Translations under genes and position numbers: made by a program
The notes under the pieces: model-generated
Told to the model about the DNA's origin: nothing
The model's input: only the letters and a program-made list of their open reading frames with translations
The model's database searches: none
In this document: positions 1 to 64,000 of the stretch, piece by piece
Numbering within the stretch: position 1 is the stretch's first letter
How the letters are laid out: each line of letters opens with the position of its first letter
Source: an uncultured Poribacteria bacterium
GTDB lineage: Bacteria > Poribacteria > WGA-4E > WGA-3G
NCBI GenBank assembly: GCA_951828515.1
Contig: OX639992.1
Location: 4,442,217-4,506,216 of the forward strand
Reading direction: 5' to 3'
DNA: 64,000 bases

Positions 1-2
1 TA

Positions 3-92
3 CGACGACAGGAAAAGCGGATGAAACAGGGTGTGAAATACGTAGATTTCTGCCCAACTCGCAACAAGAAGCCCGAAATGCCAATCTCCTAA
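3..92 (+). CDS. possible C-terminal tail of a gene entering from the left
   Basis: An open frame runs from the window edge to a TAA at 90-92. It encodes a basic stretch containing YVDFCPTRNKKPEM. Another plus-strand frame is also open for a similar distance, so this reading is only slightly favoured by its composition. No family is recognised. Confidence 0.22.
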   Translation, partial: RRQEKRMKQGVKYVDFCPTRNKKPEMPIS

Positions 93-139
93 GCATGCTA
101 AACTAAGGAGTGCCCACCAATCTATGGAAAGCTGGTGTA

Positions 140-382
140 TCAGTGTTGATAGTCTTTTTGCGTGTGTAACACCGCGCTTGCATACGCAAGACAGGCACGA
201 ATATCCGCTTGCACGATGTGAGGATAATTCTCAAGAATCTCTGCCTCAGTCCAACCGTGTCCTAATAAGCCAATGATGAATTCAACGGCTAATCGTGTAC
301 CTTTAATTACAGGTTTTCCTGTGAGAATATTCTCGTCACAGACGATTCGTTCTGCTAATGTATGAGGGATCTGACCTTGCAT
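140..382 (-). CDS. DUF433 family protein
   Basis: This 80-residue protein matches the DUF433 pattern: a short N-terminal strand, then the segment GKPVIKGTRLAVEFIIGLL, then a helix-turn-helix-like stretch with GWTEAEILENYP and a C-terminal helix. DUF433 proteins are small, DNA-binding-like and commonly paired with a DUF5615 PIN-like toxin, which suggests an antitoxin role. No partner is seen here: the minus-strand sequence downstream (1-139) has no convincing frame. It may be an orphan or the partner may have been lost near this IS-rich end. Family call is firm; the toxin-antitoxin role is inference. Confidence 0.82.
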   Translation of the reverse strand: MQGQIPHTLAERIVCDENILTGKPVIKGTRLAVEFIIGLLGHGWTEAEILENYPHIVQADIRACLAYASAVLHTQKDYQH

Positions 383-821
383 AATGTTTCGCGCCTCTCG
401 TGCTATCAGTAGTAAGACTGGATGCAGTTACGATCACTTCTGCCCGACCCCGATGGAGTATCCACGGTGTAGAGATGAGTACTTGCTGTTTTTGCTCTGT
501 TTCTACCGCATCAATAGATATTCCTATTATACTACACTTTTCTATGGATGTCAAATAAGGAGTGAAAAGATGAAAGGAAAGGGTGTGCGACATTTCCCAC
601 TGGAGTCTCTTTAGGGTGTATCGTTAATTCTAAACCCTACTATCAAATGATTTTCTATCTATTTACAATTTAACTTGATTTATGTTAATAAAAATAGTAT
701 AATATATTATGGCGTTTCCAAAGGGAAAATCCTGCGTCAACTACGAGAAACGGGGATGTCAGGAAAGCATCTGTTGCTGGTGAAAAAATGTTACACTTTC
801 CGCCAAATTATCAAAGGTATT
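383..821. other. long intergenic stretch, no supported gene
   Basis: About 440 bases between the divergent DUF433 and thermonuclease-like genes. Short frames exist on both strands but none has a good ribosome site or recognisable protein. The sequence is AT-rich near 640-715. The only structured items follow it: the hairpin at 822-863 and the promoter at 895-923. Confidence 0.5.
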
Positions 822-863
822 CAGAGGCAAAACTCCAGTCTAAAGACTGGAGTTTTGCCTCTG
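822..863. repeat. perfect 19-bp inverted repeat with 4-nt loop
   Basis: The arms 822-840 and 845-863 are exact reverse complements separated by TAAA. This is longer than a usual intrinsic terminator and no U-run follows on either strand. It sits 31 bp upstream of a -35 box. It could be a terminator shielding the downstream promoter, a dispersed palindromic repeat, or the hairpin end of a lost IS200/IS605-type element. Confidence 0.75.
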
Positions 864-894
864 CTAAGGGCTACATTAAATATTCACTCTTTAC

Positions 895-923
895 TTGACA
901 AAACAATTCAACTATGTTATCAT
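895..923 (+). promoter_or_regulatory. sigma70-type promoter for the thermonuclease-like gene
   Basis: A perfect TTGACA (895-900) is followed after exactly 17 bp by TATCAT (918-923). Transcription would start near 930, giving a leader of about 70 nt before the ATG at 1003. The same -10 form TATCAT recurs at 15988 and 45672 in this window. Confidence 0.7.
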
Positions 924-1002
924 ATAATATGAAGTATGAATATACTTTAGGTATATATGCCTAAATTAGAAATTTAACCAAAACTTACAGGAGATAAGTT
1001 AA

Positions 1003-1281
1003 ATGGCTTACAATGATAAAGTCACCGAAGTAATTGACGGTGACACATTCAAGAGACAAAGCAGTACCAAAAACGTTAGACTAAAAAATGTATATGCGCC
1101 AGAATTGGGCAAGCCAGGCGGATATGCTGCTAAACGTGAGTTACAACGCCTCATAGATTATGAGAATGTTAGTATTAACGAAACAGGTACCACCTATGAT
1201 AGAGTAGAGGCACAAGTCAATAGATCCAGAGATGGCTTGGATGTCAATCGGGCAATGCGAGAATTTCTGAGACGAACTTAG
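1003..1281 (+). CDS. short thermonuclease (SNase)-like protein
   Basis: This 92-residue protein aligns with the staphylococcal nuclease fold. VIDGDTF is the metal-binding Asp region, VRLKNVYAPE carries the equivalents of Arg35 and Glu43, YDRVEAQV carries the Arg87 equivalent, and DVNRAMREFLRR is the usual C-terminal helix. All three catalytic residues of the family therefore seem to be present. It lacks a signal peptide and is much shorter than typical 130-170-residue members, with shortened loops between the strands. A good SD (AGGAGA) precedes the ATG. It has its own promoter and terminator, so it is a single-gene unit. A cytoplasmic nuclease role is inferred; the substrate is unknown. Confidence 0.75.
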   Translation: MAYNDKVTEVIDGDTFKRQSSTKNVRLKNVYAPELGKPGGYAAKRELQRLIDYENVSINETGTTYDRVEAQVNRSRDGLDVNRAMREFLRRT

Positions 1282-1312
1282 CAAAACAATCGCTAAAAGG
1301 TGTGAGTTAATG

Positions 1313-1355
1313 AGGGGTGTTGATAACTAACAATTATCAGCACCCCTTTGTTTTG
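1313..1355 (+). terminator. rho-independent terminator after the thermonuclease-like gene
   Basis: A 13-bp stem (1313-1325 with 1335-1347, one G-U pair) with a 9-nt loop is followed by a T-rich tract. It lies about 30 bp beyond the stop codon at 1281. Confidence 0.8.
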
Positions 1356-1486
1356 TGTCCATAATCAAACACGCCAATCATTGCGACTCAAATATTTTCT
1401 CTTGGAATTGTACTGCCCCCCTAAATTCGGACCACTCCCTAAACCAAGATTGTGGCATAATATCCACGACTTGAAAGGAGGCCCCG

Positions 1487-1783
1487 ATGCCGAAACGAAA
1501 ACGAAGAAACTTCACCCCTGAGTTTAAAGGCCAAGTTGTTCTTGAGGCACTTAGCGGTGAAAGTTCGCAAGCAGAAGTGTGTCGTCGACACAACCTGAGT
1601 GAAGATCAACTCTCTAAGTGGAAGCAGCAAGTCGTTGAAAACGTAGGTTCTCTGTTTGTGTCCACAGAGAAACAGTCCAGCGAGGCAGCTGAGCGGATCG
1701 CCCACCTTGAACACCTCGTCGGGCGGTTGACTGTGGCATTAGATATTGAAAAAAAAGCAGCGACGTGGTTAGACCCAAACTGA
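1487..1783 (+). CDS. IS3-family transposase OrfA (copy 1)
   Basis: This 98-residue protein is a typical IS3/IS911 OrfA. RRNFTPEFKGQVVLEAL opens a helix-turn-helix domain that continues through SQAEVCRRHNLSEDQLSKWK. A leucine-zipper-like stretch (ERIAHLEHLVGRLTVALDIE) follows. It binds the terminal repeats and is normally fused to OrfB by a -1 ribosomal frameshift. The A8 run at 1750-1757 lies just before the orfB frame, and orfB is in the -1 frame relative to orfA, as the mechanism needs. An SD (AAAGGAGG) lies upstream. Confidence 0.9.
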   Translation: MPKRKRRNFTPEFKGQVVLEALSGESSQAEVCRRHNLSEDQLSKWKQQVVENVGSLFVSTEKQSSEAAERIAHLEHLVGRLTVALDIEKKAATWLDPN

Positions 1784-2619
1784 CGGAGCAGCGAGAAATA
1801 GTTGAGGCACTCCGGACCGATTATTCGGTTCGACAGATATGTGAGGTGCTGGGTTTCACCCGAAGCACCCTCTATTATCGACCCAAGCAGGATCCGTCTG
1901 AAGTCGTCCTCCGGGAGGAAATAGAGACGTTGGCACTCCGGTATCCGACCTACGGATATAGGCGTATCACAAAACTGCTGGTGCGTATGGGATACACCGT
2001 TGGGTGTAAACGTGGGGTCTCCCGCTTGATGAAAGCCGCAAACTTATTGGTGTCCGTCAAACGGGTCTGTCAAACCACGACCTCTGTTGACAGTGTGCGT
2101 CCGTGGGGCAATCGCCTCAAAGACCTTGAAGTCTCCCGATGCGATCAGGTCTGGGTGGGCGATATTACCTACGTCCGACTCAAGGCGCGCTTCGTCTATG
2201 TTTCTCTACTCATGGATGTCTTCACTCGCAGGATTAGAGGGTGGCAAGTGAGTCAACACCTCACCCAACCGCTGACCTTGAAACCGTTACAACAGGCACT
2301 ACGTCGAAGCATTCCAGAGATCCATCATTCGGATCAAGGCGTTCAATATCTTTCAGATGCTTATGTTTCGATGCTCAGGCATCATGGGATTGAGATCTCC
2401 GTCGCCCGTCGCGGATGCCCTTGGGAGAACGGGTAGGTTTCCGAAAGACTGATCCGAACCCTCAAGGAGGAAGAAGTTCACCTCAACGACTCTGAAGACA
2501 TCCATGAAGCGAGAAATCGTATTGGACATTTTATCGAACAAGTGTATCACCAAAAACGCCCCCATTCGGCGTTAGACTATTTGACACCTATGGAATTCGA
2601 GCAACAAAACTTGGATTAA
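1765..2619 (+). pseudogene. IS3-family transposase OrfB (copy 1), interrupted by a stop
   Basis: The frame encodes an IS3 OrfB with an HTH_21-like N-terminus (YPTYGYRRITKLL) and the rve integrase core: DITYVRL for the first Asp, HHSDQGVQYLS for the second Asp and the region RTLKEEEVHLND for the Glu. A TAG at 2434-2436 falls just after ENG, where copy 2 reads ENGYAER. The same spot also has one extra codon. The frame then stays open with good similarity to the TAA at 2617-2619. The catalytic Glu lies beyond the stop, so the product would be inactive unless read through. Confidence 0.88.
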
Positions 2620-2658
2620 CTTTGCGAAATTGCGGTCTGAACAAACGGTGGCACTTCA

Positions 2659-2751
2659 TTAAGTGTTTTGACCCAAAAAACTCAAGACGTAAAAACAATA
2701 TAACAGATGGAGTAATAAGTATTACTGCTGAACAGGTAAATTCTGTAATTA
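2659..2751 (+). pseudogene. fragment of a gene broken by two insertion sequences (middle piece)
   Basis: Between IS3 copy 1 and the IS4-type element an open frame reads KCFDPKNSRRKNN then ITDGVISITAEQVNSVI. Removing the IS4-type element and one copy of a short AATTA repeat joins it in frame to the piece at 4164-4268. Removing IS3 copy 1 joins it in frame to a short stretch at 1381-1408 (RLKYFLLE). This suggests one small ancestral gene hit twice. The family is not recognised and the original start is not visible. Confidence 0.45.
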
Positions 2752-4161
2752 TACTAAAGTTTGGACAATTTTAAGAATTAAGATGTTTGAAAGCAGAAAA
2801 GCAGGTATCCTTTCATAAACATTCCACTATTTTGAAAGGAAGGCAAAAAATGCCCCTGCTTCTCCACTTAGAAGGTATTCTATCGGATTTTCGACATTTG
2901 TTCAACTCCCAAAACTTCGCACTTTTCCAAGCGTTTCTCTTCGGATTCATCGCCACAAGCGGGCGTGGAACGCTGACGGAACTTTATCAATCGAGTGCTT
3001 CGCAGACGCGGTATTGGTCGTTTCCGAAGTTTCTTTCTCGGGGAAACTGGGATCCCGATGCCATCGCCATCTGCCTCCTCAAAAGGATCCAAGACGTGTT
3101 TTCTAACTGGGTTTACGTCTATGATACCACCAAAGCCCTGAAGACGGGTAAAACCCAATGGGGTTTACATTTTTTCCGCAACTTCAGTTATCAAGGGCAT
3201 CGCGTGAATCCATCAAAGTTTCACTTCGGACACGAGTTTGGGGCCCTGGGTTTACTGTGTGCGACCCCCAGGGAGTGGCTCCTTTTTCCCGTCTGGGTAA
3301 AACTCATCATGCCTCAGACGGTTCGAGATAAAGGGGATGCGGTGTTGAAACGTATCTGTTCAAAGATCCCCCGGGGCTTGATCCTCTTTGATAGGGGGTT
3401 CGCCCGCCGCAGCGTCTTTGAAATGCTCTTGGGACTCGGACATGATATCTTGTGTCGTGCCAAGTCAAATGCGGTGTTCTATCGTTTACCGAAACGTCCG
3501 AAGCGGCCGGGGCGCGGGCGTCCGAAGAAATATGGCGACCGTCTGCAGATCCACCGCTTACGGTATAAAGAACTTTCGATCCTCGAGAAACCCTATCAGG
3601 TCGCCTCAGAGGTCGTGCGGACGAAAATGTGTCCGGCAGATGTCCGACTCGTCGTGATACGCACGCGACCCAAACGCTCGAAACCGTATCGGTATTTCTG
3701 TGTCTTTACAACAGACGTGGCACTCGAGATACCCAAGATCGTTGAATACTATCGACAGAGATGGCAGATCGAAACTGCCTTCCGAGATGTCAAGCAGCAT
3801 TTCGGGTTTGATGCCTATCGGGTGAAATCCCGCAAAAGCATCAATCGGTTCGTGCAGTTGAGTTTCGTTGCGGCTTCGCTGACGCAGCTAATCTTCTCGA
3901 TACCCGCTCCACACGCCTCGGATCAGAGACCCAGCGTCAAGGAGGTCTGCGAGCATCTCGGTATTCATTGGTATCATCCGAGGCACCTCACGCAAGGGTT
4001 ACGGGTCGCTTATTTACAATCGCACCTCAGAGCGTTGGAATATTCTGCGAGTTGCCAAGAAAAGACTAACTCACAGAATATTCATCCTATATCTCAACAC
4101 GATACCACGCTGCCTTTCGACAAAGCAGCTTGAAACTTACAATATTGTCCAAACTTTAGTA
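2752..4161 (+). mobile_element. IS4-superfamily (YREK-type) insertion sequence
   Basis: The element is bounded by perfect 18-bp terminal inverted repeats (2752-2769 and 4144-4161; TACTAAAGTTTGGACAAT and its complement). It contains a single transposase gene. An AATTA stretch abuts the left end and recurs one base beyond the right end, so the duplication and exact termini are slightly uncertain. The intact gene and exact repeats suggest a recent arrival, inserted between the two older IS3 copies. Confidence 0.9.
2850..4133 (+). CDS. IS4-superfamily DDE transposase
   Basis: From the ATG at 2850 the product is 427 residues. That start has a clear SD (AAAGGAAGG) 6 nt upstream, which favours it over an in-frame upstream start at 2787. 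Catalytic features are VYDTTKAL (first Asp), LILFDRGFARRS (second Asp) and the YREK signature YRQRWQIETAFRDVK with Tyr, Arg, Glu and Lys in the expected spacing. A basic linker (RPKRPGRGRPKKYG) lies between the second Asp and the Glu. The gene appears intact and the element possibly active. IS701 or a related IS4 subgroup is most likely; the exact subgroup was not determined. Confidence 0.88.
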   Translation: MPLLLHLEGILSDFRHLFNSQNFALFQAFLFGFIATSGRGTLTELYQSSASQTRYWSFPKFLSRGNWDPDAIAICLLKRIQDVFSNWVYVYDTTKALKTGKTQWGLHFFRNFSYQGHRVNPSKFHFGHEFGALGLLCATPREWLLFPVWVKLIMPQTVRDKGDAVLKRICSKIPRGLILFDRGFARRSVFEMLLGLGHDILCRAKSNAVFYRLPKRPKRPGRGRPKKYGDRLQIHRLRYKELSILEKPYQVASEVVRTKMCPADVRLVVIRTRPKRSKPYRYFCVFTTDVALEIPKIVEYYRQRWQIETAFRDVKQHFGFDAYRVKSRKSINRFVQLSFVAASLTQLIFSIPAPHASDQRPSVKEVCEHLGIHWYHPRHLTQGLRVAYLQSHLRALEYSASCQEKTNSQNIHPISQHDTTLPFDKAA

Positions 4162-4163
4162 AA

Positions 4164-4268
4164 ATTAAAGGTTTATCAAAAAGCAGTAAAAGAACAGCTT
4201 TATCAGATTTAAGGCGAGGGCTTGCCGAAAATGCAATACTCAGAGTAAAACCTATTCCCTTCCCATAG
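4164..4268 (+). pseudogene. fragment of a gene broken by the IS4-type element (3' piece)
   Basis: Immediately after the IS4-type element an open frame reads IKGLSKSSKRTALSDLRRG then LAENAILRVKPIPFP and ends at TAG 4266-4268. When the element is removed it continues the frame at 2659-2751, giving NSV-IKGLSK across the junction. The composition looks protein-like. Function unknown. Confidence 0.45.
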
Positions 4269-4415
4269 CTTTTACAAAGAATAAACTGCCATATGTCTAA
4301 CTCAATTCACGTTTAAATTTAATTCCAGTGTCGCCACTGTACTGCCTACGGTTTTTTAGACCACTCCCTAAAGGAAGATTGTGATATAATGCAATCTCAT
4401 TGAAAGGAGTATCCA

Positions 4416-4700
4416 ATGGCGAAACGAAGAAAATTCACGCCTGAATTTAAAGCTGAAGTTGTTCTTGAAGTCCTCAGTGGAGCGACTTCACAAGCAGAAG
4501 TGTGTCGTCACCATAATCTCAACGAGAATCAACTCTCACAGTGGAAGCGACAGTTGCTTGAAAATGCCTCGACGCTGTTTGAGTCTACTGATAAGCAGTC
4601 GAGTGAGGTCTCCGAGCAGCGTATCGCTCACCTTGAGCAACTTGTTGGGAGATTAACGGTGGCCTTAGACATCCAAAAACAGGTTCCTTGGATTGGTTGA
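4416..4700 (+). CDS. IS3-family transposase OrfA (copy 2)
   Basis: A 94-residue OrfA, closely similar to copy 1: KRRKFTPEFKAEVVLEVL, the helix-turn-helix segment SQAEVCRHHNLNENQLSQWK, and the leucine-zipper-like ERIAHLEQ-type stretch. An SD (AAAGGAG) precedes the ATG. The slippery run is reduced to A5 in a changed context and the orfB frame relation differs from copy 1, so fusion by -1 slippage is unlikely. Confidence 0.88.
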   Translation: MAKRRKFTPEFKAEVVLEVLSGATSQAEVCRHHNLNENQLSQWKRQLLENASTLFESTDKQSSEVSEQRIAHLEQLVGRLTVALDIQKQVPWIG

Positions 4701-5543
4701 AATGACCTTATCCGAAAAGCGAAGCCTCATTTCGGCATTGCACAAGGAGTATTCCGTGCGAGAGATTTGTCAAACACTCGGTTTCAATCGCAGTAGTTTC
4801 TATTATCACCCCCAAGAGGATCCGTCCGAAGATCTGCTACGATCGGAAATAGAGAAACTGGTTCCGGAGCGTATCCGAGATACGGATATAGGCGTATCAC
4901 ACAACTACTTCTGCGTCAGGGATACACCGTTGGAACCCGACGCGTCGCCCGGTTGATGAAAGCTAATAATCTCTTGGTCGCCGTCAAGCGTGCGTGTCAA
5001 ACAACAAAATCGCTTCAGGGGGATAAACCATGGCACAACCGCCTCGAAACCCTTGAGGTCTCTCGTCAGGATCAGGTCTGGGTGTCTGATATTACCTATG
5101 TTCGTCTCAAGGGACGTTTCATCTATGTCTGCCTGCTCATGGATGTTTTCACTCGGATGATCAGAGCGTGGCAGATCAGTCAGCACTTGAACCAATCTCT
5201 GACGCTCAAACCCCTCAAGGAGGCATTCTGCCACAGCGTCCCTGAGATTCATCATTCTGATCAAGGCGTGCAGTATCTTTCAAGGGCCTATATCACAACG
5301 CTCGAAGAACATGGCGTTGAGATTTCCGTCGCCCAGCGCGGACGGCCTTGGGAGAACGGATATGCTGAAAGACTCATACGCACCCTCAAAGAGGAAGAAG
5401 TTCACCTCAATGACTATCAAAGCATCACCGAGGCGAGAGATCGCATCGGACATTTTATCACACAGGTGTATCATCAGAAACGCCCACATTCGGCGTTAGG
5501 GTATTTGACACCTATAGAATTTCAGCAGCAAACCTTATCTTAA
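4693..5543 (+). pseudogene. IS3-family transposase OrfB (copy 2), frameshifted
   Basis: The first part (4693 to about 4870) reads the N-terminal OrfB helix-turn-helix. Near 4860-4873 the frame shifts: the following DNA encodes the expected YPRYGYRRITQLLLRQGYTV in another frame. The rest (about 4872-5543) holds an intact integrase core with VSDITYVRL, HHSDQGVQYLS and the Glu region ERLIRTLKEEEVHLND. A start inside (4953) could give a truncated protein with the catalytic core only. Confidence 0.87.
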
Positions 5544-5734
5544 CTTTGTGAAATTGTGGTCTAAATAAGCGTATGCACTTCACACTCACGGTCTACCACT
5601 GGGTTTTTTGCGTTAATGTCAAGTTAGTTCGGTTAATGTTAACAGCCGAAAGTTCCAAACAACCACTGTAAAACAATTAAGAATATTGACACGCTTACTT
5701 TGACACATTTGTTTTTACCTTTTGTGCAAAGGAA

Positions 5735-5772
5735 TCTCTGTGCTTTAGCACGGAGAGGATGTCAATTTTTTT
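5735..5772 (+). terminator. terminator-like hairpin with T-run
   Basis: Arms TCTCTGTGC (5735-5743) and GCACGGAGA (5748-5756) form a 9-bp stem with one G-U pair and a TTTA loop. A run of seven T follows from 5766, about 9 nt away. No plus-strand gene lies just upstream except the IS3 remnant, so the gene it served may be gone. The rest of 5583-5908 shows nothing coding. Confidence 0.5.
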
Positions 5773-5848
5773 GCAAAGAAAAATCAAAGAAGAAGTCGCT
5801 ATAAACCCTTACAACCACTGGGTTTTATCCGATACTTTCTGTACACCA

Positions 5849-5870
5849 AATGTTACACCAGTGTAACATT
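5849..5870. promoter_or_regulatory. 22-bp palindrome upstream of the toroid-like gene; candidate operator
   Basis: AATGTTACAC and GTGTAACATT are exact complements separated by CA. The site lies 39 bp before the ATG at 5909, in a typical repressor position. TGTTACA-type palindromes are common for TetR-like regulators. A following TTTT makes a weak terminator an alternative reading. Confidence 0.5.
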
Positions 5871-5908
5871 TTTAGCACTTATACAATAATCTTTTAGAGG
5901 TTTAATGG

Positions 5909-6874
5909 ATGAAACAACTTACGCAAGCCGCATTTCAGAGCGCAAAGAATTTTATAATGGAGCAGGGGAGAGCAGTGGACCAAAGACGTTTTGAATTCCA
6001 TTTTGAGAATGGATCCGCTGATGCCGTCCTCGCCGCGCTATCACCGTATCAAAACGACGACGGTGGATTTGCCCACAATCTGGAGCCCGATATCAGGAGC
6101 TCTGCTTCGTCTGCAATAGTGACCACTTTAGGTTTCCAGATTCTCAGGGAAATTCGAGCACCTGTAAGTCACATAGTGGTACGGAAGGGAATCCAATATT
6201 TTATTGACACTTATGACGAACCCCAGCGGGTATGGCACATCGTTCCACCTGAAGTGGATGATGCCCCTCATGCTCCTTGGTGGAATTACAAGAGTAGTCC
6301 CGAAACTTTCGGACAGTTTCTGATCAACCCTCGCGCTGAGATTGTCGGATATTTGCACGAATTTAGCGATGGCGTGCCGACGAAATTGTTGAAAACATTA
6401 ACAGCATCCGTTCTGGAGCATCTGGATTTCCTGCCCGACGAAATGGAGATGCACGATGTCCTCTGTTGCGTAAGGCTCGCGGGGACGGAAGCTCTGCCGA
6501 ATACGGACAAGATCTGGGAGAAACTCGCTCGCACAGCGGCGCAGGGTGTTGCCCGGAACGCGGAGCAGTTGACTGATTATGTTCTCAAGCCTTTATGGTT
6601 GGTACCCTCTCCAGAATCACCCTTAGCTGCTGGGCTCAAGGATGAAGTGGAGATGAACTTGGATTTTGAGATCGGACAGCAGGGCGCGGACGGTTCTTGG
6701 TCCCCGAATTTCTCTTGGGACGATCAATATCCAGAGGTATGGCGAACAGCCAAGAAAGAGTGGCAATCTAGACTTACGGTTGATATCCTGAGAAAGTTGA
6801 AAGATTTCGGGCGCATTGCGCAAAAAGTTGAAAAAAACGCAGCGAAATCCAATGAAACACGCTATCTATCCTGA
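5909..6874 (+). CDS. uncharacterised protein with terpenoid-cyclase-toroid-like features
   Basis: The 321-residue protein has no signal peptide or membrane segment. Segments such as PYQNDDGGFAHNLEPDIR (about residues 46-63) and GQQGADGSWSPNFSW (about 253-267) resemble the QxxDGGF/W repeats of alpha/alpha toroid proteins such as squalene cyclases and prenyltransferases. The middle contains helices without known motifs. No catalytic DxDD or zinc ligands of those enzymes are evident, so an enzymatic role is not claimed. An SD (AGAGG) precedes the start and a palindrome lies upstream. It is monocistronic and followed by a group II intron on the opposite strand. Confidence 0.75.
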   Translation: MKQLTQAAFQSAKNFIMEQGRAVDQRRFEFHFENGSADAVLAALSPYQNDDGGFAHNLEPDIRSSASSAIVTTLGFQILREIRAPVSHIVVRKGIQYFIDTYDEPQRVWHIVPPEVDDAPHAPWWNYKSSPETFGQFLINPRAEIVGYLHEFSDGVPTKLLKTLTASVLEHLDFLPDEMEMHDVLCCVRLAGTEALPNTDKIWEKLARTAAQGVARNAEQLTDYVLKPLWLVPSPESPLAAGLKDEVEMNLDFEIGQQGADGSWSPNFSWDDQYPEVWRTAKKEWQSRLTVDILRKLKDFGRIAQKVEKNAAKSNETRYLS

Positions 6875-6900
6875 AAATCCTCTAATCCTGAAAATCGTAA

Positions 6901-7588
6901 GGTAGTCGTAGAGGGTCGCCCCTCTACAACCCCTTCCAAACCGTGCGTGCGACTTTCACCGCACACGGAACCTTCCAGTTAAGTGTGGCGATAAACGCTT
7001 TAGGTGATGAGAACCACTTTTACTTTATTCCTTATTCATAAGTCATTGACTTCTATAGACGGCATGTTTTCACAAGATTTACGTCTATAGATAAAATGTT
7101 TTTAGAAATGTTTCAAAGCACTCAACCTGATTATGCTTGCGTCTCTTGACGCTACCTAATCTCCTCAACCTTATAGACTCAGTGAGTCTACTTAGGTTCT
7201 CTTTGACTTACCAATAATAGACTTCGCTGACGGATTTAGGAGTGTTCTGTACCCCGATGCGTTGAGCATCTCAACGCTGTATTCATGTCAGACGCAATAG
7301 ATTGCCAAATCAGAGGACAATCTTTATGAATACCATAGTTTTTCAAGGCGTTTCTATGTCTTGTCTAACGAGGCTTACGAACATTGAACTTTCGCTTCTC
7401 CGTGTCCGTCGTTTATCGGACGTGCCAGTTTTGGCTCTCTTGCGAGGTCGCCTTTGCCTCAGGCATTCGCCATTTCCCCTTGCTTTCCACACTGCTGTTT
7501 CCAGCGATGCAGTTAGGGTAGGATATGCGGAGTGCGTCCTCCGAGTCGGAATTGAACCTACATTCTATTATTGTTTGTCAAAGCGCAC
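6901..7588 (-). ncRNA. ORF-less group II intron (chloroplast-like class)
   Basis: Read on the minus strand the 688-nt element begins GTGCG (7588 downwards). It contains the conserved domain I blocks TGTGGAAAGCAAGGGG and AAAGGCGACCTC, has domain V at 6971-6938 with stem GTGTGCGGTGAAAGTCGCAC, and ends with a domain VI-like 11-bp hairpin. Exon recognition can be read directly. EBS1 (7313-7308) lies in the loop of a 7-bp hairpin (7322-7300) and pairs with IBS1 at 7594-7589. EBS2 (7366-7361) pairs with IBS2 at 7601-7596. No reverse transcriptase is encoded, so mobility would need one in trans. The domain V catalytic AGC triad appears replaced (see findings). The right boundary is approximate by a few bases. 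Confidence 0.88.
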
Positions 7589-7619
7589 CTGATTCAGACA
7601 ATTAACCAAAAATTACCCC

Positions 7620-7648
7620 TTGACATCCTTCCCAATTTCTGTTACAGT
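7620..7648 (+). promoter_or_regulatory. sigma70-type promoter for the Gfo/Idh gene
   Basis: TTGACA (7620-7625), a 17-bp spacer, then TACAGT (7643-7648). It lies about 40 bp upstream of the ATG at 7687 and just outside the group II intron. Confidence 0.65.
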
Positions 7649-7686
7649 AGGGAGTGTTATTCAAAACAATGGAAGGAGCAAAATAA

Positions 7687-8724
7687 ATGGCACAAGACAC
7701 AATTAAAGTCGGGGTTATCGGCGCAGGTGGCAACACGACATCACGGCATATTCCCGGACTCCAAGCCATCGAAGGCGTTGAGATCGTCGGGGTCTGCAAT
7801 CGGAGTCAGGAATCCTCACAACGGGTGGCGGATCAGTTCGGCATCCCGAAAACCTACGGCAATTGGCAGGATGCGATCGCTGATGCCGATACCAACGCAA
7901 TTGTGATCGGGACGTGGCCCTACATGCACTGCCGCGCCACAATAGCGGCACTTGAGGCGGATAAGCACGTGATGTGCGAAGCGCGGATGGCGATGAACGC
8001 CAGAGAAGCACACCAGATGCGAGAGGTATCGCATCAGAAAACACATCTCATCGCGCAGATCGTCCCTTCACCGATGACACTGCGGGCGGATAAGACGATA
8101 AAACGTCTCATCGCTGAGGGATATATCGGGGATGTACTTGCCGTGGAAGCACGCGCAGGCGGCGCGTTTCTGGACAGCGAAGCACCGCTCCAGTGGCGAC
8201 AAGATTTTGATCTCAGTGGTCTTAACATCATGAGCATGGGGATCTGGTATGAAGCCTTGATACGTTGGGTCGGAGAAGCAACGCAGATCATGGCGATGGG
8301 CAAGACCTTCGTCAAAATGCGTCCGGATGCCGACGGTGTGATGCGTTCTGTGCGGATTCCTGAACATATCGATGTCGTTGGGGAGCTTGCGTGTGGTGCG
8401 CAACTCCACATACAGGTTTCTAACGTGGCAGGGTTAGCGGGGGCACCGGAGGTTTATGTCTTCGGTAGCAACGGAACTTTGCGTTTTTCGGGAAATCGGC
8501 TCTACGGTGGACAGAAAGGCGACACTGAACTGACCGAGGTTGATATTCCTGATTCGGAAGCTGGCGCGTGGCGGGTAGAAGAAGAATTTGTGAATGCTAT
8601 CCGTGGCGAAGAGGTTATCACACATACCGACTTTGAAACTGGCGTGAAATATATGGAGTTTACGGAGGCGGTCACGCTGAGCATGCAATCAGGGGCAACC
8701 ATTACTTTGCCGCTTCATATTTAG
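7687..8724 (+). CDS. Gfo/Idh/MocA family oxidoreductase
   Basis: The 345-residue protein starts with a Rossmann dinucleotide motif (IKVGVIGAGGN, residues 6-16), followed by the typical second strand ending in VCNRS. The C-terminal half is the alpha/beta substrate-binding domain of the family. The usual EKP motif near residue 100 is changed: the site reads CEARMAMN, so the Lys that contacts nicotinamide and substrate is Arg here. Family members oxidise or epimerise sugars and inositols with NAD(P). The substrate is not predictable. SD GAAGGAG lies 7 nt upstream, and a ferritin-like gene follows after about 50 bp in the same direction. Confidence 0.9.
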   Translation: MAQDTIKVGVIGAGGNTTSRHIPGLQAIEGVEIVGVCNRSQESSQRVADQFGIPKTYGNWQDAIADADTNAIVIGTWPYMHCRATIAALEADKHVMCEARMAMNAREAHQMREVSHQKTHLIAQIVPSPMTLRADKTIKRLIAEGYIGDVLAVEARAGGAFLDSEAPLQWRQDFDLSGLNIMSMGIWYEALIRWVGEATQIMAMGKTFVKMRPDADGVMRSVRIPEHIDVVGELACGAQLHIQVSNVAGLAGAPEVYVFGSNGTLRFSGNRLYGGQKGDTELTEVDIPDSEAGAWRVEEEFVNAIRGEEVITHTDFETGVKYMEFTEAVTLSMQSGATITLPLHI

Positions 8725-8775
8725 GACGGATTACGGCGCGGCGACGTGTATCTACTACCTTGAAAGGAGAGACGT

Positions 8776-9318
8776 TTGAGATTAGGTGAACTTTTTGATC
8801 TTTGTCAAGATATTGAATTGCGGCAAGCGAAACTCTACGCCTCTCTGTCGTTACATTTAGGGAATGTTGATGAACGGATCGCACGGTTTTGGGAACAGAT
8901 GAGCACGGAGGAGTGGCAGCACTACATTCTCGTCGATTTCGGGAGGTCTCTATGTGTCGATGCCTTCGGAATTGATTCGCCTGTGACGGAGTTATCGGAT
9001 ATCCCGGTTCAACAAATCACGGATGCCCTGGAGGCACACGAGCGAAAGGTCAGTAGTGCGGAGATTTCTCTCGATGAAGCCTTCGCGATTGCGATCGCAA
9101 TCGAGGGCAGTGAAGCGGACGCTATCTATATGTACCTTCTCTCTATCATGAGAAAAGCCATTGAGCAGAGCGATCAACCGTATTTAATCGATCGGATTGT
9201 GCAGGTGGAGAAGGATATGGTGTCGCACGTAGATGGGTTGGTTAAAGCGACTCAACGGTTTTCGAGGGATCCCGACCTAATTCGGAAGGCACATCGCCTA
9301 AAGGCGGAACACGGTTAA
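8776..9318 (+). CDS. ferritin-like (rubrerythrin-type) four-helix protein
   Basis: The 180-residue protein starts at TTG 8776 with SD AAAGGAG just upstream. It shows four helices with carboxylate and His ligands at ferritin-like spacing: IELRQAKLY in helix 1, STEEWQHYILVDF (ExxH-like) in helix 2, AIAIEGSEADAIYMY in helix 3 and QVEKDMVSHVDGL in helix 4. This suggests a non-haem di-iron protein. No rubredoxin domain is attached. It follows the Gfo/Idh gene and is probably co-transcribed. It could store iron or detoxify peroxide; the function is inferred from the fold only. Confidence 0.62.
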   Translation: MRLGELFDLCQDIELRQAKLYASLSLHLGNVDERIARFWEQMSTEEWQHYILVDFGRSLCVDAFGIDSPVTELSDIPVQQITDALEAHERKVSSAEISLDEAFAIAIAIEGSEADAIYMYLLSIMRKAIEQSDQPYLIDRIVQVEKDMVSHVDGLVKATQRFSRDPDLIRKAHRLKAEHG

Positions 9319-9333
9319 AGTGGGCACTTAAAA

Positions 9334-10293
9334 CTACGAGTGTTGCGCATTACACAGGAGATTTCCCGCTTGTGCGCAGGCAACCTGTTCAAGCTGCACG
9401 GTAGTGTGGCTGATACCGAAGTGTGTTTGCAGTTCCGTGTTGATCTGTTCAAGGATCCGGTCAGGAGGTAGCGTTGTATTTTCGTTAAGCACAACATGGG
9501 CACTTAGCGCACAGTAGTTAGAACAAAGTGACCAGATGTGCATGTCGTGGACATCTTCAACCGCTTCTAATTCGCAGAGGTGTTCAGCGACAGTGTGTGC
9601 GTCTGTGTTCCGTGGCGAGTTTTCAAACAAGATATGCACCGCTTCTCTCGTTACGTTCACCGCCCCGAAAAGAATAATCACACCAATCAGGAAACTCAGC
9701 AACGCGTCAATCGGGTACCATCCTGTCCAGAAGATAATCGCGCCTCCGACAACCACCGCGACGGAGGAGAGGGTATCGCCTATCACGTGGAGCATCGCAC
9801 TCCGGACGTTGAGATTTCCGTGCCACTCATTGTTACTGCCACCGTGCAACTGCCATAAGATGAGTAGGTTTCCTACGAATCCGAGGCATGCTACAATAAA
9901 CATCCCCGTCACTTTTATTTCTGTCGGCGACATGTACCGGTGGTATGCTGCATAGAAAATCCAGCCGGAGATCCCAATAAGAGACACACCGTTGACGAAA
10001 GCGGCGAAGACTTCTGCGCGATGATACCCATAAGTCCGCGATGAGGTCGCGGGACGTGTCGAGAGATAAATTGCCAGCCAACTAATCAGCAGCGAGCAGA
10101 CATCCGATAACACATGTGCCGCATCACTTAGGAGCGCAAGACTCCCTGACCAGAGACCTCCGATGAGTTCGCCGAGGAAGACGCAAAACGTGATCAGCAC
10201 GGCAAACTTGAATTTCTTCTGGAGATGCGTTTGATGGCTATGCTCGTGCACATCGCCATGATGGTGGTGATGGTCGTGACTGTGATTGTGCAC
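9334..10293 (-). CDS. CDF-family cation efflux protein (CzcD/ZitB-like)
   Basis: The 319-residue protein opens with a His-rich cytosolic tail (HSHDHHHHHGDVHEHSH). Six membrane segments follow. HxxxD motifs in TM2 (SDAAHVLSD) and TM5 (HVIGDTLSS) form the zinc site, and a cytosolic ferredoxin-like domain ends the protein. It exchanges Zn2+/Cd2+-type ions for protons. I place the start at GTG 10293 because an SD (AAAGGGAGA) lies 5 nt upstream. The open frame continues upstream through a tandem repeat array (10314-10511), but that part encodes only iterated low-complexity peptide. The C-terminal end nearly meets the convergent ferritin-like gene. Confidence 0.92.
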   Translation of the reverse strand: MHNHSHDHHHHHGDVHEHSHQTHLQKKFKFAVLITFCVFLGELIGGLWSGSLALLSDAAHVLSDVCSLLISWLAIYLSTRPATSSRTYGYHRAEVFAAFVNGVSLIGISGWIFYAAYHRYMSPTEIKVTGMFIVACLGFVGNLLILWQLHGGSNNEWHGNLNVRSAMLHVIGDTLSSVAVVVGGAIIFWTGWYPIDALLSFLIGVIILFGAVNVTREAVHILFENSPRNTDAHTVAEHLCELEAVEDVHDMHIWSLCSNYCALSAHVVLNENTTLPPDRILEQINTELQTHFGISHTTVQLEQVACAQAGNLLCNAQHS

Positions 10294-10313
10294 AACGTCT
10301 CCCTTTAAAAGTA

Positions 10314-10511
10314 GTAGGCACACTCCGTTGTGCCGAAACCAAAATAGTAGACACACTCCGTTGTGCCGAAACCAAAGTAGTAGGCACACTCCGTTGTGCC
10401 GAAACCAAAGTAGTAGACACACTCCGTTGTGCCGAAACCAAAATAGTAGACACACTCCGTTGTGCCGAAACCAAAATAGTAGACACACTCCGTTGTGCCG
10501 AAACCTAAAAT
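10314..10511. repeat. six tandem 33-bp palindromic units
   Basis: Six head-to-tail copies of a 33-bp unit, differing mainly at two positions (GGCACA or GACACA, and AAAATA or AAAGTA). Each unit contains the small inverted repeat GGCACA-CTCCGT-TGTGCC. The array starts 21 bp upstream of the GTG start of the CDF gene, so it lies in its leader. The unit length is a multiple of three and all frames stay open, which creates spurious reading frames on both strands. There are no unique spacers, so it is not CRISPR. Confidence 0.95.
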
Positions 10512-10563
10512 GTAACCGAACTGAGGCGTGAGACCTCGCCCTACAGCGCAGGTTCGTTTGCTT

Positions 10564-10875
10564 CTAATCGGTAGATGCGCTTTTTGATTCGCTACTCGTA
10601 TCGGTTTTCTTTTCTTTTTTCTCGCCTTTGTCCGATGAAGTGCTTTTGTCTGAGGGCTCGTTTTTGTCCTTCTTTGCTGATTCTTTGTAGCCGTCACTTC
10701 GATAGTCTGTAATATAGAACCCGGAGCCTTTGAAAATCAGTCCTGCACCAGCTCCAATAAGTCGTTTCACCTGACCACTGCACTCCGGACATTCCTCGAT
10801 TGGCGGGGCAGTAATGCCCTGAAACCGCTCGAATCGGTTGTCGCAAGCAAGACATTTATACTCGTATGTAGGCAT
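10564..10875 (-). CDS. FmdB-family zinc ribbon protein
   Basis: The 103-residue protein begins MPTYEYKCLACDNRFERFQ and continues to EECPECSG, giving the two CxxC knuckles of the FmdB/CxxC_CXXC_SSSS ribbon. A GAGAGLIFKGSGFYITDYR segment typical of the family follows. The last 40 residues are a Lys/Ser/Glu-rich disordered tail. The FmdB family is linked to regulation of formamidase/amidase genes, but most members are uncharacterised. A strong SD (GGAGGAGA) precedes the ATG. It is divergent from the region at 10957 and upstream of the repeat array. Confidence 0.9.
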   Translation of the reverse strand: MPTYEYKCLACDNRFERFQGITAPPIEECPECSGQVKRLIGAGAGLIFKGSGFYITDYRSDGYKESAKKDKNEPSDKSTSSDKGEKKEKKTDTSSESKSASTD

Positions 10876-10956
10876 ATAGCCGTCTCCTCCATTTCGGCGT
10901 ATTTGGCAGACAGAGACCTCGTACTCGTAGGAGTAAACTGTGCTCGGGACGCATGG

Positions 10957-11049
10957 CTCCTTGTAGGAGCGAGTTTTACTCGCGATTCTCCTTGTAGGAG
11001 CGAGTTTTACTCGCGATTCTCCTTGTAGGAGCGAGTTTTACCCGCGATT
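10957..11049. repeat. three tandem 31-bp double-palindrome units
   Basis: Units at 10957-10987, 10988-11018 and 11019-11049 are nearly identical. Each contains two small inverted repeats, CTCC-TTGTA-GGAG and GCGAG-TTTTA-CTCGC. A diverged relative lies at 41660-41685. The remainder of the 10876-11336 gap shows no gene. Its last part (about 11255-11300) belongs to another repeat family. Confidence 0.92.
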
Positions 11050-11254
11050 CTCTTCGTGATTTCCGAATCGTTGTGTTCTGTCGCAATAAAAAGTTTGTTG
11101 ATAAAAAGACTATATTCTGATAAATTCTAATCGTTACGCGTGCAAAAGTCAAGTAATTTTTGTAATTGGCGGAGCCAATGGTTTTCCATTTTGCTGCGTT
11201 CCTGTCTGCGCTCTTGGGTTTTGTAACCACATTTCCCGTGTATGGTTCCTACTT

Positions 11255-11303
11255 CACGAATTGCTGATTGTTGATAACTGACGGCTGACAACTGATAACT
11301 GAA
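11255..11303. repeat. dispersed CTGAC/CTGAT-type repeat
   Basis: A run of degenerate heptamer-like units (GCTGATTGTTGATAACTGAC and similar) lies just upstream of the ABC binding-protein gene. The same family recurs at 37975-38070, 51975-52030, 58540-58668, 60945-61107 and 63350-63430, and inside several coding sequences. Confidence 0.7.
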
Positions 11304-11336
11304 AATTGAGTGTTTCCATGTAATCGGAGTTTTTTT

Positions 11337-12695
11337 ATGTTTCGCCTTCCTATTGATTCTGAGAGTTTCCCGCTCGGCAAGGGACCGATGGTAATGCTGA
11401 TTTTGTTTCTTGTCTCTACGCTTTTCATCTTCGGACGTTCCGAGGAGGAAGGGAAAAATCTCGAATTCTGGATTTTCGCAAACACCCACTACGAGGAATA
11501 CCAAGCACGTGTGCCTATCTTTGAAGCACAGAACCCTGCGGTCAACGTCCAACTCATCAACTTCGGTGGCACGATGCACGATAAACTCCTCGCTGCGATG
11601 CTATCCAATTTCGGCGCACCGGATCTCGTTGAGGTTGAGATTACATCCATTGGTCGGTTCCTTAAAGGAGCAATTGACGAAGTCGGCTTTGTCGATCTCC
11701 GTCCGCGTTTAGAAAGCGAGGGGTGGATGGAGAAATTGGTTGTCAGTCGCTTCACGCCGTGGTCCTACCGCGGCAAGATTTTCGGGATCCCGCACGACTT
11801 GCACCCCGTCGTCCTGCTCTACCGAGATGATCTCTTTAAAGCCGCTGGTGTTGAGATGACAGAGATTGAAACGTGGGATGACTTCATCGCTGCCGGAAAG
11901 AAAGCGACGCGCGATCTTGATGGCGACGGTAAAATCGACCAGTACGCAATTGTGTTGGATCGGCGCACAGAGAGCGACTATTTCAGTTTACTCCTTCAAC
12001 AGGGCGGCGGATTTTTCGACGAAGAGGGCAACGTCATTATCGACAGTGAACTCGCAATCGAGACACTGGAATTTTTCACCGCGTTGTTCAATGAACATAA
12101 AATTGCCACGCCAGTATATGGAACATGGCACGGCGATCCGAGTAATTTCGCTGCAATGCAGGACGGCAAGATTCTCTCTATTCTCTCACCCGATTGGTAC
12201 GTCGGTATTCTCAAAAGTCAGGTGCCGCAGATGTCTGGTAAATGGAAGGCGATCAGCATGCCTGCGTGGTACCCGGGCGGTAGACGGACTACGACGCGCG
12301 GTGGAACGATGATTGGGATTACAAAGCAGTCCAAAAACCCCGACCTCGCATGGGAAGTCCTCAAATTTACCTATTTTGACAGACCCGGTCTTATCAACCG
12401 ATACGAGACGACACGAATTATTCCGCCTCTCAAATCAGCATGGGATGCCCCTATCTTTAAAGAACCTGATGCCTACTTGGGTGGACAACCGCTTGGCGAA
12501 TTGCTTATCGAATTGGCACCCGATATGCCGCCGCGTTATCAGAATCCCTACTGGTCGGAGGGAGCAGATCTGCTCAACGATGCGATTTTCGCGGCTGTTA
12601 CAGAGAAACAGACACCGAGAGAGGCTTTAACCGATTTGGCAGAGAAGGTGCGAGCACTTATTGCCAAGGATAGAGGCAGATGGGGAGACATGTAA
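11337..12695 (+). CDS. ABC sugar transporter, family 1 extracellular binding protein
   Basis: The 452-residue protein matches the SBP_bac_1 fold. An N-terminal hydrophobic export segment (MVMLILFLVSTLFIFG) is followed by LEFWIFANTHYEEYQARVPIFE, NPAVNVQLINFGG and the domain-hinge region APDLVEVE. A DLDGDGKIDQY calcium-loop-like motif lies near residue 200, as in maltose- and glycerol-phosphate-type binding proteins. It should deliver an oligosaccharide or polyol to the permease encoded next. I choose the ATG at 11337, which has GGAG 8 nt upstream. It is separated from the permease gene by about 210 bp holding two repeat elements. Confidence 0.88.
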   Translation: MFRLPIDSESFPLGKGPMVMLILFLVSTLFIFGRSEEEGKNLEFWIFANTHYEEYQARVPIFEAQNPAVNVQLINFGGTMHDKLLAAMLSNFGAPDLVEVEITSIGRFLKGAIDEVGFVDLRPRLESEGWMEKLVVSRFTPWSYRGKIFGIPHDLHPVVLLYRDDLFKAAGVEMTEIETWDDFIAAGKKATRDLDGDGKIDQYAIVLDRRTESDYFSLLLQQGGGFFDEEGNVIIDSELAIETLEFFTALFNEHKIATPVYGTWHGDPSNFAAMQDGKILSILSPDWYVGILKSQVPQMSGKWKAISMPAWYPGGRRTTTRGGTMIGITKQSKNPDLAWEVLKFTYFDRPGLINRYETTRIIPPLKSAWDAPIFKEPDAYLGGQPLGELLIELAPDMPPRYQNPYWSEGADLLNDAIFAAVTEKQTPREALTDLAEKVRALIAKDRGRWGDM

Positions 12696-12708
12696 CTTAA
12701 ACAGAAAA

Positions 12709-12799
12709 CGTAGCCTGAAACGCAGTGGAAGGCGTATCTACGGAGAAGTACGTGAAAATACCAACCCATCTCATCGAACCGCAAGGTATAATTAAAAAC
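12709..12799 (+). repeat. dispersed element ending in ACCGCAAGG...AATTAAAAA (copy 1)
   Basis: The element starts GTAGCCTGAAACGCAGTGG and ends with ACCGCAAGGTATAATTAAAA at about 12779-12799. It is the first of two tandem, diverged copies between the ABC binding protein and permease genes. Other members lie at 12800-12905, 13884-13968, 17872-18004 and 45496-45636. In this copy the 3' end is not followed by a start codon. Confidence 0.72.
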
Positions 12800-12905
12800 T
12801 TGAAACGAAGTGGAAGGGTTTTTGCTTGGGTATTTCTGCAGATATACGGAGAAGCACGTGAAAACATCAACCAACCTCACCGAACCGCAAGGTATAATTA
12901 AAAAT
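12800..12905 (+). repeat. dispersed element ending in ACCGCAAGG...AATTAAAAA (copy 2, abuts ATG)
   Basis: This second copy shares TACGGAGAAGYACGTGAAAA and the terminal ACCGCAAGGTATAATTAAAA with copy 1. Its last base lies immediately before the permease ATG at 12906, so its AAGG is the only SD-like sequence available to that gene. It also carries the phrase TTTTTGCTTGGGTATTTC, a second dispersed motif in this window. Confidence 0.75.
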
Positions 12906-13805
12906 ATGAGGCAGAAACGCACAACGAATTTATTTTGGAATCAACAACAGAAAATCGCTCCCTATCTTTTTATCGCTCCATTCTATCTACTTTTCGTCAT
13001 TTTTATGGGCTATCCGCTCATTTCGTCGCTCGTTATGAGTCTCTATGAAATGCGTGGATTCCAAAGCCGGATATTTGTTGGCATCGGGAACTTCACGGAT
13101 CTGTTTCGTGACCCAATCTTCTGGAAATCGCTGAAGAATACTGCCTATTTCGCCGTAGGCACCCTCACCCTCCAATTGCCGATTGCTTTGCTGTTAGCAA
13201 TTCTTCTCAACTCCAAATTTGTTAAAGGTAAAAATTTACTGCGTCTCGCCTTTTTCGCACCCGTCCTCGTCGCCGGTGTCTTCGTTGCGATTATCTTCAA
13301 CCTCGTCTACGACCAACGAGCAGGCTTAGTCAATCAGGAATTCGTTCTCTTTGGTAAGGAGATAGGTTGGTTAAACGAGGAGAAATATGTGATGCCAGCG
13401 GTCATCCTAACCGGTGTTTGGCAGTGGGCGGGGTTCAATATGATCTATTTTTTAGCAGGATTACAAGGGATTCGACAGGAATTGTATGAAGCGGCGGCAG
13501 TTGACGGCGCGAGCTGGTGGCAGGCGTTCATCCATGTCACACTGCCCTCGTTGCGACCCGTGATAGCCTTCGTTTTCGTCGTTTCGATGATAGGTTCGCT
13601 CCAACTCTTCGACCTTCCCTTTATTTTGACGAACGGTGGTGAACCTGCGGATGCAGGCTCAACGATCGTCATGTATCTCTACAAGAACGGGTTCCAGTTC
13701 ATGCGTCTCGGTTATGCAGCAACGATTGGATGGGTGCTTTTTTTCATTATTGCGGTTATCTCAATCGTCCAATTGAAATTGCTCGGCATTTTCCGAGATG
13801 AATAG
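12906..13805 (+). CDS. ABC sugar transporter permease (MalF/UgpA type)
   Basis: The 299-residue protein has six membrane segments beginning with IAPYLFIAPFYLLFVIFMGY. It carries the EAA loop that contacts the ATPase (YEAAAVDGASWWQAFIHVTLP). The C-terminal FILTNGGEPADAGST region is typical of MalF/UgpA-type subunits. These act as heterodimers with a MalG/UgpE partner and a MalK-type ATPase, but neither is encoded nearby: hisA follows. I place the start at ATG 12906, directly after the repeat-derived AAGG; upstream in-frame codons lie within the repeat and are not protein-like. Confidence 0.9.
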   Translation: MRQKRTTNLFWNQQQKIAPYLFIAPFYLLFVIFMGYPLISSLVMSLYEMRGFQSRIFVGIGNFTDLFRDPIFWKSLKNTAYFAVGTLTLQLPIALLLAILLNSKFVKGKNLLRLAFFAPVLVAGVFVAIIFNLVYDQRAGLVNQEFVLFGKEIGWLNEEKYVMPAVILTGVWQWAGFNMIYFLAGLQGIRQELYEAAAVDGASWWQAFIHVTLPSLRPVIAFVFVVSMIGSLQLFDLPFILTNGGEPADAGSTIVMYLYKNGFQFMRLGYAATIGWVLFFIIAVISIVQLKLLGIFRDE

Positions 13806-13883
13806 CGGAAAGGTTTTTAACTTCTACGCCTGGACTGTGCTCCATTTTCTTTTATTTTTCAACTATAAAACCCAAGAGCGTAG

Positions 13884-13968
13884 TTCGTAATGTAATGGAG
13901 AACGGGTATACGAAGAGGCGGGTTATATATCTAACTCTACTAACCGAACCGCAAGGTAAAATTAAAAA
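13884..13968 (+). repeat. dispersed element ending in ACCGCAAGG...AATTAAAAA (copy 3, abuts hisA ATG)
   Basis: The element starts GTAGTTCGTAATGTAATGG and ends CCGCAAGGTAAAATTAAAAA immediately before the hisA ATG at 13969. AAGG provides the SD. It is the clearest example of the repeat supplying a translation start region. Confidence 0.75.
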
Positions 13969-14676
13969 ATGGAAATACTCCCGGCAATTGATCTTCGTGG
14001 TGGAAAGTGTGTAAATTTAATGCAGGGCATCGCCTCGCAGGAGACCATCTTCTCGGATGCACCTGTAGAAATGGCATTGCGCTGGGAAGCCGAAGGTGCG
14101 GAATACTTACACCTCGTGGATCTGGACGGCGCGTTTCAGGGCGAATCGGCGAACCTCCACATCGTCAGCGAAATCGTATCTGCGATTGATATTCCTGTCC
14201 AGTTGGGTGGTGGTATCCGCAGTATGGAGCAATTAAGAGCAGTTTTGGCGTTAGGCGTAGATCGCGCCATTTTAGGCACGGTTGCGCTTAAACAACCGAG
14301 TTTGGTAAAACAGGCGTGTGCCGAGTACAGTGCGCGCGTTGCTGTCGGTATCGACGCAAGAGATGGAAGGGTCGCCACAGACGGGTGGTTAAAGGTCTCC
14401 CAGAAATCTGCTGTCGAATTTGCCGTAGAGATGTCGGAAGTCCAAACGTTTATCTACACCGACATCAAAAGCGATGGAATGCTCAAAGGTCCCAATGTTG
14501 ACGCAACTGCTGATGTTATTGATGCCGTCTCTGCCGATGTGATTGGTTCAGGGGGTGTCACGTCGCTTGCTGACATAGCCGCTTTGAAGCAGATCGGTGC
14601 CAGCGGTGCGATTGTCGGACGTGCTTTGTATACCGGTGACCTCGCGCTGTCAGATGCGATTGCTGCCGCTCGTTAG
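13969..14676 (+). CDS. hisA: phosphoribosylformimino-5-aminoimidazole carboxamide ribotide isomerase
   Basis: HisA catalyses the fourth step of histidine biosynthesis, an Amadori rearrangement of ProFAR to PRFAR. The 235-residue TIM barrel shows ILPAIDLRGGKCVNL with the first catalytic Asp, LGGGIRSMEQL for one phosphate site, VGIDARDGRVATDGW with the second catalytic Asp, YTDIKSDGMLKGPN and VIGSGGVTSLADI for the other phosphate site. The length is normal for HisA. No other his genes are in view, so histidine genes seem dispersed here. It is convergent with the EF-Tu-like gene, with only 7 bp between the stops. Confidence 0.96.
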   Translation: MEILPAIDLRGGKCVNLMQGIASQETIFSDAPVEMALRWEAEGAEYLHLVDLDGAFQGESANLHIVSEIVSAIDIPVQLGGGIRSMEQLRAVLALGVDRAILGTVALKQPSLVKQACAEYSARVAVGIDARDGRVATDGWLKVSQKSAVEFAVEMSEVQTFIYTDIKSDGMLKGPNVDATADVIDAVSADVIGSGGVTSLADIAALKQIGASGAIVGRALYTGDLALSDAIAAAR

Positions 14677-14683
14677 AGAAACA

Positions 14684-15844
14684 TCATTCCACGCCAGTCA
14701 CAACACCAAACCCAATTCGCACATCCATCTTCTTTACCTCAAATCGTGTGCCTATTTCCATTACCAGTGGTAAGTCAAGTGTAAGGGAGACGTGGGCATA
14801 ACTCCCCGGTGTAATAAGAGAGAGACCTGGCGGGAGTTTTAGATGCGCGGGCATATCGGTACCCCATAGATGGATGTCGGGTCTATCGTTTTCGATGAGT
14901 GGGATGTGTGTGCCGCTCTCTTCGTGTGTCAGCAGATAGATGAGTGCGGTAAATTCGGAATGCGATTTGACGGTCTTCGGTGTGCAAAGCACCTGTCCAG
15001 TAGACAACCAATCGGGTTCAGATTCGACGCACACTTCATCCTCCTTTATGCTGAGGACCCGCGTCTTAATTCTGTCCCCTTTACCCACAATATCTACCGC
15101 TTGTCCGACAGCGAGTTGTCCCTGTACAATATCGCCACGGACGGATACACTCTCCTTCGTTTCCTCATTGATTTCATGGATCGGCATTATAAGCGGTAAG
15201 CTTGCAGGGTCCACAGGGGCAGGCATTGCCCGATTCATCGCGAAAATAAGGTCAACAATCGGTTGCCACTGCGTAGAGGTGATACTGTCTCCCCTGTAGT
15301 CTAATGCCTTACGCGCATCACCGACAATTATTGGGGTGGTTTCTGGATTCCATCCACACTCGTTCAGCAGTTCTTCCATTTCCTGTTGACAAATGTCTAT
15401 AAGCTCATCGTCTTTTGGAATGCCGTCTGTGTTCAGGAAGGATAACACTGTCGGGTAATGCATCTGATTCGCAAGGCGGAGATGCGACTCGGAGTCGGGT
15501 GTGACCCCCTCGACTGCATTTACGATCCAAATTGCACCATGTATTGCCGGAGAACCGCTGACGAGCATTTTGACAACGTCGATGTGGGTCTCGCAATCGA
15601 TTTGGGTGTAAAGTTTACCACTGGTTTCATACGCTATAGCGCGGTAGGTGATGCCAACCCCCTCTCGGATTGGGTGACTGATTGGGGGTTGTGTTTCAAA
15701 ATCGCTATCTCCGTTCGTGTGGATCGCACCGATTCTCGCAACAACCTTCGCTATCGCCGCTGTCAATGTTGTTTTGCCATGTCCGAGTGCGCCGAGCGTG
15801 CAAATAGGTAATCTGCCGTGCGTGTGTTCTTTTTGATCTGTCAT
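14684..15844 (-). CDS. EF-Tu-like protein with degenerate GTPase motifs
   Basis: The 386-residue protein spans the whole EF-Tu length, including domain 2 (VRGDIVQGQLAVGQAVDIVG) and domain 3 (FTALIYLLTHEE). G1 reads GALGHGKTTL and still fits a P-loop. G3 is DCETH instead of DCPGH, losing the Gly of DxxG. G4 is NTDG instead of NKxD. The switch I region is also unusual. It is therefore an EF-Tu paralogue that probably binds or hydrolyses GTP poorly, if at all. It is not the housekeeping tuf, which should be elsewhere. ATG 15844 is preceded by AGGAGAAAAAAG. Function unknown; a role in binding tRNA or ribosome parts is possible. Confidence 0.85.
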   Translation of the reverse strand: MTDQKEHTHGRLPICTLGALGHGKTTLTAAIAKVVARIGAIHTNGDSDFETQPPISHPIREGVGITYRAIAYETSGKLYTQIDCETHIDVVKMLVSGSPAIHGAIWIVNAVEGVTPDSESHLRLANQMHYPTVLSFLNTDGIPKDDELIDICQQEMEELLNECGWNPETTPIIVGDARKALDYRGDSITSTQWQPIVDLIFAMNRAMPAPVDPASLPLIMPIHEINEETKESVSVRGDIVQGQLAVGQAVDIVGKGDRIKTRVLSIKEDEVCVESEPDWLSTGQVLCTPKTVKSHSEFTALIYLLTHEESGTHIPLIENDRPDIHLWGTDMPAHLKLPPGLSLITPGSYAHVSLTLDLPLVMEIGTRFEVKKMDVRIGFGVVTGVE

Positions 15845-15964
15845 CTTTTTTCTCCTGATCGACCTAATTTTTTTACTACAATTTCCATTGTATTGTAGCA
15901 CAGAATCATGAATTCGGCAATAGAGGAAAAACTTGCCAAGTGGTCGGAGTATGGTAGATTCTGC

Positions 15965-15993
15965 TTGTTTTAGTCAGTCAAATATGTTATCAT
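15965..15993 (+). promoter_or_regulatory. sigma70-type promoter for the binding-lipoprotein gene
   Basis: TTGTTT (15965-15970), a 17-bp spacer, and TATCAT (15988-15993). It lies about 115 bp upstream of the ATG at 16108. Confidence 0.55.
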
Positions 15994-16107
15994 TCTCACA
16001 AACTGAAATGTGGTACAGCGCGGTTCAGAGGGTATCCGATGGCACTTATATTATTATTTAATCAATACCGTCCAACTTCTTTTCCAAATAAGGAGTCAAA
16101 AATCATC

Positions 16108-17277
16108 ATGCAAAAAATTTTTCTAACCTTCGTGGTGATCTTCGCCATATCTTTTTCCGCATGCGAACGCGCGAAGCAGGTAATTACGCCTGATAGTGTT
16201 TCCACGGATCCCGGTGCCACCGTTAAAATCGGTGTGATTCAGCCATCAGGATTCGCCACCGGTTTTAACAAAGGAGCGAAACTCGCAGGCTCTCAAATCA
16301 ACAGCACTGGCGGGTTGCTTGGGAGGCAGGTTGAATTTGTCGTCATGGATAATCAGGAAATGCGTCCCAGACCCAGCGCAGAGGAAAGTATTCGGATCGC
16401 CAAAACATTGATTGAGGTAGAGAATGTTGTCGCAATCTTAGGACCTATTTTCTCAACAAATTCCGTGCAGGTTGGTCCCGTTGTTACGCAACTTGGGTAC
16501 CCTCTCATTACGGGCTCATCTGGTACGAACGTGACAGCTACCGGGAAATTTGTTTTTATTGTGGCTTCACCGGTATCCGCACACGGTGCTTCGATGGCAC
16601 GATTCGCCTTGGATACCGCTGAACTCGGAGCCAAAAGCGCAGCCACCTTGCGTCAAGATCAAGACGTACATTCAAGCGATCTAACCCTCGCTTTTGAAGA
16701 GAATTTTCGGGAACTCGGGGGCTCGCTTGTTGCCAGTGAAACCTATCAACAGGGGGATAGGACCTTTGACGCGCAGTTAACGCGCATTAAAGATTTAGCC
16801 CCTGATATCCTATTGATTGCCGGTTTCAATCCAGAAGTCCCGTTGATAGCCGCACACGCGAGGAACATCGGCATTACGGCAACCTTTCTTGGTAGTGCTG
16901 GCTGGGATGAACCCCAGAAACTCTTCAACATTTTGGAGGACAACGCACCTTTAGAAGATTCGTATCTTCCACGGAACTTTAGTACCGAGACACCCGAAAC
17001 TATCCCTTTTGTTACGGCTTACCAAGCAGCGTATATGGAACTTCCCACTGACCAGTCGGCACGGGGTTATGATGCCATGTCGTTGTTAGCACTCGCCATC
17101 AAGAATGCTGGAACACTGGAACCCGATATGGTTCGAGTGGCTTTGACAAACATCACTGACTATCAGGGGGCAACCACTATTTCCCATTTCGATGAAAATC
17201 GGCATCCGATTAGAGGGCTCACCCTTCACACCATCCGCAACGGGCAAATAGAACGCTACAAAGTTGTTCAACCGTAG
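16108..17277 (+). CDS. branched-chain amino-acid-type ABC substrate-binding lipoprotein
   Basis: From ATG 16108 the product is 389 residues. The N-terminus IFLTFVVIFAISFSACERA ends in a lipobox (FSAC), so it is a lipid-anchored protein. The fold is Peripla_BP_6 (LivJ/AmiC type): VKIGVIQPSGFATGFNKGAKLA, INSTGGLLGRQVEFVVMDNQ, and the hinge segment VVAILGPIFSTNSVQV. It should capture an amino acid, amide or similar small ligand. No permease or ATPase genes adjoin it, so it either serves a distant transporter or acts as a sensor. SD AAGGAG lies about 14 nt upstream of the chosen start. Confidence 0.9.
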   Translation: MQKIFLTFVVIFAISFSACERAKQVITPDSVSTDPGATVKIGVIQPSGFATGFNKGAKLAGSQINSTGGLLGRQVEFVVMDNQEMRPRPSAEESIRIAKTLIEVENVVAILGPIFSTNSVQVGPVVTQLGYPLITGSSGTNVTATGKFVFIVASPVSAHGASMARFALDTAELGAKSAATLRQDQDVHSSDLTLAFEENFRELGGSLVASETYQQGDRTFDAQLTRIKDLAPDILLIAGFNPEVPLIAAHARNIGITATFLGSAGWDEPQKLFNILEDNAPLEDSYLPRNFSTETPETIPFVTAYQAAYMELPTDQSARGYDAMSLLALAIKNAGTLEPDMVRVALTNITDYQGATTISHFDENRHPIRGLTLHTIRNGQIERYKVVQP

Positions 17278-17336
17278 CAACAAACACTTTAAAATCCACA
17301 GTTAGGAAGCACGAGAAACTCTTATTAGGGTAAAAA

Positions 17337-17837
17337 ATGTCGAGTCAAAAAATCCATAACCGCAGTGAACTGGCATCTATCCTTCAGCAAGCGAAAGCAG
17401 ACGGAGACGTTGTTGTTACGACCAACGGTTGTTTTGATGTCCTGCACTTGGGACATCTCCGTTATCTTCAGGCGGCGCGCCAGCTCGGCGATCTGCTCGT
17501 GGTAGCGATTAACAGCGACAGTTCAGTCCGACAACTCAAGGGTGAAAATCGTCCACTTGTTCCTGAAGATGAGCGCGCGGAGATGCTCGCTGGGTTGGAA
17601 TGCGTCGATTACGTCGTCGTCTTTCCAGAAGAAACGCCAATCTCCTTACTTTCCAAACTCAAGCCGAGCATCCACGTTAAAGGTGGCGACTACAAACTGG
17701 AACAGCTCATCGAGAGAGATATTGTTGAGGCAAACGGTGGTAAAGTTATCGTCGGTTTGAACGTTCCCGGTAAATCCACAACGAATCTCATTGAAGTGAT
17801 ATGTGAGCGGTATAGAGATACTGATAAGAAAAATTAA
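17337..17837 (+). CDS. RfaE2-like heptose-phosphate nucleotidyltransferase
   Basis: The 166-residue protein carries the cytidylyltransferase signature TTNGCFDVLHLGHLRYLQAA with the HLGH motif. AINSDSSVRQLKG and HVKGGDY are family motifs of RfaE domain II. It corresponds to the stand-alone ADP-heptose synthase half of HldE, which adenylylates D-glycero-beta-D-manno-heptose 1-phosphate for LPS core synthesis. The N-terminal kinase domain of bifunctional HldE is missing, so a separate kinase is needed. An SD-like AGGG lies 8 nt upstream. Presence of the gene suggests an LPS-type outer membrane or another heptose glycan. Confidence 0.88.
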   Translation: MSSQKIHNRSELASILQQAKADGDVVVTTNGCFDVLHLGHLRYLQAARQLGDLLVVAINSDSSVRQLKGENRPLVPEDERAEMLAGLECVDYVVVFPEETPISLLSKLKPSIHVKGGDYKLEQLIERDIVEANGGKVIVGLNVPGKSTTNLIEVICERYRDTDKKN

Positions 17838-17871
17838 AAATCTGGTTAAGAATGGTTGTTAAACCAAAACT

Positions 17872-18004
17872 GTAGCCTGCAACAATACGCAGAAACACTT
17901 TCTTCGCATTGGATTTTAGCGTTTGCAAAAACACGCAGGCGGATATGAGGGACGCACGTTAAAGTTCAAACGCATGCTGTTCCCCCGCAAGGAAAATTAA
18001 AAGA
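17872..18004 (+). repeat. dispersed element ending in CCGCAAGG...AATTAAAA (copy 4, abuts ATG)
   Basis: Begins GTAGCCTGCAACAATACGCAG and ends CCCGCAAGGAAAATTAAAAG directly before ATG 18005. AAGGA provides the SD. The middle is diverged from the other copies but carries the same start and end phrases. Confidence 0.68.
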
Positions 18005-19375
18005 ATGCAGATAAACGATTCGTTACGTGTCACCGATCTAAAACCTCAGATTGAGAGGCTTTTTGAATGTTCAGGTCAAAAGATTTTAGCCATAGAGGAC
18101 ACATGGCTCCCCGAAAACGGGACACCCGTTTTTACCGTCGCTGGGACCTACACGACACGCGGCTGGACGGAGTGGACTCAAGGGTTTCAATTCGGCTCCG
18201 CTATCCTTCAATTTGATGCCACCGGCGATGAGCAGTTCCTTGAGATCGGGAGGCGGAACACGGTTGAGAAGATGGCACCGCATGTGACACACATCGGTGT
18301 CCACGATCACGGGTTCAATAATGTCTCGACTTATGGCAACCTCCGGCGTTTGATGCGGGAAGGTGTGATTCCGTGGAACGAGAGCGAGATGGATTTCTAT
18401 GAACTCGCACTGAAAGCCTCCGCTGCCGTGCAAGCGGCTCGCTGGACCCGTATTAATGATGGCACCGGGTACATCGCTTCCTTCAACGGACCGCATTCAC
18501 TTTTCTCAGACACTATCCGTTCTTTACGGGCTTTAGGACTTGGGCATACACTCGGTGCTGTGTTGATGGGTGAAGGCGATGTCGCTATCAGTCTACTGGA
18601 ACGCTTGCTTCATCATTCGCAGACCACGGCGACCTATAACGTCTACTACGGTGAAGGACGGGATGCCTTCGATCTCCGTGGACGGGTTGTGCATGAATCT
18701 ATCTTCAATACGAACGATGGAAATTACCGCTGTCCGAGTACACAGCAGGGGTATTCCCCATTTACGACGTGGACACGCGGGTTGGCATGGATTGTTACGG
18801 GTTACGCTGAGCAGCTTGAGTTTTTTGATACGTTACCAGCAGATATGCTTGAACCTTACGGTGGGTATGAACTGGCGACGGCACACATGCGCCAAGCCGC
18901 GGAAGCCACTGCGGATTTCTATATTCAGAACACGGCACAGGATGGAATCCCGTATTGGGATACAGGTGCTCCCGGTTTAGCAGAGCTCGGTGACTATTTG
19001 GTAGTCCCCGCGGATCCACATAACGATTTTGAACCTGTGGATAGCTCCGCCGCAGCGATTGCGGCACAAGGCTTAATTCGACTTGGTAATTACCTCAAAA
19101 AGCACGGTGAATCGGAGGCGGGGAATTCCTATTACCAAGCAGGTTTAACCGTCGCGAAAACGCTTTTCGCCGAACCGTATTTGTCTGAATCCGATACGCA
19201 TCAAGGATTGTTGTTGCACTCAGTGTATCACCGTCCGAATGGATGGGATCATGTGCCGGAGGGCAGGAAGATTCCGTGTGGAGAGGCTTCGATGTGGGGC
19301 GATTATCACGCCCGCGAACTCGCAGTCCTATTATGGCGAGAGATCATCGAAAAACCGTATCTAACGTTTTTCTAA
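18005..19375 (+). CDS. GH88/GH105-like unsaturated glucuronyl hydrolase-type protein
   Basis: The 456-residue protein has the alpha/alpha6-barrel pattern of GH88/GH105 enzymes. TWTRGLAWIVTGYAEQLEF, IPYWDTGAPG, DSSAAAIAAQGLIRLG and GEASMWGDYHARELAVLL match conserved blocks of glucuronyl hydrolases. Such enzymes cleave 4,5-unsaturated uronic acids from the ends of oligosaccharides made by polysaccharide lyases. No signal peptide is seen, suggesting a cytoplasmic role after uptake. The catalytic Asp pair was not assigned with confidence. Carbohydrate importer genes lie in the same stretch. The SD comes from the repeat element abutting the ATG. Confidence 0.8.
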   Translation: MQINDSLRVTDLKPQIERLFECSGQKILAIEDTWLPENGTPVFTVAGTYTTRGWTEWTQGFQFGSAILQFDATGDEQFLEIGRRNTVEKMAPHVTHIGVHDHGFNNVSTYGNLRRLMREGVIPWNESEMDFYELALKASAAVQAARWTRINDGTGYIASFNGPHSLFSDTIRSLRALGLGHTLGAVLMGEGDVAISLLERLLHHSQTTATYNVYYGEGRDAFDLRGRVVHESIFNTNDGNYRCPSTQQGYSPFTTWTRGLAWIVTGYAEQLEFFDTLPADMLEPYGGYELATAHMRQAAEATADFYIQNTAQDGIPYWDTGAPGLAELGDYLVVPADPHNDFEPVDSSAAAIAAQGLIRLGNYLKKHGESEAGNSYYQAGLTVAKTLFAEPYLSESDTHQGLLLHSVYHRPNGWDHVPEGRKIPCGEASMWGDYHARELAVLLWREIIEKPYLTFF

Positions 19376-19485
19376 TCTCTGTTAAGTTAAATTGATAATC
19401 TCGGTGCCCCACAGGTCCGGTAAGTGCGGTCTCATGAAGTTTAAGAAAATATTTCGGTAATTCTATCCCAAAAAACGGAGATCGT

Positions 19486-19635
19486 AGGGGCAGGTCTTGT
19501 GCCTGCCCACGCGTTACTTTTCAGCCCCAGCAGGTTTTTTGCTTGGGTGTTTCTTCAACATCTGTGTAGAAACGGATGTCAAACCAAGGAAAAGCCCCGT
19601 AGGGGCGGCATTTATAGAGACTGCTCAAGAAAATC
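19486..19635. repeat. cluster of dispersed palindromic motifs upstream of an ATPase gene
   Basis: The cluster includes GTAGGGGCAGGTCTTGTGCC (a GGGCAGG/CCTGCCC hairpin, about 19486-19511). It also holds TTTTTTGCTTGGGTGTTTCT at about 19530-19549 and the short palindrome GCCCCGTAGGGGC near 19596-19608. A relative of the first lies inside a coding sequence at 49515-49541. Confidence 0.7.
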
Positions 19636-19653
19636 AGATTAGAGGAAATAACG

Positions 19654-21126
19654 ATGAGCGAAACCAAAGACACACAGCATCCAAAAGTTGAAATAGCAGT
19701 CAAAAATTTCGGTCCCATTGCCGAAGCGAACATTGACTTGCGTCCGCTGACAGTATTCGTTGGTCCGAGCAATACGGGGAAAACCTATTTTGCTACCTTG
19801 GTGTATGCTTTGCATGGTGTCTTTAACGGTTTATCTCATTCAGGTCTTCTATCTCCTTTGGCAGATAGAGTTATGAATATACTAAAAGAGCTTTTAACTG
19901 ATCTCACCACGCCAAAAGAAGAAATTCAGGAAATACTCGATAAGTTGGATATAGATGAGAGACCATTTAAAATGTCTGATCTACCAGAAGAAATTAGCCA
20001 AAAATTAGGTGCTATTATCAAAGGCACAGATTTTTTTAGAGAAGAATTGGGGGATGAACTTCAAAATTGCTTTAATCTAAATTCCATATCAGAACTAATG
20101 CGATTGACAGGAAAACAGCGTAATGAAACAACGGTTTTGCTGAGAACCAGTGAAGGAAATCAAGAATATCTAAACATCAGCATGGGAGTTTCTGAATCAG
20201 AAGTTAACCTAAATAATTTAACTTCCCTGGATACTTCGTCTTATAACGACATGATTCTTCTTCCTAACGAATGGTCAGCTTCTGGAAGACTACTTGATAA
20301 TAGAGTTTCCATAAGAAGTTTTAGTTGTCCAGCGGAACACAAAAGGTATTACTTGCCTTCGGCTCGGAGTGGTATCATGCAAAGCCACCGTATCATCGCA
20401 AGTTCACTTGTAAAACAAGCGACCCAAGCAGGAGCGAAACGTTCATCCCAGTTTCCGACTATGTCAGGTGTGACCGCAGACTTTATGGAGAAGATTATCC
20501 TTTATGAGGGAAACACAGAGTTTGAATTTGATGAGGAGATGAAATCCCTTGCTGAAACACTGGAATCCGATGTACTCGCAGGGCAAATACTCCTGAGACC
20601 CACACCAAGTGGGTATCCAGATTTTTACTACCGTCCACAAGGTATAGAAGATGATATACATTTAAGCCAAACTTCGTCGATGGTATCTGAACTTGCTTCG
20701 CTGGTTCTATTTCTCCGAAGTCTTGTTCATCCTGGAGATACGCTTATCATTGACGAGCCTGAAGCACATCTACACCCGGGTGCCCAAGCAGACATGGCAG
20801 TCGTTCTCGCTCGTTTGGTTCGTGTTGGGGTGAGAGTGATTATAACAACACACAGTGATTGGCTGCTGCAGGAAATAAGCAATCTAACTCTTGAAGGGCT
20901 ATTGGAAGATGAAACTGACCAATCGCCGAGTTGGTTATTACCAGAAGAAGTCGGTGTATGGCATTTCCAAAAGGATGAACCCGTAAAGGAAATTCCGTTT
21001 GAGCCCAGAGAAGGTATCTCTCCAGAGGACTATGAGGACGTTGCCGAAGGGCTTTACAACCGCTCGGTGAATCTCCAGCAAAGATTTGAAAAAAAGAAAG
21101 GTGAAAGCGAGCGTGAATCTGCATGA
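19654..21126 (+). CDS. AAA/ABC-type ATPase of the OLD/AAA_15 kind, cassette 1
   Basis: The 490-residue SMC-like ATPase starts KVEIAVKNFGPIAEANIDL with a Walker A at VGPSNTGKTYFATL (about residues 36-49). A long insert follows. A degenerate signature (SSMVSELASLVLFLRSL), Walker B (DTLIIDEPEAHLHPGAQ) and an H-loop (VRVIITTHSDWLLQEI) lie in the last third. It is a cytoplasmic ATPase typical of two-gene defence modules. The next gene overlaps its 3' end, implying translational coupling. An SD (AGAGGAA) precedes the ATG. It lacks a TOPRIM domain of its own, so the effector is probably the overlapping partner. Confidence 0.85.
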   Translation: MSETKDTQHPKVEIAVKNFGPIAEANIDLRPLTVFVGPSNTGKTYFATLVYALHGVFNGLSHSGLLSPLADRVMNILKELLTDLTTPKEEIQEILDKLDIDERPFKMSDLPEEISQKLGAIIKGTDFFREELGDELQNCFNLNSISELMRLTGKQRNETTVLLRTSEGNQEYLNISMGVSESEVNLNNLTSLDTSSYNDMILLPNEWSASGRLLDNRVSIRSFSCPAEHKRYYLPSARSGIMQSHRIIASSLVKQATQAGAKRSSQFPTMSGVTADFMEKIILYEGNTEFEFDEEMKSLAETLESDVLAGQILLRPTPSGYPDFYYRPQGIEDDIHLSQTSSMVSELASLVLFLRSLVHPGDTLIIDEPEAHLHPGAQADMAVVLARLVRVGVRVIITTHSDWLLQEISNLTLEGLLEDETDQSPSWLLPEEVGVWHFQKDEPVKEIPFEPREGISPEDYEDVAEGLYNRSVNLQQRFEKKKGESERESA

Positions 21127-21610
21127 AGCTCTTGAGGAGATTCGCCAATGGGTGGGAAACAGGATGGCGACATCCCCTTATACCAAAGAAGGATGTCGCG
21201 TCTCTATGGCTAATATACCATCGGAACGTGTTGTATTAGACGTGGATCTTGTTTTTCCAACCGGTAGAGCAGATACAAACCAATGCGATTTTGTTCTTTT
21301 CTACATTAACTCTATCCAAAGTAGTCTTATCGCGGTTCCAATGGAACTTAAACGAGGCGATGTTGATGCGTCAGAAGCGATTGCACAGTTGCAAGAAGGC
21401 GCGCGCATCGTTAATAACTACACTCCACGTGATGTTGAGATGGATCTTGTTCTTGTTCTTGTCCACGGTGGTAGTATGCACAGAAGTCAACGAAATCGAC
21501 TTAGAACTGCCAGAATCAGGTTCCGAGGCGCAGAATTTCCGATTAATACTGCACGATGCGGGTACCAAGGAAACTTAGCACAGGCTTTGGCAAAGTCAAG
21601 TAAACGTTGA
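21086..21610 (+). CDS. PD-(D/E)xK-nuclease-like partner of the ATPase, cassette 1
   Basis: The product is 174 residues if it starts at ATG 21086; GTG starts at 21101 or 21113 are alternatives, so the overlap with the ATPase gene is 14-41 bp. The core NQCDFVLFYIN...LIAVPMELKRGD puts an Asp at the end of one strand and E-x-K on the next, as in PD-(D/E)xK nucleases. A helix with Gln follows (AIAQLQEGARIVNNY). The fold call rests on this pattern alone. Tight coupling with an OLD-like ATPase suggests a nuclease effector or restriction subunit. The C-terminus is basic. Confidence 0.6.
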   Translation: MKKRKVKASVNLHEALEEIRQWVGNRMATSPYTKEGCRVSMANIPSERVVLDVDLVFPTGRADTNQCDFVLFYINSIQSSLIAVPMELKRGDVDASEAIAQLQEGARIVNNYTPRDVEMDLVLVLVHGGSMHRSQRNRLRTARIRFRGAEFPINTARCGYQGNLAQALAKSSKR

Positions 21611-21623
21611 CTACTTCTCCCAA

Positions 21624-22598
21624 TCACTTAGCAACTTGTTCAACCTGACCTGTCTTCAACGAACGATTCGCCGCGAGTGTGACAGCAAGGGACTTGACAG
21701 CATCAGCATAAGAAGGGATAACCAATCCCTGATCGTTTGCCTCAACCGCTTTGACAAATTGCGCAACCTGTCGGAAGTAACCCGCTTCCGTGCCGGTGTA
21801 ATCGACTGCTTCACCGCTGATTTGACCGCGCAATCCGAGATCAAGCGTGAGTTTGAGATAGAAATCATCACCCACCAACTCGGCTGCGAAATGGTCGTGC
21901 GCACGGGCGACACAAGTGCTGGTAATACTGCCTACCGCGCCACTCTCAAACTGCATGTTGCAGACGGTACATTCCTCGAAATCAGCGATACCCTCAGACA
22001 CCCCCTTGATACCGTAGGCATGAACATTTGCGACATCGCCGAGGAAGTAGCGGATGAGGTCAAAGACGTGGGTCGTTTGTTCGACCATCTGCCCGCGCGA
22101 TACCTCGTATTTTCCCCACCACGGATGACCCGCACCCATCCTTGTCAGGAACCGTCCGATCCCCATTGTGAGTTTCCGATCTCCGACTAATTCCTTCGCT
22201 TTCGCTGTAATATCGCTGTAGCGCGCCATATAACCGACTTGGTTGATAACATTAGCAGAGGCAATCGCATCACTGGTGTGTTGAGCGGTTTCCAAATCCT
22301 GGGCAACAGGTTTCGCAACAAAGACTGCCGCGCCGGATGCTGCTGCGTCAGCAACCTGTGTTGTGTGCGCTCCTGGCGGGATGCAGATGAATACGACATC
22401 AGGACTTTCTTTCTCTAGCATCTCGTTGTGGTCAGTGTATGCTGTCGCATTCTCTTCGGTGGCAATAGTTGCGACGCGTTCGGCATTTATATCACAGACT
22501 GCCACAATCGGACGTTCGAGTTGATTGAGGCTTTGGCGGTAACTTCTGGTGATGCCACCAACACCGATAAAGGTAATTTTCAGATTCTTTTGGCTCAT
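21624..22598 (-). CDS. Gfo/Idh/MocA family oxidoreductase
   Basis: The 324-residue protein begins with a Rossmann motif (LKITFIGVGGITRSY) and an acidic strand end (VCDINAERV). The catalytic EKP-like motif reads VAKPVAQD, so the Lys is kept. Blocks GHPWWGKYEVSRGQMVEQTTHVFDLIRYFLGD fit the C-terminal domain of sugar dehydrogenases. It is not a close match to the family member at 7687. A strong SD (AAGGAGG) lies upstream. It sits between two ATPase cassettes, convergent with the first; a functional link is doubtful. Confidence 0.9.
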   Translation of the reverse strand: MSQKNLKITFIGVGGITRSYRQSLNQLERPIVAVCDINAERVATIATEENATAYTDHNEMLEKESPDVVFICIPPGAHTTQVADAAASGAAVFVAKPVAQDLETAQHTSDAIASANVINQVGYMARYSDITAKAKELVGDRKLTMGIGRFLTRMGAGHPWWGKYEVSRGQMVEQTTHVFDLIRYFLGDVANVHAYGIKGVSEGIADFEECTVCNMQFESGAVGSITSTCVARAHDHFAAELVGDDFYLKLTLDLGLRGQISGEAVDYTGTEAGYFRQVAQFVKAVEANDQGLVIPSYADAVKSLAVTLAANRSLKTGQVEQVAK

Positions 22599-22713
22599 GT
22601 TATTGGTCCTCCTTGGTTTCTATAAACTGATAGATTGACAGCAGTTACTCAAATCAGTTCTTGAATTTTATCCCGAAAATAACAGAAACTCGGTGATGCG
22701 TTTCGTTCTACAT

Positions 22714-23289
22714 TCATGTGTGGGGTGATTTTTTGTGCCCATATTGATTTTTCCTTACCAATTGTCCGCCATCCTCTTTTTTTAATCTGCTGGATCCGCC
22801 TCTAAATACTGCATCAGCCAGAAGTTCCCACGTCCCGCAGATGGAGTCATTTTGATAACCGTTCAGAATGTTGACCTTGGCTTTTGGGTAGGCTGCTTTG
22901 ATTGCCGGAATATCCCCCAGTAGCCAAGCTTCACCCTCTTCTATAGCAATGCAAAACCGGGTTTCTGGTCTGGGGTTACAGGTATTCAGGACAGCGAAGA
23001 GTTCTTGACGAAATGTTTTCAAACAATTATTATCCAAATCGCAAACCACAATGACTATCTTAGAAGGATCGTTGGCGTAACTTTTTCCGTACGCCCTGAG
23101 TTGCATGGGAAGTTGATCAAGCAAGAGGTTTGTGTTCGCATTGGTAGGGTTGGTTAAATTTTTGGGAATGTGACCAATACCTTGGTAGGGACGGACCTTG
23201 AACTTGTGTTGGTTACTGATGATTTTTGGTATTAGAATATCAAGTGCTTTCTTTCCGGATTGGTCTTCAACAAGTATCTCAAAATGCAT
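22714..23289 (-). CDS. DUF4276-like (TOPRIM-like) partner of the ATPase, cassette 2
   Basis: The 191-residue protein is read from ATG 23289, 4 bp after the ATPase stop, with SD GAGGTGA. Its motifs resemble DUF4276: FEILVEDQSGKKALDILIPKI (acidic residue after the first strand), VIVVCDLDNN (Asp pair) and CIAIEEGEAWLLGD (acidic helix start). These positions match the Glu, DxD and Glu pattern of TOPRIM-like folds, which cut or bind nucleic acids with Mg2+. DUF4276 genes often follow AAA_21 ATPases in phage-defence regions. No membrane segment or other domain is present. Family call moderate, function inferred. Confidence 0.68.
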   Translation of the reverse strand: MHFEILVEDQSGKKALDILIPKIISNQHKFKVRPYQGIGHIPKNLTNPTNANTNLLLDQLPMQLRAYGKSYANDPSKIVIVVCDLDNNCLKTFRQELFAVLNTCNPRPETRFCIAIEEGEAWLLGDIPAIKAAYPKAKVNILNGYQNDSICGTWELLADAVFRGGSSRLKKEDGGQLVRKNQYGHKKSPHT

Positions 23290-23293
23290 CCAA

Positions 23294-24583
23294 TCACCTC
23301 GGGTCAAGATAGTCGCTATACCAGAGTCCACCCAAGGGCAGTCCTTCTTCAACAAGGTCGTTCACAAGCGGATCTTCACTGGCTCGACGTATTTTTGAGA
23401 ACCCGTCGTCGCCTTTTTCGAGAATCCAAACCTCTTTCGGTTCTAAGGCATTAACGAAATATGGCTGGTGCGTCGTGATAAAAACCTGTGAGCTCCCTTT
23501 GTGTCCAGTAGCATGTTCGCGAAATTCCTCGGCTAATGTTTCTAAAAGTTTATGATACAGACCGTTTTCCGGTTCTTCAATACAAAGGAAAGGAGGTGGT
23601 GTTGGATCTTCAAGCAACAGTAGATAGGCGAATACTTTGAGTGTTCCATCGGACATTTGCTGGACGTAAAACGGATCTTGAAAGCTTTTTTCATTGAATC
23701 TAAGTAATAACCTATCATCTTCTGTTTTCTTGGTATCAATTTTGTCTATACCAGGAATTTTGTTAGCAATCTTTTTTAAAATCGTTTGAAAACGCTGTGG
23801 ATGTTCACGTTCCATAAATTGTACGACATTGCTAAGATTGTCGCCGTGGGTATTGAGGTGTTCTTGAGGACCAGCGAACGGTAGAATACTTCTCGCAGCG
23901 TCTGGTGTAAAATAACTGAGGTACCATCCCTCAATGAACTGGCGAAAAGCGGAAATTCTTGGGTGTTGTTTCAATGCTCCAATTGTGGCGATACCCAGTT
24001 TACGCGAATCACTTAATTCGATAGTTTCTGTTTCCCCAGATTCCTTTGCTTTTATGGATTCCATGAAGAACTCGAAAAGATCTAAGTTCTCGGTTTCCTC
24101 ATTAATTTGGTGTCCTGCTTGTTCTCCTTTCCATGCAACACCGCTGCCATTATTAAGCATTAAAAAAGAGAAGGGCCAACCTCGCTTCTGACCCTTTCGT
24201 CTTTGTCGGAGGCGTTCTCGTAGGACGTATGGATGTCCAAAATCGTCTGCATCAATAGCGATTTGATATGTAATCGGTCTGGCATTTCCGTGTTCTCTGT
24301 AGTACACATCGAATTCAATGGGATCTGTTGCGCCTTGCGTTCGCATTTTCTCAAAACCTCCGCGCCCACGTGCGTCGCAAGCTTCTTCGACATTATTGAA
24401 GTTGAGAGCATCGGCAAGGAACCCGAAAGCATCGAATAAAGCACTCTTTCCGACCCCATTTTTTCCGATGACCGCTGTCATTGGCGTAAGGGCTTCTTCT
24501 TTTCTTCTGTCCCATAGACACCCCAGTGTCACATCTTTGAGAACACCGAAATTTCTCACTCTGAAGCCTTCTAATGTTGCCAT
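23294..24583 (-). CDS. AAA_21-type ATPase, cassette 2
   Basis: The 429-residue ATPase starts LEGFRVRNFGVLKDVTLG with Walker A at VIGKNGVGKSALFDAFGFL. The C-terminal part has signature YVQQMSDGTLKVFAYLLLL, Walker B PPFLCIEEPENGLYH and H-loop SQVFITTHQPYFVNAL. It is an SMC-like cytoplasmic ATPase of the abortive-infection/OLD type. It is a different protein from the ATPase at 19654. Its DUF4276-like partner follows after 4 bp, so they form one transcription unit. SD GGAG lies 8 nt before the ATG. Confidence 0.88.
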   Translation of the reverse strand: MATLEGFRVRNFGVLKDVTLGCLWDRRKEEALTPMTAVIGKNGVGKSALFDAFGFLADALNFNNVEEACDARGRGGFEKMRTQGATDPIEFDVYYREHGNARPITYQIAIDADDFGHPYVLRERLRQRRKGQKRGWPFSFLMLNNGSGVAWKGEQAGHQINEETENLDLFEFFMESIKAKESGETETIELSDSRKLGIATIGALKQHPRISAFRQFIEGWYLSYFTPDAARSILPFAGPQEHLNTHGDNLSNVVQFMEREHPQRFQTILKKIANKIPGIDKIDTKKTEDDRLLLRFNEKSFQDPFYVQQMSDGTLKVFAYLLLLEDPTPPPFLCIEEPENGLYHKLLETLAEEFREHATGHKGSSQVFITTHQPYFVNALEPKEVWILEKGDDGFSKIRRASEDPLVNDLVEEGLPLGGLWYSDYLDPR

Positions 24584-24754
24584 TTTGTGATCTCCATTTT
24601 CATTTCTGTGGATCTCAAAACAAGTTCTTGATTATTGTAGCACATCTTGCATTATTTTCAAAATCGAAATCCGTTGATTATGGCATAGGATAGAAAGTCT
24701 TACCAAATGTTCTGGTCTGCTTCCGCGCACCAGAGATTGATTTGAAAAGCAGTT

Positions 24755-27700
24755 CTAATCGTCTGAAGAAACTGTAACACCCAGCAGTTCTGCGTCTAAA
24801 ACGGGACGGAAGCGTTCCTCTGGATTTCTCAGGACGAGACCGCGTATGTCTGTTGTAATCGCATAGAGCGCGGGCATTACAAACAGCGTCATCAATGTTG
24901 CAACAGCGAGTCCGAAAATGATGGTATACGCCATCGGCATCCATATAGGCGACTTGCCACCTAACCCGATTGCCATCGGAATGAGTCCGAAAATCGTCGT
25001 CACCGTGGTGAGAACAATTGGACGCAATCGGACACTCCCACCTTTCAGAATCGCATACCACTTGTTGTAACCATCCTCTCGGTACTTGTTAATGAAGTCG
25101 ATGAGCACAATCGAATCGTTCACCACAATCCCCGCGAGTGCAACAATGCCAAACATTGCGACAATACTAAGCGTTGCATTGGAAAGGAGGAGGCCAATCA
25201 TCGCACCGATCATACCGAATGGAACAGCGAACATAATGATAATCGGTTGTATAAAGGATTTGAATTGTGCACCCAATACGACATAGATGAGCAACAGCCC
25301 AACAATGAACAACTTCCACAACTCGGAAAAGGATTCTGTAATTTCATCAAAAACCCCTCGAAAATCGAGTTGGTATCCCGGATACAAAGATTCTATATCA
25401 GCAAATGCACTGATGAGGGATTGATTCACTTTAAAGGCAGTCGTCTTTTCTCTATCTACCGAGGCATAAACCGTAATTGCCCGTTCTCCATCGAATCGAT
25501 GGACATCTGCGTATCCCTTTTCCACCACGATGTCCGCAACATCCTTGAGTGGAACAATAACACCGGTGGGTGTTGCAATCAAGAGGTTATTAAGTTCAGC
25601 AAGATTTGTAAGAGTTTTTTCCTCATATTTGACGATGACATCGATTGCCTCGTCTGCTTCACGATAGGTTGTACCTTTAGCCCCGTCAATCGCTGTCCGA
25701 ATGGTTTGTGCAACCTGAAACGTGGTTAATCCATATTGATATGCTTTCTCCTGATTCAAGTAGATGTGCAGTTCAGGTTTTCCGATGCTGAAGTCATCTC
25801 GGATATCGTAAACGCCATCTATCTGAGATAGGGCTGTTTTAAGAACGCCAGCGAGTTCAGTCAGATTCTCAAATCTCGGTCCTTTGACTCTGACTTGCAC
25901 ATCTGCTACTTGTGGTGCACCCCCGTCCTGTGTGACGAAATTCAGCCGCTCAATTCCACTAATGGTTGTGGTTTTCGTCCGTAGTTCTGCGATGATGTCA
26001 TCCACACCTCGGGTGCGTTCTAGCTTGGGTGTGAGCTCGACGATTACCTCTCCTAAATTTGAGCCGTAGGTCACACTTCTTCTTATCAAACCTGACATAA
26101 ATGTGTGTAAACCGACATTGCTGACGACCGCATCAACTTCAGTTGATGGAAGTCTTTTAGCCATCTCTTCAATTTGGACAATTACTTCTGTTGTTTCTTG
26201 TATTCCGTAGGAAAGAGGCATCTCGGCTTGGACATAAAATTGTGGGAACTCTTCACCGGGGAAGAGTTCCCTGTCAAGAACAAAGAATGCCCCGATGCAT
26301 GCAACCAATCCGAAGAAGAGGACACTACCTACAAACGCATATCGGTGTCGAATGGTTATTTTCAGGATTCTAACATATCGGTTCCGAATTAATTCGAAAA
26401 ACATGGCAAACCACACGAAAAAGCCAACAATGCGGACACTGAGGGTGAAACCGCTCGGAGACTCGGTTCGGAGGTTTTCAAGCCTGCTGCGTCCTGTGTG
26501 AATTTTGGTTCTTCCCCATTCAGCGACGTGTGCTGGTAAAATTACGAAGACTTCAAAAAGAGATGCTATCAACACCAGAATCGCCATAACCGGCACGATC
26601 CGCATAAACTGTCCAGTAACACCAGACATAAACATCAACGGTCCAAAAGCACAGATTGTCGTCAAGCTTGCCGCTACAACGGGCCAACCGACCTCTTCTG
26701 CACCACGAATGGCGGCAACTTTCGGTGATTCACCTGCCTCAATATGCCGGTAGATGTTCTCTATGACAACGATAGCATCGTCCACAACGATGCCAACGAC
26801 TAAGATAAGTCCAAACAAGGAGACACCACTGAGTGTATAACCAGAGATGGACATAAACCAAAACGTTGCCATGAACGCCACCGGTATGCCGAGTGCTGCA
26901 AATAGGGCATTCCGCCATCCAATAAAGAGAAGGAGCATTAGCACAACAAGCACCAAACCGAAAAATGCATTTGTTTCAAGAATTCCCAATCGTTCTTTGA
27001 GAACAACGGAATAGTCATTAACAACCGTCAACTCAGCACCTTCAAGGAGATCCGTTCTTCGATTGGCGACTAATTCTCGAAGTTTAGGAACTAATGCAAT
27101 TGTGTTCCCCTCAGTCTTCTTTTGCACACTCAGGCTAATCGAAGGTTGTCCATCAATTCGCGATAGCGTTCGCACCTCCTCGTAGGTGTCAGAAATCGTT
27201 GCAACATCTTTCAGACGGAGAAGCGTACCTATCGGCTGAACAGTGATGAGAGTTTCGCCAATAGTGTCCAAATCGGTGAATTCTCCCATCGTTCGGATCA
27301 TGAAGTCTGTGCCTCCCAGTTCCATTGTGCCGCCTGGGAGATTCAAGTTCTTTGTTCCCAGCGCGGTAATGACCGCTGAAATTGGGAGTTGATATGCCTT
27401 TAATCTATCCGGGTTCACCTCAATCCATATTTCCCTCTCACGGAGACCTGCCATTCGGACAGAGGCGATGTTTTTGATGTCCGAGATTTCATCTTTGAGA
27501 TTTTCAGCTATATCCCGCATCTGCGTTTCCGCAATATTTCCACCTACAACAATCGTCAAAATAGGAAAACCAAATGAGATATCAAATTCTTCGACCCTCG
27601 GATCATCTAAAATCTCCTCTGGCAACTCATTTACCTGCTCAACAGCGGTGCGTAGGTTTTCAAGTTCCTTGTCAAAATCCCGGTTGCTTATCTCCTCAAA

Positions 27701-27985
27701 ATCGACAAAGATAGCAGAACGCCCCTCTGAAGAGGTAGAAAACAATAGGTCAACTTTGTTGACGTTCTCCTCAATTGCGTCTTCAATAGGAGCAGTGACA
27801 AGCTTTTCAACCTCTTCTGGGGATGCCCCCGGATATAGTGTTGTCACAACTGCGCTCTGGACTGAGACTTCTGGGGTGAGTTCCCGTGGTAGGTTTATCC
27901 ATGCGTACAACCCAAAAACGATGATTATAATCATCAGGAGATTCGCTAAAACAGGGTTGTTTACGGATATTTTGGGGATGGACAT
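24755..27985 (-). CDS. RND-family efflux permease (second of a tandem pair)
   Basis: The 1076-residue protein has the two-fold RND architecture: twelve membrane segments and two large periplasmic loops. It begins SIPKISVNNPVLANLLMIII and VVDDAIVVIENIYRHIE is the proton-relay Asp pair in TM4. It is about the usual AcrB/MexB length. It is closely similar along its whole length to the protein at 28101-31328, so the pair arose by duplication. No membrane-fusion protein or outer-membrane channel is encoded in the window. No good SD precedes its ATG, and a terminator-like hairpin lies in the gap, so it may be expressed less than its neighbour. Confidence 0.95.
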   Translation of the reverse strand: MSIPKISVNNPVLANLLMIIIIVFGLYAWINLPRELTPEVSVQSAVVTTLYPGASPEEVEKLVTAPIEDAIEENVNKVDLLFSTSSEGRSAIFVDFEEISNRDFDKELENLRTAVEQVNELPEEILDDPRVEEFDISFGFPILTIVVGGNIAETQMRDIAENLKDEISDIKNIASVRMAGLREREIWIEVNPDRLKAYQLPISAVITALGTKNLNLPGGTMELGGTDFMIRTMGEFTDLDTIGETLITVQPIGTLLRLKDVATISDTYEEVRTLSRIDGQPSISLSVQKKTEGNTIALVPKLRELVANRRTDLLEGAELTVVNDYSVVLKERLGILETNAFFGLVLVVLMLLLFIGWRNALFAALGIPVAFMATFWFMSISGYTLSGVSLFGLILVVGIVVDDAIVVIENIYRHIEAGESPKVAAIRGAEEVGWPVVAASLTTICAFGPLMFMSGVTGQFMRIVPVMAILVLIASLFEVFVILPAHVAEWGRTKIHTGRSRLENLRTESPSGFTLSVRIVGFFVWFAMFFELIRNRYVRILKITIRHRYAFVGSVLFFGLVACIGAFFVLDRELFPGEEFPQFYVQAEMPLSYGIQETTEVIVQIEEMAKRLPSTEVDAVVSNVGLHTFMSGLIRRSVTYGSNLGEVIVELTPKLERTRGVDDIIAELRTKTTTISGIERLNFVTQDGGAPQVADVQVRVKGPRFENLTELAGVLKTALSQIDGVYDIRDDFSIGKPELHIYLNQEKAYQYGLTTFQVAQTIRTAIDGAKGTTYREADEAIDVIVKYEEKTLTNLAELNNLLIATPTGVIVPLKDVADIVVEKGYADVHRFDGERAITVYASVDREKTTAFKVNQSLISAFADIESLYPGYQLDFRGVFDEITESFSELWKLFIVGLLLIYVVLGAQFKSFIQPIIIMFAVPFGMIGAMIGLLLSNATLSIVAMFGIVALAGIVVNDSIVLIDFINKYREDGYNKWYAILKGGSVRLRPIVLTTVTTIFGLIPMAIGLGGKSPIWMPMAYTIIFGLAVATLMTLFVMPALYAITTDIRGLVLRNPEERFRPVLDAELLGVTVSSDD

Positions 27986-28063
27986 GGCGATCAGGGGTTA
28001 TTGGATCGGATTAGACTTTGCGTTGATTGGCAGATATTTCGTTTCACAAGGGCAAAAATTGTG

Positions 28064-28091
28064 TAAGGCGAGGTCCGAAAACCCCGCCTTA
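28064..28091 (-). terminator. attenuator or terminator between the RND genes
   Basis: On the minus strand TAAGGCGGGGT and ACCTCGCCTTA form an 11-bp stem with one G-U pair and a 6-nt loop. CACAATTTTTG follows. The stem is better paired in the coding-strand RNA than in its complement, supporting use in this direction. It falls 10 bp after the first RND gene and 79 bp before the second. Confidence 0.68.
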
Positions 28092-28100
28092 TCATTGTGC

Positions 28101-31100
28101 TCAATCATCAGCCGGGACCGCAACACCCAACAGTTCTTCGTCCGAAACGATTTGGAAACGTTCCTCTGGGTTTCTCAAGACAAGTCCGCGTAGATCTGTT
28201 GTAATGGCATAGAGGGCAGGCATTACAAATAGTGTCATGGTGGTTGCCAGCGAGAGTCCGAAGATAATTGTGTATGCCATCGGCATCCATATCGGCGATT
28301 TTCCGCCGAGACCGACTGCCATCGGGATAAGTCCGATAATTGTTGTCAGTGAGGTGAGAAGAATCGGACGTAATCGGACATACCCACCTTTCAGGATCGC
28401 ATACCACTTGTTGTGACCCCGTTCTCGGTAAGTGTTAATGAAGTCAATGAGGACAATAGAATCGTTCACCACAATCCCAGAGAGCGCAACGATACCAAAC
28501 ATCGCGACCATGCTCAGTGTCGCGTTCGCAAGGAGTAACCCAACCATCGCCCCTATCATCCCGAACGGGACAGCAAACATAATGATAATCGGTTGTATAA
28601 ACGATTTGAATTGCGCGCCTAACACAACATAGATTAACAACAGCCCAACAATGAACAACTTCCACAACTCAGAAAAGGACTCTATAATCTCATCGAAAAG
28701 CCCTCGAAAATCGAGTTGATATCCCGGATATAGAGATTCGACATTAGCGAATGCACCGATTAATGCCTGATTTACCGTAAACGGTGTCGTTTTTGCCCTA
28801 TCTACGGAGGCATAAACTGTAATCGCTCGTTCACCATCGAATCGACGGATATCAGAATAGCCTTTTTCCTCTGTGATATCGGCGACATCCTTGAGTGGAA
28901 CAATCGCACCGGTAGGGGTTGCGATTAACAGATTGTTAAGTTCTGCAAGGTTGCCGAGTGTGTCTTCCTCGTATTTGACGATGACATCAATTGCCTCGTC
29001 TGCTTCACGATAAGTTGTCGCTTTGGCACCTTCAATAGCAGTGCGCACTGTTTGCGCAACATGGAATGTGGTTAACCCATACTGATGTGCCTTTTCCGGT
29101 TTCAGGTAGATACGCAGTTCGGATTTACCCGTCCGGAAGTCATCTCGAATGTCGTAGACACCGTCCATTTGCGAGAGGGATGCTTTAAGGGTATCACTGA
29201 GTGCAATAAGCTGTTCAAATCTCGGTCCCTTTACTTTCACTTCAACGTCTTGTCCTGTCGGGGGACCGCCTTCCTGTGTGATGAAATTCAGTTCCTCAAT
29301 GCCACTAACACTTGTGGTTTTCGTTCGCAGTTCTGCGATGATGTCATCCACACCGCGAGTGCGTTCCTGTTTTGGTGTAAGTTCAACAATAACCTCGCCG
29401 AAATTGGATCCATAGGTAACGCCTTCCATCATACCCGAGGTCGGCGTGTGTAACCCGATGTTGCTGACGATTGCAGCGACTTCACTTGATGGAAGTGTTT
29501 TGGCGGCTTCTTCAAGTTGTGCGACGACTGCTGTTGTCTCCTGCATGCCATAAGAGGGGGGCATTTCGGCTTTGACGTAAAATTGTGGGAAATCTTCACC
29601 GGGGAAGAGTTCCTTGTCGAGAACTACAAACGCGCCAAAGCAGGCGATTAAGCCAATAAAGAGGACGCTCCCTACAAAAGCATACCGATGCCGAATCGTT
29701 ACCTTCAAGATCCTAACATATCGGTTCCGAATAAGGTCAAAAACCGTGCCGAACCACGCAAAAAATCCGATGATATAGGCACTGAGGGCAAAGGTATTCG
29801 GTGATCGAGTGCGGAGATTTTCAAATCTACTGCGTCCTGTCCGGGTTTTTGGTTTTCCCCATTCCGCAACGTGCGCAGGTAAAATCACGAACACTTCAAA
29901 GAGTGAAGCCAACAGGACGAGAATCGCCATGATTGGCACAACCCGCATAAACTGTCCAGGAACGCCGGACATAAACATCAGGGGACCAAATGCGCAGATT
30001 GTCGTCAAACTGGCGGCTACGACGGGCCAGCCGACCTCTTCTGCCCCGCGAATAGCCGCAACTTTCGGAGATTCACCTCTCTCAATATGTCGATAAATGT
30101 TTTCTATCACGACGATAGCATCGTCTACAACAATCCCGACGACTAAAATAAGCCCAAACAGGGAGACACCGCTGAGTGAGTAACCACCCACAGACATGAA
30201 CCAGAAGGTCGCCATGAACGCAACCGGTATTCCGAGTGCCGCGAATACGGCGTTCCGCCATCCGATAAAGAGAAGGAGCATTAACACAACGAGCATCAAA
30301 CCGAAGAACGCATTTGTTTCAAGAATCCCCAGTCGCTCTTTGAGGATAACCGAATAGTCGTTAACTGGCGTTAACTCAGCACCTTCAGGAAGATCGCCTT
30401 GCCGTTTTCTAACCAATTCTCGAAGTTGGGCAACTAACGCGATTGTGTTTCCCTCAGTCTTTTTTTGCACACTCAAGCTAATGGAGGGGGCTCCATAAAT
30501 ACGGGATAAGGTTCTTGCTTCTTCGTAGGTGTCCGAGACGGTCGCGACATCCTTCAAGCGGAGTGGTGTCCCTGTCGGTTGCACGGCGATGATAGTCTCA
30601 CCGATTGTGTCTGGGTTTGCGAATTCACCCATTGTCCGCACCATGAACTCCGTGCTACCAAGCTCCATCGTGCCAGCCGGGAGATTCAAATTACTGGCAC
30701 CGAGTGCCGTGATGATAGATGCAATCGGAATGTGATACGCCTTCAACCGATCGGGGTCCACTTCAATCCATATTTCCCTCTCACGCAGACCTGCGATTCG
30801 GACGGACGCAATGTTTTTGAGGTCTAAGATTTCGTCCTTAAGGTTTTCAGCAATATCCCGCATCTGCGTTTCCGAAATAGTGCCGCCCACAACAATCGTC
30901 AACATCGGAAAACCAGAGGAGACATCCAATTCTTCAACTTTCGGATCGTCCAAAATCTCTGCTGGTAGTTCGTTCACCTGCTCTACAGCAGTGCGAAGGT
31001 TCTCAAGTTCCTTGTCGAAATCTCGGTCACTCATCTCTTCAAAATCGACGGAGATAACGGATCTGCCTTCCGAAGAGTTAGAAAACAGCAGATTGATTTT

Positions 31101-31328
31101 GCTGACATTTTCCTCGATAGCGTCTTCAATAGGAGCGGTGACGAGCTTTTCAACTTCTTCGGGCGAGGCACCCGGATACAGCGTTGTTACAGTCGCGCTC
31201 TGTAATGCAATTTCTGGGGTGAGTTCTCGTGGTAAGTTTATCCATGCGTACACCCCGAAAGCGATGATGATAATCATTAGCAAATTCGCCAAAACAGGAT
31301 TGTTCACGGACATTTTGGGGATCGACAT
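28101..31328 (-). CDS. RND-family efflux permease (first of a tandem pair)
   Basis: The 1075-residue inner-membrane pump starts SIPKMSVNNPVLANLLMIII. Its TM4 carries VVDDAIVVIENIYRHIE with the Asp pair that carries protons, and TM10 reads VVNDSIVLIDFIN. Family members export drugs, lipids or metals as trimers with a periplasmic adaptor. It and its downstream neighbour are paralogous throughout, like MdtB/MdtC, so a heterotrimer is possible. An SD-like AAGGAG lies 14 nt upstream of the ATG. Adaptor and channel genes must lie elsewhere. Confidence 0.95.
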   Translation of the reverse strand: MSIPKMSVNNPVLANLLMIIIIAFGVYAWINLPRELTPEIALQSATVTTLYPGASPEEVEKLVTAPIEDAIEENVSKINLLFSNSSEGRSVISVDFEEMSDRDFDKELENLRTAVEQVNELPAEILDDPKVEELDVSSGFPMLTIVVGGTISETQMRDIAENLKDEILDLKNIASVRIAGLREREIWIEVDPDRLKAYHIPIASIITALGASNLNLPAGTMELGSTEFMVRTMGEFANPDTIGETIIAVQPTGTPLRLKDVATVSDTYEEARTLSRIYGAPSISLSVQKKTEGNTIALVAQLRELVRKRQGDLPEGAELTPVNDYSVILKERLGILETNAFFGLMLVVLMLLLFIGWRNAVFAALGIPVAFMATFWFMSVGGYSLSGVSLFGLILVVGIVVDDAIVVIENIYRHIERGESPKVAAIRGAEEVGWPVVAASLTTICAFGPLMFMSGVPGQFMRVVPIMAILVLLASLFEVFVILPAHVAEWGKPKTRTGRSRFENLRTRSPNTFALSAYIIGFFAWFGTVFDLIRNRYVRILKVTIRHRYAFVGSVLFIGLIACFGAFVVLDKELFPGEDFPQFYVKAEMPPSYGMQETTAVVAQLEEAAKTLPSSEVAAIVSNIGLHTPTSGMMEGVTYGSNFGEVIVELTPKQERTRGVDDIIAELRTKTTSVSGIEELNFITQEGGPPTGQDVEVKVKGPRFEQLIALSDTLKASLSQMDGVYDIRDDFRTGKSELRIYLKPEKAHQYGLTTFHVAQTVRTAIEGAKATTYREADEAIDVIVKYEEDTLGNLAELNNLLIATPTGAIVPLKDVADITEEKGYSDIRRFDGERAITVYASVDRAKTTPFTVNQALIGAFANVESLYPGYQLDFRGLFDEIIESFSELWKLFIVGLLLIYVVLGAQFKSFIQPIIIMFAVPFGMIGAMVGLLLANATLSMVAMFGIVALSGIVVNDSIVLIDFINTYRERGHNKWYAILKGGYVRLRPILLTSLTTIIGLIPMAVGLGGKSPIWMPMAYTIIFGLSLATTMTLFVMPALYAITTDLRGLVLRNPEERFQIVSDEELLGVAVPADD

Positions 31329-31488
31329 GGCAGTAGAAGTTCTCCTTATCCTTCGGCTTTATACTTCGTAAGCACATTTAGGCGTTGTCTTTTGAAACGA
31401 TTCGGTCTTGATTAAGAACTGATTTGGGGGCAGTGTTTACACCACCCCATTTTATAGGAAAAATACGATTACTTAGACATTGTGGATA

Positions 31489-31509
31489 GGCGAGGATGGT
31501 ATCCTCGCC
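31489..31509. repeat. 9-bp perfect hairpin downstream of a secreted-protein gene
   Basis: GGCGAGGAT and ATCCTCGCC are exact complements around GGT. It lies 22 bp beyond the stop of the gene at 31532-32272. No U-run follows, so it is either a weak terminator or one of the dispersed palindromic repeats of this genome. Confidence 0.55.
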
Positions 31510-31531
31510 AGCGGCGACACATGTGTTTTTG

Positions 31532-32272
31532 CTATTGACTCGCTTTGAGGGTGCTCCATGTCGTTGCTAACTTGCTATCTGGGTCAACTGACATAGGTTC
31601 AATCCCTTCGCCTTCAATGGAGAGTGTGTCAACAAGGAACGTAACCGTTTGACCACCCCAACTGTTCATGAACCCGACACCGACGCGCTCCACATCAAAT
31701 TTGTGATTCCACGTTTTGTCTCCAGAGAGCGTCCACTCATCTTTTTCACTTTCTCGGTAGTAGCCAGAGAATAGATCATCCTCTTTGACGATCTTGAGGT
31801 GAAGCGGAACATCGAAGCCGGTCTGGAAGTGTCCCTTGTCCTGCCAACCTCCTTGAACCATGCTCCCGATCAAGGTTTTTTGTGGCTGATTGGCTTCGCC
31901 ACCAAACAGTAGACAAGCGTAGTTCAAGTCGTCGTCGCTGTAAAGGAAAATGCCGATCCATGAATCTGCGGGTGTATCCGGTTCTGTGGAAAAAATGCCG
32001 CTCACTATTAGGTCTTTCGCCGCACTTTTCGGGATATCCCGTTCAAGCATCGGTTTGTCAGGCGTGGTGTGCCCCCAACCGCCCTTCGGATTGGTCATCT
32101 GTAGGAAACCGTCTTTGACTTCAAAGGTCGTAACTTCGTCGCGGTAGTCGCGGAATTCCCATTCTTCGACGAGTTCGTTGCCATCAAACGGGTCTGTCCA
32201 TACATCGGCAGACACCATCGCGGCAAAGCTGAACATCAAGAATCCGCATACGAGAATCATAGACATTTTCAT
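31532..32272 (-). CDS. secreted protein with jelly-roll-like domain and C-terminal TW motif
   Basis: The 246-residue protein has a signal peptide (MILVCGFLMFSFAAMVSA, cleaved near residue 22). The body resembles a concanavalin-like or DUF1080-like beta-sandwich: DPFDGNELVEEWEF, FEVKDGFLQMTNP, WIGIFLYSDDDLNYACLLF. It ends SKLATTWSTLKASQ, matching the C-terminus of the next gene upstream. A strong SD (AAGGAGGAC) precedes the ATG. It is separated from the LamG gene by about 150 bp in the same direction. A role in binding sugars or at the cell surface is inferred. Confidence 0.72.
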   Translation of the reverse strand: MKMSMILVCGFLMFSFAAMVSADVWTDPFDGNELVEEWEFRDYRDEVTTFEVKDGFLQMTNPKGGWGHTTPDKPMLERDIPKSAAKDLIVSGIFSTEPDTPADSWIGIFLYSDDDLNYACLLFGGEANQPQKTLIGSMVQGGWQDKGHFQTGFDVPLHLKIVKEDDLFSGYYRESEKDEWTLSGDKTWNHKFDVERVGVGFMNSWGGQTVTFLVDTLSIEGEGIEPMSVDPDSKLATTWSTLKASQ

Positions 32273-32428
32273 CGTTAGTCCTCCTTTAAGTCTGAATTAT
32301 AGCATGCTGTAAGCCAGCATCGCAAGGGAGATTTTAGCAGGAACTGAATCTATAATATGCGTTTCGCTTCCAAGCATCTTGAATTATTAGGACAGACATC
32401 TTTTATTTCCGTTCGGCTTTAACCCGAA

Positions 32429-33208
32429 TTACCGATTTGCTTTAATCGCACCCCATGTCACTGTCAACTTATCTATCGGTTCAACGCCTAACCCGCCAAG
32501 GGCTTTTGCTAATCCGTGTTCCACGATGGTTGTTAGATCGTCTTCACTGAGAACAGTGTTGAAAATCGCGGCTTCATCAATAATACCCACGAAGTATGAA
32601 CCACCACCCCATTTACCAATCTCAACGGGATTCGCTGTAACAGCGGTTTTTCCGGGACGTGTGCTAACCCCGGCTTTTTGACCATTTACGTACACAACGA
32701 GTTGCTCGTTTTTCTCGTTGATGTCGTAAGTTGCTGCGAAGTGTATCCATTTTTTTTCATCGGGAACGTGTGCGGAGGCTCTCGGTTCCCAACTGCCACC
32801 TGGCTTGACAAACGCTGACATTTTGTTGCCTTCCTGTGGCGGATCAATACGTAAAAGATATTCGTTACTTTTCGCAATGAGTTGCCGCCAAGTGGAAATA
32901 TCTGTGGCAAAAAACCATGCCATCATCGTGAGTTCATCGCCGAGTTGGAGTTCCGGTGTCGAGTCGATGGACACCCACTGTGCGCCGTCAAACTCGAGTG
33001 CTTTTCCGATTTTTCCGTCTTTCCACTTGGCACCGTTGATTGTGCCGTCGTGTTCGAGTCCTGAAGCGTCTTTAGTTGTTTTACCCGCGCCTTCATCAAG
33101 GAGCCAGACACCGACGGCTGTTTCAGGGTCGATTTCAGCGGAACAGATGTGCGGTAGTATCCAAGTAATGGAACAAACAATTCCTAAAATTAAGATCATT
33201 TTTCGCAT
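32429..33208 (-). CDS. secreted LamG/concanavalin-domain protein with C-terminal TW motif
   Basis: The 259-residue protein has a signal peptide (MILILGIVCSITWILPHICS). One LamG-like lectin domain follows: VGVWLLDEGAGKTTKDASG, HDGTINGAKWKDGKIGKALE, LTMMAWFFATD, WIHFAATYD and LVVYVNGQKAG are the classic LamG strands. The last residues KLTVTWGAIKANR mirror those of the gene at 31532. LamG domains bind carbohydrates or adhesion partners. SD GAAGGAGA precedes the ATG. It is the first gene of a possible two-gene unit. Confidence 0.85.
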   Translation of the reverse strand: MRKMILILGIVCSITWILPHICSAEIDPETAVGVWLLDEGAGKTTKDASGLEHDGTINGAKWKDGKIGKALEFDGAQWVSIDSTPELQLGDELTMMAWFFATDISTWRQLIAKSNEYLLRIDPPQEGNKMSAFVKPGGSWEPRASAHVPDEKKWIHFAATYDINEKNEQLVVYVNGQKAGVSTRPGKTAVTANPVEIGKWGGGSYFVGIIDEAAIFNTVLSEDDLTTIVEHGLAKALGGLGVEPIDKLTVTWGAIKANR

Positions 33209-33491
33209 CTATATCTCCTTCACCTACTGTTGTCTTTCAAAGATCGTTTGATCGCCAAATGTTGGTAGATTGTATCAGGTTTTTATAATTATAACATGTT
33301 ATAGAAGACTCTAACAAGTAGTTATAGGATCCCCTAACAAGTAAAGGAAGATTTTGGAGATACTCCTGTATTCTAATTGGACATGCAACTGAAATTGTGG
33401 TAAACTAAATACAATAACGTGAGTTTGATAAATACTCAGGACGGACGCGTTTTCGCTTAAAGTCCCGCTGATAAGGGGTGGAGAATGCCTT

Positions 33492-33641
33492 ATGGAGAAC
33501 CTGAATACCGTTGATTCTGATTTTTTAGGCGGTATACTGCTAAAATTGCCCCTTTTTGCCCAATGTGTGTCTGCATTGATTTCTAATACTTTTTTCGATG
33601 TCCCTGCGTCTCACAGCGCGTGCTGGGGCAAAATTGCGTAA
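33492..33641 (+). other. possible small open frame in the 33209-33683 gap
   Basis: In the 475-bp gap upstream of glcD a 49-codon frame (MENLNTVDSDFLGGILLKLP onward) has a GGAG 9 nt before its ATG. It matches no family I know and may be chance. The same gap holds a possible promoter around 33377-33410. No other structure is seen. Confidence 0.2.
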
Positions 33642-33683
33642 GTCCTGTAATTAAAGAAATTACCCCATGGAAGGATATAGACT

Positions 33684-35117
33684 ATGGACCAAAAAGAACA
33701 ACTTGTTGCCGATCTTACTGCACTCCTTGGGTCTAAAAATGTCTTAACGGATGCAACCGCACTCTCGGTATACGAGTGCGATGCCGCTCCCTCTTTTAAG
33801 GCGATGCCGGATGTCGTGGTCTTCGCGGATACGGCGCAGCAGGTATCGGATATCGTAAAGTTGGCGAATAAATATGACACTCCGTTTATCGCCCGTGGCG
33901 GCGGCACCGGCTTGAGTGGCGGTATGCTCTCTATCCGAGGTGGGATTATCATTGCCCTCAATCGGATGGATCGTATCTTAGAAGTAGATCTTGAGAACGA
34001 ACGCGCAGTTATTGAACCCGGTGTGGTTAACCTCCTGTTGACAGAGGCGGTGCAAAACCGAGGCTATCACTACGCGCCGGATCCGTCAAGTCAGAAGGCA
34101 TGCACAATCGGTGGAAATATCGCCGAGAATTCCGGCGGACCCCATACCTTGAAATACGGTGTTACATCCGACCATGTGCTTGGGCTGGAGGTTGTTTTGC
34201 CGGATGGAGAAATTGTTGAACTGGGGGGTACTGTTGAAGAAACACCCGGCTACGACCTGCGCGGCGTGATGATAGGCTCCGAGGGCACATTTGGGATCGT
34301 AACGAAAGCAATCGTTCGGCTCACCCGGAATCCGCAGGCATACCAAACCGCACTCGCTGTCTTCGAGACGATGGACGATGCTTCTAACGCCGTTTCAACG
34401 ATAATCGGCGAAGGTATTATTCCGGCAGCACTTGAAATGATGGACACGCTCGTCATCCGTGCGTTAGAGGAAGCCTTCCAGTTCGGTTTCCCGCTTGATG
34501 CCGATGCGATTCTGATTGTGGAACTTGATGGCATTGAGGCAGGTATGCAGAACCAGACCGAGCAGATTCTGGAAATCTTCAAACACCACAACGCGCGGAA
34601 AGTAGATTACGCCAAAGATGAGACGGAGCGACAGCAGCTTTGGAAGGCGCGAAAAAGCGCGTTCGGTTCATTCGGAAGACTCGCACCGAACTACATCACC
34701 CAAGATGGTGTGGTGCCGCGGACGACGCTGCCGAAGGTGCTACGACGAATCTCTGAGATTTCTGAAAAGTATCAGATTCCCATCGCGAATGTGTTCCACG
34801 CAGGGGACGGCAACATTCATCCGATTGTTCTCTTTAACGAGCGAGACGCTGACCAGTGTGAACGTGTAGAGCATGTTAACAAAGAAATCCTAACGGTCTG
34901 TGCGGAAGTCGGGGGCACAATCACGGGAGAACACGGCATCGGCGTTGAAAAGATGGATTATATGCCCCTCATTTTCAGTTCTGCCGATATGCAAGTAATG
35001 GCGACGGTCAAGAAAGTCTTTAATCCTACAGGACTCTGCAATCCCGGAAAAATTTTCCCGACAGCCGAATCTTATGAGAAGTTGGGTTTGCAACCAGATG
35101 GGATGCTATATTCATAG
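33684..35117 (+). CDS. glcD: GlcD-like FAD-linked 2-hydroxyacid oxidase subunit
   Basis: The 477-residue flavoprotein shows the PCMH FAD-binding domain (IARGGGTGLSGG, TIGGNIAENSGGPHTLKYG, VLPDGEIVELGG). The C-terminal FAD-oxidase domain has NVFHAGDGNIHP and TITGEHGIGVEKMDYM. This is the GlcD/D-lactate dehydrogenase family; GlcD oxidises glycolate to glyoxylate with GlcE and GlcF. A GlcE-like gene lies two genes downstream, supporting the assignment, though glcF is not in view. SD AAGGA precedes the ATG. It is the first gene of an apparent three-gene run. Confidence 0.92.
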   Translation: MDQKEQLVADLTALLGSKNVLTDATALSVYECDAAPSFKAMPDVVVFADTAQQVSDIVKLANKYDTPFIARGGGTGLSGGMLSIRGGIIIALNRMDRILEVDLENERAVIEPGVVNLLLTEAVQNRGYHYAPDPSSQKACTIGGNIAENSGGPHTLKYGVTSDHVLGLEVVLPDGEIVELGGTVEETPGYDLRGVMIGSEGTFGIVTKAIVRLTRNPQAYQTALAVFETMDDASNAVSTIIGEGIIPAALEMMDTLVIRALEEAFQFGFPLDADAILIVELDGIEAGMQNQTEQILEIFKHHNARKVDYAKDETERQQLWKARKSAFGSFGRLAPNYITQDGVVPRTTLPKVLRRISEISEKYQIPIANVFHAGDGNIHPIVLFNERDADQCERVEHVNKEILTVCAEVGGTITGEHGIGVEKMDYMPLIFSSADMQVMATVKKVFNPTGLCNPGKIFPTAESYEKLGLQPDGMLYS

Positions 35118-35158
35118 GCACGGTATAAGGCATACTTAAATTCCTAAAGGAGGACAAA

Positions 35159-36511
35159 ATGTACCACCTGAACCGAATAGACCTAAGGGCTTTGAGCATT
35201 ATGGGTGGTATCGTCTTATGCGTTGGACTTCTGGCACCTTTTGCAATGGGGAGTTCCGAAGAGGTGGTGCAGCAACTTTACCAATCTGCTGAAGATTTGA
35301 AAAATCAGGCAGATTATGAGGGGGCTATTGCCAAGTATACTGAAGCACTTGAAGAATCAATGAAGGAGGGTGTGAATACCGCGGTTATTGATAAGGATTT
35401 CACAACCCTCGTTCACTATAAGATCGCAGTGAGTTACTCACGTCTTGCTGACCAATCAGACAATATTGATCACTACAAAACTGCGATTGACCACATTGAA
35501 AAAGTCGCCCTAACAGCAATTGTTCCTCAATATCAAGAGGCGTTGATTTATCTATGGGCATACAACCTCTACCGGACGAAACAGTTTAAACGGGCGGAAC
35601 TGAAGTTCAAGCAGTGCATTGAGAACTTCCCGAATAGCATCTTCCTCGAAAATGCTTGGTATATGATTGGGCAAGCCAACTACAAACTGCAGGATTATGA
35701 AGACGCTCGGCAGGCATTCAAAGTTGTCCTTGATGGTTTTCCAGACTCCGGTTTTAAGGATAAGGTGCAGCACCTGATTGCACAGTCCTACCTGAATGAG
35801 TCGAACTATGAGCAGGCGTATCGCGAATTCGATAAACTTATAACTGAGGAGTTCAAAGACTACCCTGACCTGCAAGCCGAAGCGATGTATAAAGCCGCGT
35901 ATAGTTTGAAACAACTCGGTAGAGACGATGAGGCAATTGAACGTTATACCGATTTTATCAAGCAATTTCCAGAAAGCCCATATATCACCGCTGCTTATTT
36001 CGACCAAGGCGCAATTTACGAAGAACGAAAGAACTATCAAGATGCCCGCGTCAACTATGAATTAGCACTCCAAGGGGCAGCTCACCGGACACTCCATGCA
36101 AAAATTCAGTCTGCTATCGGACGGGCTTACTTCGGTCAAGGTGACTATGAAAACGCTATTGTTTCGTATAACAGACTCCTTGAAGAATATCCAGATAGCA
36201 ACTTTATCGCCGAGGCGAGACTCGGTATTGCTGATACTCATTTCCGGTTAGAGAATTGGGATGAGGCGATCGTCGCTTACAAGCAAATTATTAATGAATA
36301 TAAATATGGCAAGTATGTCGTTGATGCTTATTACGGTTTAGCACGGGTCTATCGCGATACCAGTAGATGGACGCTCTTGCTGGAAGTCGCTGATGAAGTT
36401 AAGAAAAAATATGCAACGAGTGACGATGATCATGTACGTGAGGTACTTACGAAGATTGCGTCGCTTCGGGACACCACTATTAAGAACAGAGAGCGGGAAA
36501 CTGTTGACTGA
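35159..36511 (+). CDS. exported TPR-repeat protein
   Basis: The 450-residue protein has a signal-like segment (IMGGIVLCVGLLAPFAMGSS) followed by about ten tetratricopeptide-like repeats. Typical repeat phrases are DYEDARQAFKVVLDGFPDSG, AIERYTDFIKQFPESPYI and AIVSYNRLLEEYPDSNFIAE. It resembles YbgF/BamD-type periplasmic TPR scaffolds. It starts 41 bp after glcD with a strong SD (AAAGGAGGA) and ends 33 bp before the glcE-like gene, so it is part of that operon. It may scaffold membrane or periplasmic complexes; a partnership with the oxidase is unproven. Confidence 0.88.
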   Translation: MYHLNRIDLRALSIMGGIVLCVGLLAPFAMGSSEEVVQQLYQSAEDLKNQADYEGAIAKYTEALEESMKEGVNTAVIDKDFTTLVHYKIAVSYSRLADQSDNIDHYKTAIDHIEKVALTAIVPQYQEALIYLWAYNLYRTKQFKRAELKFKQCIENFPNSIFLENAWYMIGQANYKLQDYEDARQAFKVVLDGFPDSGFKDKVQHLIAQSYLNESNYEQAYREFDKLITEEFKDYPDLQAEAMYKAAYSLKQLGRDDEAIERYTDFIKQFPESPYITAAYFDQGAIYEERKNYQDARVNYELALQGAAHRTLHAKIQSAIGRAYFGQGDYENAIVSYNRLLEEYPDSNFIAEARLGIADTHFRLENWDEAIVAYKQIINEYKYGKYVVDAYYGLARVYRDTSRWTLLLEVADEVKKKYATSDDDHVREVLTKIASLRDTTIKNRERETVD

Positions 36512-36521
36512 TATGCTATCC

Positions 36522-36544
36522 AGAACCGCAAGGAAGATTAAAAA
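36522..36544 (+). repeat. ACCGCAAGG...AATTAAAAA-type RBS motif abutting an ATG
   Basis: AACCGCAAGGAAGATTAAAA runs directly into ATG 36545. Only the 3' end of the dispersed element is evident here; most of its 5' part would fall in the TPR gene. AAGGAAG acts as the SD. Confidence 0.65.
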
Positions 36545-37867
36545 ATGCACGATGAACTTAAAGATATTGTCGGAGAATCCAGCATCCTCTCGGAGGAACA
36601 GGTCGCAGCCTACACTTTTGATGGATACGTACCGAAGGCAGTCGTTATACCGACATCTGTCCAAGAGATGCAAGATGTCCTCCAACTTGCGGTGAAACAG
36701 GGTTTGTCGATTATGCCCGCGGGGGCAGGTACGAAACTTGGTATTGGAAATTTACCAGAGAAGGTGGATGTGGTACTGGCGACAACACACCTGAATAGCG
36801 TGGTGGAATATGAACCGGCGGACTTAACTGTAACCGTGGAAGCCGGTATCCGCTTGAGAGACCTTCAGACCGAGTTGTCGAAGCATCGTCAGTATCTGGC
36901 GTTGGATCCACCGTATGCTGATCGGTGTACCATCGGTGGGATTGTGGCAACAAACGCGAGCGGTTCTCTCCGTTTACGGCATGGTACCGCCCGAAATCAG
37001 GTCTTGGGTTTGCGGGTTGCGCGCGCGGATGGCACCGTTGTCAAAAGTGGCGGTAAAGTGGTGAAAAATGTCGCGGGCTACGATCTTAACAAACTCTATA
37101 TTGGTGGATTTGGGACACTCGGTATCATTACCGAAGTGACCCTCAAGTTGTCACCCATACCCGTACACGAAGCGATGCTTACGGCAGACTTTCAAAACAT
37201 TCAAGATGCCGCGGATACGGGTTTGGCTATTGTCGGTTCACAAATATTGCCGATGTTTGTAAATTTGTTCGTCAATGCAGATCCAACGCGCAGTGAAACC
37301 GAGGCACCCGTAGATGAAAATAAGCCGATGCTTGTGGCTGGGTTCGGTGGAGATCCCGAAACTGTAGCGTGGCAATTGACGCAGTGCCAAGAAATTATGG
37401 AACAAAACGGTGCGATAGGTGTCACAATTAAAGAAGGCGAATCGGTACAGCACCTTCAGGAAACTGTTCAGGAATTCTCCGCAGATAACAGAAACACCGA
37501 AATAGTAGTCGCCAAATTGAACCTGAAGCGCACCGATCTCGCAGAATTGGCTACGCAGATTGTAGAGGCGAATTCGACGCGTGATGCCCAGATGATGGCA
37601 TTGATCGGGAGTGGCGTGCTGTATGTTACTATTCCTGTGGCATCCGATACAGATTACCAATCGCTTGCGGCTGCCCTAATGCAACTGCGTCAAACTGTAA
37701 TGTCGAGGCAAGGAAATCTTATCATAGAGGTTGCACCACCTGAATTCAAACGGCACATTGACGTTTGGGGTTCCGTTGAAGGAACACTCAATTTAATGAA
37801 ACAGATTAAAGCGAAATTGGATCCGATTGGTTTGTTGAATCCGGGACGGTTTGTTTCGAGTATTTAG
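36545..37867 (+). CDS. glcE: GlcE-like FAD-binding oxidase subunit
   Basis: The 440-residue PCMH flavoprotein has IMPAGAGTKLGIGN, RCTIGGIVATNASGSLRLRHG and VVKNVAGYDLNKLYIGGFG. Its C-terminus is DPIGLLNPGRFVSS. These fit GlcE, the second FAD subunit of glycolate oxidase. It is somewhat longer than E. coli GlcE (350 residues), with the extra length in the middle. Together with glcD it implies oxidation of glycolate or a related hydroxyacid. The electron-transfer subunit GlcF is not encoded here. The start abuts a repeat-type RBS motif. Confidence 0.85.
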   Translation: MHDELKDIVGESSILSEEQVAAYTFDGYVPKAVVIPTSVQEMQDVLQLAVKQGLSIMPAGAGTKLGIGNLPEKVDVVLATTHLNSVVEYEPADLTVTVEAGIRLRDLQTELSKHRQYLALDPPYADRCTIGGIVATNASGSLRLRHGTARNQVLGLRVARADGTVVKSGGKVVKNVAGYDLNKLYIGGFGTLGIITEVTLKLSPIPVHEAMLTADFQNIQDAADTGLAIVGSQILPMFVNLFVNADPTRSETEAPVDENKPMLVAGFGGDPETVAWQLTQCQEIMEQNGAIGVTIKEGESVQHLQETVQEFSADNRNTEIVVAKLNLKRTDLAELATQIVEANSTRDAQMMALIGSGVLYVTIPVASDTDYQSLAAALMQLRQTVMSRQGNLIIEVAPPEFKRHIDVWGSVEGTLNLMKQIKAKLDPIGLLNPGRFVSSI

Positions 37868-37967
37868 TTTTTGTTCATTCAGCAGGATAGCACCACATGC
37901 TTTTCTGCTTTAATGGCTATCAACCGTCGACTGTCGGCTTTCAGGTATTCGTAACGGTGGCATGTTG

Positions 37968-38075
37968 CTTCCCGCCACAAGCGCTTCTGGAAACCGACTG
38001 CTGATGGCTTCTTCGCCGACCTCCGACAGCCATTCCTCTGACTGCTGAAAACTGACTGCTGACCGCTAATAAAAA
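37968..38075. repeat. dispersed CTGAC-type repeat upstream of the PorX-like gene
   Basis: The gap 37868-38086 contains CGACTGTCGGCTTTC, GACTGCTGATGGC, GACAGCCATTCC and GACTGCTGAAAACTGACTGC. The run ends GCTAATAAAAAGGGGGC, 6 nt before ATG 38087, where its G-rich end is the nearest SD-like sequence. Confidence 0.65.
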
Positions 38076-38086
38076 GGGGGCATAGT

Positions 38087-39742
38087 ATGCAGGAAAAAAG
38101 ATGGAGGATTTTGTGGCTTGATAATCAGATATCTGATGTAGAGCAATCTGGCGTGCTACTTAAGGATCAACATCGTGAGGAACAAGCCAAAATAACATCG
38201 AAGCCCTACATCCGCTCTCTGGAATATCAAGGGTACGACATTTCTTTAACAAACACTATCGCTGAAGGCATGGCATTACTCCAAGATGAAGAATATCACG
38301 CTGTTCTATTGAATTATGATGGAGCGACACGGGAGGAGAATCTGCTTTCGTATATTCGGAGTGTGGATGCACATATTCCGATTATTCTCCTAACACGCGA
38401 GGACGGGCAGGGAGTTCTTCAGCAGGCGAGTCTTTACGATGTTGACAGTATTTTCATAACCACGGCAGATGATCAGGATGAAACTTCGTCTCGACAGTTA
38501 GAGGCGTCGCTCGCGCTTATACTTGAAAAACAGACAGCACGGGAAGCATATACACCACGGGCGTACGTTCAAAGCTTTAATAAGGGACACATCTCCGATG
38601 GTACGACGCGAGGACGCGGTTCCGTTGACGAGTGGCAGACATGGATTGATACGTATGTTCGTCTCGTTGAATGGGATTTACGACTTGACACCCTTCATAA
38701 CGTCGATGAACTTAAATCTATCCATGAGATAGAGAAACGAGAGGCTAACGCCGGGTTCGCTGACTATGTTCAAACCAATTATCACAATTGGTTTTCAAGT
38801 GAAGCGTCACCTACTTTATCCGTGGATGTCGTTTACAAATATGTCATTCCCGAAGTTCAGGCAGGAAAACAGGTCCTGTTTGTTGTTATGGATTGTATGC
38901 GATTGGATCATTGGTTGAAAATTGAACCCTTGCTCTACCCCCTGTTTAATATAACCACAGATTACTATTATTCTATTCTGCCGACGGCTACCCGTTACGC
39001 ACGGAACGCTATTTTTAGTGGGTTATTTCCGCTTGAATTTGCTGAAAGGCACCCGGATCTATACGCAGAACCCGATACAGCACACACGAGTATCAACCGC
39101 TATGAGAAAGATCTGATGCGCTTACAACTTGAGCGACACGGCATACTTCTCAAGCCACCTCTCCATTACTTCAAGATTTTTGATACGCGCGGCGAAATTC
39201 AATATCTGCATTGGCTAAGCATTACGGATAGGATCAGTTTGACGGCACTTGTTGTTGACTTCCTTGATATGATGACACATACACGGCATGAGATGGATTT
39301 ACTACAGCAGCTCGTCCCAGATGAAGCCGCGTTTCGGACGATCGCGCAGGCATGGTTTCAGCATTCACATCTTTATAGAATATTCCGGGTTGCCGCTGAA
39401 CGCGGTATGACGGTCGTCTTAACGTCTGACCACGGTTCGCTTCTGTGTCAAAATGCCGCGAAGGTTTCAAGTCAAGCTGAACTCACGACGGGGCTTCGGT
39501 TTAAAGAAGGAAAAAATATCTCGTGTTCACCTGAAGCCGGATGGGTCATAAAGGAGCCAGGCATGTATCGTTTACCCGGTGAAGACGCACAAAGAAGTTA
39601 TGTCCTCGCAAAAGAGGACTATTACTTTGTTTATGAAAGGCGATTCGATGTCTATAAAGAAATCTTTCAAGGCAGTTTCCAACATGGTGGTGTTTCACTT
39701 GAGGAGATGATTCTGCCTTGCGTTGTGCTTGAACCGAGGTAA
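38087..39742 (+). CDS. PorX-like response regulator with PglZ domain
   Basis: The 551-residue protein combines an N-terminal receiver-like domain (about residues 1-150, WRILWLDNQ at strand 1) with a C-terminal PglZ/alkaline-phosphatase-superfamily domain. The latter has VLFVVMDCMRLDHW (first metal Asp), the nucleophile-like ILPTATRYARNAIFSG and TSDHGSLL (metal Asp-His). This is the PorX architecture; in Bacteroidetes PorX controls type IX secretion and its PglZ domain cleaves oligonucleotides. Strand 3 reads HAVLLNYDG, with Asn where the phosphoacceptor Asp is expected. No PorY kinase or T9SS genes are in the window. It is followed by dsbD after 17 bp. Confidence 0.85.
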   Translation: MQEKRWRILWLDNQISDVEQSGVLLKDQHREEQAKITSKPYIRSLEYQGYDISLTNTIAEGMALLQDEEYHAVLLNYDGATREENLLSYIRSVDAHIPIILLTREDGQGVLQQASLYDVDSIFITTADDQDETSSRQLEASLALILEKQTAREAYTPRAYVQSFNKGHISDGTTRGRGSVDEWQTWIDTYVRLVEWDLRLDTLHNVDELKSIHEIEKREANAGFADYVQTNYHNWFSSEASPTLSVDVVYKYVIPEVQAGKQVLFVVMDCMRLDHWLKIEPLLYPLFNITTDYYYSILPTATRYARNAIFSGLFPLEFAERHPDLYAEPDTAHTSINRYEKDLMRLQLERHGILLKPPLHYFKIFDTRGEIQYLHWLSITDRISLTALVVDFLDMMTHTRHEMDLLQQLVPDEAAFRTIAQAWFQHSHLYRIFRVAAERGMTVVLTSDHGSLLCQNAAKVSSQAELTTGLRFKEGKNISCSPEAGWVIKEPGMYRLPGEDAQRSYVLAKEDYYFVYERRFDVYKEIFQGSFQHGGVSLEEMILPCVVLEPR

Positions 39743-39759
39743 TTGAGGAGAATTAAACG

Positions 39760-41610
39760 ATGTTGGAAACCATCAGACTTCGTAAACATTTGTTTTCTGG
39801 ACTGTTAGTGATTATCATAATGATTGCGTCTACGCCTATACAGGCACAGTTCGCAGATTTCGGATTCGGGGACAAACCACCTGTTGAAAAACTCTCAGTA
39901 AAAGGATACCTCTCGATTGACAAGGTGCAACCCGGTAGCCAATTCCAAATCGCTGTCGTCGTTGAAATTGCCGAAGAGTGGCATGTCAACGCTAATCCTG
40001 CGGGTGAAGGATTGATCGCGACCGAGGTGATTTTCCCGGATACGCCGCATCTTACTTTCGGTGAAGTCGTGTATCCTAAGGGTGAAGTATTGGCACTCGG
40101 TTCAATAGGAGAAGCCCCGGTCTATCACGATACCATTACTATCGGAGTCCAAGCCGATTTAAGTCAAACTGCTCCGCTCGCACCTATGATGCTGGACTTG
40201 GAACTCAGGTATCAAGCGTGTAACGATGAGCAGTGTCTATTACCAGAAACTCTCACTTTTGAACTCCCTATTGAGATTGTTGGTATTGAGGACACCATTC
40301 AGCGGATGAATGAGGCGGTTTTCGCCAACGTCCAATTCGGTGCTCCGCCGAGTGGTAGCACGGACGAAGGGAGCCTCGCACGTGCCCTCTCTGGTGGAAA
40401 GGTCTGGCTTGCGTTCCTACTTGTGTTTGCAGGGGGCATCTTGACGAGTTTAACCCCCTGTGTTTACCCGCTCATACCGATTACCGTTTCTGTCTTCGGT
40501 GCCAATGAATCTGCTGGTTTATTCAAATCTTTCCTGCTCTCTGTTGTGTATGTGCTTGGGATCGTTGTGACCTATTCGATTTTAGGGGTGGCGGTTGCAT
40601 CGACCGGGGCTGTCTTCGGTCAGATAATGGCAAACCCGTGGGTCGTCGGTTTCATCAGCCTAATTCTTGTGAGTTTAGGACTGTCTATGTTCGGTGTTTT
40701 TGAGATTCGGTTGCCGTATGCGGTGCAGAACCGTCTTAATACTGTTGGAGGTACCGGATTCGCAGGCGCGTTCGCTATGGGGACAGTCGCAGGGGTAATT
40801 GCCGCACCCTGCACAGGACCGGCGTTGGCAGTCGTGCTAACTTATATCGCGACGACGGGAAGTCTCTTCCTTGGATTCTGGCTGATGTTCACTTACGCGC
40901 TCGGCATGGGGTTGCTCTTTATCGGCATTGGTACGTTCTCTGGGTTGCTCTCCGCACTACCCCGTTCAGGCGGATGGATGTATGTGTTGGAAAACGTCTT
41001 CGGCATTGCCATTATTACAATGGCACTCTATTTTCTCAAAGATGTGTTTCCACCCTTGCAGAATTTCCTGCAGAACTCGCTACCATTTTTCGCTGTTGCG
41101 GGTGGCTTAGTGCTCATTGGAGGGTGGCTCGGCAAGTTGACACAACGTTTCAGCGGCATCTCTCCACGGATGCAATTCCAGAAGGCGTGCGGGCTTTTGC
41201 TGGCGGTACTCGGTGCCTATATGTTCGTTGGCGGTATCCAACAGCCTGCCGGACCCCACTTGGATTGGGTTTACGATGAAACCGAAGGGTTTGAAATCGC
41301 CAAACGGGAAGACAAACTCGTAATGCTTGATTTTTATGCCTCTTGGTGTGCCGCGTGTAAAGAACTTGATCATAAAACTTATGCCGATCCCGCGGTCGCT
41401 GCGAAACTCGATGATTATGTGAATGTTAAACTCGATTTCACCCGAAGCTCCGAAACGACGCAGGCGTTAACCGAGAAGTATCAGATTCCCGGATTGCCAG
41501 TTGTCATTTTTATGGATGCTGATGGTACTATCCTCAAGCGATTCACTGGATTTGTTGGCGCGCAGGAGATGCTTGGTATTCTTGACGACATTGAAAAACG
41601 TCCACAGTAG
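39760..41610 (+). CDS. dsbD: thiol:disulfide interchange protein DsbD
   Basis: The 616-residue protein has all three DsbD modules. After a signal peptide comes a periplasmic domain with the Cys pair YQACNDEQCLLP. Eight membrane segments follow with the Cys pair TPCVYP and APCTGP. The end is a thioredoxin domain with WCAAC. It passes electrons from cytosolic thioredoxin to periplasmic thiol proteins. All six catalytic cysteines are present, so it should be functional. SD TGAGGAGA precedes the ATG. Placement 17 bp after the PorX-like gene suggests co-transcription. Confidence 0.93.
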   Translation: MLETIRLRKHLFSGLLVIIIMIASTPIQAQFADFGFGDKPPVEKLSVKGYLSIDKVQPGSQFQIAVVVEIAEEWHVNANPAGEGLIATEVIFPDTPHLTFGEVVYPKGEVLALGSIGEAPVYHDTITIGVQADLSQTAPLAPMMLDLELRYQACNDEQCLLPETLTFELPIEIVGIEDTIQRMNEAVFANVQFGAPPSGSTDEGSLARALSGGKVWLAFLLVFAGGILTSLTPCVYPLIPITVSVFGANESAGLFKSFLLSVVYVLGIVVTYSILGVAVASTGAVFGQIMANPWVVGFISLILVSLGLSMFGVFEIRLPYAVQNRLNTVGGTGFAGAFAMGTVAGVIAAPCTGPALAVVLTYIATTGSLFLGFWLMFTYALGMGLLFIGIGTFSGLLSALPRSGGWMYVLENVFGIAIITMALYFLKDVFPPLQNFLQNSLPFFAVAGGLVLIGGWLGKLTQRFSGISPRMQFQKACGLLLAVLGAYMFVGGIQQPAGPHLDWVYDETEGFEIAKREDKLVMLDFYASWCAACKELDHKTYADPAVAAKLDDYVNVKLDFTRSSETTQALTEKYQIPGLPVVIFMDADGTILKRFTGFVGAQEMLGILDDIEKRPQ

Positions 41611-41624
41611 CCTCATTTAGTTCT

Positions 41625-41724
41625 TCTGTAGGAGGGAACTCCGATTCCCGACTTCTCGCTGTAGGATCGAGTTGTACTCGCGATCTTGCTGGCTCCAGTT
41701 CGTAGTCGTGCGATTCATCGCACG
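41625..41724. repeat. cluster of dispersed palindromic repeats
   Basis: Within 100 bp lie TGTAGGAGGGAACTCCGATT, CTGTAGGATCGAGTTGTACT (relative of the 31-bp units at 10957) and the GTGCGAT-TC-ATCGCAC hairpin near 41707-41722. No gene is present in 41611-41808. Confidence 0.65.
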
Positions 41725-41808
41725 TTCTTCCTGATCGGAAATGAATAAAAACCTAAAACTGAATAGTCCTAATTATCTTATCCTTCAGGTCGAGACAAAG
41801 GAGTGAAT

Positions 41809-42915
41809 ATGCCGTTTAATGCAAAATCCTTAATTTCCTTGCGTGGTTGGCTTTTTTATGCAGAAGTAGTCGCAGTAATTGGTTTTGTTGTGCTTGCGTT
41901 TTTCTATATTCAACGTGGCACAGCAGAATCCGAATCGCCACCGCTATTGCAGGTGGGCACTTTCATTGAGAAGGCAGATGCTCTCTTTAAGAAACAGGAC
42001 CTTGCCGATGCCACGCTCTACTATTGGAAGGCATTACGTGCGTTGGAAACGGAGGATGAAGTCCAAGGGATCTCAATAAACGGCACCTCACAGACGAGTG
42101 CGGAAGTTCGTTTGCACGCCAATCTCCGCATCGCGGAAATCTATTCACAGAGTAATTGGTTAAAAGATGCGAAGGCGCGTTTGGAATATGCGACCCGCAT
42201 TCAACCTGAACATGCGGGTGTCCGTCTCTTACGCGGCAAACTGTTTCGCGATGAGGGGTTGCTCGCAGAAGCCACCGAAGAATTCCTCGCTGTGATCAAG
42301 AATGCGCCAGACCATGCGGAAGCACACTATCTCCTCGGGGTTCTTTATCAGGGGAGTAAACAGTTTGAACAAGCCTCTACATACTACATAAAAGCGATTG
42401 AAAACGATCCAGAGTTCCTAAGTATCCCATCTGAAAAAGCACCTATCGGTATCTTGGCTCGCCTTCAGTTGTCGAGAACGTATGCCAGAATGCTACAGAG
42501 TTATCAGTTCCTTGATAGGGAATTCACCGAAGAGGATTTGGCTGAGGTTACGCGACTCGAATCGGAGGCGATTACCCTCTTAGAGCAGGCACATAAAAAT
42601 ATGCCTGAAATGAACGAGGTTATTGACGATCTCGTCCGACTGCTCTTTGTGCGGGCATCCGCACTTGAGCGAGAGGATATCGAGACGCGTCAGTATGTGG
42701 ACGCGCTGCAAGTCTATGAACGGATTGTCGAACTTGATCCGGAGGAAGTTCGGGCATGGGAGCGGATGGGTGAAATTTATGCGAGTTTCCTTGGAGATAA
42801 AGCGGCTGCCTTGGAAGTATACCGAACAGTGTATAAAATCGAGCCACACCCCACTGTCTTAGCAAATATCAAATCGCTTGAGGAAGATGTCGCCGCCGAG
42901 AATGTGGAAGAGTGA
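41809..42915 (+). CDS. membrane-anchored TPR protein
   Basis: The 368-residue protein has one N-terminal membrane segment (AEVVAVIGFVVLAFFYI) followed by a TPR solenoid. Repeat phrases include ADALFKKQDLADATLYYWKA, AEATEEFLAVIKNAPDHAEA, QASTYYIKAIENDPEF and ALQVYERIVELDPEEVRAW. ATG 41809 has SD AAGGAG 5 nt upstream; an in-frame GTG at 41803 lies inside that SD. It likely faces the periplasm and serves as a scaffold. It is monocistronic, with tRNA genes on the opposite strand downstream. Confidence 0.85.
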   Translation: MPFNAKSLISLRGWLFYAEVVAVIGFVVLAFFYIQRGTAESESPPLLQVGTFIEKADALFKKQDLADATLYYWKALRALETEDEVQGISINGTSQTSAEVRLHANLRIAEIYSQSNWLKDAKARLEYATRIQPEHAGVRLLRGKLFRDEGLLAEATEEFLAVIKNAPDHAEAHYLLGVLYQGSKQFEQASTYYIKAIENDPEFLSIPSEKAPIGILARLQLSRTYARMLQSYQFLDREFTEEDLAEVTRLESEAITLLEQAHKNMPEMNEVIDDLVRLLFVRASALEREDIETRQYVDALQVYERIVELDPEEVRAWERMGEIYASFLGDKAAALEVYRTVYKIEPHPTVLANIKSLEEDVAAENVEE

Positions 42916-42980
42916 TGGTGATAGCAGATACGTTGTGGTGGGAAAGTTAACGATGGGACCGAGACGCTCCCAAAACCAAA

Positions 42981-43052
42981 AGCCGATGAGAGGATTTGAA
43001 CCTCCGACCTACTGATTACGAATCAGTTGCTCTTCCACTGAGCTACACCGGC
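42981..43052 (-). tRNA. tRNA-Thr (CGT anticodon)
   Basis: On the minus strand the 72-nt cloverleaf runs from GCCGGTG to CATCGGC with discriminator T. The D arm, a 5-bp anticodon stem ACTGA/TCAGT with loop TTCGTAA, and the T arm GGTTCAAATCC are all present. Anticodon CGT reads ACG. CCA is not encoded. Confidence 0.95.
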
Positions 43053-43080
43053 TTAGTAAATTATTATGGTTAGAAGGGAG

Positions 43081-43153
<73 letters not shown>

Positions 43154-43338
43154 ATCAGGTATATAATAATACCATAAAACGGAGGGGATGTCAAGTTTTT
43201 TTCGTGAAAAAAGTGTTTTTTTGATACGTCTGCGCGTGAGGACAAGGGACGCGAAATAGCATCTCGCTGTAGGAGGATGTCTCCGTCTCTATTGCGGAAC
43301 GGTGATGTCTTCAGACCTTGTAGCTACACAATTCGTCT

Positions 43339-44442
43339 TTAGGACTCCAGACGCATCGGCATCACAAGACAGGTGTGATTTTCTTCACCGATCGGTTTAA
43401 AAACAATAGGTTCCACTTCACTCCTAAATTCTATTGCGATAGATTCCGTCTCAATGTGTCCCAAAGTCCCTATCAACAAGCGCGCATCGATACCAATCCG
43501 TATCCGTCCATTACCGGTTTCCACAGGAATAGGCTCGTATGCCTCCCCTAACTCTGGAGTCTTCGCGGAAATCTGAACCTGCTCAGTGTTGATTTCCAAA
43601 GCAATCGCATAGTTCTTCGGATTCGAGAGCAACGCGACGCGCCGTGCTGCATGCAGCATCTGTTCTTTAGAGACTACCACTCTGCCTTCGGTCGATTCAG
43701 GAATGATTTTTTGGTATGGCGGATAATCCCCTTCGACGAGCCGAGTGGTTAAGGTCGCGTTCTCATCAGCGAAGAGAATTTGATTCTCAAAAATTGAAAT
43801 CTGCACTCCCGCAGATTCAGCGAAAGTGCGAGCGATCTCTTTTACAGCTTTAAGTGGGATGATGAACCCTTTTACGCGCTCCGACGACGTGAGCGGTTCA
43901 CAGTGTGCGAGTGCAAGCCATCTCATATCAGTCGCGACGACTTCCGTTTTGTCTGGAAAAAAATTAAAGTAGAGTCCGTTTAGGAAGTAGCGGACATCCT
44001 CCGTTGCGGCAGCGAATTCGGTTTTGTGCAGAAGATCACGCAGGGTATCTCCATCGAGGGTTAATGAATCTCCGTCAACAGAAGGCAATTGTGGGAATTC
44101 TTCGTCAGGAAGTCCGATGATTTTATAAACCCCGTCCCCACAAGCGATTTCAACGCGGTCATTTGCCGTCGTTGCCAAGTGTATCGGTTTGTCATCCGGC
44201 AATTCTTTAACAATGTCTGCCAATTTTTTGGCAGAGACAGTGATGCCCCCGTCTTCTTGAATGGTACCTTCTACTTTGATCTTGATCCCGACCTCCAAAT
44301 CTGTGGCGATACATTCAATCTTCCCATCAGCGGTTTGGATGAGGACGTTTGAAAGAATCGGTAAGGTCGTGCGACCACTCGCTACGCCTTGTAGCACTTG
44401 CAGAGAATGCAAGAGGTCATCTTTTTCAAAGGTTAGTTCCAT
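43339..44442 (-). CDS. dnaN: DNA polymerase III sliding clamp (beta subunit)
   Basis: The 367-residue protein shows the three-domain clamp pattern: LLHSLQVLQGVASGRTTLPILSNVLI in domain 1, KTEFAAATEDVRYFLNGLYF in domain 2, and the C-terminal CLVMPMRL, which matches the conserved P-M-R-L end of bacterial clamps. It tethers DNA polymerase III to DNA as a ring dimer. dnaA, recF and gyrB are not adjacent, so this is not the classical dnaA-dnaN origin arrangement. SD AAGGAG and a good promoter lie upstream. Confidence 0.97.
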   Translation of the reverse strand: MELTFEKDDLLHSLQVLQGVASGRTTLPILSNVLIQTADGKIECIATDLEVGIKIKVEGTIQEDGGITVSAKKLADIVKELPDDKPIHLATTANDRVEIACGDGVYKIIGLPDEEFPQLPSVDGDSLTLDGDTLRDLLHKTEFAAATEDVRYFLNGLYFNFFPDKTEVVATDMRWLALAHCEPLTSSERVKGFIIPLKAVKEIARTFAESAGVQISIFENQILFADENATLTTRLVEGDYPPYQKIIPESTEGRVVVSKEQMLHAARRVALLSNPKNYAIALEINTEQVQISAKTPELGEAYEPIPVETGNGRIRIGIDARLLIGTLGHIETESIAIEFRSEVEPIVFKPIGEENHTCLVMPMRLES

Positions 44443-44471
44443 TTCTGGTTCTCCTTATAGTCATTTTTACA

Positions 44472-44501
44472 ATTTTATCAGAAACGACGCGTTAAAGTCA
44501 A
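44472..44501 (-). promoter_or_regulatory. sigma70-type promoter for dnaN
   Basis: On the minus strand TTGACT (44501-44496), an 18-bp spacer and TAAAAT (44477-44472) lie about 30 bp before the dnaN ATG. Confidence 0.6.
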
Positions 44502-44578
44502 GTGCTTTTTCAACTGATGTTAAGTAATTCTGGTGATGCCAATGACTGTTCCCTGAATAGCGTTCGGGTCACACCCAT

Positions 44579-45469
44579 TCAATCCGATTGACGATGCGCT
44601 GTCTCCCACTCTTCCCATGTCGGTTTACGACCTTCAGTGAGCACTACGAGCGGTACTCTGCCACCCGCCACAGCTTTGTTTCTCACGAATTCGGCACCCT
44701 CGCGCGCTTCGGCTGTTAGGTTAGCCCGATCAGGCGTGGGAAAGTAACGGAAATCGATGCTCCAACGGGATTTTCCCGTCGTGTTAACTTTGCTGGTATG
44801 TACGCAAAGGTTCGACATGAACAAAGCACCACCCGGTTTAAGGGGGATAGGTACTGGCGTACCACGGGATTCAACATCCTCTTCCATCCGGACGTTTGAA
44901 TCTGCACCTCGCGCACCGTCCAACAAACCCCAATGGTGACTACCCGGAATCACCCAACAGCATCCATTTTCGACCGTTGCTTCCACCAGCGGTACCCACA
45001 CCGTAACCATGTGAAGACCCTCCGTGTGCCTCTCCTTCTTTCCGATGGTTGTTTGGTCCAAATACTGGCTATCTTGGTGCCATGGAAACGAAGTAATCAC
45101 ACTTCCGGGGAGTTTCGTCCGTAACGCTGGTGTGCCGATATTCGAGACTTCAGGACCCAAGAGAAGACGAAGCACCTCCAGAACACCCGGGAGATTGTAG
45201 AGATCATAAAACTCACGTCCATACATACCAAAAGACCAGTTGCGAGGTAATATATCCAATTCTTCGCAGATCGCAGCATACCGCCGCTCAAAGGACTCAT
45301 TTTCGTAACGCGACGCTAATTTTCCTTCACTATACAACTCGCGGCTATGCATATCAACCTTCGCCTTGATAAAGTCGCGAATTGGTTCTAAATCCCGATC
45401 ATCAATAAGGTCTCTGACCACGACGTAACCATCACGTTCATAAGCGGTCTTAATTTCCTGACCTTCCAT
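44579..45469 (-). CDS. phytanoyl-CoA dioxygenase (PhyH)-family protein
   Basis: The 296-residue protein is a Fe(II)/2-oxoglutarate-type oxygenase. The HxD iron motif is in SFPWHQDSQYLDQ, the distal His in NLCVHTSKVN, and the following SRWSIDFRY includes the Arg that would hold 2-oxoglutarate. The start YERDGYVVVRDLIDDRDLEP is typical of the family. PhyH members hydroxylate many small molecules; the substrate is unknown. SD AAGGAGA precedes the ATG. It is divergent from the enolase-superfamily gene, which may share a catabolic role. Confidence 0.88.
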   Translation of the reverse strand: MEGQEIKTAYERDGYVVVRDLIDDRDLEPIRDFIKAKVDMHSRELYSEGKLASRYENESFERRYAAICEELDILPRNWSFGMYGREFYDLYNLPGVLEVLRLLLGPEVSNIGTPALRTKLPGSVITSFPWHQDSQYLDQTTIGKKERHTEGLHMVTVWVPLVEATVENGCCWVIPGSHHWGLLDGARGADSNVRMEEDVESRGTPVPIPLKPGGALFMSNLCVHTSKVNTTGKSRWSIDFRYFPTPDRANLTAEAREGAEFVRNKAVAGGRVPLVVLTEGRKPTWEEWETAHRQSD

Positions 45470-45495
45470 TAGTTAATCTCCTTATATCACTCAGC

Positions 45496-45636
45496 CCGTA
45501 GCTCGTAATGAAATTACGCCTTAAATGGCATAATTTTGCTTCGCAGCGAGAATGCTTTACATTTGGAGAGCGGATTTCAGAAAGAAACCTCAGAGTTCAA
45601 CGTCACGCTCTCTAACCGCAAGGAATAATTAAAAAC
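45496..45636 (+). repeat. dispersed element ending in ACCGCAAGG...AATTAAAAA (copy 5)
   Basis: The element starts GTAGCTCGTAATGAAATTAC and ends ACCGCAAGGAATAATTAAAA. Here no gene starts at its end; instead a promoter (45649-45677) follows. Start and end phrases match the copies before the permease, hisA and GH88-like genes. Confidence 0.68.
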
Positions 45637-45648
45637 CTTCCGTCGCTG

Positions 45649-45677
45649 TTGCACAATCTCAAAAGATATGGTATCAT
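45649..45677 (+). promoter_or_regulatory. sigma70-type promoter for the enolase-superfamily gene
   Basis: TTGCAC (45649-45654), a 17-bp spacer and TATCAT (45672-45677) lie about 160 bp upstream of the ATG at 45838. Confidence 0.5.
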
Positions 45678-45837
45678 GAATGCTGGGCAGACGCAATATA
45701 ATTGAACTTTTCCAACCCACGCACGTCCGAAAATCGTACGGAGGATAATTGGGTGAACACAACACGTAAGATTGTCGCAATCGGTCTGTAACACCTATTC
45801 ATTTTTTCAACCTATTTCATACACAAAAGGGAAATAT

Positions 45838-46971
45838 ATGAAAATTACCGATGTAAAAGCAATGACGCTGAAAGGCTACAAACAGTGGAACTACGTCCAG
45901 ATTGAAACCGATGACGGATTGACAGGGATAGGCGAAGCACATCCTGGGGTGGGAATCGCCGAAATTATCCTGCAATTCAAGAAAACCCTTGTCGGCGCGG
46001 ATCCAAGAAACATAGAACCCCTCTACCACCGAATGATTGGCGCAGCGAGCAACCGATACGCAATGGGTTTATCGGCTATCGGTGGGATAGAAACGGCACT
46101 GTGGGATCTGCTTGGAAAAAGTCTTGGTGTGCCGGTCTATCAACTGTTAGGTGGAAAGTATCGGGACCGTATCCGACTCTATGCCGATGTCGGACACGGG
46201 AAAGGGAACACACCTGAAGGATGGGCGCAACGCGCTAAGGAAGGCGTTGCAGACGGCTACCAAGCCATCAAGTTCGACATCGATAACTCCGCAAACGAAC
46301 TCAAGCAGGATGCAGTCAATCGGGAACTCAGTACAGCAGAGTTACAGAAAATGACATCATTGGTCGCCGCCGCACGAGAAGCCGCTGGTGATGGTATCGA
46401 CATCAGTATTGACTGTCACAGCCTATTCAGTACCCACTCAGCGATGAAACTTGCCGAACGTTTGGAACCGTTCGATTTAATGTTTTTGGAAGACCCCGTG
46501 CCGAATGATAACGTCGAAGCGATGGCAAAGGTGAGTTCCTCCACCTCTATTCCAATCTGTACCGGTGAATTCCTGTTCCGACGAGACGGCTTCCGAGAAC
46601 TGATTCAGACGCAAGCCTGCGATATGCTACATGTCGATGTGTCTGGAACAGGCGGGATACTTGAGGCAAAGAAAATTGCGGATCTGGCGGATCTCTATTA
46701 CATCCCATTTGCGGCGCACAACATCACATCCCCAATCGGGATGACGGCGACGGCACATGTTTGTGCCGCCGTGCGGAATTTCATTGTTATGGAACTTCCA
46801 TATCACGCCGATCAAGTTGAATGGCGATGGGATCTCGCAATTTCCAACGAACCGCTCATGCAAGATAGCGTATTTGTGGTCCCAGAGCAACCGGGACTCG
46901 GTGTCGAAATCAACGCAGACATTGCAAGAGAACATCTCATGCCTGGGTCTGACCATTTTGGCATCGCCTAA
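45838..46971 (+). CDS. mandelate racemase/muconate lactonizing family dehydratase
   Basis: The 377-residue enolase-superfamily protein begins MKITDVKAMTLKGYKQWNYVQ. Metal-binding residues fit IDCHSLFS (Asp), FLEDPVPNDN (Glu) and CTGEFLFRRD (Glu). The barrel also shows QAIKFDID and HVDVSGTGG, and AAHNITSPIG carries a His in the galactonate/gluconate dehydratase position. It likely dehydrates a sugar acid. ATG 45838 has AAAGGG 7 nt upstream. It is divergent from the PhyH-family gene and monocistronic. The exact substrate is not predictable. Confidence 0.9.
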   Translation: MKITDVKAMTLKGYKQWNYVQIETDDGLTGIGEAHPGVGIAEIILQFKKTLVGADPRNIEPLYHRMIGAASNRYAMGLSAIGGIETALWDLLGKSLGVPVYQLLGGKYRDRIRLYADVGHGKGNTPEGWAQRAKEGVADGYQAIKFDIDNSANELKQDAVNRELSTAELQKMTSLVAAAREAAGDGIDISIDCHSLFSTHSAMKLAERLEPFDLMFLEDPVPNDNVEAMAKVSSSTSIPICTGEFLFRRDGFRELIQTQACDMLHVDVSGTGGILEAKKIADLADLYYIPFAAHNITSPIGMTATAHVCAAVRNFIVMELPYHADQVEWRWDLAISNEPLMQDSVFVVPEQPGLGVEINADIAREHLMPGSDHFGIA

Positions 46972-47216
46972 ATTTCAGCGACGGGTGTATTTTGGGGTAT
47001 ACGCCGCTTCTTTGCTGCCGAGGGTACCTGGCGGAAACACCCAAGCATACACCTCGGCACTAATACGGTTCCTGCTTGCTTTTGAGATTTCCCCACAGCG
47101 TCACCAACTTTTCTTGCGACGAAACCGCTAAGGGGATCGGCTGCCAAGCGGGACCCCTATTACTTCCAACCAGATTTCAGAATTACAGAGACGCTCAAGC
47201 AACAGGTAGAGAAAAA

Positions 47217-49130
47217 TTATCCAGGTAATGCGCCTTGGTAATTCACACCGGTAAACATCCCGATTATCATCCAAAGTCCTACAATGCCAAATTCACCGAT
47301 AACCAATCCCATAAACAGTGGTCGAAGTCTTCGATAGGATCCGATACCACCCGATTTCAGTGCCAAATACTTCAAAAACCAGCCAATACATATACAAGAC
47401 CAGAGGAAATAGGAAGAATAAACCGCGCCCATCACATATCCAATCGGGTGGAGTTGCCACCACATAAATTGACGTTGCATAATCAGTAGAAAGCCAGTGA
47501 TTCCGGCTCCCAAAAGCATACTGTATGCTTCCCCCAACTTCGCGTCTTTCGGATACTGAATCAGTGAAACGATATGGTTGAAATATCTCGGTGATCCGAC
47601 GAAGGGACCCCTTTGCAGATTTAAACCACCTTTTTCATAAATCAAGGGCAACGATGCCGCATAAGAAACACCGATAGCAACAACAATAGCAAGGACCATT
47701 ACACCGAGAACGTTTCTTCGATTTAATCCGACCGGGTCTGCCGCCTTGAACCCGTGCAGAACACTCGGCATCAAGATACCGCCCCAGTCACGCATCATTA
47801 CCCGCTGAAATCCCAAGAGTGCTAAGCTATTTGCGTTGATAATCCTTGAACCCGTTAGAATCTCAAAATATTCCACGGGATACATCGGTGCTTGGATCAG
47901 TAGCATGCCACCATTGACGACCATCCACGATAGTGCTGTAGAAGCAATCAGAAACAGGGCAATAATGCTACAGGCGACCCAAAGCGACATTCCCGCATAG
48001 ACACAAAGTCCCGCAAGCAACAGAAAACTAAGCATCGTTCCCAGCACCGCCCATCTATACGGCAATACCTCATCTGAATCGTCGATCGTTGCGGAGGTAC
48101 CAGACTCCAGAAACGTTCGTCTCAAGAGATCTTTGATATGGGTTCGACTATTAAGTAGGAAGGCGAGAACCATTACGCAATATGCAGCCATTGTCTGTCC
48201 TCTCGCAGAGATCCACGGACTGATAGGGACAGCAAAGGCGTTGATGATGATGTACTGTAACTTGAAAAATAAAAAGAAAAACCAGCAACTGAAAGACACC
48301 TCCATGGCAAGAAAATAGGTTATACCGATAACGGAGAAATAGAGAAAAAACCGAAATTGGGGCCACCAACCCATCACTATCCACGGACGCTCCGTGAATG
48401 GGGTGTACAGGTCATACCGATTCGGGATGCGCGGGAGGGCGGGAAAATACTCGTGCAATCCATTGAGTAGGTGAAAGAAGGCGGCGATTCCGAACCCTAC
48501 CCACACGAGCCGATTCCTGAACAGACTGTCCAGACCGGCGTGTATTGAGGTTTGCTGAACCATCTCTACGGGCACAGTAACGAGCGGAAAGATGAACCGC
48601 TCGCGCTCAACCCACTGTTTCCTTAACACAACTGATACGCAAATCGTCAGAGCATAGAACAGTAGAATGAAAACCGTCCAAACAACGAGCGGTTTTGCCC
48701 AGAGTAGCCAAGGAACAACTGATTCTCCCTCATAGAAATCCGTAACGGCATGTTTATCCCACACAATTAGCCATTCAGGGAAGTGAGGATGAAGCGTTTC
48801 TGCCCACTCATTCTCAGGTGTGGCGAAATAGACAGGTGCCGCCAAATACGGAAGTAAGTACCCGACCATTCCTTTCGATGGAATCGCTGAACTGATGACC
48901 ATCATCACCCAGATTATCATCAATTCGCTTGGATTTAACACGGCTCGGGGAGATACTTTCTTCAGAATGGGATTAACGACCAAGGTGAGAAAAATCAGTG
49001 TAAACACTGTCCCCAAAGGAAAATGATTTCCGGCAATATCTGTCCCTTGGAGGTAGTAGTCGTTATAGGGGGTAATTGCTGTCTGTATAATGACGAGTGC
49101 CAAACCGATCAGAATCGCTCTCACGCTCAT
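47217..49130 (-). CDS. large polytopic membrane protein, DUF6785/DUF6784-like
   Basis: The 637-residue protein has about 14-16 membrane segments. Recognisable stretches are SVRAILIGLALVIIQTAITP, NPSELMIIWVMMVISSAIPS and WVERERFIFPLVTVPVEMVQ. These fit the DUF6785/DUF6784 pairs abundant in Poribacteria, Planctomycetes and Verrucomicrobia; I recall no proven function. The permease-like topology suggests transport, which is inference. An SD-like AAGGGGG precedes the ATG. It ends 86 bp before other sequence without genes (46972-47216). Confidence 0.75.
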   Translation of the reverse strand: MSVRAILIGLALVIIQTAITPYNDYYLQGTDIAGNHFPLGTVFTLIFLTLVVNPILKKVSPRAVLNPSELMIIWVMMVISSAIPSKGMVGYLLPYLAAPVYFATPENEWAETLHPHFPEWLIVWDKHAVTDFYEGESVVPWLLWAKPLVVWTVFILLFYALTICVSVVLRKQWVERERFIFPLVTVPVEMVQQTSIHAGLDSLFRNRLVWVGFGIAAFFHLLNGLHEYFPALPRIPNRYDLYTPFTERPWIVMGWWPQFRFFLYFSVIGITYFLAMEVSFSCWFFFLFFKLQYIIINAFAVPISPWISARGQTMAAYCVMVLAFLLNSRTHIKDLLRRTFLESGTSATIDDSDEVLPYRWAVLGTMLSFLLLAGLCVYAGMSLWVACSIIALFLIASTALSWMVVNGGMLLIQAPMYPVEYFEILTGSRIINANSLALLGFQRVMMRDWGGILMPSVLHGFKAADPVGLNRRNVLGVMVLAIVVAIGVSYAASLPLIYEKGGLNLQRGPFVGSPRYFNHIVSLIQYPKDAKLGEAYSMLLGAGITGFLLIMQRQFMWWQLHPIGYVMGAVYSSYFLWSCICIGWFLKYLALKSGGIGSYRRLRPLFMGLVIGEFGIVGLWMIIGMFTGVNYQGALPG

Positions 49131-49255
49131 CTATTTGCACCCCCTTGTTTTCTTTTTGGCAACTGAAAATCCTTGTGAACTATTCTATCAAATCCCCCTT
49201 TTTTGATTAAGGAAAATCTTGAGACGCAAAAATTTTATCTCCTGAGTAGGTGGGA

Positions 49256-51847
49256 TTACGGCTCGTCCCCAAAGTCGGGCTCTTTTGCTGGTCGGAGCAC
49301 CCACGCTGCAAAGGCTGCTTCAAAAAATGCTGTCGTGTCTCCGAGGTAGAGGTGCTGGATACTTTCGATCGGAACCGTTATCTCTCCATAGATTGGCGAA
49401 CGTCCCAATAATGCATCATCTTTGACCTCGAGTGGTTCAAAAATCAGAATAGAACCATCGGTTAACCTGATAGATACCTCGTGTTGGCTATCGGCTATCG
49501 GCTTACGGCTTACCGTAGGGGCAAGGTCCCCTTGCCCGTACACTCGTGTGGTAGTTGCAAGCGTTTTGTCTGGTACAACGCTCTCTTGCTGACTGCTGAT
49601 GGCTGATGGCTGATGGCTATTCTGCTGACTGCTGATCGCTTCTCTGCTGACATTGACCACCCGTGCCACACGGTCTATAGGAACGGAGAATTGGCGTAGT
49701 TTAGAATCAAACTGAATCGTGTCTTCATTGAAACCCAGCAGTTTGCCCCGTTTCATATCCCCGTTCTCTGCCACGAGGATATGGTTCGGCGGTGTGTCGC
49801 GGTTAAAACGTGGAACGGTTAACGCACGCTCCAATTTTACGTCTAATTTATAATTTTTAGATATAGAGACCTCTTCAGAGACCATTTCGCCTAAATTCTG
49901 GTCCTGACGGAGTTTGATTTTCTTGCCATCCATAAGGAATATCACATCGCCATCTCTTAACTCTATCTCGCCACCTTCTGCCAGAATTTCCTCCAAGTTA
50001 CCTACGTTACCTTTGAACTGAATTTCATTGATTTCGCGATTATTGAACCGACCCCCTTTTTCCCCCAAAACAATATAAGAAGGTCTGCTGTTTGTCGAAT
50101 AGGTCCTATCAATATAGTTCGCATGTGTTCTACCGGAGAACTCAAGGGCTTTCACATGTGCCGAATCAATCAGGGACGCACTGATAAAAGGAGACTGGAA
50201 ACCAACGCTCATTTCATCGTATGACAAGATTTGACACGGGATGATCTCTCCGCTCTTCAGATGCAATATATGACGGAACTGCGATCCGTCAAAGGGCCAT
50301 GCCTTCGATGACCGCCTATTGTTGCGTTCTATGTGAGCCCTCCGAATCGAACCTCCAACTCGTGCGTTGCTGTCTTGTATCGGAGTCGAGTTGGAGGTTC
50401 GCGCCAATCGTACAGTCTTTGACGCACCGACTGGTTTCCAACGAATGAAAGATCCATCCGCTACGTCGAAGTAAACGCGACCACGAAGATTCCCTGACGG
50501 GTGAAATAATCTATCCTCGTCTTCAATTTGCCCATGATTCTTGGGACCACTGATCTCTACCCGAAGCAGCGAAGCACCCGCAAACACACATGCTATCGGT
50601 TCATTCGCGAACGCCGTCTGCAACAACACACTATCTGGGTTTACTTGCGCAATCTTACCGCGCAAAACCGCACCGTCGGGATATGTCAATGCGACGGGGT
50701 GTTCCGTTTCGACCAACGCAGTACCCGGCTGAACAACACGGTCGATTTGCTGGATATTGATGTCATGCCGATTTCCACCTGCATCAAGAACATAAGTACT
50801 TTCTTGCTCGACGAATAACTTACCATAAACGACGTGCCCATTCATTGTATGGACCCGCGGTTTGGAAGAGTCGATTTGTTGCTTTGTAGAGCCAACAGGC
50901 TGTTGGTAGACCCGTAACCGCCGAACCGTCAGATTCTGACCTCGGTTGTAAATATAGACACCCGATTCCTTAACTGTCTGTCCGACCTCGTCCAATTTCA
51001 GCAACAAGTTGCCGGCAAAATCAAACACCTCCAGTACACCGGTGTCCCCATCATAAGCGAGGCGTAAACGGAAGTTTCGTCGATCCGGCTGGATCGTCAA
51101 CACCGGCTCGAACAGTGTGCCTTGAACAACCACGAGTTCGTTAACCCAAGTCTCCAACCGCAATGCCTCGTATAGATTTTTACCAAGTGCGAAAACAAAA
51201 CCCGGAGGACGCGTGGCAGATGCTAACTCCAAGTCAATCTCAAAACGCTGGGGCCACGCAAGGGCGTGGAAGATTTTTGCCTTGACTTTATCTGTTCGTG
51301 GATGACCGCCCCGATTCGCATACCAACCTGGTCGGGCGTTTCCACCAAACAGCAATATGGGTTGGTTCGTATCCTGTTTGGATAATTCCCAATTCGTCAG
51401 TTGGGAACCGTCGAAGATAAGATTCGGGTGCACTCGACGTTCAAGGGTGTAGATTGACTCACGATTTACTCGAAACCGGCCGTGTCGCTCGCTGGAAAAG
51501 AGAAAGGTCTTCTCATCTGAATCAACTATGTCAGCTATCCAGATATCTCCCGATACAGTGCCGACGCGAAATGCCTCCGTTGCTGGGGCAGACCGCTTTG
51601 GGAAAACAACCGAATCCAATACGCTAATATCAATGACCAGATCGTCCGAAAAGTACGGTGATGACCAGTGAATCATGTCGGATGTGCTTTCCAGTAGCTT
51701 ACCGGGGAGAACATCGCCATTTTTCCAGCGCAATGTTTGCATGTTAGCTTGCAAAGCCTGTGCTTGCTGAGCCTGTATTGTCGGAGTCCATAATACCGCC
51801 AATGTTGCGGCAACAATAAGCAGTCCCTTTAGATTCCATTGCATCAT
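49256..51847 (-). CDS. large secreted protein carrying three in-frame repeat insertions
   Basis: The 863-residue protein has a signal peptide (LLIVAATLAVLWTPTIQAQQ). It contains repeated segments of the type LRWKNGDVLPGKLL, TYPDGAVLRGKIAQV and LKSGEIIPCQILSYD, and RLTDGSILIFEPLEV near the end, suggesting small beta-rich repeats. The middle (FDGSQLTNWELS onward) resembles a concanavalin-like domain. Three repeat families lie in frame: a 54-bp palindrome (residues about 483-500), CTGAC-type repeats (about 733-754) and a GTAGGGGC palindrome (about 769-777). SD AAAGGAGAGG precedes the ATG. It is the last gene of the 49-64 kb operon. Confidence 0.78.
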   Translation of the reverse strand: MMQWNLKGLLIVAATLAVLWTPTIQAQQAQALQANMQTLRWKNGDVLPGKLLESTSDMIHWSSPYFSDDLVIDISVLDSVVFPKRSAPATEAFRVGTVSGDIWIADIVDSDEKTFLFSSERHGRFRVNRESIYTLERRVHPNLIFDGSQLTNWELSKQDTNQPILLFGGNARPGWYANRGGHPRTDKVKAKIFHALAWPQRFEIDLELASATRPPGFVFALGKNLYEALRLETWVNELVVVQGTLFEPVLTIQPDRRNFRLRLAYDGDTGVLEVFDFAGNLLLKLDEVGQTVKESGVYIYNRGQNLTVRRLRVYQQPVGSTKQQIDSSKPRVHTMNGHVVYGKLFVEQESTYVLDAGGNRHDINIQQIDRVVQPGTALVETEHPVALTYPDGAVLRGKIAQVNPDSVLLQTAFANEPIACVFAGASLLRVEISGPKNHGQIEDEDRLFHPSGNLRGRVYFDVADGSFIRWKPVGASKTVRLARTSNSTPIQDSNARVGGSIRRAHIERNNRRSSKAWPFDGSQFRHILHLKSGEIIPCQILSYDEMSVGFQSPFISASLIDSAHVKALEFSGRTHANYIDRTYSTNSRPSYIVLGEKGGRFNNREINEIQFKGNVGNLEEILAEGGEIELRDGDVIFLMDGKKIKLRQDQNLGEMVSEEVSISKNYKLDVKLERALTVPRFNRDTPPNHILVAENGDMKRGKLLGFNEDTIQFDSKLRQFSVPIDRVARVVNVSREAISSQQNSHQPSAISSQQESVVPDKTLATTTRVYGQGDLAPTVSRKPIADSQHEVSIRLTDGSILIFEPLEVKDDALLGRSPIYGEITVPIESIQHLYLGDTTAFFEAAFAAWVLRPAKEPDFGDEP
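49515..49541. repeat. GTAGGGGC palindrome inside a coding sequence
   Basis: GGGCAAGG and CCTTGCCC pair around TCC, framed by GTAG and GTAC. It encodes YGQGDLAPT in the host protein. A relative lies in the intergenic region at about 19486-19511. Confidence 0.7.
49586..49650. repeat. CTGAC/CTGAT-type repeat inside a coding sequence
   Basis: The run GCTGACTGCTGATGGCTGAT continues through several more units and encodes SSQQNSHQPSAISSQQ in the host protein. The same wording recurs in proteins at 55115 and 61042. Confidence 0.8.
50348..50401. repeat. 54-bp palindromic element inside a coding sequence (copy A)
   Basis: Arms 50348-50362 and 50387-50401 are perfect 15-bp complements around a 24-nt loop containing TTGCTGTCTTGTATC. 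Copy B is at 60589-60642. The inner seven arm bases (CAACTCG) and the loop are shared; the outer eight differ between copies. Length 54 keeps the frame. Confidence 0.93.
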
Positions 51848-52030
51848 ACCTCTCCTTTCCTAAGAGCATTCGGCGGTCAGTAATTGGATAGAAAACCTCT
51901 CGTATTTGCTATATAGTCTTTATGATGAAAGCGTTACGTCAATAAACCGTGCTGCGAGCCGATAGTCAATCCTAATACTGACAACTGAGAGTGAGCGTCA
52001 GCGAACGCCCTGATAGCCGACCGCTGACTG

Positions 52031-53251
52031 CTATCTCTCATAAATAGGCAAGAGACGATAGTTCAACGCCAAAGCGAGGATAGCCATACCGGTGCCATAG
52101 GCTCTGCCGTGGGAACTTGAGAAACTGCCGTCTTCTGCCTGCGTCTCCTGGAGCCATTCAATGGTTCTTTGATTCCAAGCCTTCCACGCCTCAAAGTCAC
52201 TTTGGAACAGTGCCTGCGCCATATAGTAAAGATTATAGAACAGATGTCCAGTACCGCGGTGGTCAATCCGACGCTTGATGAACTCGGAAGCTGCTTTGTA
52301 TTCAGGCGTATCTTTTCTTTTCGCAATCGCGTAAATCAGGACTCCTATTGCTGACCGAGTGAGTCCTCCACCATGACTGCTCGTCATCTGATACGTTACA
52401 CTCCCGTCTTGCATCGTGTGTGTCTGGAAAAAACTCACCGCCTTGTCAACGGCTTCGTTGGGAATCTCGATGCCAGCGTTCCGAGCACCGAGTATACCCA
52501 TCAGCACAGTTCCAGCCACAGTTGTGTCCGCATCTTGAGAATCTGGTGAGTAACGCCAAGCACCCCATGGGTTCTTCTGTTGTGAAGTCAACGAGGAGCG
52601 CACTGCGAGTTCTAACGCCTCGCTGAGGGTGCGTCGCCGTTCAGGCGGAATGTTGCTCCCTTCCCAGAGCAGTCGTTCACTTACCGCGCCATACGCCTCA
52701 GACAGTGCCAACAACGCGAAACCGTGTTGGTACATAGATCCATGTCCACTCCACGTTCCTCCGATATACCCCGTTCTCGCATCCTGATTGGAGATGATAT
52801 TGCGTAGTGCCTTACGGATATTCGTGGCATAAGGACCAAAGTCAGGATCTTCACCGCTCGCCATCAATGCCATAACACAAATCCCTGTTACACCGGGTCC
52901 GCTCCCTGCTCCTGACCATCCACCGTCCTCCATTTGCGAGTTAGCAAGATAGCGTAAACCACGATCATTGATGATACGAACCGCCGCAGGGACACCTGTG
53001 CCGTAGCGGAGGGCAACATCCTGCGCATCCGCCGACTCAGTTGAAAATATGGCCAGCACTACCACAAGGAAATAAAAAAAAAGTTCGCAAGTTAGTAGGA
53101 GGGAGGGAAACGCCCAAGCAAAAACACCCCGATTCCCGACTTTTCCTGTAGGAGAGCGGAAAACGCCCAAGCAAAAACACTCCGATTCCCGACGAAAGTT
53201 GTTGGCAACTTTACGGAATTTAGCACACTTTACAGATTTTGAAACTTTCAT
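52031..53251 (-). CDS. prenyltransferase/squalene-oxidase-repeat-like exported protein
   Basis: From ATG 53251 the product is 406 residues. That ATG has an SD (GGAGGAG) which lies in the end of the upstream gene, and only 5 bp separate the two, so translation is coupled. Toroid repeats are clear: YLANSQMEDGGWSG, GVTGICVMALMASGED, GSMYQHGFALLALSEAYG and AGTVLMGILGARNAG. The hydrophobic export segment (LFFYFLVVVLAIFSTESADA) begins near residue 53. The basic start MKVSKSVKCAKFRK is split from it by two copies of a dispersed repeat (residues about 20-49). The role in the VWA operon is unknown. Confidence 0.8.
   Translation of the reverse strand: MKVSKSVKCAKFRKVANNFRRESECFCLGVFRSPTGKVGNRGVFAWAFPSLLLTCELFFYFLVVVLAIFSTESADAQDVALRYGTGVPAAVRIINDRGLRYLANSQMEDGGWSGAGSGPGVTGICVMALMASGEDPDFGPYATNIRKALRNIISNQDARTGYIGGTWSGHGSMYQHGFALLALSEAYGAVSERLLWEGSNIPPERRRTLSEALELAVRSSLTSQQKNPWGAWRYSPDSQDADTTVAGTVLMGILGARNAGIEIPNEAVDKAVSFFQTHTMQDGSVTYQMTSSHGGGLTRSAIGVLIYAIAKRKDTPEYKAASEFIKRRIDHRGTGHLFYNLYYMAQALFQSDFEAWKAWNQRTIEWLQETQAEDGSFSSSHGRAYGTGMAILALALNYRLLPIYER
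53106..53193. repeat. two copies of a GCTTGGGCGTTT-type dispersed motif inside a coding sequence
   Basis: Copies at 53106-53140 and 53158-53193 share CGCCCAAGCAAAAACAC followed by CCGATTCCCGAC, separated by a TCCTGTAGGAGAG phrase. On the coding strand they read GTGTTTTTGCTTGGGCGTTT. Intergenic relatives lie near 12815, 19530 and 63287. Confidence 0.85.
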
Positions 53252-53256
53252 TATCA

Positions 53257-55050
53257 CTATCTCCTCCACACCATCGGACCGAATACACGTTCAAATTCTC
53301 TCCGCTGCCAAAGGGTCAGGACTTCAAAATCTACCGTCTGTGGGAAAAGCTGGAAAAACATCAATTCTGCCGACTTTTCCTCGATAAACCGGGCGGGTAG
53401 CAACTGCGACGCTGCTGTTTCCAACTGCTCCCGTTGCATGTCATCTAAAAGCAGTTGCATATCCATGCACGCCACGACTATATCACGCAACGCCTGTTGA
53501 TGCAAAGTTACCCTCTCAGCTTGGTGCTCGCTATACCGTGCAAACGCCTCTTCAGAAAGCACGTCTTTGATAGCCTGTTGATACAGAGGATAACTTGTAA
53601 TGTCAATGTTTGACCCTCCATTTCTGGATAATGCATCCATCGCATTTTTCAGAGTGAAGTTAAGCATCGCAGTAGCCTCTTCATGAGTCATTTTGCCATC
53701 TTCGACTTTCTTCATGAGATCCGCTTCGATTTCCTCGGATATCGCTTCGCGAGTTTCATCTTGGGCTTCAAAGTACTGTTGCACTACACCCTTGGCGACG
53801 AGTGCCAAGCGTCGAGTCGCGCGTTCATCGAGAACACCTAACAACTCGGTATGTGCCACCAACTTGGCTTCGGCGAGCGCCACCATCTGTTCTTCAGATT
53901 CCGCTATATTCGCGTTAAGTTCAATCCAAGGTTGATTTTCTTGTCGATCAATCATTATCTCGTCGATCACTACTTCAAATTCTTTCTCTATCCCAACATG
54001 CTCGTCTGGTTCCTCGAGGATAACCGCAAGTTTTTTACCCTCGCCGATATTCTTGATCTTGGCTTGGGGGACGATGACAACGACCCCTTCTCTGTTTGCA
54101 TTTGCGTTAACCAACCCCAGCCAAACTTCGGATTGTGCCTCGCTCAATAGGCCATCCAGTGAAACTTTCAACCTGTAGTGCATCAGCTGTGCCGCCTGTT
54201 GTGGCTTGAGCCGCAATGCGTTCATTGAGCTCGGAAAAAGATCGTTCTCTGTGGCATCAAGTAGCAACTGCACAACCTTTTCGCGTTGCTCTGTTTTTAA
54301 ACTGAGTTCCTTATCAAATGTGGCGGTGATCCAATGAACGACTGCCTGTTGATCTTTCTGTTGCCGTGCCTCTGTAAATTCCAAATAATCCTTAAACTGC
54401 GCCTCGCTCAAGTGTTTAGCGAACGCCACTTGGCAAACCGGATGCGATAATAGCACTTCAAGCAACGATATGTTTCCTTCTTCCACTGGCTTTGCAAAGA
54501 TACTCAGATCACCACCCGGTTCCGATGCCCCCTCAATTGAATCGAGAAATGACCGATGAAGTGCTTCGACAATTGCCTCATCCAGATCATAACGCTTGCC
54601 AACACCTTCGGCGACACGTTGGAGGAGGGACACAATTCGTTGTTTGATGGTGATGTTCATTCTTTTATCCCGTTGCACTTCAAAGAACGGTTGAACATCG
54701 CCCTTTCGAGCCATCTTGAGTGGTATAAAGTGGTCACCACCATTAACAATGGTAACAGGTTTCCCATCCCGTCTATCATATCCATCTTTAGATATGCTAA
54801 TCGAGTAGCGTCCAGCAGGCAGTCCAGCGTGCTTGTAATTCCCCTCTGCATCTGTCTCAGTTATAAATTCTTTTCCACTATCTTGGGCAACAATCTTGAT
54901 CTCAACGCCTTCAATCGGGTTCTGTGCTGGCGTTAGGTCGGTAATCTGCCCCCGGACGGTCCCACCGCTCAGAGGGTCTTCGGCAAAAACAACACCCAGT
55001 GATACACCGATACAAGCAAGCACTATTAACACATATCGTAAATGATTCAT
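53257..55050 (-). CDS. exported protein with carboxypeptidase-regulatory-like domain
   Basis: The 597-residue protein has a signal peptide (YVLIVLACIGVSLGVVFA). A CarboxypepD_reg beta-sandwich follows: GGTVRGQITDLTPAQNPIEG, ITETDAEGNYKHAGLPAGRY, SISISKDGYDRRDGKPVTI. The remaining 470 residues are mainly helical with many charged residues and resemble no family I know. A GVVVIVPQAKI segment sits near the middle. SD GAGGAGA precedes the ATG. It overlaps functionally with the next gene by carrying its SD. It is probably periplasmic. Confidence 0.78.
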   Translation of the reverse strand: MNHLRYVLIVLACIGVSLGVVFAEDPLSGGTVRGQITDLTPAQNPIEGVEIKIVAQDSGKEFITETDAEGNYKHAGLPAGRYSISISKDGYDRRDGKPVTIVNGGDHFIPLKMARKGDVQPFFEVQRDKRMNITIKQRIVSLLQRVAEGVGKRYDLDEAIVEALHRSFLDSIEGASEPGGDLSIFAKPVEEGNISLLEVLLSHPVCQVAFAKHLSEAQFKDYLEFTEARQQKDQQAVVHWITATFDKELSLKTEQREKVVQLLLDATENDLFPSSMNALRLKPQQAAQLMHYRLKVSLDGLLSEAQSEVWLGLVNANANREGVVVIVPQAKIKNIGEGKKLAVILEEPDEHVGIEKEFEVVIDEIMIDRQENQPWIELNANIAESEEQMVALAEAKLVAHTELLGVLDERATRRLALVAKGVVQQYFEAQDETREAISEEIEADLMKKVEDGKMTHEEATAMLNFTLKNAMDALSRNGGSNIDITSYPLYQQAIKDVLSEEAFARYSEHQAERVTLHQQALRDIVVACMDMQLLLDDMQREQLETAASQLLPARFIEEKSAELMFFQLFPQTVDFEVLTLWQRREFERVFGPMVWRR

Positions 55051-55114
55051 CTGTTCAGTTCTCCTCTAACTTTCTCGGATTGTAGCCAAGCCTGTTTGCC
55101 ATTCCTGACCTTTC

Positions 55115-58100
55115 TTACTGAATTCTCCCTTCTAAAGCATCGAAATAAGCGTCCAAACCTTGGCGAAACTCTTCCGGTAACACGCGCCCCGTTTTCCCAG
55201 TTGCCTGTCTGGGTGAACGATTTTCAATAGAGGCTCTGCCGCTGTCATCACCGATACCGAGGAGCATCAAAGCAGAAGCAGTGGCTGGTGGTGCAGTTGT
55301 TATCATGGGGGCGTTTGGAACCCGTCCGGTTTGGAGTAGAATCTCGATCACCTCTGTTATCGCTGCGATCGCTCTGGGACCGGTATCTGGTTCTGCGAGG
55401 ATGTCTTCGACCTCCTCCATAACCTCCGCTGCTCGTCCTACCTTCGCAAGTTGCCCTTGGATGAAGCGTTCCTGTGCGTTAGGTAGAAGACTAATCTGGG
55501 CTTCCACCTCGCGAGTGTCTTCAGTGAGCGTGATTTGCGTATCGTACAGCGCAATGCTGCGCTCGCGGTATTCGTCAGCAGTGAGTGCTTCCTTCGCTTG
55601 TTCAAGTTCCCGCGTCTCTTCCCGCAATTGGATCTCGCGATTGATGATACGCATCACTTCCACGACGATTTCTGGAGGTAGGTTCGGCAGGTTAACCATG
55701 CCACCCTCTCCTGGAGGTCCCCCTTCAGGCAAGGGATCTACCAACTGCTCTGCCCACCGATCCAACGTATCCGCCCAGAATTCCGCCTCAATCGTTGAGT
55801 CGCCGATAAAATTGTCCTTAATCGCTTCTGCCATGCCCTGCAGCTGATCCGATACAACAGCATCCTGCATCTCCGACAGAACACGCGAGAAACCGTCAGA
55901 GGGTCGCCTATCAGCATAAGCAACCATGTCCTGCAGGAGTGTAGATGCTACCTGAGACTCAGCAATCTCTTTTTCAGCCAAATATGCGCGGTCGGACGTA
56001 TCGTCCACAGCATCAGTCACAAGTCCAAAACCGTCCAGATTGTTCAGGTCCACCGCGATGTCAATCTGACGTCGCGATGCCGCTTTCAAACGTTTCACGA
56101 ATGTACTGTTTTCAAAGCCTGTGAGCAATTTGCTCATTTGTTCTGCCAACTTCGCAAATTCGTCGAGTAATTCCTGCTGTTCTTTAACCGCTTCCAAGAC
56201 GAGTTCCGCTGTTTGCGGAGCCGAAGGTTCTTCCTCCTCATCGTTTTTTCTACCGCTCCCTTTGAGGCTCGTCGTTGGGATTCCCAGACCACCGACGATT
56301 TGCGGTGCCTGTCCTGCCGCGTCTTCCTCCTCATTGAAACCGGATTCCACATCAAGGACACGCGGCGTGGGATTGGCGGGTATATAACCGGGCTTGCCCT
56401 CAGGTTGTTTGCTTCGATCTACGTTGACTCCGGCACCAGAGGTATTCGGGTCTTCAGGAATCTCGTCTAAACCTTCAGGAGGTGTCTTGCTCTCAGGTCC
56501 ATATTTCTCCACAGAGTGGCTATCAGTCGTCAGCAGTTGGCTGTCGGGAGCTCCCTTTCGGTTTTCTTGCTGATTGCTGATTGCTGATTGCTGATTGCTA
56601 ATAGGCTGACCGCTACTCAGTCCTGGTGCCTCAGCCGCCCGCGCAAGTAAGTCAGCGACAGAAGGCATTCTCTGTCCGGTGATCTCCTCTAACTTCTTGA
56701 GTATCTCTGCCCACGACTCCAGCTGATTGGGATCAAATTCCTCGTTTTTTGTTGCTTCTTGCACCAACTCAGTGCCAAGTTGGATGAGACTGTCAAGCCT
56801 CGCCGCATTAGCACGCTCCGCCGCCGCCTGATTTTGCAGTTTCCTGCGCTGCGCTGGATCGTCAAGTGCTTCGGGGGACAGGTTACGCAGTTCGCGATTG
56901 GTTTCGTGCAACTGCAATTCTTTGTCGTGTACCTCCTGTGCGGCACCCATCCAGAGTTCCATCTGTCCGACCAACCATTTAAAATGTTCCGCTGGGGTCA
57001 GCACATGTATGACGAGATCGGGTGAACGGACGCGCTCGCGCCCCGGAAGATAATCCTCAACGAAGGCACGCAGGCGTAGACTCTGCGGGCGCGCATCTTC
57101 GCGCACGGCTGAAAATGTAGCCGCAACCGTCATAACATCTGTAGTTGGTGTGCCGGATGATACCGTTTTCTCACCACTCGTAGGTTCGGGATTGTGAGTC
57201 GGATTACCAATGCCTTCCCATTCCAGACCCACTCGCTTCACCCCAAAGTCGTCCGCCGCCTGAATCTCAAAGGTAAGAACCTCACTCGAAAGGACAACAC
57301 GATTGTTCTTTAGTTTGCTGAAGTTAACCGTCGGGGATTCATCTTCTCGCACCTCTAACCGTATCACTTGCGGTTCACGTGCAGCGAGACCAAAGCGATC
57401 ACGCCACGCTAACTGGAGTTCAGTCTGCTTCTCCACGTTGATGGGTTCGGTCGTCACACGCTCACCATCAATACGTTGCGGACGATTGTTCAAAGTCGCT
57501 TCTGCGAGTTCCCGTGTGGCTGTGGCTTCTAAGACTGCGGTACTCCCCTTTAACAAACTGAGTATCCCCCCGCGGACGTCCTCCACCAGTGGCGCGCTGC
57601 GTTGCAAATAGGCTGGCAATTCGACCTTAGCAATAAGCTGCGTCAGCGCGGGGCGCAATTTGGGTTCGATTGGAATAGAGCGTCTGGCATCTCCGACCCG
57701 AAGTTTGAGCTGTCCATCCCGTGTTTGAGGTGGTAATTGAAATCGGAATGTTGCTTCGTCTCGCGTCGCAACCACCGGGACTTGGTTTCCGTAACGCGCG
57801 TCTCCCGACTCAGGTTTCCACGGTGAATTGTCCTTTAGCTGTGCTTCTACATCAAAAGGTTCGGCGTACGGGACCACACGCAATCCTGGTTTACCCTCCA
57901 ATTGAGCAAAGGTGTAACGCTCCACGTCACGCCACGGGGTTAGCCACCGAGCGAAGGTATTCCAACTCGTTGCGGGTATTACAACGGCTCCGATCGCCAC
58001 CATCACCAATGGGAAGGCTGCCGCCAATGCCCAGCGACGGTGCCGTGGATTCGGAACCGCATCCGCTAAATTATGTCTTGCGACCTCAGCATCAACTTGA

Positions 58101-58522
58101 CGCATGGCGGCCTCAACCAGTGTAGGACTTGACAATTGATCCTCTCTGTTACGTGCTAACTCCACAATGCCGAGCACGTGATCCCCAAAACGCGGAAACT
58201 TTTGTTGCAACAACCGAGCGACACCATCCAATTGCCGATGCTTCCAAACCCAATTGTAGTACTTCATAGGTAAGAGAAAAACCATTCCTACCATACCAAT
58301 TACTAAAATGAGTACTCGCAAGAGCGTAGGTGTGTCAAAGACACGGTCTAAGCAAAACACGATGATATATGAGACAAGGATACCAAAGATTGCCGCCAGC
58401 ACACCCTCAGCGAGTTTGATCGCCCATACCCGTTTTTTATACTGTTCGAGTGCCGCTTTCATACGCGGCGGTAGGTTACCTGCGCCGCGTTGTGATTGTC
58501 CTTTTGTTTGCATCTGGTTCAT
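55115..58522 (-). CDS. large membrane protein of the DUF4175-like type
   Basis: The 1135-residue protein has two N-terminal membrane segments (AEGVLAAIFGILVSYIIVFC and VLILVIGMVGMVFLLPM) and a third near residue 165. A beta-rich periplasmic region follows (LPAYLQRSAPLVEDVRGG, FEIQAADDFGVKRVGLEWEG), then a long charged, coiled-coil-prone region. This matches the large DUF4175-like protein that accompanies DUF58-VWA clusters in Planctomycetes. Residues about 639-670 are an in-frame CTGAC-type repeat insertion. I choose ATG 58522 with AAAGGA 8 nt upstream, over TTG 58525. Confidence 0.8.
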   Translation of the reverse strand: MNQMQTKGQSQRGAGNLPPRMKAALEQYKKRVWAIKLAEGVLAAIFGILVSYIIVFCLDRVFDTPTLLRVLILVIGMVGMVFLLPMKYYNWVWKHRQLDGVARLLQQKFPRFGDHVLGIVELARNREDQLSSPTLVEAAMRQVDAEVARHNLADAVPNPRHRRWALAAAFPLVMVAIGAVVIPATSWNTFARWLTPWRDVERYTFAQLEGKPGLRVVPYAEPFDVEAQLKDNSPWKPESGDARYGNQVPVVATRDEATFRFQLPPQTRDGQLKLRVGDARRSIPIEPKLRPALTQLIAKVELPAYLQRSAPLVEDVRGGILSLLKGSTAVLEATATRELAEATLNNRPQRIDGERVTTEPINVEKQTELQLAWRDRFGLAAREPQVIRLEVREDESPTVNFSKLKNNRVVLSSEVLTFEIQAADDFGVKRVGLEWEGIGNPTHNPEPTSGEKTVSSGTPTTDVMTVAATFSAVREDARPQSLRLRAFVEDYLPGRERVRSPDLVIHVLTPAEHFKWLVGQMELWMGAAQEVHDKELQLHETNRELRNLSPEALDDPAQRRKLQNQAAAERANAARLDSLIQLGTELVQEATKNEEFDPNQLESWAEILKKLEEITGQRMPSVADLLARAAEAPGLSSGQPISNQQSAISNQQENRKGAPDSQLLTTDSHSVEKYGPESKTPPEGLDEIPEDPNTSGAGVNVDRSKQPEGKPGYIPANPTPRVLDVESGFNEEEDAAGQAPQIVGGLGIPTTSLKGSGRKNDEEEEPSAPQTAELVLEAVKEQQELLDEFAKLAEQMSKLLTGFENSTFVKRLKAASRRQIDIAVDLNNLDGFGLVTDAVDDTSDRAYLAEKEIAESQVASTLLQDMVAYADRRPSDGFSRVLSEMQDAVVSDQLQGMAEAIKDNFIGDSTIEAEFWADTLDRWAEQLVDPLPEGGPPGEGGMVNLPNLPPEIVVEVMRIINREIQLREETRELEQAKEALTADEYRERSIALYDTQITLTEDTREVEAQISLLPNAQERFIQGQLAKVGRAAEVMEEVEDILAEPDTGPRAIAAITEVIEILLQTGRVPNAPMITTAPPATASALMLLGIGDDSGRASIENRSPRQATGKTGRVLPEEFRQGLDAYFDALEGRIQ
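56516..56612. repeat. CTGAC/CTGAT-type repeat inside the DUF4175-like gene
   Basis: A run including four GCTGATT units encodes SNQQSAISNQQ and DSQLLTTDSHS in the protein. It lies in a low-complexity linker before the PE-rich region. Confidence 0.8.
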
Positions 58523-58537
58523 CAAATATATCCTTTA

Positions 58538-58668
58538 ATGGCTGTCGGCTGTCGGGGCTGTTTTTTCTTGCGAAAAAACCTTTCAGCGATCGGTAAAGAG
58601 GTTTTCGTTTAAGAACACCCTCTTGCTGACCGCTGACCGCTGATTGCTGACGGCTAATTTGCTGACTG
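58538..58668. repeat. composite intergenic repeat, copy 1 (upstream of the DUF4175-like gene)
   Basis: The repeat contains GGCTGTCGGCTGTCGGGGC, the hairpin GTTTTTTC-TTGC-GAAAAAAC, then GATCGGTAAAGAGG and a run of GCTGACCGCTGAC units. On the minus strand its end AATTAAAGGA-type phrase provides the SD of the gene at 58522. Copies 2 and 3 lie at about 60940-61107 and 63224-63432. Confidence 0.8.
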
Positions 58669-60927
58669 CTATACAGCTCCCGTCATTTTCCTCGCAATCC
58701 AAAACAATCCAAGAAGTAAAATGAGAAGTCCTGCCCAAAGTGGATGTGCCCATATCCGTGTGCGATGCACAGTCGGCTCAGGCTCCGGTAAGGCAGCGAG
58801 ATAATCCAACAGACTTCGCACCTCAGAAACCGGGACTAACTTACCATCTGTAATTTTGGCGATTTCCTCTAATACCTCAAAACGCGCCAAACGCCCCTGT
58901 TGCTCGCGATTTAAACCCTGGACGGACAGATCGGTCTGTACCGAAGCCCCAGTTTCAGTGCTATTGGCAACGAGACGATAGGTGCCAAATTCTTTCGGCA
59001 CAAACGAACCCGTGAATAACCCGATCGCATCTCTTTCACCCGGTTGCAACCGAATTGTTTGTGTTTTACCCGACGGCGAAATCGCCTGCACAACAACCGA
59101 GCCTTTATCCAACGGAGCACCCAATGGATCGTTCACGTTAGCATTTAGCATCACGGTATCATCGACATGTGGGCGATCTGGCGAATAAAACAACCGCATC
59201 GATTCGCCTTGTGCCATCTGCCGACGATACGCCATCCACCGAGCGACTTGGCTCCAGAAGCGGTAGTGATACTTATCCTCAACACCTTGTCGCCAACGCC
59301 ATGCACTATCCGTTCCCATAAACAACACTTTACCCGCACCGTACGTTTTGGTCACAAGAAGCGGTACACGTCCTGAAGTTGTCGCAACCTCGTTATGCAC
59401 TGCTAAAGTCTCTGTACCCGCTTTGGCGCGTTTGATACCAGCATACCAGTAGAAACCCGGCAACGTGCGCCACACTTGGCGGTTAATTTCCGTAGTCTCG
59501 CCGAGGCGAGTTAATAAACTTCGTTGTCCCAACTGTGTAAGCGCGAAATATCCTTGTGTGCCCGAACCAACACCATACGGGAGTGCCGCGTCCAAAACCA
59601 CCGGATAGAGATCCGCAAGCGGACCCGACATCAACGACGCATGCATCCCCGTCCGTCCCGGCATAAAGATGAGTCCAGAAGCCTGAGCACTGACGAGTTG
59701 CCGTAAGTCCTGTGCCTGCGCTATTGTTAACTGTTTCTCTTTGATACCGACATCACCAAGGAACACCACATCATAGTGGCTCAGTTCGTTCGTCGTCGGA
59801 AAACTTTTGATATAACTACGTCCGCCGCCGACCTTGGACAATTTGGGGTGAAAAAGCAGGCATGTCAATTCAACGCCAGGGTCCCGTTCCAACGCGTTAC
59901 GCAAATAACGGTACTCCCATCGTGGGTAGGATTCAACGACAAGGACTTTCAATTGTTCCTTACGCACCGATATCGGCACAGAAATCTCATTGTTTTCCGG
60001 GATTAATTCCTGTGTATCTCGCGGAATACGCATCGTCAGTGTATAATCACCGGTTGCTGGTGGTGTCCAAACCATGTTTTCTTGTGCATGGCTCATAGCG
60101 GGGACACGGATCAGTTTGCTAACGGTTGATTTTTTGTTAATACTGAGCGTAACGTTCACATCCCGGTCCTGCCCCAAAGTGCTGCGAACGACAAACGGGA
60201 TACGAAGTTGCTTATTGACAACCGCATAAGTTGGGGCATCCATACTAACTAATTCAAGATCCGGTAACGGCACTTTACTACCCACTCCAACAGCGAAAAC
60301 AGGTATTCCTCTCATCCGAAACCGTGTAGCCGCCTCGACAGGTGAGTTCCCAATATTCCAATCGCCATCCGACAGTAGCACGACACCGCGAAGGTTTGCG
60401 TGAGTGTCCAAAACCTGCGACAGTCCGGCATTTAAATCTGTTGCCTCTTCCGCTGGATCTAACCGCGAAGAGAACGGTTCAAAGACTACACTGAGATCGT
60501 TGGCATCCGAGGTTTTCCAGACCTCCTCAGATATTAGAGGTTGAATCGTCTCGGCGCGGCTTTTGGGCTTGTTAGAGAGGTTTTGTGCTTGACCCGCAAC
60601 TCGTGCTTTGCTGTCTTGTATCAGAATCGAGTTGCGGGTCAAAATTACATCCCGCGTTTTCATACTGTTAGATCTGTCCCAAAGCACAGCGAGAGTGGAG
60701 TGCCGATCCGGGAGTTGCGTTTTCAACCATTCGGGTTGATTCAGGGTTACAACGACTAAGCAAATCAACACAAAACGCAGTAACTCAAGTACCCCAGTCT
60801 TCTTGCTATAGCCACTGCGCTGCCACGCCAGCCAGCACAATATGCCTGCCACAATGATGACAACCAAGCTCAAACCTAAGAAGGTTCCGCTTGAGAAGAA
60901 TTCAAGATTTCCCTGTTGCTCCTGCAT
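58669..60927 (-). CDS. VWA-domain membrane protein with glutamine-amidotransferase-like fold
   Basis: The 752-residue protein has two N-terminal membrane segments (LSLVVIIVAGILCWLAW; LLRFVLICLVVVTL) and one at the C-terminus. A VWA domain follows, with the metal site DRSNSM (DxSxS) and LRGVVLLSDGDWN. A later segment VLVVESYPRWEYRYLRNAL and VVFLGDVGIKEKQL resembles the amidotransferase-like domain of this planctomycete-type family. A 54-bp palindromic element is inserted at residues about 96-113, just after the MIDAS strand. SD AAAGGAGA comes from the repeat upstream. Members of this cluster are thought to act with MoxR AAA ATPases. Confidence 0.88.
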   Translation of the reverse strand: MQEQQGNLEFFSSGTFLGLSLVVIIVAGILCWLAWQRSGYSKKTGVLELLRFVLICLVVVTLNQPEWLKTQLPDRHSTLAVLWDRSNSMKTRDVILTRNSILIQDSKARVAGQAQNLSNKPKSRAETIQPLISEEVWKTSDANDLSVVFEPFSSRLDPAEEATDLNAGLSQVLDTHANLRGVVLLSDGDWNIGNSPVEAATRFRMRGIPVFAVGVGSKVPLPDLELVSMDAPTYAVVNKQLRIPFVVRSTLGQDRDVNVTLSINKKSTVSKLIRVPAMSHAQENMVWTPPATGDYTLTMRIPRDTQELIPENNEISVPISVRKEQLKVLVVESYPRWEYRYLRNALERDPGVELTCLLFHPKLSKVGGGRSYIKSFPTTNELSHYDVVFLGDVGIKEKQLTIAQAQDLRQLVSAQASGLIFMPGRTGMHASLMSGPLADLYPVVLDAALPYGVGSGTQGYFALTQLGQRSLLTRLGETTEINRQVWRTLPGFYWYAGIKRAKAGTETLAVHNEVATTSGRVPLLVTKTYGAGKVLFMGTDSAWRWRQGVEDKYHYRFWSQVARWMAYRRQMAQGESMRLFYSPDRPHVDDTVMLNANVNDPLGAPLDKGSVVVQAISPSGKTQTIRLQPGERDAIGLFTGSFVPKEFGTYRLVANSTETGASVQTDLSVQGLNREQQGRLARFEVLEEIAKITDGKLVPVSEVRSLLDYLAALPEPEPTVHRTRIWAHPLWAGLLILLLGLFWIARKMTGAV
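60589..60642. repeat. 54-bp palindromic element inside a coding sequence (copy B)
   Basis: Arms 60589-60603 and 60628-60642 are perfect 15-bp complements around a 24-nt loop that matches copy A at 21 of 24 positions. The outer eight arm bases differ from copy A, yet are fully complementary to each other. It encodes RNSILIQDSKARVAGQ in the VWA protein. Confidence 0.93.
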
Positions 60928-60939
60928 TACTATGTCTCC

Positions 60940-61107
60940 TTTAATGGCAGTCGGCAGTCGGGGCGGTTTTTTCTTGCGAAAAAACCTCTCGGGTGTCGGT
61001 AAAGAGGTGTTTTTGATAGGGTGTTTCCCCTCGTTTAAGATTCACTCTCTTTGCTGACGGCTGACGGCTGATTGCTGACTGCCATTCTTGCTGATAGCCG
61101 ACCGCTG
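60940..61107. repeat. composite intergenic repeat, copy 2 (extends into a gene end)
   Basis: Contains GGCAGTCGGCAGTCGGGGC, the hairpin GTTTTTTC-TTGC-GAAAAAAC, CGGTAAAGAGGTG and CTGACGGCTGAC runs. The last part lies inside the 3' end of the BatA-VWA gene and encodes its C-terminal residues (GSQQSAVSRQQRE). Its other end adjoins the SD of the gene at 60927. Confidence 0.82.
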
Positions 61108-63213
61108 ACTACCTCTTCTACTCGGTAAACTCAGCACCGCCTCTGCAAGAAGTGCCACTATCATTGCGATGAGAAAAATACGCCACAGTTCACTCGCTAA
61201 GGCAGATGTGTCACCAACATCGACATCAATCCGCCGATACGACATGCCCTCAAATAGTGTATCCACCGTCTCGACAGCGACCGCCGTAGCACTGTCTTCA
61301 ATCTGGCTACGGTTCACAGCCGTCCAATACGCGCCGTCCCGATATACACCAGCGTGTAGTCCGCGTTGTGAAAGAAACTGTGAGTTGTCCGCAGGTGCCA
61401 CTAACTTCCACTCGTTACGGTCTGCCAGCACGTCAGGACCCGCATCGCGTTGAGATGCCACAGCCAACGCGCGACAACCTTGATCCAACGCCCGCTGCAA
61501 AATCACGTAAAAGATGACACCTTCGCGTTCGAGGGAGGAAAATTGTGCCGTAGGGAGCGTGCTACAGAAATATATCCCACCATGATCGGTAGCGACACGA
61601 GTAAGCAGGGGGGCATCGTCATCAAACCTCGCCAACGGTGTTCCAGGACTTTCAAAAGAACGGTATCGATAAGTGCGTAGTTCGTTCAGTGGCAATGCGT
61701 CTCCACTCTCTACGTGCGCTAGCAGATCTGTATCGCCACGCCACCATGAGATGCCGAAAGAATGGCTATCAGCAAAGAGGTTTCCTGATGAAGTAGAGTG
61801 TTTTTGCTTCGGTGTTTCCTGCTGACTGCTGACCGCTGACTGCTGACCGCTATTCCTATGAGTTTGCCAGTCCCCCCAACGTGAGCCAAATAACTGTGTC
61901 GGAAGCACGCCATCACGATGATCGTGATCGCGTGACTTCCGAAAATCTGCGTTTTGACTCGGCGGAAAGAACATAACCACACGTCCCGTATCAACAAATT
62001 GCGCAATCTGCTCTGCTATTGACCCGCGCGGTAGAGCCGCTTGCCAGATCAGCAACCCCGTATTTTCCCAGTCTATTTCTGTAACGCGATCTACGGAGAC
62101 CACATCAACCCGATACTGGAGTCGAGGGTCTATCGGGATAGCAAGTGCCCGACGAAACGCTTCACCATTTTTTACATCATCACTGACGACAACGGCTCTT
62201 CGCACCAGTGGTTCTGAAAACACAAAGAAAAACCGATTGTCTAAAGGATTCGCATCACCCGGCAATCCAACCGAACCCCAGCCTGAGCGTACTTTAGTAT
62301 CAATCGGGATACGGTGTCCCCGCAAAGATGCACCCTGTCTGTCAATATCCACTTCAACGACAGATCGAACATTGTTGACCTCAAACTCAATCGGAATTTC
62401 TTGGCGCGTTGTGCTACTGCTACCCTTCGACCGAACCATCACATCAAGGACAAGTTCCGCATCGTTACCGCGTTCCCATCGTTGTACGTTTTCTACCCTT
62501 ACCGACAAATTGCTTGAAGGTAAATCTGCGTATGCAAGCAAGAAATGATGTATACCCTCTAACTGCGCAAATTCCTCGCGTATCGCTTGCCAGCGTCCGC
62601 TTTCAACATCCCAATCGTTCTCGCTCAAGTCAGAGCATATCCACACGTCAACTCGACCCGACTTATTCGCTTTGAGATACGCCAAGGCGGACTCAAGCAT
62701 CCCCGGAATATTCGCACTGGTGGCACTGGATCCGGTTGTAGGTAGCCCCAATAGTGCCTTCGGTGAATCTACTTCTTGTAGTTGACCATTCGCACTATCA
62801 ATCAGAACCAAGTGTGTCCCGTAATCACCTTGTTCCAGCAATTCCGAAAGCCGTTGTAGTGCCGCAGATCTCTTTGACTGACCCGCTTGTAAATCTTGTA
62901 CTTCCATGCTGGCAGAACGGTCGAGAAGTATCAGCGTGGCATCCGGTTTACTCATTCCGATGCTACCCAACCAGCCACCGGACAACGGACGACTGATGAC
63001 GAAGATCAGAGCCGCGACTGCCAAGACACGCATCAACAGGATGAGGAAATGTCGAAGACGCGCCATGCCTTTACTCATACGCTTCGCACTCATGAGAAAC
63101 ATCATCGCCGCCCAAGGGATAGTGCGGTGCCGATACTGGTTGATGAGGTGGATCAGGATCGGTAACCCGATCAAAGGAAGGGCGATAAGTGCCAACGGCT
63201 GTAGAAAACCCAT
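61042..63213 (-). CDS. BatA-type VWA-domain protein
   Basis: The 723-residue protein starts with the BatA signature MGFLQPLALIALPLIGLPIL and IHLINQYRHRTIPWAAMMFL, giving an N-terminal membrane segment. A second segment (ILLMRVLAVAALIFVISRPL) precedes a VWA domain with MIDAS LLDRSASMEV. The middle is periplasmic and a last segment lies near the C-terminus (IFLIAMIVALLAEAVLSL). In MoxR/BatA clusters these proteins anchor a membrane complex. Residues about 453-484 and the last 15 derive from CTGAC-type repeat insertions. No clear SD precedes the ATG. Confidence 0.9.
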   Translation of the reverse strand: MGFLQPLALIALPLIGLPILIHLINQYRHRTIPWAAMMFLMSAKRMSKGMARLRHFLILLMRVLAVAALIFVISRPLSGGWLGSIGMSKPDATLILLDRSASMEVQDLQAGQSKRSAALQRLSELLEQGDYGTHLVLIDSANGQLQEVDSPKALLGLPTTGSSATSANIPGMLESALAYLKANKSGRVDVWICSDLSENDWDVESGRWQAIREEFAQLEGIHHFLLAYADLPSSNLSVRVENVQRWERGNDAELVLDVMVRSKGSSSTTRQEIPIEFEVNNVRSVVEVDIDRQGASLRGHRIPIDTKVRSGWGSVGLPGDANPLDNRFFFVFSEPLVRRAVVVSDDVKNGEAFRRALAIPIDPRLQYRVDVVSVDRVTEIDWENTGLLIWQAALPRGSIAEQIAQFVDTGRVVMFFPPSQNADFRKSRDHDHRDGVLPTQLFGSRWGDWQTHRNSGQQSAVSSQQETPKQKHSTSSGNLFADSHSFGISWWRGDTDLLAHVESGDALPLNELRTYRYRSFESPGTPLARFDDDAPLLTRVATDHGGIYFCSTLPTAQFSSLEREGVIFYVILQRALDQGCRALAVASQRDAGPDVLADRNEWKLVAPADNSQFLSQRGLHAGVYRDGAYWTAVNRSQIEDSATAVAVETVDTLFEGMSYRRIDVDVGDTSALASELWRIFLIAMIVALLAEAVLSLPSRRGSQRSAISKNGSQQSAVSRQQRE
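61760..61852. repeat. CTGAC-type and GCTT-CGGTGTTTCC repeats inside the BatA-VWA gene
   Basis: The segment contains GGCTATCAGCAAAGAGG, GTGTTTTTGCTTCGGTGTTT and five CTGACTGCTGACCGC-like units. It encodes QQSAVSSQQETPKQKHS and neighbouring residues in the host protein. Confidence 0.8.
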
Positions 63214-63223
63214 ATTTTTATAC

Positions 63224-63432
63224 TCGTTACCGGTTCGCCTGCTGCGCAGGCTTTCAGTTATCAGAAGATTGGCAGTCGGTAATCAGGTGTTTTTGCTTGG
63301 GTGTTTCCGCAGTTTTTCTGCGAAAAACCTTTCAGCGGTCAGTAAGGAAAGAGGGCGTTCTGTAACGCTTGCGTCTTCGCTGACTGCCGACTGCCGACAG
63401 CCATTCTTGCTGACTGCCGACTGCTGAAAACT
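63224..63432. repeat. composite intergenic repeat, copy 3 (between DUF58 and BatA-VWA)
   Basis: Contains GGTGTTTTTGCTTGGGTGTT, the hairpin GTTTTTC-TGC-GAAAAAC, CAGCGGTCAGTAAGGAAAGAG and GACTGCCGACTGCCGACAG units. It fills the whole 220-bp gap between the two genes; no other signal is seen there. Confidence 0.8.
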
Positions 63433-63433
63433 A

Positions 63434-64000
63434 TTAAAAATGCCGCTTCGGTGTACGTCCCAATAGGAATCGCGCTAACACATCGTCGTAGTTCTCATTG
63501 ATGCGGATACGGTGGTAATCAACTTCAGTATCCTGAACGACTGTGTTCATACTTTCGAGATACATTTCGAGCGCACGCTGGTATTGAGCCCCAATGACAG
63601 TCGGATCCGCCAATATAGGTTCGCCTCCCTCCATGTCAACGAAACGCATTGGACGATCGAATTCCAATTCCAACTCGCTCTGCTCCAATAGATGAAACAC
63701 GGCGACGTCGTGCTTACGGAATCGCAGATGCTCAAGACAGTTTCGCACAACTTCTGGTTCGATGAACAGATCGGAAAGAACGACGATAAGTGCTCTTTGC
63801 GGGACGCGTTCAGCGGTTTCATGGAGAACGTTCGCTAATCCCGTCTCACCAGATGCCTCCATCGTACCCAATTCATCGAGGACCGCGCTAAGATGCTTCG
63901 CACTCCGTTTCGGCGGGATCTCTTTGTGGAACCCTGTGCCGGCACAATAGAGTCCAACAGCATCACCTTGCTGTGCCGCAATATAGGCTAAAGTCCCAGC
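63434..64000 (-). CDS. DUF58-family protein, C-terminal part (cut by window end)
   Basis: The 188 visible residues run off the right edge at 64000. Segments AYIAAQQGDAVGLYCAG, HKEIPPKRSAKHLSAVLDEL, RALIVVLSDLFIEPEVVR and RKHDVAVFHLLEQSELE match the C-terminal half of DUF58 (VWA-like) proteins. DUF58 genes sit next to MoxR-type AAA ATPase genes, so moxR is expected just beyond the window. It is the first visible gene of the minus-strand VWA operon. The start lies outside the window. Confidence 0.88.
   Translation of the reverse strand, partial: AGTLAYIAAQQGDAVGLYCAGTGFHKEIPPKRSAKHLSAVLDELGTMEASGETGLANVLHETAERVPQRALIVVLSDLFIEPEVVRNCLEHLRFRKHDVAVFHLLEQSELELEFDRPMRFVDMEGGEPILADPTVIGAQYQRALEMYLESMNTVVQDTEVDYHRIRINENYDDVLARFLLGRTPKRHF

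Follow-up and report, generated by a model that had tools for sequence, protein, structure and literature searches.

A domain V triad alteration in a full-length ORF-less group II intron from a Poribacteria-related genome recurs in other introns of the genus

Introduction

In group II introns the AGC triad of domain V binds the catalytic metals. The triad is close to invariant, as is its G.U pair, and it is shared with the spliceosome. In O. iheyensis, almost all activity is lost on a single G to A change in the triad, which stops the metals from binding (PMC3669008), and RmInt1 no longer splices when mutated in domain V (PMC5037169). Among natural elements, C.te.I1 of Clostridium tetani is an ORF-less group II intron (reviewed in PMC4424553). 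Here, an ORF-less intron is described from a 64,000-nucleotide stretch of DNA (the window; G000:C1:4442217-4506216) within a single-contig 5.85 Mb genome. The intron is genuine and ordinary in kind; what is unusual is that its triad lesion recurs within one genus among introns that are not sisters of one another.

Results

Intron boundaries and parts

A group II intron of 692 nt (GTGCG...CTTAC), full-length and ORF-less, occupies 7588-6897 of the window on the minus strand, in a Poribacteria-related genome. The Rfam model for domains V-VI, RF00029, matches 6976-6897 (-) with 48.4 bits (E 1.9e-6 in a search of the 64 kb window; gathering threshold, 40 bits), and the domain I model RF02012 (group-II-D1D4-7) matches 7545-7408 (-) with an E of 3e-4, a match that falls below the model's cut-off and is the sole pointer to structural subclass (IIA, IIB or IIC). 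Among the window ORFs examined, none of at least 80 aa lies on the intron strand inside 7588-6897. The original prediction of an ORF-less group II intron is thus upheld by the covariance search that it had proposed, by the lack of such an ORF and by full-length relatives.

The element starts with GTGCG at 7588 and finishes CTACCTTAC, its 3' terminus reading ..CTACCUUAC with the closing AC at 6897, and both ends conform to the 5' GUGYG and 3' AY of group II introns. An earlier placement of the 3' end at 6901 was 4 nt short; the end at 6897 is established by the covariance model, the relatives and an empty orthologous site. Domain V occupies 6938-6974 (-) in the RF00029 alignment, and the A at 6903 (-), 7 nt from the intron's 3' terminus, is the candidate branch point of domain VI.

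Target site and insertion

The intron carries target-recognition sequences that pair with its 5' exon over at least 6 nt each. EBS1 (CTGATT, 7313-7308) complements IBS1 (AATCAG, 7594-7589), and EBS2 (TTAGACAA, 7368-7361, a position also used by the related intron L045) pairs with IBS2 (TTGTCT, 7601-7596), all on the minus strand. In L082, L012, L150 and L045 the sequence at the EBS1 position is the complement of each copy's own IBS1, and because of this covariation the pairing is more than chance; both pairings stand where they had been predicted.

Insertion took place in a dispersed repeat, TTGTCTGAATCAG/GATTTTCAGGATT with the slash marking the junction (about ATTGTCTGAATCAG/GATTTTCAGGATTnnAGGATTTTCAGGATTA), of which the intron separates a 5' half (ATTGTCTGAATCAG, 7589-7602) from a 3' half (GATTTTCAGGATTAGAGGATTTTCAGGAT, 6868-6896), both on the minus strand. 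The repeat has 92 matches in the genome at no more than 3 mismatches (reversed control, 0), and 18 copies were aligned. When joined, the window flanks align at 90% over 248 bp to the orthologous locus of genome G012, straight over the junction; because the alignment is uninterrupted, G012 lacks the intron, whose termini are placed at 7588 and 6897 and whose insertion duplicated no target sequence. Insertion was therefore site-specific, and the suggestion that the element homes to a dispersed repeat is confirmed by the repeat copies and by this empty site. The orthologous locus of G011 has neither the intron nor the repeat. A second, truncated copy of the intron (L010) has its 5' end in another copy of the repeat, beside an IS607/TnpB-like element. 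The repeat TCTGAATCAGGATTTTCAGGATTNNAGGATTTTCAGGATT occurs genome-wide (e.g., L097-L114), with 92 copies here and many in related genomes.

Of the two neighbouring genes, one encodes a 321-aa protein that matches no Pfam family and the other a Gfo/Idh/MocA oxidoreductase; as each lies on the plus strand, the intron is not only intergenic but also antisense to its neighbours. Other features of the window include a cluster of transposase genes and remnants at 1487-5543, shortly ahead of the intron region, with a DDE_Tnp_1 transposase as well as two IS3-type pairs, and an EF-Tu-like GTPase paralogue of 405 aa at 14684-15901 (-), with matches to the GTP-binding and C-terminal domains and none to domain 2. 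A cation-efflux protein ORF at 9334-10488 (-) carries at its N terminus a (CLLFWFRHNGV)n extension, the in-frame translation of a 33-bp tandem repeat (6.2 copies, 10308-10511), and its true start may be downstream.

Form of the domain V triad

Canonical relatives begin domain V with GGAAAGC or GGAGAGC, while the window intron reads GGAAGGUUC; the AGC (or CGC) triad that marks catalytic competence is not present. The covariance model and the relatives align the intron as GGAAG[guu]CCG, such that AG is replaced by GGUU (6969-6972, minus strand) ahead of C4 at 6968. The triad thus takes the form GG(UU)C, with A2 changed to G and two U's inserted between G3 and C4. The triad had been predicted to be altered, as it is, by a change of AGC to TTC that loses pairing to the 3' strand; these alignments rule out such a plain substitution, and the outer pairing can persist, as base complementarity would allow the 3' strand GGUUU still to pair G.U, G.U and A-U if the U's are bulged out. 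The lowest-energy fold sets the UUCC of the window intron against a downstream GGAA and is a misfold. A quasi-palindrome correction copying the 3' arm was also rejected, as it predicts CCAAACC and GGUUUCC is observed. In J2/3, the partner of the triad, there is no carrier-specific change, and no compensation was seen. Outside domain V, 4.3-4.9% of pairs are broken in the window intron versus 3.9-6.7% in canonical relatives (out of sample), and its tip branch is short (0.035).

Relatives and reverse transcriptase supply

A search of 60 related genomes placed most full or partial relatives in the same genus, with identities to the window intron of 82% for L011, 83% for L082, 78% for L012 and 85% for L013 (over its part only). 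L011, L082 and L012 are full-length at 688-719 nt, and are too short to hold a reverse transcriptase gene. These closest full-length relatives (78-83%) have the ordinary AGC triad. Cousins bearing a reverse transcriptase are found in sister species, including L040 with an intact 611-aa RVT_1/maturase/HNH protein. In L040, L043, L049 and L062, the protein ORF enters domain V and its TGA stop forms part of the hairpin GGTGAAA.

The trans-acting reverse transcriptase proposed as a possible partner was not found complete in the window's own genome: there was no RVT_1 match, and a search with the L040 protein returned only fragments, namely a C-terminal piece in the deleted intron L009 and a 38-aa scrap (these searches were a first-look filter and the genomes are mostly MAGs). 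With only fragments at hand, the intron looks stranded now; presumably it formerly moved in trans. The ORF-less family has spread through the genus, apparently on borrowed reverse transcriptase.

Recurrence of the altered triad

Four more introns of the genus carry the GG(U)1-3C form: L009, in the same genome as the window, L040 and L019 with UUU, and L015 with one U. The carriers represent five of the 62 domain V matches listed across 84 genomes of the phylum, and three of the five (L009, L015 and L019) are otherwise deleted or truncated. In L009 and L040, the reverse transcriptase ORF runs through domain V and the insertion is exactly 3 nt, changing ESRVR* to EGFRVR*. All carriers retain the pair outside the triad, which is G-C in L040 and L019 and A-U in the window intron, L009 and L015. 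Other non-AGC triads among the introns of the phylum are AAC (L032 and L141) and GGC (L055 and L137).

Beyond this collection, 84,980 species were scanned for the variant placed behind a common hairpin tip; the scan, covering that one tip sequence, returned only two contigs, both from Poribacteria and already in the set. The public records that show this domain V form are MAGs of Candidatus Poribacteria. No viral contig had the variant, which says little because only one canonical match occurs there. For plasmids, 423 records have a similar domain V, and the variant arm is covered by none of the best matches listed among them. A literature search on group II introns of Poribacteria found nothing relevant.

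The carriers are polyphyletic, and the nearest kin of each are canonical. In a tree built from the 3' portion of the ORF-less introns, with domain V columns excluded (291 columns, a short alignment), three state changes are needed, and a single clade of the three ORF-less carriers is rejected (p_AU 1.7e-9). In a quick tree of the reverse transcriptase proteins, L040 is sister to the canonical L062 (SH-aLRT 98) and L009 to the canonical L050 (100). An inherited family trait is excluded by the AU test and these canonical sisters. L009 is 90% identical to L050 and the two are flanked by homologous sequence on the 3' side, though their 5' flanks differ; because L050 has AGC, the triad of L009 probably changed in place.

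Introns of the genus recombine. L008, a second ORF-less intron of the genome (about 5026-4306, G000:C1:3504305), is chimeric, with a domain I that is 82% like that of the reverse transcriptase-bearing L115 (G032) and a domain VI identical to those of the ORF-less L045 and L019. A CCGU stem is present in all three ORF-less carriers versus one of ten canonical family members (a count made after the fact), a sharing that would fit transfer of a sequence patch.

Discussion

The original prediction held that the element may be dead or may use an unusual core; death is favoured here. The recurrence of the same form in four more introns of the genus lay beyond what that prediction could know. With a probability of about 0.7, the window intron appears to be a young, otherwise intact element killed by a triad lesion that recurs through mutation or gene conversion, and catalytic death is judged about five times likelier than life. 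An intron lineage without a reverse transcriptase, presumably mobilised in trans, would have reverse-spliced through EBS1/EBS2 pairing into the dispersed repeat TCTGAATCAG/GATTTTCAGGAT once the host lineage had diverged from G012, at a locus whose joined exons read TCTGAATCAG/GATTTTCAGG. The rest of the RNA is preserved, but the AGC of domain V became GG(UU)C, a change expected to keep the two catalytic metals from binding, and without metal binding the copy would no longer splice or move. It may be tolerated because it sits between genes and antisense to both. At least five introns of the genus have acquired this form, either anew or through recombinational copying, and the lesion behaves as a recurrent dead-end and not as an inherited family trait.

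Several observations pull the other way, since random decay should not strike the same three letters five times in an identical manner and in a single genus only, the window intron has lost no more pairs outside domain V than its canonical relatives and has a short tip branch, and L040 is complete with an intact reverse transcriptase. It is possible, if unlikely, that the altered domain V works, with GG and one to three extruded U's before C4 providing an alternative active site, perhaps helped by a maturase; that such a site was reached or exchanged repeatedly within the genus is given the same low weight, and slightly more doubtful is the fuller proposal that GG(U)1-3C is a convergent or exchanged active site of one genus that would both splice and retrohome (perhaps depending on the maturase). 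Its presence in five polyphyletic introns, the outer pair kept as G-C or A-U depending on the version, the in-frame 3-nt insertion where the reverse transcriptase ORF crosses domain V and the good preservation of the rest of the window intron count in favour of a working variant. Set against these are the near-invariance of the triad and its G.U pair, where single changes abolish activity, and the lack of a matching change in J2/3. Further, every carrier is a tip with canonical kin, no two carriers are related by descent as carriers, and L009 is altered next to a 90% identical canonical relative sharing its 3' flank. Together with the deletion or truncation of three of the five carriers and the misfold of the window intron, these points favour death.

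How the form came to recur can also be read differently. The lesion may have arisen once and then spread by recombination as a short domain V patch, without repeated mutation, among introns many of which were already inactive; the chimeric L008, the CCGU stem that is rare among canonical members and the two carriers within one genome are consistent with such exchange. We regard this account as improbable, given that G006, G016 and G029 show no carrier that could have served as donor, that the tract would need to be under about 40 nt, and that the number of U's and the neighbouring base vary between carriers. A sequencing or assembly error in the window is less probable again: the window comes from a single-contig genome and long reads can misjudge the length of a U run, but four genomes, each assembled separately, contain the GG(U)nC form, and an A to G change is no homopolymer error, so that doubt attaches only to the exact U count of the window intron. 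The five introns with the same disrupted triad represent either natural active-site variants or a specific pathway, mutational or by gene conversion, that inactivates introns.

Compared with described systems, the window intron is closest to C.te.I1 in being full-length and ORF-less in a genome without a complete related reverse transcriptase. C.te.I1 self-splices robustly, with altered splice sites, whereas the window intron has a broken triad and lies in an intergenic dispersed repeat. With the mobile RT/maturase/HNH introns of sister species (L040, L043 and L062) it shares a homologous domain I, domains V-VI and the logic of EBS/IBS pairing; it differs in having no protein gene and in its GG(UU)C triad, although L040 is altered as well and has kept its protein. 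The disturbance of the domain V triad helix resembles that of the laboratory mutants G359A of O. iheyensis (PMC3669008) and GUU to CGA of RmInt1 (PMC5037169), but those are single or triple substitutions and the natural form combines A2 to G with an insertion of one to three U's. Finally, the loss of canonical ribozyme parts is a likeness to the degenerate group II introns of organelles (PMC4424553), which reside in housekeeping genes and are spliced by host factors, whereas the window intron is intergenic and has no known need to be spliced.

Follow-up and report, generated by a model that had tools for sequence, protein, structure and literature searches.

A small palindromic element, probably mobile, inserted in frame into protein genes of one Candidatus Poribacteria genus

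Two 54-bp hairpins found in frame in two protein genes of a sponge-associated Candidatus Poribacteria bacterium are likely to be copies of a small, non-autonomous mobile (selfish) palindrome that is multiplying within a single genus of the phylum. Both lie in a 64-kb stretch of the genome, the whole of which is referred to here as the window. In-frame palindromes in protein genes have so far been regarded as peculiar to Rickettsia and Wolbachia, with their mode of insertion, and the choice between inheritance and repeated insertion at the same site, left open (PMC3767692). No previous account of such elements in Poribacteria emerged from a literature search that covered few subscription journals. 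The family described here belongs to a different phylum and is apparently unrelated, yet it invades protein genes in frame, as is seen in Rickettsia and Wolbachia. Since many relatives have been sequenced and the empty sites are clean, its insertion junctions, the renewal of its arms and repeated insertion at one site are directly accessible to study. The 18-residue segments carried by conserved proteins, among them MurG and the beta subunit of RNA polymerase, also constitute a natural experiment on insertion tolerance.

Two hairpin copies and their host genes

Each element (Table 1) consists of two 15-nt arms around a loop, with the layout CGAACCTCCAACTCG-24 nt-CGAGTTGGAGGTTCG in element 1 and TTGACCCGCAACTCG-24 nt-CGAGTTGCGGGTCAA in element 2, and all 15 of the 15 arm pairs are complementary in both. 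The loops are identical at 21 of 24 positions; the two elements share CAACTCG as their seven innermost arm bases and differ at 5 of the outer eight. The original observation, that the window holds two in-frame hairpins with closely similar loops and with arms that differ and yet pair perfectly, is borne out by the sequence. Against dinucleotide shuffles, both elements have folding z-scores of -6 to -7, none of 200 shuffles being equally stable. A 15-mer from the loop occurs exactly twice in the window, and a covariance-model scan of its full length found no further good copy, only elements 1 and 2 scoring well (70.8 and 73.1 bits, E ~1e-15).

Table 1. Elements, host genes and two further copies; plain positions refer to the window, those beginning with G000 to the source genome
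Feature	Position	Strand	Details
Element 1, 54-bp palindrome	50348-50401	-	left arm 50348-50362, loop 50363-50386, right arm 50387-50401
Element 2, 54-bp palindrome	60589-60642	-	left arm 60589-60603, loop 60604-60627, right arm 60628-60642
Host gene 1 (P0001), no Pfam family	49256-51847	-	863 aa; element = residues 483-500, replaces one codon
Host gene 2 (P0002), VWA/CARDB-type membrane protein	58669-60927	-	752 aa; element = residues 96-113, replaces one GAC codon
Third copy (L034)	G000:C1:4507601-4507653		upstream of MoxR-type ATPase gene
Copy in TamB-like gene (L018, L361)	G000:C1:4989357-4989410		phase 1

The two host genes sit in one co-oriented gene run on the minus strand, and the elements are translated in frame as RTSNSTPIQDSNARVGGS in host gene 1 and LTRNSILIQDSKARVAGQ in host gene 2. 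The latter belongs to a BatA/VWA cluster, in which it adjoins a BatA homologue, and its insert lies, as had been proposed, shortly after the VWA MIDAS strand, about 11 residues past the DxSxS strand. In an AlphaFold model of the VWA protein, the one protein covered by structure prediction, residues 97-118, which are essentially the insert, have a pLDDT below 50, and the encoded 18-residue peptide is predicted to be left unstructured. The third copy lies about 1.4 kb past the right end of the window, just upstream of its MoxR-type gene; as it adjoins the same BatA/VWA cluster, that cluster contains three copies.

Empty orthologous sites

Filled and empty orthologues were aligned for five genes, namely host gene 1, the VWA gene, murG, pbpC and rpoB. 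In all five the filled form is longer by 51 nt, a 54-nt palindrome standing in place of exactly one codon, and no target-site duplication is visible at these five resolved genes, where 3 nt are replaced; since the ends of the element are set by the palindrome, part of this replacement could be a later change. The site in host gene 1 is empty in all 29 orthologues compared, the codon there being AAC in most relatives. The VWA site is filled in G012, G030, G024 and G034 and, with another subfamily, in G006, and it is empty in most relatives, the closest pair reading GTGGTT-(54 nt)-GCGCAA in the filled G024 and GTGGTT-GAC-ACGCAA in the empty G035. Judged by these orthologues lacking it, the element is an insertion, and comparison of the host proteins with relatives that lack the 18 residues has thus provided empty sites at the two window genes and at three more.

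A rule of dinucleotide duplication, first seen at both window sites, fails at murG, pbpC and rpoB. Clean junctions were not obtained for the copy in the TamB-like gene, which lies inside a larger repeat cluster, or for a VWA paralogue in G026, which has no close empty orthologue. The murG gene of one genome that is sister to a filled species (L228 in G023) lacks the insert together with two neighbouring codons, apparently through an imprecise deletion.

A dispersed family in one genus

Far from being confined to the window, the element is present in about 38 copies in the source genome (5.85 Mb, one contig), counted as 38 distinct places at E <0.01 in a search with a covariance model built from nine copies. 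A broader covariance model, which gives up to about 50 matches per genome with some copies counted on both strands, detected it in 32 of the genus's 38 genomes; elsewhere in the phylum, none of the 47 genomes searched has it, 21 of these being from the same family. The expectation that the loop and its complementary arms would recur elsewhere in the genome and in relatives, and the likeness originally drawn to the Rickettsia palindromic elements, are upheld by these copies and by the empty sites described above. Neither of the two outcomes named beforehand as counterevidence, the retention of these residues as a protein motif in distant orthologues and a lack of further copies in the genome, was seen. 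No known RNA family in Rfam matches the element, and the in-gene hosts are, by Pfam, ordinary genes (murG, pbpC, RNA polymerase beta, TPR and others).

Copies are 53-55 bp long, occasionally 72-75 bp, and their loops split into several related types. Among 34 diverse copies 97.1% of arm pairs are intact, and 10 of the 15 pairs have changed on both sides; the double-changed cells number 66 against 17.6 in shuffles, and the covariation score of 0.409 compares with 0.123 in shuffles and no more than 0.089 in slid-partner controls. The longer variants, of 72-75 nt (L322, L335 and L344 in G026; L050 and L053 in G000), have an extra stretch near GTTTTTGCTTGGGTGTTTCTT in the loop, and those of 75 nt remain in frame within ORFs.

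Orientation and coding compatibility

Of 99 copies surveyed (39 from the source genome and 60 from relatives), 32 lie inside ORFs of at least 200 aa, and these represent 21 loci. The same strand of the element is coding at 19 of the 21, in phase 0 or phase 1 (p ~1e-4 for at least 19 in one orientation, given the open frames), some of the ORFs extending upstream of the likely true start, as at the ribosomal protein S4 locus. All 12 loci in a subset picked by hand, in which the ORF extends 300 nt or more beyond the element in each direction, share that orientation (p ~0.001, from the same open-frame lists). The peptide encoded in phase 0 is polar, xxxNSxPIQDSKARVxxx. Outside coding sequence, the reading frame is interrupted by stops in many copies, and the arm most often seen there, TTAACC...GGTTAA, closes with TAA in phase 0; in-gene phase-0 copies have CGAACC or TTGACC-like arms, with the other side compensated. 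These arms remove the TAA of the common arm, so that the arm variant bears on whether a copy can lie in a gene.

At the S4 locus, in four genomes (L041, L325, L339 and L357), a copy with varying arms lies just upstream of the coding region. It appeared to be coding at first, but we infer a position upstream of the start codon, where it might affect translation of that gene.

Arm subfamilies and the VWA site

The arms had been described as locus-specific, which did not hold up: CGAACCTCC occurs both at 50348 in host gene 1 and in pbpC, and TTGACCCGC recurs at several loci besides the VWA gene, so that the arms mark subfamilies instead. The VWA site itself carries three loop types (in G000, G024 and G006) at the same nucleotide position, with close relatives such as G035 empty. 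Those in G000 and G024 share identical arms but differ in loop type; in G006 both the loop and the inner arms, TTGACCAAGAACGCG, are distinct, and apart from this site that type is seen only in G006 and G009. Three loop types at one nucleotide, together with the empty close relatives, make repeated insertion the simplest account, and on these sequences the site has probably been hit repeatedly; recombination between species could also have produced the pattern.

At this site the arm matches the target at 10 of 11 bases for the G000 and G024 types, a match equalled at a fraction of ~0.0014 of other positions, and at 8 of 11 for G006, and elements of all three loop types begin with TTGACC or TTGATC. 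The target at 50348, GCGAAC, resembles the arm CGAACC; at pbpC and rpoB no match was found, and at murG only a weak one. With a match at the VWA site and weak or absent matches at the other genes, arm-guided targeting is retained as a possibility and not as a main claim.

Fate of inserted copies

Pairing at orthologous sites is lost mostly one-sidedly, rpoB keeping 10-12 of the 15 pairs and murG 12-15. Compensated changes within orthologous loci (murG, pbpC and others) are few, slightly above chance. Change per site among orthologous copies is 0.103 in arms and 0.126 in loops, and no stem-specific conservation is seen at these sites. In four genes dN/dS is 0.73-1.6 in the insert, compared with 0.09-0.23 in the flanks. 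The inserted copy fits a tolerated passenger whose added peptide is evolving nearly neutrally. Synonymous divergence in the insert is about one-third of that in the flanks, which fits copies younger than the species split, repeated insertion, homogenisation or constraint at the nucleotide level. As for the arms, their subfamily-specific sequences and their one-sided decay make selection for an mRNA hairpin and inverted copying of flanking DNA, the two explanations that had originally been offered for them, both poor ones.

Mechanism and alternative explanations

A mobile palindrome of the kind we favour would move as a strand folded into a hairpin, with the mobilising enzyme supplied in trans; no transposase linked to the element was found, and the surroundings of the Y1_Tnp genes hold no copy of it. 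Complementarity of the arms would be fixed at copying, when copying of the hairpin or template switching during replication rewrites one arm from the other, and such rewriting would yield subfamilies whose arms differ in compensated steps. One study reports template switching as making and repairing stems and as a source of compensated stems (PMC8794818), and another reports that it homogenises inverted repeats in coding genes (PMC8604942). Insertions into genes would survive only if stop-free, in frame and oriented so as to encode a polar, flexible 18-residue loop, after which the copy would be a passenger. The compensated changes within orthologous loci could also come from selection for the hairpin, which is a point against this explanation, as are the lack of a linked transposase, the low synonymous divergence within the insert and the setting of the element's ends by the palindrome.

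In a more elaborate scheme, which we regard as unlikely, the element would be a protein-compatible mobile hairpin guided by its arms to a matching target, where one codon is exchanged for an 18-codon, stop-free hairpin; it would return in different lineages to one nucleotide position with different loop types, as at the VWA gene (G000, G024 and G006 types), and renew its own arm complementarity by hairpin copying. If true, this would be a mode of transposition not described for bacterial palindromes.

It is quite unlikely that the elements are REP/REPIN-type units moved by one of the genome's RAYT (Y1_Tnp) transposases. Small palindromes moved by RAYT-type enzymes are already known (PMC3116915, PMC3733652), five Y1_Tnp genes score above cut-off in this genome, and one subfamily of the element is preceded by GTAGCCTGC, which places GTAG upstream. 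However, the four Y1_Tnp loci inspected with a repeat finder carry their own, different hairpin arrays, none of six Y1_Tnp loci has a significant match to the element model, most copies are without a GTAG tag and many are inside genes. With other hairpins and no copy of the element at the RAYT loci, a RAYT-borne REP was ruled against, and the Y1_Tnp genes are not good candidates as mobilisers.

Selection maintaining the hairpin for a role in regulating its operons, whether as RNA or as a DNA cruciform, with compensated arms as the signature, is improbable. It could draw on the strong covariation across copies, the compensated changes between some orthologous copies, the low synonymous divergence within the insert and the copies upstream of the S4 gene in four genomes, but it sits badly with the mostly one-sided loss of pairing (10-12 of 15 pairs left in rpoB), with arms that change about as fast as loops, and with the absence of the element at these sites from most relatives.

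Very improbable is an insertion machinery that builds locus-specific arms by inverted copying of target DNA, for which the arm-target match and shared TTGACC/TTGATC starts at the VWA site and the resemblance at 50348 would be the evidence. Copying of this kind holds for one or two sites at most; identical arms occur at unrelated loci, the targets at pbpC and rpoB show no match and that at murG a weak one, and arm-matched targeting would account for the VWA site without copying. Finally, the reading of the 18 residues as a protein motif conserved for its function is almost certainly wrong and is refuted by the empty orthologues, for although similar peptides (PIQDSKARV) recur in several proteins, orthologues both within the genus and outside it lack the residues, the host proteins are unrelated, dN/dS is near 1 and the reading frame is interrupted by stops in many non-coding copies.

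Comparison with known palindromic repeats

Rickettsia palindromic elements, of about 100-150 bp (PMC2229807, PMC3767692), lie in frame in conserved genes, encode a tolerated peptide and lose arm identity over time (PMC2229807, PMC3767692, PMC6649704). Like these (RPE-1 to RPE-10), the Poribacteria element is a dispersed palindrome that occurs both between genes and, in frame, within conserved ones, with orthologues that lack it, and in both the arms diverge with time and the mobiliser is unassigned. The Rickettsia peptides fall in tolerant parts of proteins, and the VWA insert, predicted to be unstructured, may do likewise. Unlike them, it is a single hairpin of 53-55 bp with a partly conserved 24-nt loop, and it occurs in another phylum with larger genomes (4.3-6.7 Mb), with clear empty sites and a constant one-codon replacement. 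By analogy, the best reading is that it works as the Rickettsia elements do, with no sign of common ancestry, and is set apart by size and phylum; being about half as long, from another phylum and of no demonstrated sequence relation, it is not filed among them. Palindromic insertions in frame in protein genes, like those seen here, are also known from Wolbachia (PMC4224334). The WPE-like regions differ in length, at about 170 bp or more, in a comparison made by description.

REPs are mostly extragenic, 20-40 bp long, tagged with GTAG/CGTC and situated beside their RAYT. The Poribacteria element resembles REP/REPIN in comprising small dispersed palindromes with compensated stem variants, in a genome where RAYTs are present, but is not beside the RAYTs found, and the flanks of the 99 surveyed copies have no general GTAG/CGTC tag beyond the GTAG of one subfamily. 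Bacterial MITEs (e.g. Correia/NEMIS, ERIC and RUP) likewise have short inverted repeats, here 15-bp arms, and no gene of their own, and sometimes give in-frame fusions (PMC10969869), whereas the present element is nearly all one hairpin and shows no target duplication at its five resolved sites, and no parent IS came to light. In nematomorph mitochondria long inverted repeats also lie inside functional genes, and template switching has been proposed (PMC6649704); there the arms encode native protein, whereas the Poribacteria palindrome is a mobile unit added to the gene.

Other repeats in the genome

A strong hairpin at 821-862 of the window, AGAGGCAAAACTCCAGTCTAAAGACTGGAGTTTTGCCTCT, is unrelated to the 54-bp element. 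The Y1_Tnp genes (L010-L014) are surrounded by hairpin repeats of their own, several in tandem arrays and each of a different sequence. Host gene 1 and the pbpC ORF of one copy (L019) encode low-complexity in-frame peptides such as SSQQNSHQPSAISSQQ, whose resemblance to the translation of an intergenic repeat, cagttatcagttatcggtt, suggests a second coding-compatible repeat. In the TamB-like gene, the copy of the element lies within a larger in-frame cluster of short repeats of the GGTTAAGAGGTTTTCGTTTAAC type; this cluster is absent from orthologues, and several small repeat families would therefore appear to invade genes here.
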